A stretch of 5,663 bases of DNA from Candidatus Babelota bacterium. GTDB taxonomy: Bacteria > Babelota > Babeliae > Babelales > Vermiphilaceae. Of this stretch, positions 1-5,663 are shown in pieces. The position numbers and the translations under genes were made by a program. Under the pieces are notes generated by a model. The model was not told the origin of the DNA. It saw only the letters and a program-made list of their open reading frames with translations, and did no database searches. The stretch's first letter is position 1; each line of letters opens with the position of its first letter. The stretch lies in the NCBI GenBank assembly GCA_013213985.1, contig JABSSP010000006.1:1-5663 (forward strand). The letters run 5' to 3'.

Positions 1-589
1 TTTCTTTGTTGGGTAGTGTGCGCATATCTAAAAAATTTTGTCCTATCCAAAGATATTCATATAATGTTTTCGGATGACTTTTCTTTACATAACCAGCAAG
101 AGAACTATTCTTCATGTATTCTTCAATGCTAAAATTATCGATTAAAAAAAGATCTCCTTCTATCAACGCAACAATACCTTCAAATTTGAAGCCTACAGTA
201 TCAAGCATATACTGTACTACGTTGCAATTACGTACAGAAGGTGAATGGTAGTTGCTTAAATGCCAATACGCCCCCGCTTCTCGTAACAAATAAGGGCGGT
301 CATGAATTTCTTGAGGAATTTGAATGCACTGAATATTGTAATCATTACATGTATCAACGATACTTTGATTAATTTTACTATCACGAGCATCGTTAAACAC
401 AATGATTTCGTGATCATCCTTTAAAAATTTCTTAAATGTTTTGTGTTGTACTTCAATAAAGCTAGGATTGTTACATGTAGGAATTAGGATTAAAACTTTT
501 GAGCAGGTAAATTCGTGCATGAGTAATATAAGCACAGCAAAAAGTAATTTAAAAAATGGTGATTTAGATCGCATAGCTATTTTACCCAT
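1..589 (-). CDS. Putative GT-A-like glycosyltransferase with N-terminal signal peptide (partial, C-terminus beyond left edge)
   Basis: An open frame of 196 codons starts at ATG 589 and runs off the left edge without a stop, so the C-terminus is missing. The first ~30 residues are a basic stretch (MGKIAMRSKS) followed by a hydrophobic core (FFKLLFAVLILLM), like a signal peptide or membrane anchor. Next comes a beta strand opening a Rossmann-like fold (KVLILIPTCNNP, 31-42), a second one (HEIIVFND, 60-67), and an acidic motif LIEGDLFLIDNFSIEEY (142-158). The last resembles the DxD-plus-hydrophobic pattern of GT-A glycosyltransferases, with Glu in place of the first Asp. The gene follows the GT-D gene by 32 nt in the same direction, so it is probably co-transcribed. 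The ribosome binding site is weak, and a second ATG at 574 (residue 6) could be the true start. I do not recognise the exact family; glycosyltransferase activity is inferred from the fold-like pattern and context. Confidence 0.6.
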   Translation of the reverse strand, partial: MGKIAMRSKSPFFKLLFAVLILLMHEFTCSKVLILIPTCNNPSFIEVQHKTFKKFLKDDHEIIVFNDARDSKINQSIVDTCNDYNIQCIQIPQEIHDRPYLLREAGAYWHLSNYHSPSVRNCNVVQYMLDTVGFKFEGIVALIEGDLFLIDNFSIEEYMKNSSLAGYVKKSHPKTLYEYLWIGQNFLDMRTLPNKE

Positions 590-621
590 TAAAGAGTTTT
601 TTCATCTTCTAGATATATTTT

Positions 622-1491
622 TTACTGTAATGCCAGTATTAATTTTTGTTTGAGTGCATTTAAGGCTGCGGTGTTATCATTAATCCATTCACGTGTATTC
701 CAGTCACATAGCGCATCTATTAAACTTCCAAAATCAAATAGAAAAACATTATCAAGTTTGTACCACAATCTTTTTTGCAGCATTTTACTCAAAGTTCCTG
801 CTGCAAAAATAATAACTTTATATTCATTATCTTTTTTGGCGACTTCTAAACATTTTTGTTCTACGGAGTCTATTATTTTATATGGATGTTTTGGAGGGGT
901 TGGAATAAACATACAATGGGAACCAAATAACATTGTTGTAATATGTTTTGGTATATTTTCATTTCCTATAAGTATACAGCTGTTGTGAGATTTTAAAAAT
1001 TGTAAAAATTCAAGACAGTAATCATGATCAGTTACCGCAACATGATGAAGTGCAACAGGAGAGTACACATTTTTTATAGGTTTTCCCCAAAACTGTGCTA
1101 TATCTCTTAAAAATTTGAGAGTTACGTCATAACTTCGCTCATGTGTACCTGGGGACATACCTTTTTCATTAGTATTTAATTTTTTACAATTCATGGGTAT
1201 AGATTTTAAGATGGTTGGCCCATTGAGAGACATGGCCTCTCGCATTTCTAATTCTATCCCCTTTATAAGTTGTTGCTTACCCCAATTTCTTCCTTTTGCT
1301 AAGGCAAATTCTCCATCTCCAAACCTGAGATATGCACCCTTTTGTTTACTAGATATAAGGCCTACAATCTTATTCAATGTTTCCTTTGCCGTATAATATT
1401 TTAAGTTGGGAGCTATTTGATCGAGAGTAAAATAAGGGTGAGTTATCAAAAAGTGGCTTAAACTTAGAAAAAAAAATATTTTAGTTTTCAT
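622..1491 (-). CDS. GT-D fold glycosyltransferase (DUF1792/PF08759-like), intact copy
   Basis: This 289-residue protein matches the pattern of GT-D fold glycosyltransferases. It has YLRFGDGE at residues 54-61, where the Asp-Gly-Glu is the family's nucleotide-sugar and metal motif. It also has ILIGNE (173-178), a strand-loop IIFAAGTLSKML (227-238) and a conserved-looking end FLFDFGSLIDAL (250-261). The family transfers a sugar from a nucleotide sugar to a growing glycan; donor and acceptor cannot be read from the sequence. Residues 1-20 (MKTKIFFFLSLSHFLIT...) form a signal-like hydrophobic leader without a clear AxA cleavage site. I place the start at ATG 1491, not at the TTG six bases upstream. 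The motif AAAGG sits 6 nt before this ATG but directly against the TTG. From this ATG the protein also aligns without a gap to the truncated paralogue at 2587 through the RFGDG motif. It lies 30 nt after methyltransferase B. A T9 tract falls within the leader codons. Confidence 0.82.
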   Translation of the reverse strand: MKTKIFFFLSLSHFLITHPYFTLDQIAPNLKYYTAKETLNKIVGLISSKQKGAYLRFGDGEFALAKGRNWGKQQLIKGIELEMREAMSLNGPTILKSIPMNCKKLNTNEKGMSPGTHERSYDVTLKFLRDIAQFWGKPIKNVYSPVALHHVAVTDHDYCLEFLQFLKSHNSCILIGNENIPKHITTMLFGSHCMFIPTPPKHPYKIIDSVEQKCLEVAKKDNEYKVIIFAAGTLSKMLQKRLWYKLDNVFLFDFGSLIDALCDWNTREWINDNTAALNALKQKLILALQ

Positions 1492-1497
1492 ATTCAA

Positions 1498-1502
1498 CCT
1501 TT
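1498..1502 (-). promoter_or_regulatory. Ribosome binding site deciding the GT-D start (AAAGG)
   Basis: On the minus strand AAAGG is followed by a 6-nt spacer (TTGAAT) and then ATG 1491. A TTG codon begins immediately after the AAAGG, which leaves no usable spacing, so ATG 1491 is the better start. Confidence 0.6.
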
Positions 1503-1521
1503 AAAATCTTAGAGATATTTC

Positions 1522-2250
1522 TTATCTTTTTATTACAAAACATAGACTATCGTAAAAATGTATGGATTTTATATTTTTTTGGAAGTAGTTTAAGGTTTGT
1601 AATGTTTTTTCTGGACATTTTTCAAAATTTGCTCTTGCAATACGCGCACCAACAACATTTACGTCGTCGATAAGACGTTTGAAAAAAGCTACGGTTGTAC
1701 CTTTCTTAGCTTGAATGGTATCTGTAGGCATATTTTTGTAATACTTTTCCCAATAAGAGGTATGTAGGTCCTCAATAATATATATTCCACCCGCTTTTAC
1801 ATAGGGGAATAGTGCTTTAAATGTGTTTATTTGTTGTGTCATTGTGTGTCCACCATCATCTAAGATGATGTCGAATTTTATATTTACCTTGTTTATAAAG
1901 TTATCAATTTGACTAGAGTCAGATTGATTTACCACATGGAAAAAGCATCTCCTTGATAAATCTTGGCCGTATTCTTTGAATAATTTTTGATTTATGTCTA
2001 TAAAGTGGAGTTCTGCGTTAGGAAAATATTCTTCCCACATATGTGCGGAGGCTCCCTTCCAAAAGCCAATTTCGAGAAATTTAATTGATTTATCTCTTAA
2101 TTGAGTAAAGTGGTTATGGTATATCGGTGTATAATTGTGCCATATGGGGCCCTTGTCAGTGCCATATTTTACAGCTAATTCAGATAATGGGTCAGCGGCA
2201 AGAACAGAACTACAGTAGAATAAAATTGTATAAAATACGTATTTTTTCAT
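1522..2250 (-). CDS. SAM-dependent O-methyltransferase B (MycE/TylF-like), with signal peptide
   Basis: This is a 242-residue class I methyltransferase. After a signal peptide (MKKYVFYTILFYCSSVLAA, cleavage likely near residues 18-19) comes LAVKYGTDKG (25-34), a block typical of macrolide-sugar O-methyltransferases such as MycE. The SAM-binding strand and glycine loop is FLEIGFWKGASAHMW (58-72), and the acidic residue after strand 2 lies in FIDIN (83-87). IILDDGGH (128-135) and IIEDL (158-162) fit the Asp and Glu-Asp positions that bind a divalent metal in MycE-type enzymes. The likely reaction is methylation of a sugar hydroxyl. It is a clear paralogue of the protein at 3390-2623, sharing most of the core and the ending FxIKR. 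It differs mainly in the loop near residues 165-185, which is shorter here and may change the acceptor. The start ATG has AAGGA at spacing 6. The substrate is not known. Confidence 0.85.
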   Translation of the reverse strand: MKKYVFYTILFYCSSVLAADPLSELAVKYGTDKGPIWHNYTPIYHNHFTQLRDKSIKFLEIGFWKGASAHMWEEYFPNAELHFIDINQKLFKEYGQDLSRRCFFHVVNQSDSSQIDNFINKVNIKFDIILDDGGHTMTQQINTFKALFPYVKAGGIYIIEDLHTSYWEKYYKNMPTDTIQAKKGTTVAFFKRLIDDVNVVGARIARANFEKCPEKTLQTLNYFQKNIKSIHFYDSLCFVIKR

Positions 2251-2259
2251 TTATTTTCC

Positions 2260-2587
2260 TTACATTGTTAAAAATTTTTTATAGTGGTATAAATGATCAT
2301 CAATAAAATTATTGATACTCTCCTTTATGTCCTTGCATTTCCAGCTGAAATTCTTGTGTAACAGTGGGGTGTGTTTTTGAACCTTTACCATTAGCTATAT
2401 TAAGATCACCGTCTCCAAATCTCAGGTAGGCTCCCTTTTGTTTGTGGAAAATGATATCCATAACCTTTTGTAAGGTTTCTTTACTATCATAAAGCTTTAA
2501 TTGTGGGGCTAGTTCTGTAATAAGATTATTTGATAAAATTGGTAAGAAGGAACATATAAACAAGACAGATATGGATTTGGCCACCAT
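2260..2587 (-). pseudogene. Truncated GT-D fold glycosyltransferase, second copy (N-terminal fragment)
   Basis: An open frame of 92 codons (2587-2309) matches the first ~84 residues of the intact GT-D protein at 1491-622. It has a signal-like leader (MVAKSISVLFICSFLPILS), APQLKLYDSKETL (27-39), KQKGAYLRFGDGD (49-61) and a last shared block QLEM (81-84). After that it reads eight unrelated residues and stops, so about 200 residues of the catalytic domain are missing. The last acidic residue of the DGE motif is Asp here. A ribosome binding site (AAGGG, spacing 6) remains. In the +1 frame, after the break, a short stretch KDIKESINNFIDDHLYHYKK continues to a stop at 2262-2260, right on the ribosome binding site of the next gene. 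This could be the remains of the original C-terminus, so I extend the pseudogene to 2260. An internal deletion with frameshift is the best explanation. A small expressed leader-domain protein is less likely. Confidence 0.72.
2299..2316. repeat. Perfect 8-bp inverted repeat, 2-nt spacer
   Basis: The 18 bases ATCAATAAAATTATTGAT have arms ATCAATAA (2299-2306) and TTATTGAT (2309-2316). The dyad spans the stop codon of the truncated GT-D frame. It has only two G/C pairs in the stem, so a stable terminator hairpin is unlikely. It could be a chance AT-rich palindrome, a weak RNA hairpin or a scar at the deletion end. Confidence 0.4.
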
Positions 2588-2622
2588 TTCATACCCTTAT
2601 AATATAATTTTGACCTTAATCT

Positions 2623-3390
2623 TTACGTTTTACGTTTAATGATGAAACAGATGAGATCATAAAAATGCATTGATTGTATGTATCGTTGAAAGTAATTAAA
2701 TTCTTCCGCTAAGCTTTCAGGGTGGTTAGCTCTATTTGCCATCCTTGTCTTAGAACCAGCATAATTAAGATCATCCAAACGATCCTTTAAAAATTGAATG
2801 GTAGTTCCTGGGCCCGCCTTAGGATTTTCTTGTGTTCCCAGTCCTCCGTAGTACTGGGTTCTCCATGATTCAATATAGGAACTGAATAAATCTTCAACCA
2901 CATATATGCCCCCAGCCTTAACTCCGGCAAATAAATACTTGAAGCTAGTAATTTGTTGAATCATACTGTGGCCACCGTCATCTATAATAATGTCGAAGTC
3001 GCTGCCAACTTGGTCTAAAAAGCTTTTTAGCTGGTCAGGATCAGATTGATCTAAAACATGAAAGTGGCATCGTTGAGATAATCCCCTATCGTACTTTTCA
3101 AAATATTTTTTATCGATATCAATAAAATGAAGTTCCGCATTAGGAAAATACTCTGCCCACATACGTGCGGACGATCCATGCCAAAAACCAATTTCGAGGA
3201 ATTTAATTGGTTTATTTTTGAGTGGAGCAAAATACTGATGATAAAGCTCTGTGTAATTGTGCCACACGGGACCTTTATCAGTTTTATATTTTGTAGCTAG
3301 GTCAGATAAAGGGTTAGCCGTGAGAACATTTGTAGATAACAGATGTACGATGCAAAAAATAGCTACCATCTTAGAATTTTTGATTATCAT
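2623..3390 (-). CDS. SAM-dependent O-methyltransferase A (MycE/TylF-like), with signal peptide
   Basis: This 255-residue class I methyltransferase is paralogous to the one at 2250-1522. Residues 1-25 are signal-like: a basic start, then the hydrophobic VAIFCIVHLLSTNVLTA with cleavage plausible after Ala25. LATKYKTDKG (31-40) leads into the SAM loop FLEIGFWHGSSARMW (64-78). FIDID (89-93) gives the acidic ribose-binding position. IIIDDGGH (134-141) and VVEDL (164-168) supply the candidate metal ligands of MycE-like sugar O-methyltransferases. Compared with its paralogue it carries extra residues around 170-195 (SYIESWRTQYYGGLGTQENP), which suggests a different acceptor or position of methylation. 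It starts 14 nt after the epimerase/reductase stop with a strong AAAGGAG, so it is surely in the same transcript. Methylation of a rhamnose-type sugar is inferred from that neighbourhood and not shown by the sequence. Confidence 0.85.
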   Translation of the reverse strand: MIIKNSKMVAIFCIVHLLSTNVLTANPLSDLATKYKTDKGPVWHNYTELYHQYFAPLKNKPIKFLEIGFWHGSSARMWAEYFPNAELHFIDIDKKYFEKYDRGLSQRCHFHVLDQSDPDQLKSFLDQVGSDFDIIIDDGGHSMIQQITSFKYLFAGVKAGGIYVVEDLFSSYIESWRTQYYGGLGTQENPKAGPGTTIQFLKDRLDDLNYAGSKTRMANRANHPESLAEEFNYFQRYIQSMHFYDLICFIIKRKT

Positions 3391-3397
3391 TATAAAA

Positions 3398-3404
3398 CTC
3401 CTTT
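3398..3404 (-). promoter_or_regulatory. Strong ribosome binding site of methyltransferase A (AAAGGAG)
   Basis: AAAGGAG lies directly after the TAA of the epimerase/reductase and 7 nt before ATG 3390. It is the best anti-16S match in the window, and its position against the upstream stop indicates coupled translation in one bacterial operon. Confidence 0.7.
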
Positions 3405-4352
3405 TTATCTTTTAGCAATATTAATCTTGATTTTAAAATTTTTTTGCATACGTTTAAAGACACCAATTATTGATTTTTGTATATGCGTAATTTGTGGAAA
3501 TTCGGATAACAGCTTATTTACATCCAGTTCATTATTTGATCTGCCAGCTTTTAAAATTTTATCTTGCTCTTCCAATGTAAAATTTTTATACGTGAAATTT
3601 GGATCAATATATTGTGTATAGAGGTCCAAAATTTGATTGTGCGATATTACTCCAGGATTAACGAAATTATAATTGCCTGTCAATTGTCGTTCAGCCATGA
3701 TTGGTACCAAGGGTAATAAATCATGTAATACACTCATTGAATTAGGAATATTAACTACACGAGCGTATTTAGTTATTTTGGTGATGAAGTTGCGGTGATG
3801 TAGATCATCAGAAATTGGCATACGTAAGCGTAAGTTTAGAACATTGGGATAGCAGGTAACTAATTTGTCGAGCATTGTTTTAGTAAATGAATAAAAAGAG
3901 CCTTGGAAATTGGGTTCTTCATTTTCGGTGAAACCAATGCCGCTGTGCATTGAATGTTTGGCATCGTACTCGTAAATACAACCAGTACCAAAGTTAATCA
4001 CATGAATGTTATGAACGTATGCTACATCAAAAAGGGTGAGGGCGCCAACAAGGTTAGCTCGTATAACATGTTGTTTATTGCTTTCACACCAGTCAACGTT
4101 AGGACGTCCGGTCACGCCCGCTGCATTAATAATATGGTCTGGCTTTACTTGTGTAATTTTTTTTTCAAGGTCAGCTCTGTTTTGCAAGCGAGATTTGGCA
4201 CATACAGCTTCATGGCCTTTATTTTGTAAAATATGAACAATTTTTTTTCCTATCCATCCAGTTTTTCCGCCGAATACTAAAAAGGTTTTTGCGCTCATGT
4301 TTCCCAACGTAAGCGTAATACAACAAATGATGATCCATAGTTGTTTGTTCAT
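3405..4352 (-). CDS. Bifunctional NDP-4-keto-6-deoxyglucose 3,5-epimerase/4-reductase (plant NRS/ER and mimivirus L780 type)
   Basis: This 315-residue extended SDR protein would turn NDP-4-keto-6-deoxyglucose into NDP-L-rhamnose using NAD(P)H. It shows the family's distinctive blocks: FGGKTGWIGKK (27-37, cofactor loop), NAAGVTGRPNVDWCES (76-91), FGTGCIYEYD (121-130), GSFYSFTK (151-158, catalytic Tyr154/Lys158), RMPISDD (177-183) and RNFITKITKY (187-196). Near the end are NPGVISHN (232-239), NFTLEEQ (257-263) and RSNNELD (271-277). These strings are close to plant NRS/ER (UER1) and the C-terminal half of RHM, rather than to bacterial RmlD. Cys125 and Lys192 sit where, as I recall, epimerase residues were reported in Arabidopsis UER1. 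Residues 1-21 (MNKQLWIIICCITLTLGNMSA) are an added signal-like leader absent from the cytosolic plant enzyme. The start has AAGGGAG at spacing 9, and the gene follows the dehydratase by 17 nt. The coding strand contains A8 and A9 runs. Confidence 0.88.
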   Translation of the reverse strand: MNKQLWIIICCITLTLGNMSAKTFLVFGGKTGWIGKKIVHILQNKGHEAVCAKSRLQNRADLEKKITQVKPDHIINAAGVTGRPNVDWCESNKQHVIRANLVGALTLFDVAYVHNIHVINFGTGCIYEYDAKHSMHSGIGFTENEEPNFQGSFYSFTKTMLDKLVTCYPNVLNLRLRMPISDDLHHRNFITKITKYARVVNIPNSMSVLHDLLPLVPIMAERQLTGNYNFVNPGVISHNQILDLYTQYIDPNFTYKNFTLEEQDKILKAGRSNNELDVNKLLSEFPQITHIQKSIIGVFKRMQKNFKIKINIAKR

Positions 4353-4369
4353 TTACCGAGTCTCCCTTG

Positions 4370-5518
4370 TTATTGTAATGTTATAGTTCCATGACTTGTT
4401 TGAACCGGAATATGTTTCATTCCTTCCATTCGTTGCCAGCGAGCTCTATTATTTTCGTACCAGGTTATAACGTCTTTTATTCCTTCTTCTAAAGAGATTT
4501 CTGTTTGCCAATCAAGAAGTTTTCTAGCTTTCTCAGTTGAAGAAATATGGCATGCCACTTGGCCTGGTCTGTCCGGAGTAAACTGAAGATAGTCTTCTGG
4601 CAGATCAAAGTGTTCTAAGATTTTTTTGGCTATGGTAACTACTGACGTAGCAATACCACTGCCAATATGAAGAATCTGATTTTTTATTTTAGAGAAATCT
4701 TCAAGATGCAAGGCTTTATCAAGGGCCCGTGCTAAATCAAGAGTGTGCAGCCAATCGCGGCTTTGTTCACCGGTACCGTGAACCGTTAAAGGTTCGCCTT
4801 TCATTGCTGCTGTTATAAAACGAGGAAGCATTTTTTCAAGATGTTGTTGTGGGCCATAATTGTTAAATGGTCTTATGATGAGTGCAGGGATATCATACGT
4901 GCACCAATAAGAATAAACCAGGCGATCTGCTCCGGCTTTGGCAGCTGCGTAAGGAGAACGAGGATTAATAGGATGTTCTTCGTCCATAGGCTGTGTTTCG
5001 GCAGTGCCACAAACTTCAGAAGTTGAAATATGAATGTAGCGTTGTATTGTTGACGTATGTTTAACAAGTGAGCGCATCATGACACGAGTACCCATAACAT
5101 CGGTATCAAAAAATGCCAGATCATCAAAAATACTGCGACATACATGCGACTCTGCTGCAAAATGCACGACATAATCAGCTCGACTCATGACAAGGTCAAC
5201 AATATCAGGATTGGTTACTGAGCCGTAGAAAAAATTAAATCGGTTAGATTTACGGATATAGTCAGGAATATTTTCTAACGAACCGGCATAGGTAAGGAGA
5301 TCCAAAACATCAAAGGTATAGTTTGGATATTTATCAAACATGTATTGTAAAAAATTACTGCCGATAAAGCCGGCAGCACCAGTCAACAGTACAGTTTTGT
5401 GTTCCCGCTGACGGTGTATTGATGTATGTAAAAAAGAATCACTGCATTGTGTTAGTGAGATAAAAATGTTAAAAAGTACGACAAGTAGAAAACCTGTATG
5501 TATCATTTGTTTCTTCAT
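4370..5518 (-). CDS. NDP-hexose 4,6-dehydratase (RmlB/RfbB-like extended SDR), with N-terminal leader
   Basis: This 382-residue protein is an extended SDR dehydratase of the dTDP/UDP-glucose 4,6-dehydratase group, which makes NDP-4-keto-6-deoxyhexose with bound NAD. It has LLTGAAGFIGSN (44-55, NAD loop), VVHFAAESHV (117-126), ISTSEVCG (164-171), SPYAAAKAGADRL (188-200, catalytic Tyr190/Lys194), RPFNNYGPQQHLEKMLPRF (216-234) and SRDWLH (253-258). The ending KARKLLDW (330-337) is typical of the family. Where RmlB has Thr-Asp-Glu, this protein has Thr-Ser-Glu (166-168). That occurs in GDP-mannose dehydratases and UXS/LegB-type enzymes, so the exact nucleotide sugar is uncertain. The epimerase/reductase next door argues for UDP- or dTDP-glucose. 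The first ~25 residues (hydrophobic GFLLVVLFNIFISLTQ) look like a signal peptide, followed by a ~15-residue linker before the Rossmann fold. It is the first gene of the operon, with AAGGGA at spacing 8. Confidence 0.85.
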   Translation of the reverse strand: MKKQMIHTGFLLVVLFNIFISLTQCSDSFLHTSIHRQREHKTVLLTGAAGFIGSNFLQYMFDKYPNYTFDVLDLLTYAGSLENIPDYIRKSNRFNFFYGSVTNPDIVDLVMSRADYVVHFAAESHVCRSIFDDLAFFDTDVMGTRVMMRSLVKHTSTIQRYIHISTSEVCGTAETQPMDEEHPINPRSPYAAAKAGADRLVYSYWCTYDIPALIIRPFNNYGPQQHLEKMLPRFITAAMKGEPLTVHGTGEQSRDWLHTLDLARALDKALHLEDFSKIKNQILHIGSGIATSVVTIAKKILEHFDLPEDYLQFTPDRPGQVACHISSTEKARKLLDWQTEISLEEGIKDVITWYENNRARWQRMEGMKHIPVQTSHGTITLQ

Positions 5519-5526
5519 TACATCAT

Positions 5527-5532
5527 TCCCTT
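5527..5532 (-). promoter_or_regulatory. Ribosome binding site of the 4,6-dehydratase (AAGGGA)
   Basis: AAGGGA precedes ATG 5518 by 8 nt on the minus strand. It supports a start that includes the hydrophobic leader rather than an internal start at the Rossmann fold. Confidence 0.6.
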
Positions 5533-5560
5533 TTTTATAAGTTAGTTCCTCTATTTACGA

Positions 5561-5569
5561 TATATAACA
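5561..5569 (-). promoter_or_regulatory. Candidate extended -10 promoter for the operon
   Basis: On the minus strand TGTTATATA fits an extended -10 element (TGnTATAAT-like), about 43 nt upstream of the dehydratase start. I see no good -35 hexamer at 16-18 nt, which is tolerable for extended -10 promoters. AT-rich sequence makes chance matches common. Confidence 0.35.
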
Positions 5570-5614
5570 GCCCTTAAAAAGTGAACCTTAGGGTTTAATT
5601 GGATAAAAAAAGAG

Positions 5615-5644
5615 TTTACAAGGGGATTAGTGAAATAATATAGT
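5615..5644 (+). promoter_or_regulatory. Possible divergent promoter (TTTACA-18-TATAGT)
   Basis: On the plus strand TTTACA (5615-5620) and TATAGT (5639-5644) are 18 nt apart, close to a sigma-70 pattern. It would read out of the right edge towards a gene not in this window. Nothing else supports it. Confidence 0.2.
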
Positions 5645-5663
5645 AGAGGTAATACTAGGACAG

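Follow-up and report, generated by a model that had tools for sequence, protein, structure and literature searches.

Leader-bearing enzymes of a Babeliales sugar-building gene cluster are predicted to be exported

In an uncultured bacterium of the Babeliales (Dependentiae), every gene of a seven-gene sugar-building cluster starts with a leader-like segment. Most probably these leaders serve as signals for Sec export, and the enzymes would leave the bacterial cell. On balance we favor the reading that the whole pathway is sent out and run within a protist host, the last step being our inference.

Results

The cluster occupies most of the window, by which we mean the whole 5,663-nucleotide stretch analysed, and consists of minus-strand genes separated from their neighbors by 14-58 bases (Table 1). 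The best PDB match of the dehydratase was the dTDP-glucose 4,6-dehydratase 6bi4 (1.7e-65), and its score against the RmlB model TIGR01181 (282.9 bits) lay below the curated cut-off of 365.1. RmlB has a catalytic Thr-Asp-Glu motif; this is absent from the window dehydratase, which has Thr-Ser-Glu in its place. The STSE motif was present in 107 of 111 listed dehydratase homologues, with or without a leader, and SPYxxxK in 83 of the 89 with one. The epimerase/reductase matched NRS/ER 4qqr, which we take to be of plant origin, over residues 19-304 (E = 5.6e-101) and UDP-L-rhamnose synthase 7jid over residues 24-302 (2.2e-65). This homology to solved members is full-length, covering nearly the whole mature enzyme, and the protein is a putative enzyme of NRS/ER type. 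The 4qqr and 7jid chains begin only 9 and 5 residues ahead of the match and so are leaderless, although the constructs were possibly trimmed; most listed epimerase/reductase homologues, unlike these chains, carry leaders. A glycine-rich NAD(P) motif (GGKTGWIG) and Tyr-x3-Lys (as SFYSFTK) are present in the window enzyme, the latter also in 89 of 90 leadered epimerase/reductases among the listed homologues.

Table 1. Genes of the cluster and their leaders, with positions in the window
Feature	Positions	Strand	Match, score or remark
NAD-dependent sugar-nucleotide 4,6-dehydratase (RmlB-like), 382 aa	4370..5518	-	PF16363, E 5.5e-62
Dehydratase leader, residues 1-28	5435..5518	-	score 3.09, n-charge +2
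3,5-epimerase/4-reductase, UDP-rhamnose (NRS/ER) type, putative, 315 aa	3405..4352	-	PDB 4qqr, 7jid
Epimerase/reductase leader, residues 1-21	4290..4352	-	score 2.92, n-charge +1
SAM-dependent methyltransferase (Methyltransf_24), 255 aa	2623..3390	-	PF13578, E 3.3e-8
Leader of methyltransferase 3390-2623, residues 1-25, VLTA end	3316..3390	-	score 2.89, n-charge +2
5' remnant of GT-D-like gene, 92 aa	2309..2587	-	partial copy of 1491-622 gene
GT-D-like remnant leader, residues 1-19	2531..2587	-	score 2.73, n-charge +1
Second methyltransferase (Methyltransf_24), 242 aa	1522..2250	-	PF13578, E 6e-9
Second methyltransferase leader, residues 1-19, VLAA end	2194..2250	-	score 2.05, n-charge +2
GT-D-fold-like glycosyltransferase, 289 aa	622..1491	-	PF08759, E 6e-5
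GT-D-like (1491-622) leader, about residues 1-22	1426..1491	-	score 1.95, n-charge +2
GT-A-fold glycosyltransferase, incomplete at window end	2..589	-	near-identical full copy, 340 aa
GT-A glycosyltransferase leader, residues 1-30	500..589	-	score 3.42, n-charge +4

The glycosyltransferase at 589-2 has a GT-A fold, and in the Asp-x-Asp motif D146 is invariant and D144 and S145 are nearly invariant across 50 sequences. The PF08759 score of the 1491-622 protein (23.4 bits) does not reach the gathering cut-off of 27; the remnant shares 44% identity with this full copy over 61 residues, and the two methyltransferases are 54-55% identical to each other. Within the order, the epimerase/reductase recurs in 16 of 101 genomes, the dehydratase in 9 of 101, the glycosyltransferase in 8 of 86, and the methyltransferase and GT-D genes in 3 of 86 each; the seven-gene order of the window was matched in none of the relatives examined. 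An origin as eukaryotic genes or contamination was rejected because the genes recur across the order and the organisms named, for 4 of 120 listed homologues, are all Babeliales, Babeliaceae or Dependentiae. A scan of viral contigs with short exact peptides found no relatives of the epimerase/reductase.

Leaders were scored by a rule requiring a charge-free 10-residue window of mean Kyte-Doolittle hydropathy at least 2.0 within the first 35 residues, together with net positive charge ahead of it. Tried on E. coli K-12 proteins, whose classes we assigned from gene and product names, the rule accepted 19 of 20 exported proteins and 6 of 9 with multiple membrane spans, and 0 of the 53 cytosolic ones. 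Three further proteins kept unlabeled all failed, and the top core score among cytosolic proteins with a positive n-region was 1.58. The rule, which is no equivalent of SignalP, is blind to the difference between a cut signal and an uncut anchor. Because the first strand of a Rossmann domain is itself hydrophobic, family counts were restricted to the segment ahead of the domain; the apparent leaders of L106 and L109 were rejected, both being leaderless Rossmann enzymes with a hydrophobic first strand.

The first-pass annotation had claimed a signal-peptide-like start on all seven genes, and this held: six N-termini passed the rule (scores 2.05-3.42) and the seventh, that of the 1491-622 protein, was borderline (1.95 against 2.0). 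Net n-region charge was at least +1 in all seven, and it exceeded that of the 12 residues after the hydrophobic run in six, the exception being the epimerase/reductase (+1 before, +2 after). None has a twin-arginine motif or a lipobox. In the structure model of the glycosyltransferase, the leader forms a helix (residues 11-28) followed by the first strand (32-38). Of 63 soluble genes sampled from 20 contig stretches of this genome, 19 passed, a significantly lower share than in the window (Fisher p = 0.007).

Were translation to start internally, the enzymes would be cytosolic and the leaders annotation artefacts. An ATG does follow the hydrophobic core at Met19 of the window epimerase/reductase and at Met24 of the glycosyltransferase. 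Among leadered relatives, 11 of 90 epimerase/reductases (15 of 89 by a slightly wider count) and 10 of 89 dehydratases have one too. Most leaders, however, lack one, and five of the seven window genes, the dehydratase included, contain none from the core to the start of the domain. Shine-Dalgarno core matches at the leader starts span 3-6 bases, 3 being weak and the 6 belonging to methyltransferase 3390-2623; in the epimerase/reductase the leader start has a longer match than Met19 (4 against 3), and in the glycosyltransferase the two starts are equal. With the leader property also conserved while its letters diverge, as described below, we regard internal starts as highly improbable.

Conservation was assessed in the best 120 listed homologues per family, counting in the window protein itself or its near-copy, after leaving out those without a recognized domain start (7 epimerase/reductases, 9 dehydratases and 6 glycosyltransferases, each of 120). 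Also excluded were duplicates, rows whose alignment began past residue 25, and hits with E-values over the limits, L034 for example. The rule's pass counts were 90 of 113 for the epimerase/reductase, 89 of 111 for the dehydratase and 93 of 114 for the glycosyltransferase. Per-locus counts took ATG starts only, so that the GTG-start leaders of the L104 dehydratase and L112 epimerase/reductase were scored as misses. Among housekeeping proteins, none of 30 ribosomal S2 and none of 3 PheS had a leader (names such as PheS, GMP, GalU and Fcl are presumptive, being based on sequence and Pfam). Secretins, considered as an in-phylum positive control, were dropped, since the retrieved loci were truncated and a leader appeared in 7 of 30. 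A translocase frame beside S2 (2 of 27 passing) was dropped as a control, being a membrane protein aligned part-way in.

In 1500 random pairs from the 90 rule-passing epimerase/reductases, identity averaged 22% over the leader, taking the best of 13 ungapped offsets, and 57% over the first 60 mature residues; the score of the hydrophobic core, preselected at 2.0 or above, averaged 2.74 +/- 0.37. The leaders are thus kept as a property and not as letters. Twin-arginine motifs were rare (2 of 89 dehydratase, 0 of 90 epimerase/reductase and 0 of 95 glycosyltransferase leaders), pointing to Sec rather than Tat. Charge was higher before the run than after it in 70 of 89 dehydratases, 51 of 90 epimerase/reductases and 45 of 95 glycosyltransferases, with equal or higher charge after the run in 50 of 95 of the last. 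Since charge is on average higher before the run, the enzyme is predicted to lie across the membrane, whether the leader is cut or uncut.

An uncut leader would anchor the enzymes to the inner membrane on its outer side, leaving them to act in the periplasm on the envelope of the parasite itself. The charge-free runs (11-23 residues in the window, medians of 16-17 in relatives) could serve as anchors, a loose rule found no small-residue -3/-1 site in the 1491-622 protein, and 10 of 90 epimerase/reductase leaders contain a lipobox-like motif, suggesting anchoring of those ten. The same loose rule, uncalibrated against chance, nevertheless found a -3/-1 site in the other six window leaders, in 84 of 89 dehydratase and in 85 of 90 epimerase/reductase leaders, and NAD(P)H, SAM and nucleotide sugars are not known from the periplasm. 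We consider tethering unlikely.

A comparison with close homologues, suggested at the outset as a check, bore out the leader as a distinguishing trait: dehydratases of other phyla were leaderless in 7 of 7 cases, Peregrinibacteria and Niyogibacteria at 60-62% identity among them. Leaderless dehydratases also occur in two Babeliales genomes and in at least 6 of the 111 listed homologues. In a dehydratase tree of 16 rows, the seven leader rows (L104 labeled by hand owing to its GTG start) formed one clade with support of 97, adjoining two leaderless Babeliales. A larger tree of 112 rows (14 unlabeled) required two changes of leader state. Several families of the order show the trait.

The surroundings of the dehydratase vary with its leader. 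The epimerase/reductase adjoins it in six of six relatives whose dehydratase has a leader (L103, L104, L105, L107, L108 and L110) and was not found at the two leaderless-dehydratase loci. Soluble neighbors were leadered in 25 of 34 cases at six leadered loci against 0 of 10 at two leaderless ones, which belong to a single family (f15); p = 3.7e-5 with genes treated as independent. The count omits L114, L117 and L119, which have no recognized focal gene, and in G045 just one of six soluble neighbors is leadered.

The leaders might instead express a phylum-wide habit of placing signals on accessory genes, with no coordinated exported pathway. In keeping with this are the base rate of 19 in 63 and the GDP-sugar route, which is inconsistent: a leadered GDP-mannose pyrophosphorylase (GMP) adjoins a leaderless GDP-mannose dehydratase (Gmd) in 7 of 15 loci. 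One of three GalU-type enzymes passes the leader rule as well. Leader-rich proteomes were already known in Dependentiae, the available part of one report giving a putative signal on 44% of Chromulinavorax coding sequences (PMC6561590). Such a habit accounts poorly for leaders on 6 of 7 window proteins, for the contrast between neighborhoods and for the lack of leaders on S2, and we think it quite unlikely.

The same genome holds leadered Gmd and fucose-synthase-like (Fcl-like) genes side by side. Its single PF00483 match is a leaderless GalU type. This hints that the genome makes no GDP-mannose of its own, a hint given little weight because the assembly is 88% complete.

Discussion

Whether the cluster's products are tethered or exported had been left as alternatives. 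Export is the part that gained: the leader is conserved as a property, absent from the compared homologues of other phyla, gathered in one clade of a small dehydratase tree, shared with the neighborhood and, on average, biased in charge. Judged from sequence, export of the window enzymes is a well-supported prediction.

In the mechanism we propose, translation would begin at the leader starts, SecYEG would move each enzyme through the inner membrane, and signal peptidase would probably cut the leader just ahead of the catalytic domain. Folding would take place outside the cell, also for the NAD-dependent enzymes, which would use the Sec route as well. The folded enzymes could then pass into the host, through a type II-like secretion system or in outer-membrane vesicles; the host would supply UDP-glucose, NAD(P)H and S-adenosylmethionine. 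Dehydratase and epimerase/reductase may together yield a UDP-6-deoxysugar of the UDP-L-rhamnose kind, to be placed by the glycosyltransferases on a host or parasite-surface acceptor and capped by the methyltransferases. Delivery to a host compartment is suggested by cofactor location, the phylum's lifestyle and secretion-type genes. The genome has one match to the secretin PF00263 and two to the T2SSE ATPase PF00437, which fit a type IV pilus and a type II system alike, and two ATP/ADP translocases.

Parts of two genome papers describe cultured Babeliales/Dependentiae as intracellular parasites of protists (PMC4378268, PMC6561590), with type II the only secretion system detected in Babela massiliensis (PMC4378268) and Chromulinavorax destructans appearing in the host cytoplasm (PMC6561590). 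The two secretomes, as presented there, resemble our case in phylum, in their very many predicted signal peptides and in the type II or Sec secretion proposed; they differ in the proteins treated, which are ankyrin proteins, proteases and nucleases, and the words "epimerase" and "rhamnose" are absent from both main texts. A survey, in the part available, ranks Dependentiae with the groups predicted to have the fewest extracellular proteins in each genome (mean of 15 over three groups; PMC11495043), a figure that counts against export. A literature search by title and start of abstract, with most subscription journals outside its range, gave among the papers listed none on exported nucleotide-sugar enzymes or such a pathway in Dependentiae.

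Export might end at the bacterial surface or in a host vacuole, the enzymes decorating parasite surface glycans with host-derived precursors. Leadered GT2, GT6, GT92, FkbM methyltransferase and sulfotransferase genes near relatives' loci would suit this, as would the giant viruses, which, according to part of a published account, bring their own glycosylation machinery, probably sited in virus factories in the host (PMC4691112). The window, however, yielded no acceptor, anchor or polymerase, and this more limited export appears very unlikely.

Extending the preferred reading, in which the pathway runs in the host, Babeliales could act as an extracorporeal glycan factory. Complete nucleotide-sugar synthesis, with glycosyl-, methyl- and sulfotransferases, would be exported and run in the protist cytosol, drawing nucleotides and cofactors from the host and remodelling the surface sugars of host or parasite. 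We put this forward tentatively, as a possibility of slightly less than even likelihood. Some bacteria secrete glycosyltransferase effectors that use host UDP-sugars. These are alike in placing transferases in the host, fed by its nucleotide sugars, and differ in that only the transferase is exported, whereas in the window sugar-nucleotide synthesis is leadered too. Where known bacteria secrete single effector enzymes, a leadered pathway needing host cofactors at several steps would, if true, be a different parasitism, closer to giant-virus glycosylation. There too, as far as the excerpted account goes (PMC4691112), an intracellular parasite has nucleotide-sugar enzymes and glycosyltransferases of its own that work within the host cell; viral proteins are translated in the host cytosol, whereas the bacterium would need to export every enzyme. 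Such a pathway would also explain what some of the large secretome predicted for this widespread and almost uncultured phylum does. In one relative (G080), the epimerase/reductase is fused to a homologue of the window glycosyltransferase in a single 607-aa frame with one leader.

Leaders of the gene cluster

The window (contig C133) belongs to an 886 kb draft genome that is 88% complete, and its seven genes all lie on the minus strand, 14-58 bases apart. The first-pass annotation read a signal-peptide-like leader on every one of them, and this is borne out: six of seven N-termini pass our leader rule (net positive charge, then a charge-free 10-residue stretch of mean Kyte-Doolittle hydropathy at least 2.0 within the first 35 residues), while the GT-D-like protein reaches 1.95 against the threshold of 2.0. 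Calibrated on E. coli K-12, the rule passes 19/20 exported, 0/53 cytosolic and 6/9 multi-membrane proteins. Of the soluble genes sampled elsewhere in this genome, 19/63 are leadered, versus 6/7 in the window (p = 0.007). The Shine-Dalgarno-like matches at the leader start codons are 3-6 bases long, and five of the seven genes have no ATG between hydrophobic core and domain. The methyltransferase and GT-D pair is present twice.

Features of the window, in gene order, and of related loci
Feature	Location	Remark
RmlB-like 4,6-dehydratase	window 5518-4370	
NRS/ER-type 3,5-epimerase/4-reductase	window 4352-3405	
SAM methyltransferase		
GT-D-like 5' remnant	window 2309-2587	from tandem duplication of methyltransferase + GT-D gene; leader still present
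Second methyltransferase		
Full GT-D-like gene	window 1491-622	
Glycosyltransferase	window 589-2	last of seven; runs off window end
GDP-mannose 4,6-dehydratase (Gmd) + fucose-synthase-like gene	L120:1524-3763 (window's genome, G000:C16)	side by side, both leadered
Epimerase/reductase-glycosyltransferase fusion	L107:12716-14539 (relative G080)	607-aa frame, one leader
GT6-family glycosyltransferase	L103:8789-9550 (relative G017)	leadered; PF03414, E 2.2e-54
ATP/ADP translocase	G000:C79:917-3166	adjoins ribosomal protein S2 gene

Predicted enzyme functions

By sequence the dehydratase is RmlB-like, yet it scores under the TIGR01181 cut-off and has Thr-Ser-Glu where RmlB has the catalytic motif Thr-Asp-Glu (STSE in 107/111 listed homologues); neither cut-off nor motif fixes its nucleotide and sugar. 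The epimerase/reductase, matched over its mature length by PDB 4qqr and the UDP-L-rhamnose synthase 7jid, adjoins a leadered dehydratase in all six relatives that have one. Most leadered enzymes keep their catalytic motifs (SPYxxxK in 83/89 dehydratases, Tyr-x3-Lys in 89/90 epimerase/reductases). A Pfam profile search gave no match for the glycosyltransferase, which carries an Asp-Ser-Asp motif; the predicted model of a near-identical full-length copy has a GT-A fold (pLDDT 90.4). The G080 fusion joins the epimerase/reductase to a homologue of this transferase, a link suggesting that the transferase uses the reductase's product.

Conservation and distribution of leaders

Among the best 120 homologues of each enzyme, those with a recognised domain start were leadered in 90/113 epimerase/reductases, 89/111 dehydratases and 93/114 glycosyltransferases. 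Among the remainder, some fall just short of the rule or begin with a hydrophobic stretch that lacks a charged residue; four epimerase/reductases and six dehydratases have at most 10 residues before the domain. In sequence the leaders diverge and the mature start is conserved (mean identity 22% at the best ungapped offset versus 57% over the first 60 mature residues). In fetched loci, counting ATG starts only, leaders occur on 15/18 epimerase/reductases, 13/15 glycosyltransferases, 4/5 methyltransferases, 2/4 GT-D, 1/3 GalU-type, 0/30 ribosomal S2 and 0/3 PheS proteins, and on 6/9 dehydratases in Babeliales versus 0/7 in other phyla.

In a 16-row dehydratase tree all seven leadered rows group together in a single clade (support 97), with L104 (GTG start) scored leadered by hand; two leaderless Babeliales rows adjoin it, and Peregrinibacteria and Niyogibacteria fall outside. 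A 112-row tree, 14 rows of it unlabelled, needs two leader changes. Soluble neighbours are leadered in 25/34 cases around leadered dehydratases (six loci) versus 0/10 around leaderless ones (two loci, one family; p = 3.7e-5 with genes treated as independent), so the leader goes with the gene neighbourhood as a whole. For six epimerase/reductase loci that lack the dehydratase the count is 34/44; G045 is an exception (1/6). Leadered genes near relatives' loci include GT2, GT6, GT92, sulfotransferase and FkbM methyltransferase. At L103, 9/11 called genes in a 10 kb stretch, that of the GT6 gene, pass the rule.

The Gmd pair is a second leadered nucleotide-sugar pair in the window's genome, in which the sole NTP-transferase match, of GalU type, has no leader. 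Best matches in fetched loci are leadered in 15/29 GDP-mannose pyrophosphorylases (GMP), 3/16 Gmd and 4/7 fucose-synthase-like proteins. Leadered GMP adjoins leaderless Gmd in 7/15 loci (L047, L049, L059, L060, L066, L069, L070), which counts against a tidy picture. At L117 (G005) GMP, Gmd and a fucose-synthase-like gene each carry a leader, and L044 holds adjacent GMP-type paralogues, one leadered and one not, a natural pair for localisation comparison.

Four epimerase/reductase homologues (P0003, P0059, P0078, P0094; 54-56% identity) come from a source called merc, presumably a marine eukaryote catalogue, and may reflect gene exchange with eukaryotes. Four of the 120 listed have a named organism: Candidatus Babeliales, Babeliaceae or Dependentiae. 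The dehydratase of G028, in the window genome's own family, is the same as that on JAJCZC010000018.1, a Dependentiae isolate.

Export and destination

The phylum's leadered proteome is already known; among the papers listed in the literature searches, none describes an exported nucleotide-sugar and glycan pathway for it. The simplest reading of these N-termini is Sec export, in which Sec would carry the enzymes across the inner membrane, the domain ending outside. Charge is higher before than after the hydrophobic run in 6/7 window leaders and, among relatives, in 70/89 dehydratases, 51/90 epimerase/reductases and 45/95 glycosyltransferases. Leadered relatives have few twin-arginine motifs (dehydratase 2, epimerase/reductase 0, glycosyltransferase 0) and some lipobox-like ones (1, 10 and 2). 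An uncleaved anchor in place of a cut leader would likewise leave the domain outside. The rival readings overlap, and their odds and that of the main reading do not sum to one.

Of the proposal that the pathway is exported, perhaps to a host compartment, export itself stands as very probable, given the leaders and their properties; action inside the host we grade lower, at about even. We infer the host cytosol as destination from the cofactors and lifestyle. Onward routes might be the secretin and type II/IV ATPases present in the window's genome, or vesicles, which are reported for a relative (PMC6561590). As to the amount of export, one survey (PMC11495043) speaks against it: Dependentiae rank there with the groups for which the fewest extracellular proteins are predicted. 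Two papers describe cultured Babeliales/Dependentiae as intracellular parasites of protists (PMC4378268, PMC6561590). Consistent with that lifestyle, the window's genome has two ATP/ADP translocase family matches, with none in any of 14 control genomes. A translocase-homologous frame occurs in 27/30 fetched S2 loci.
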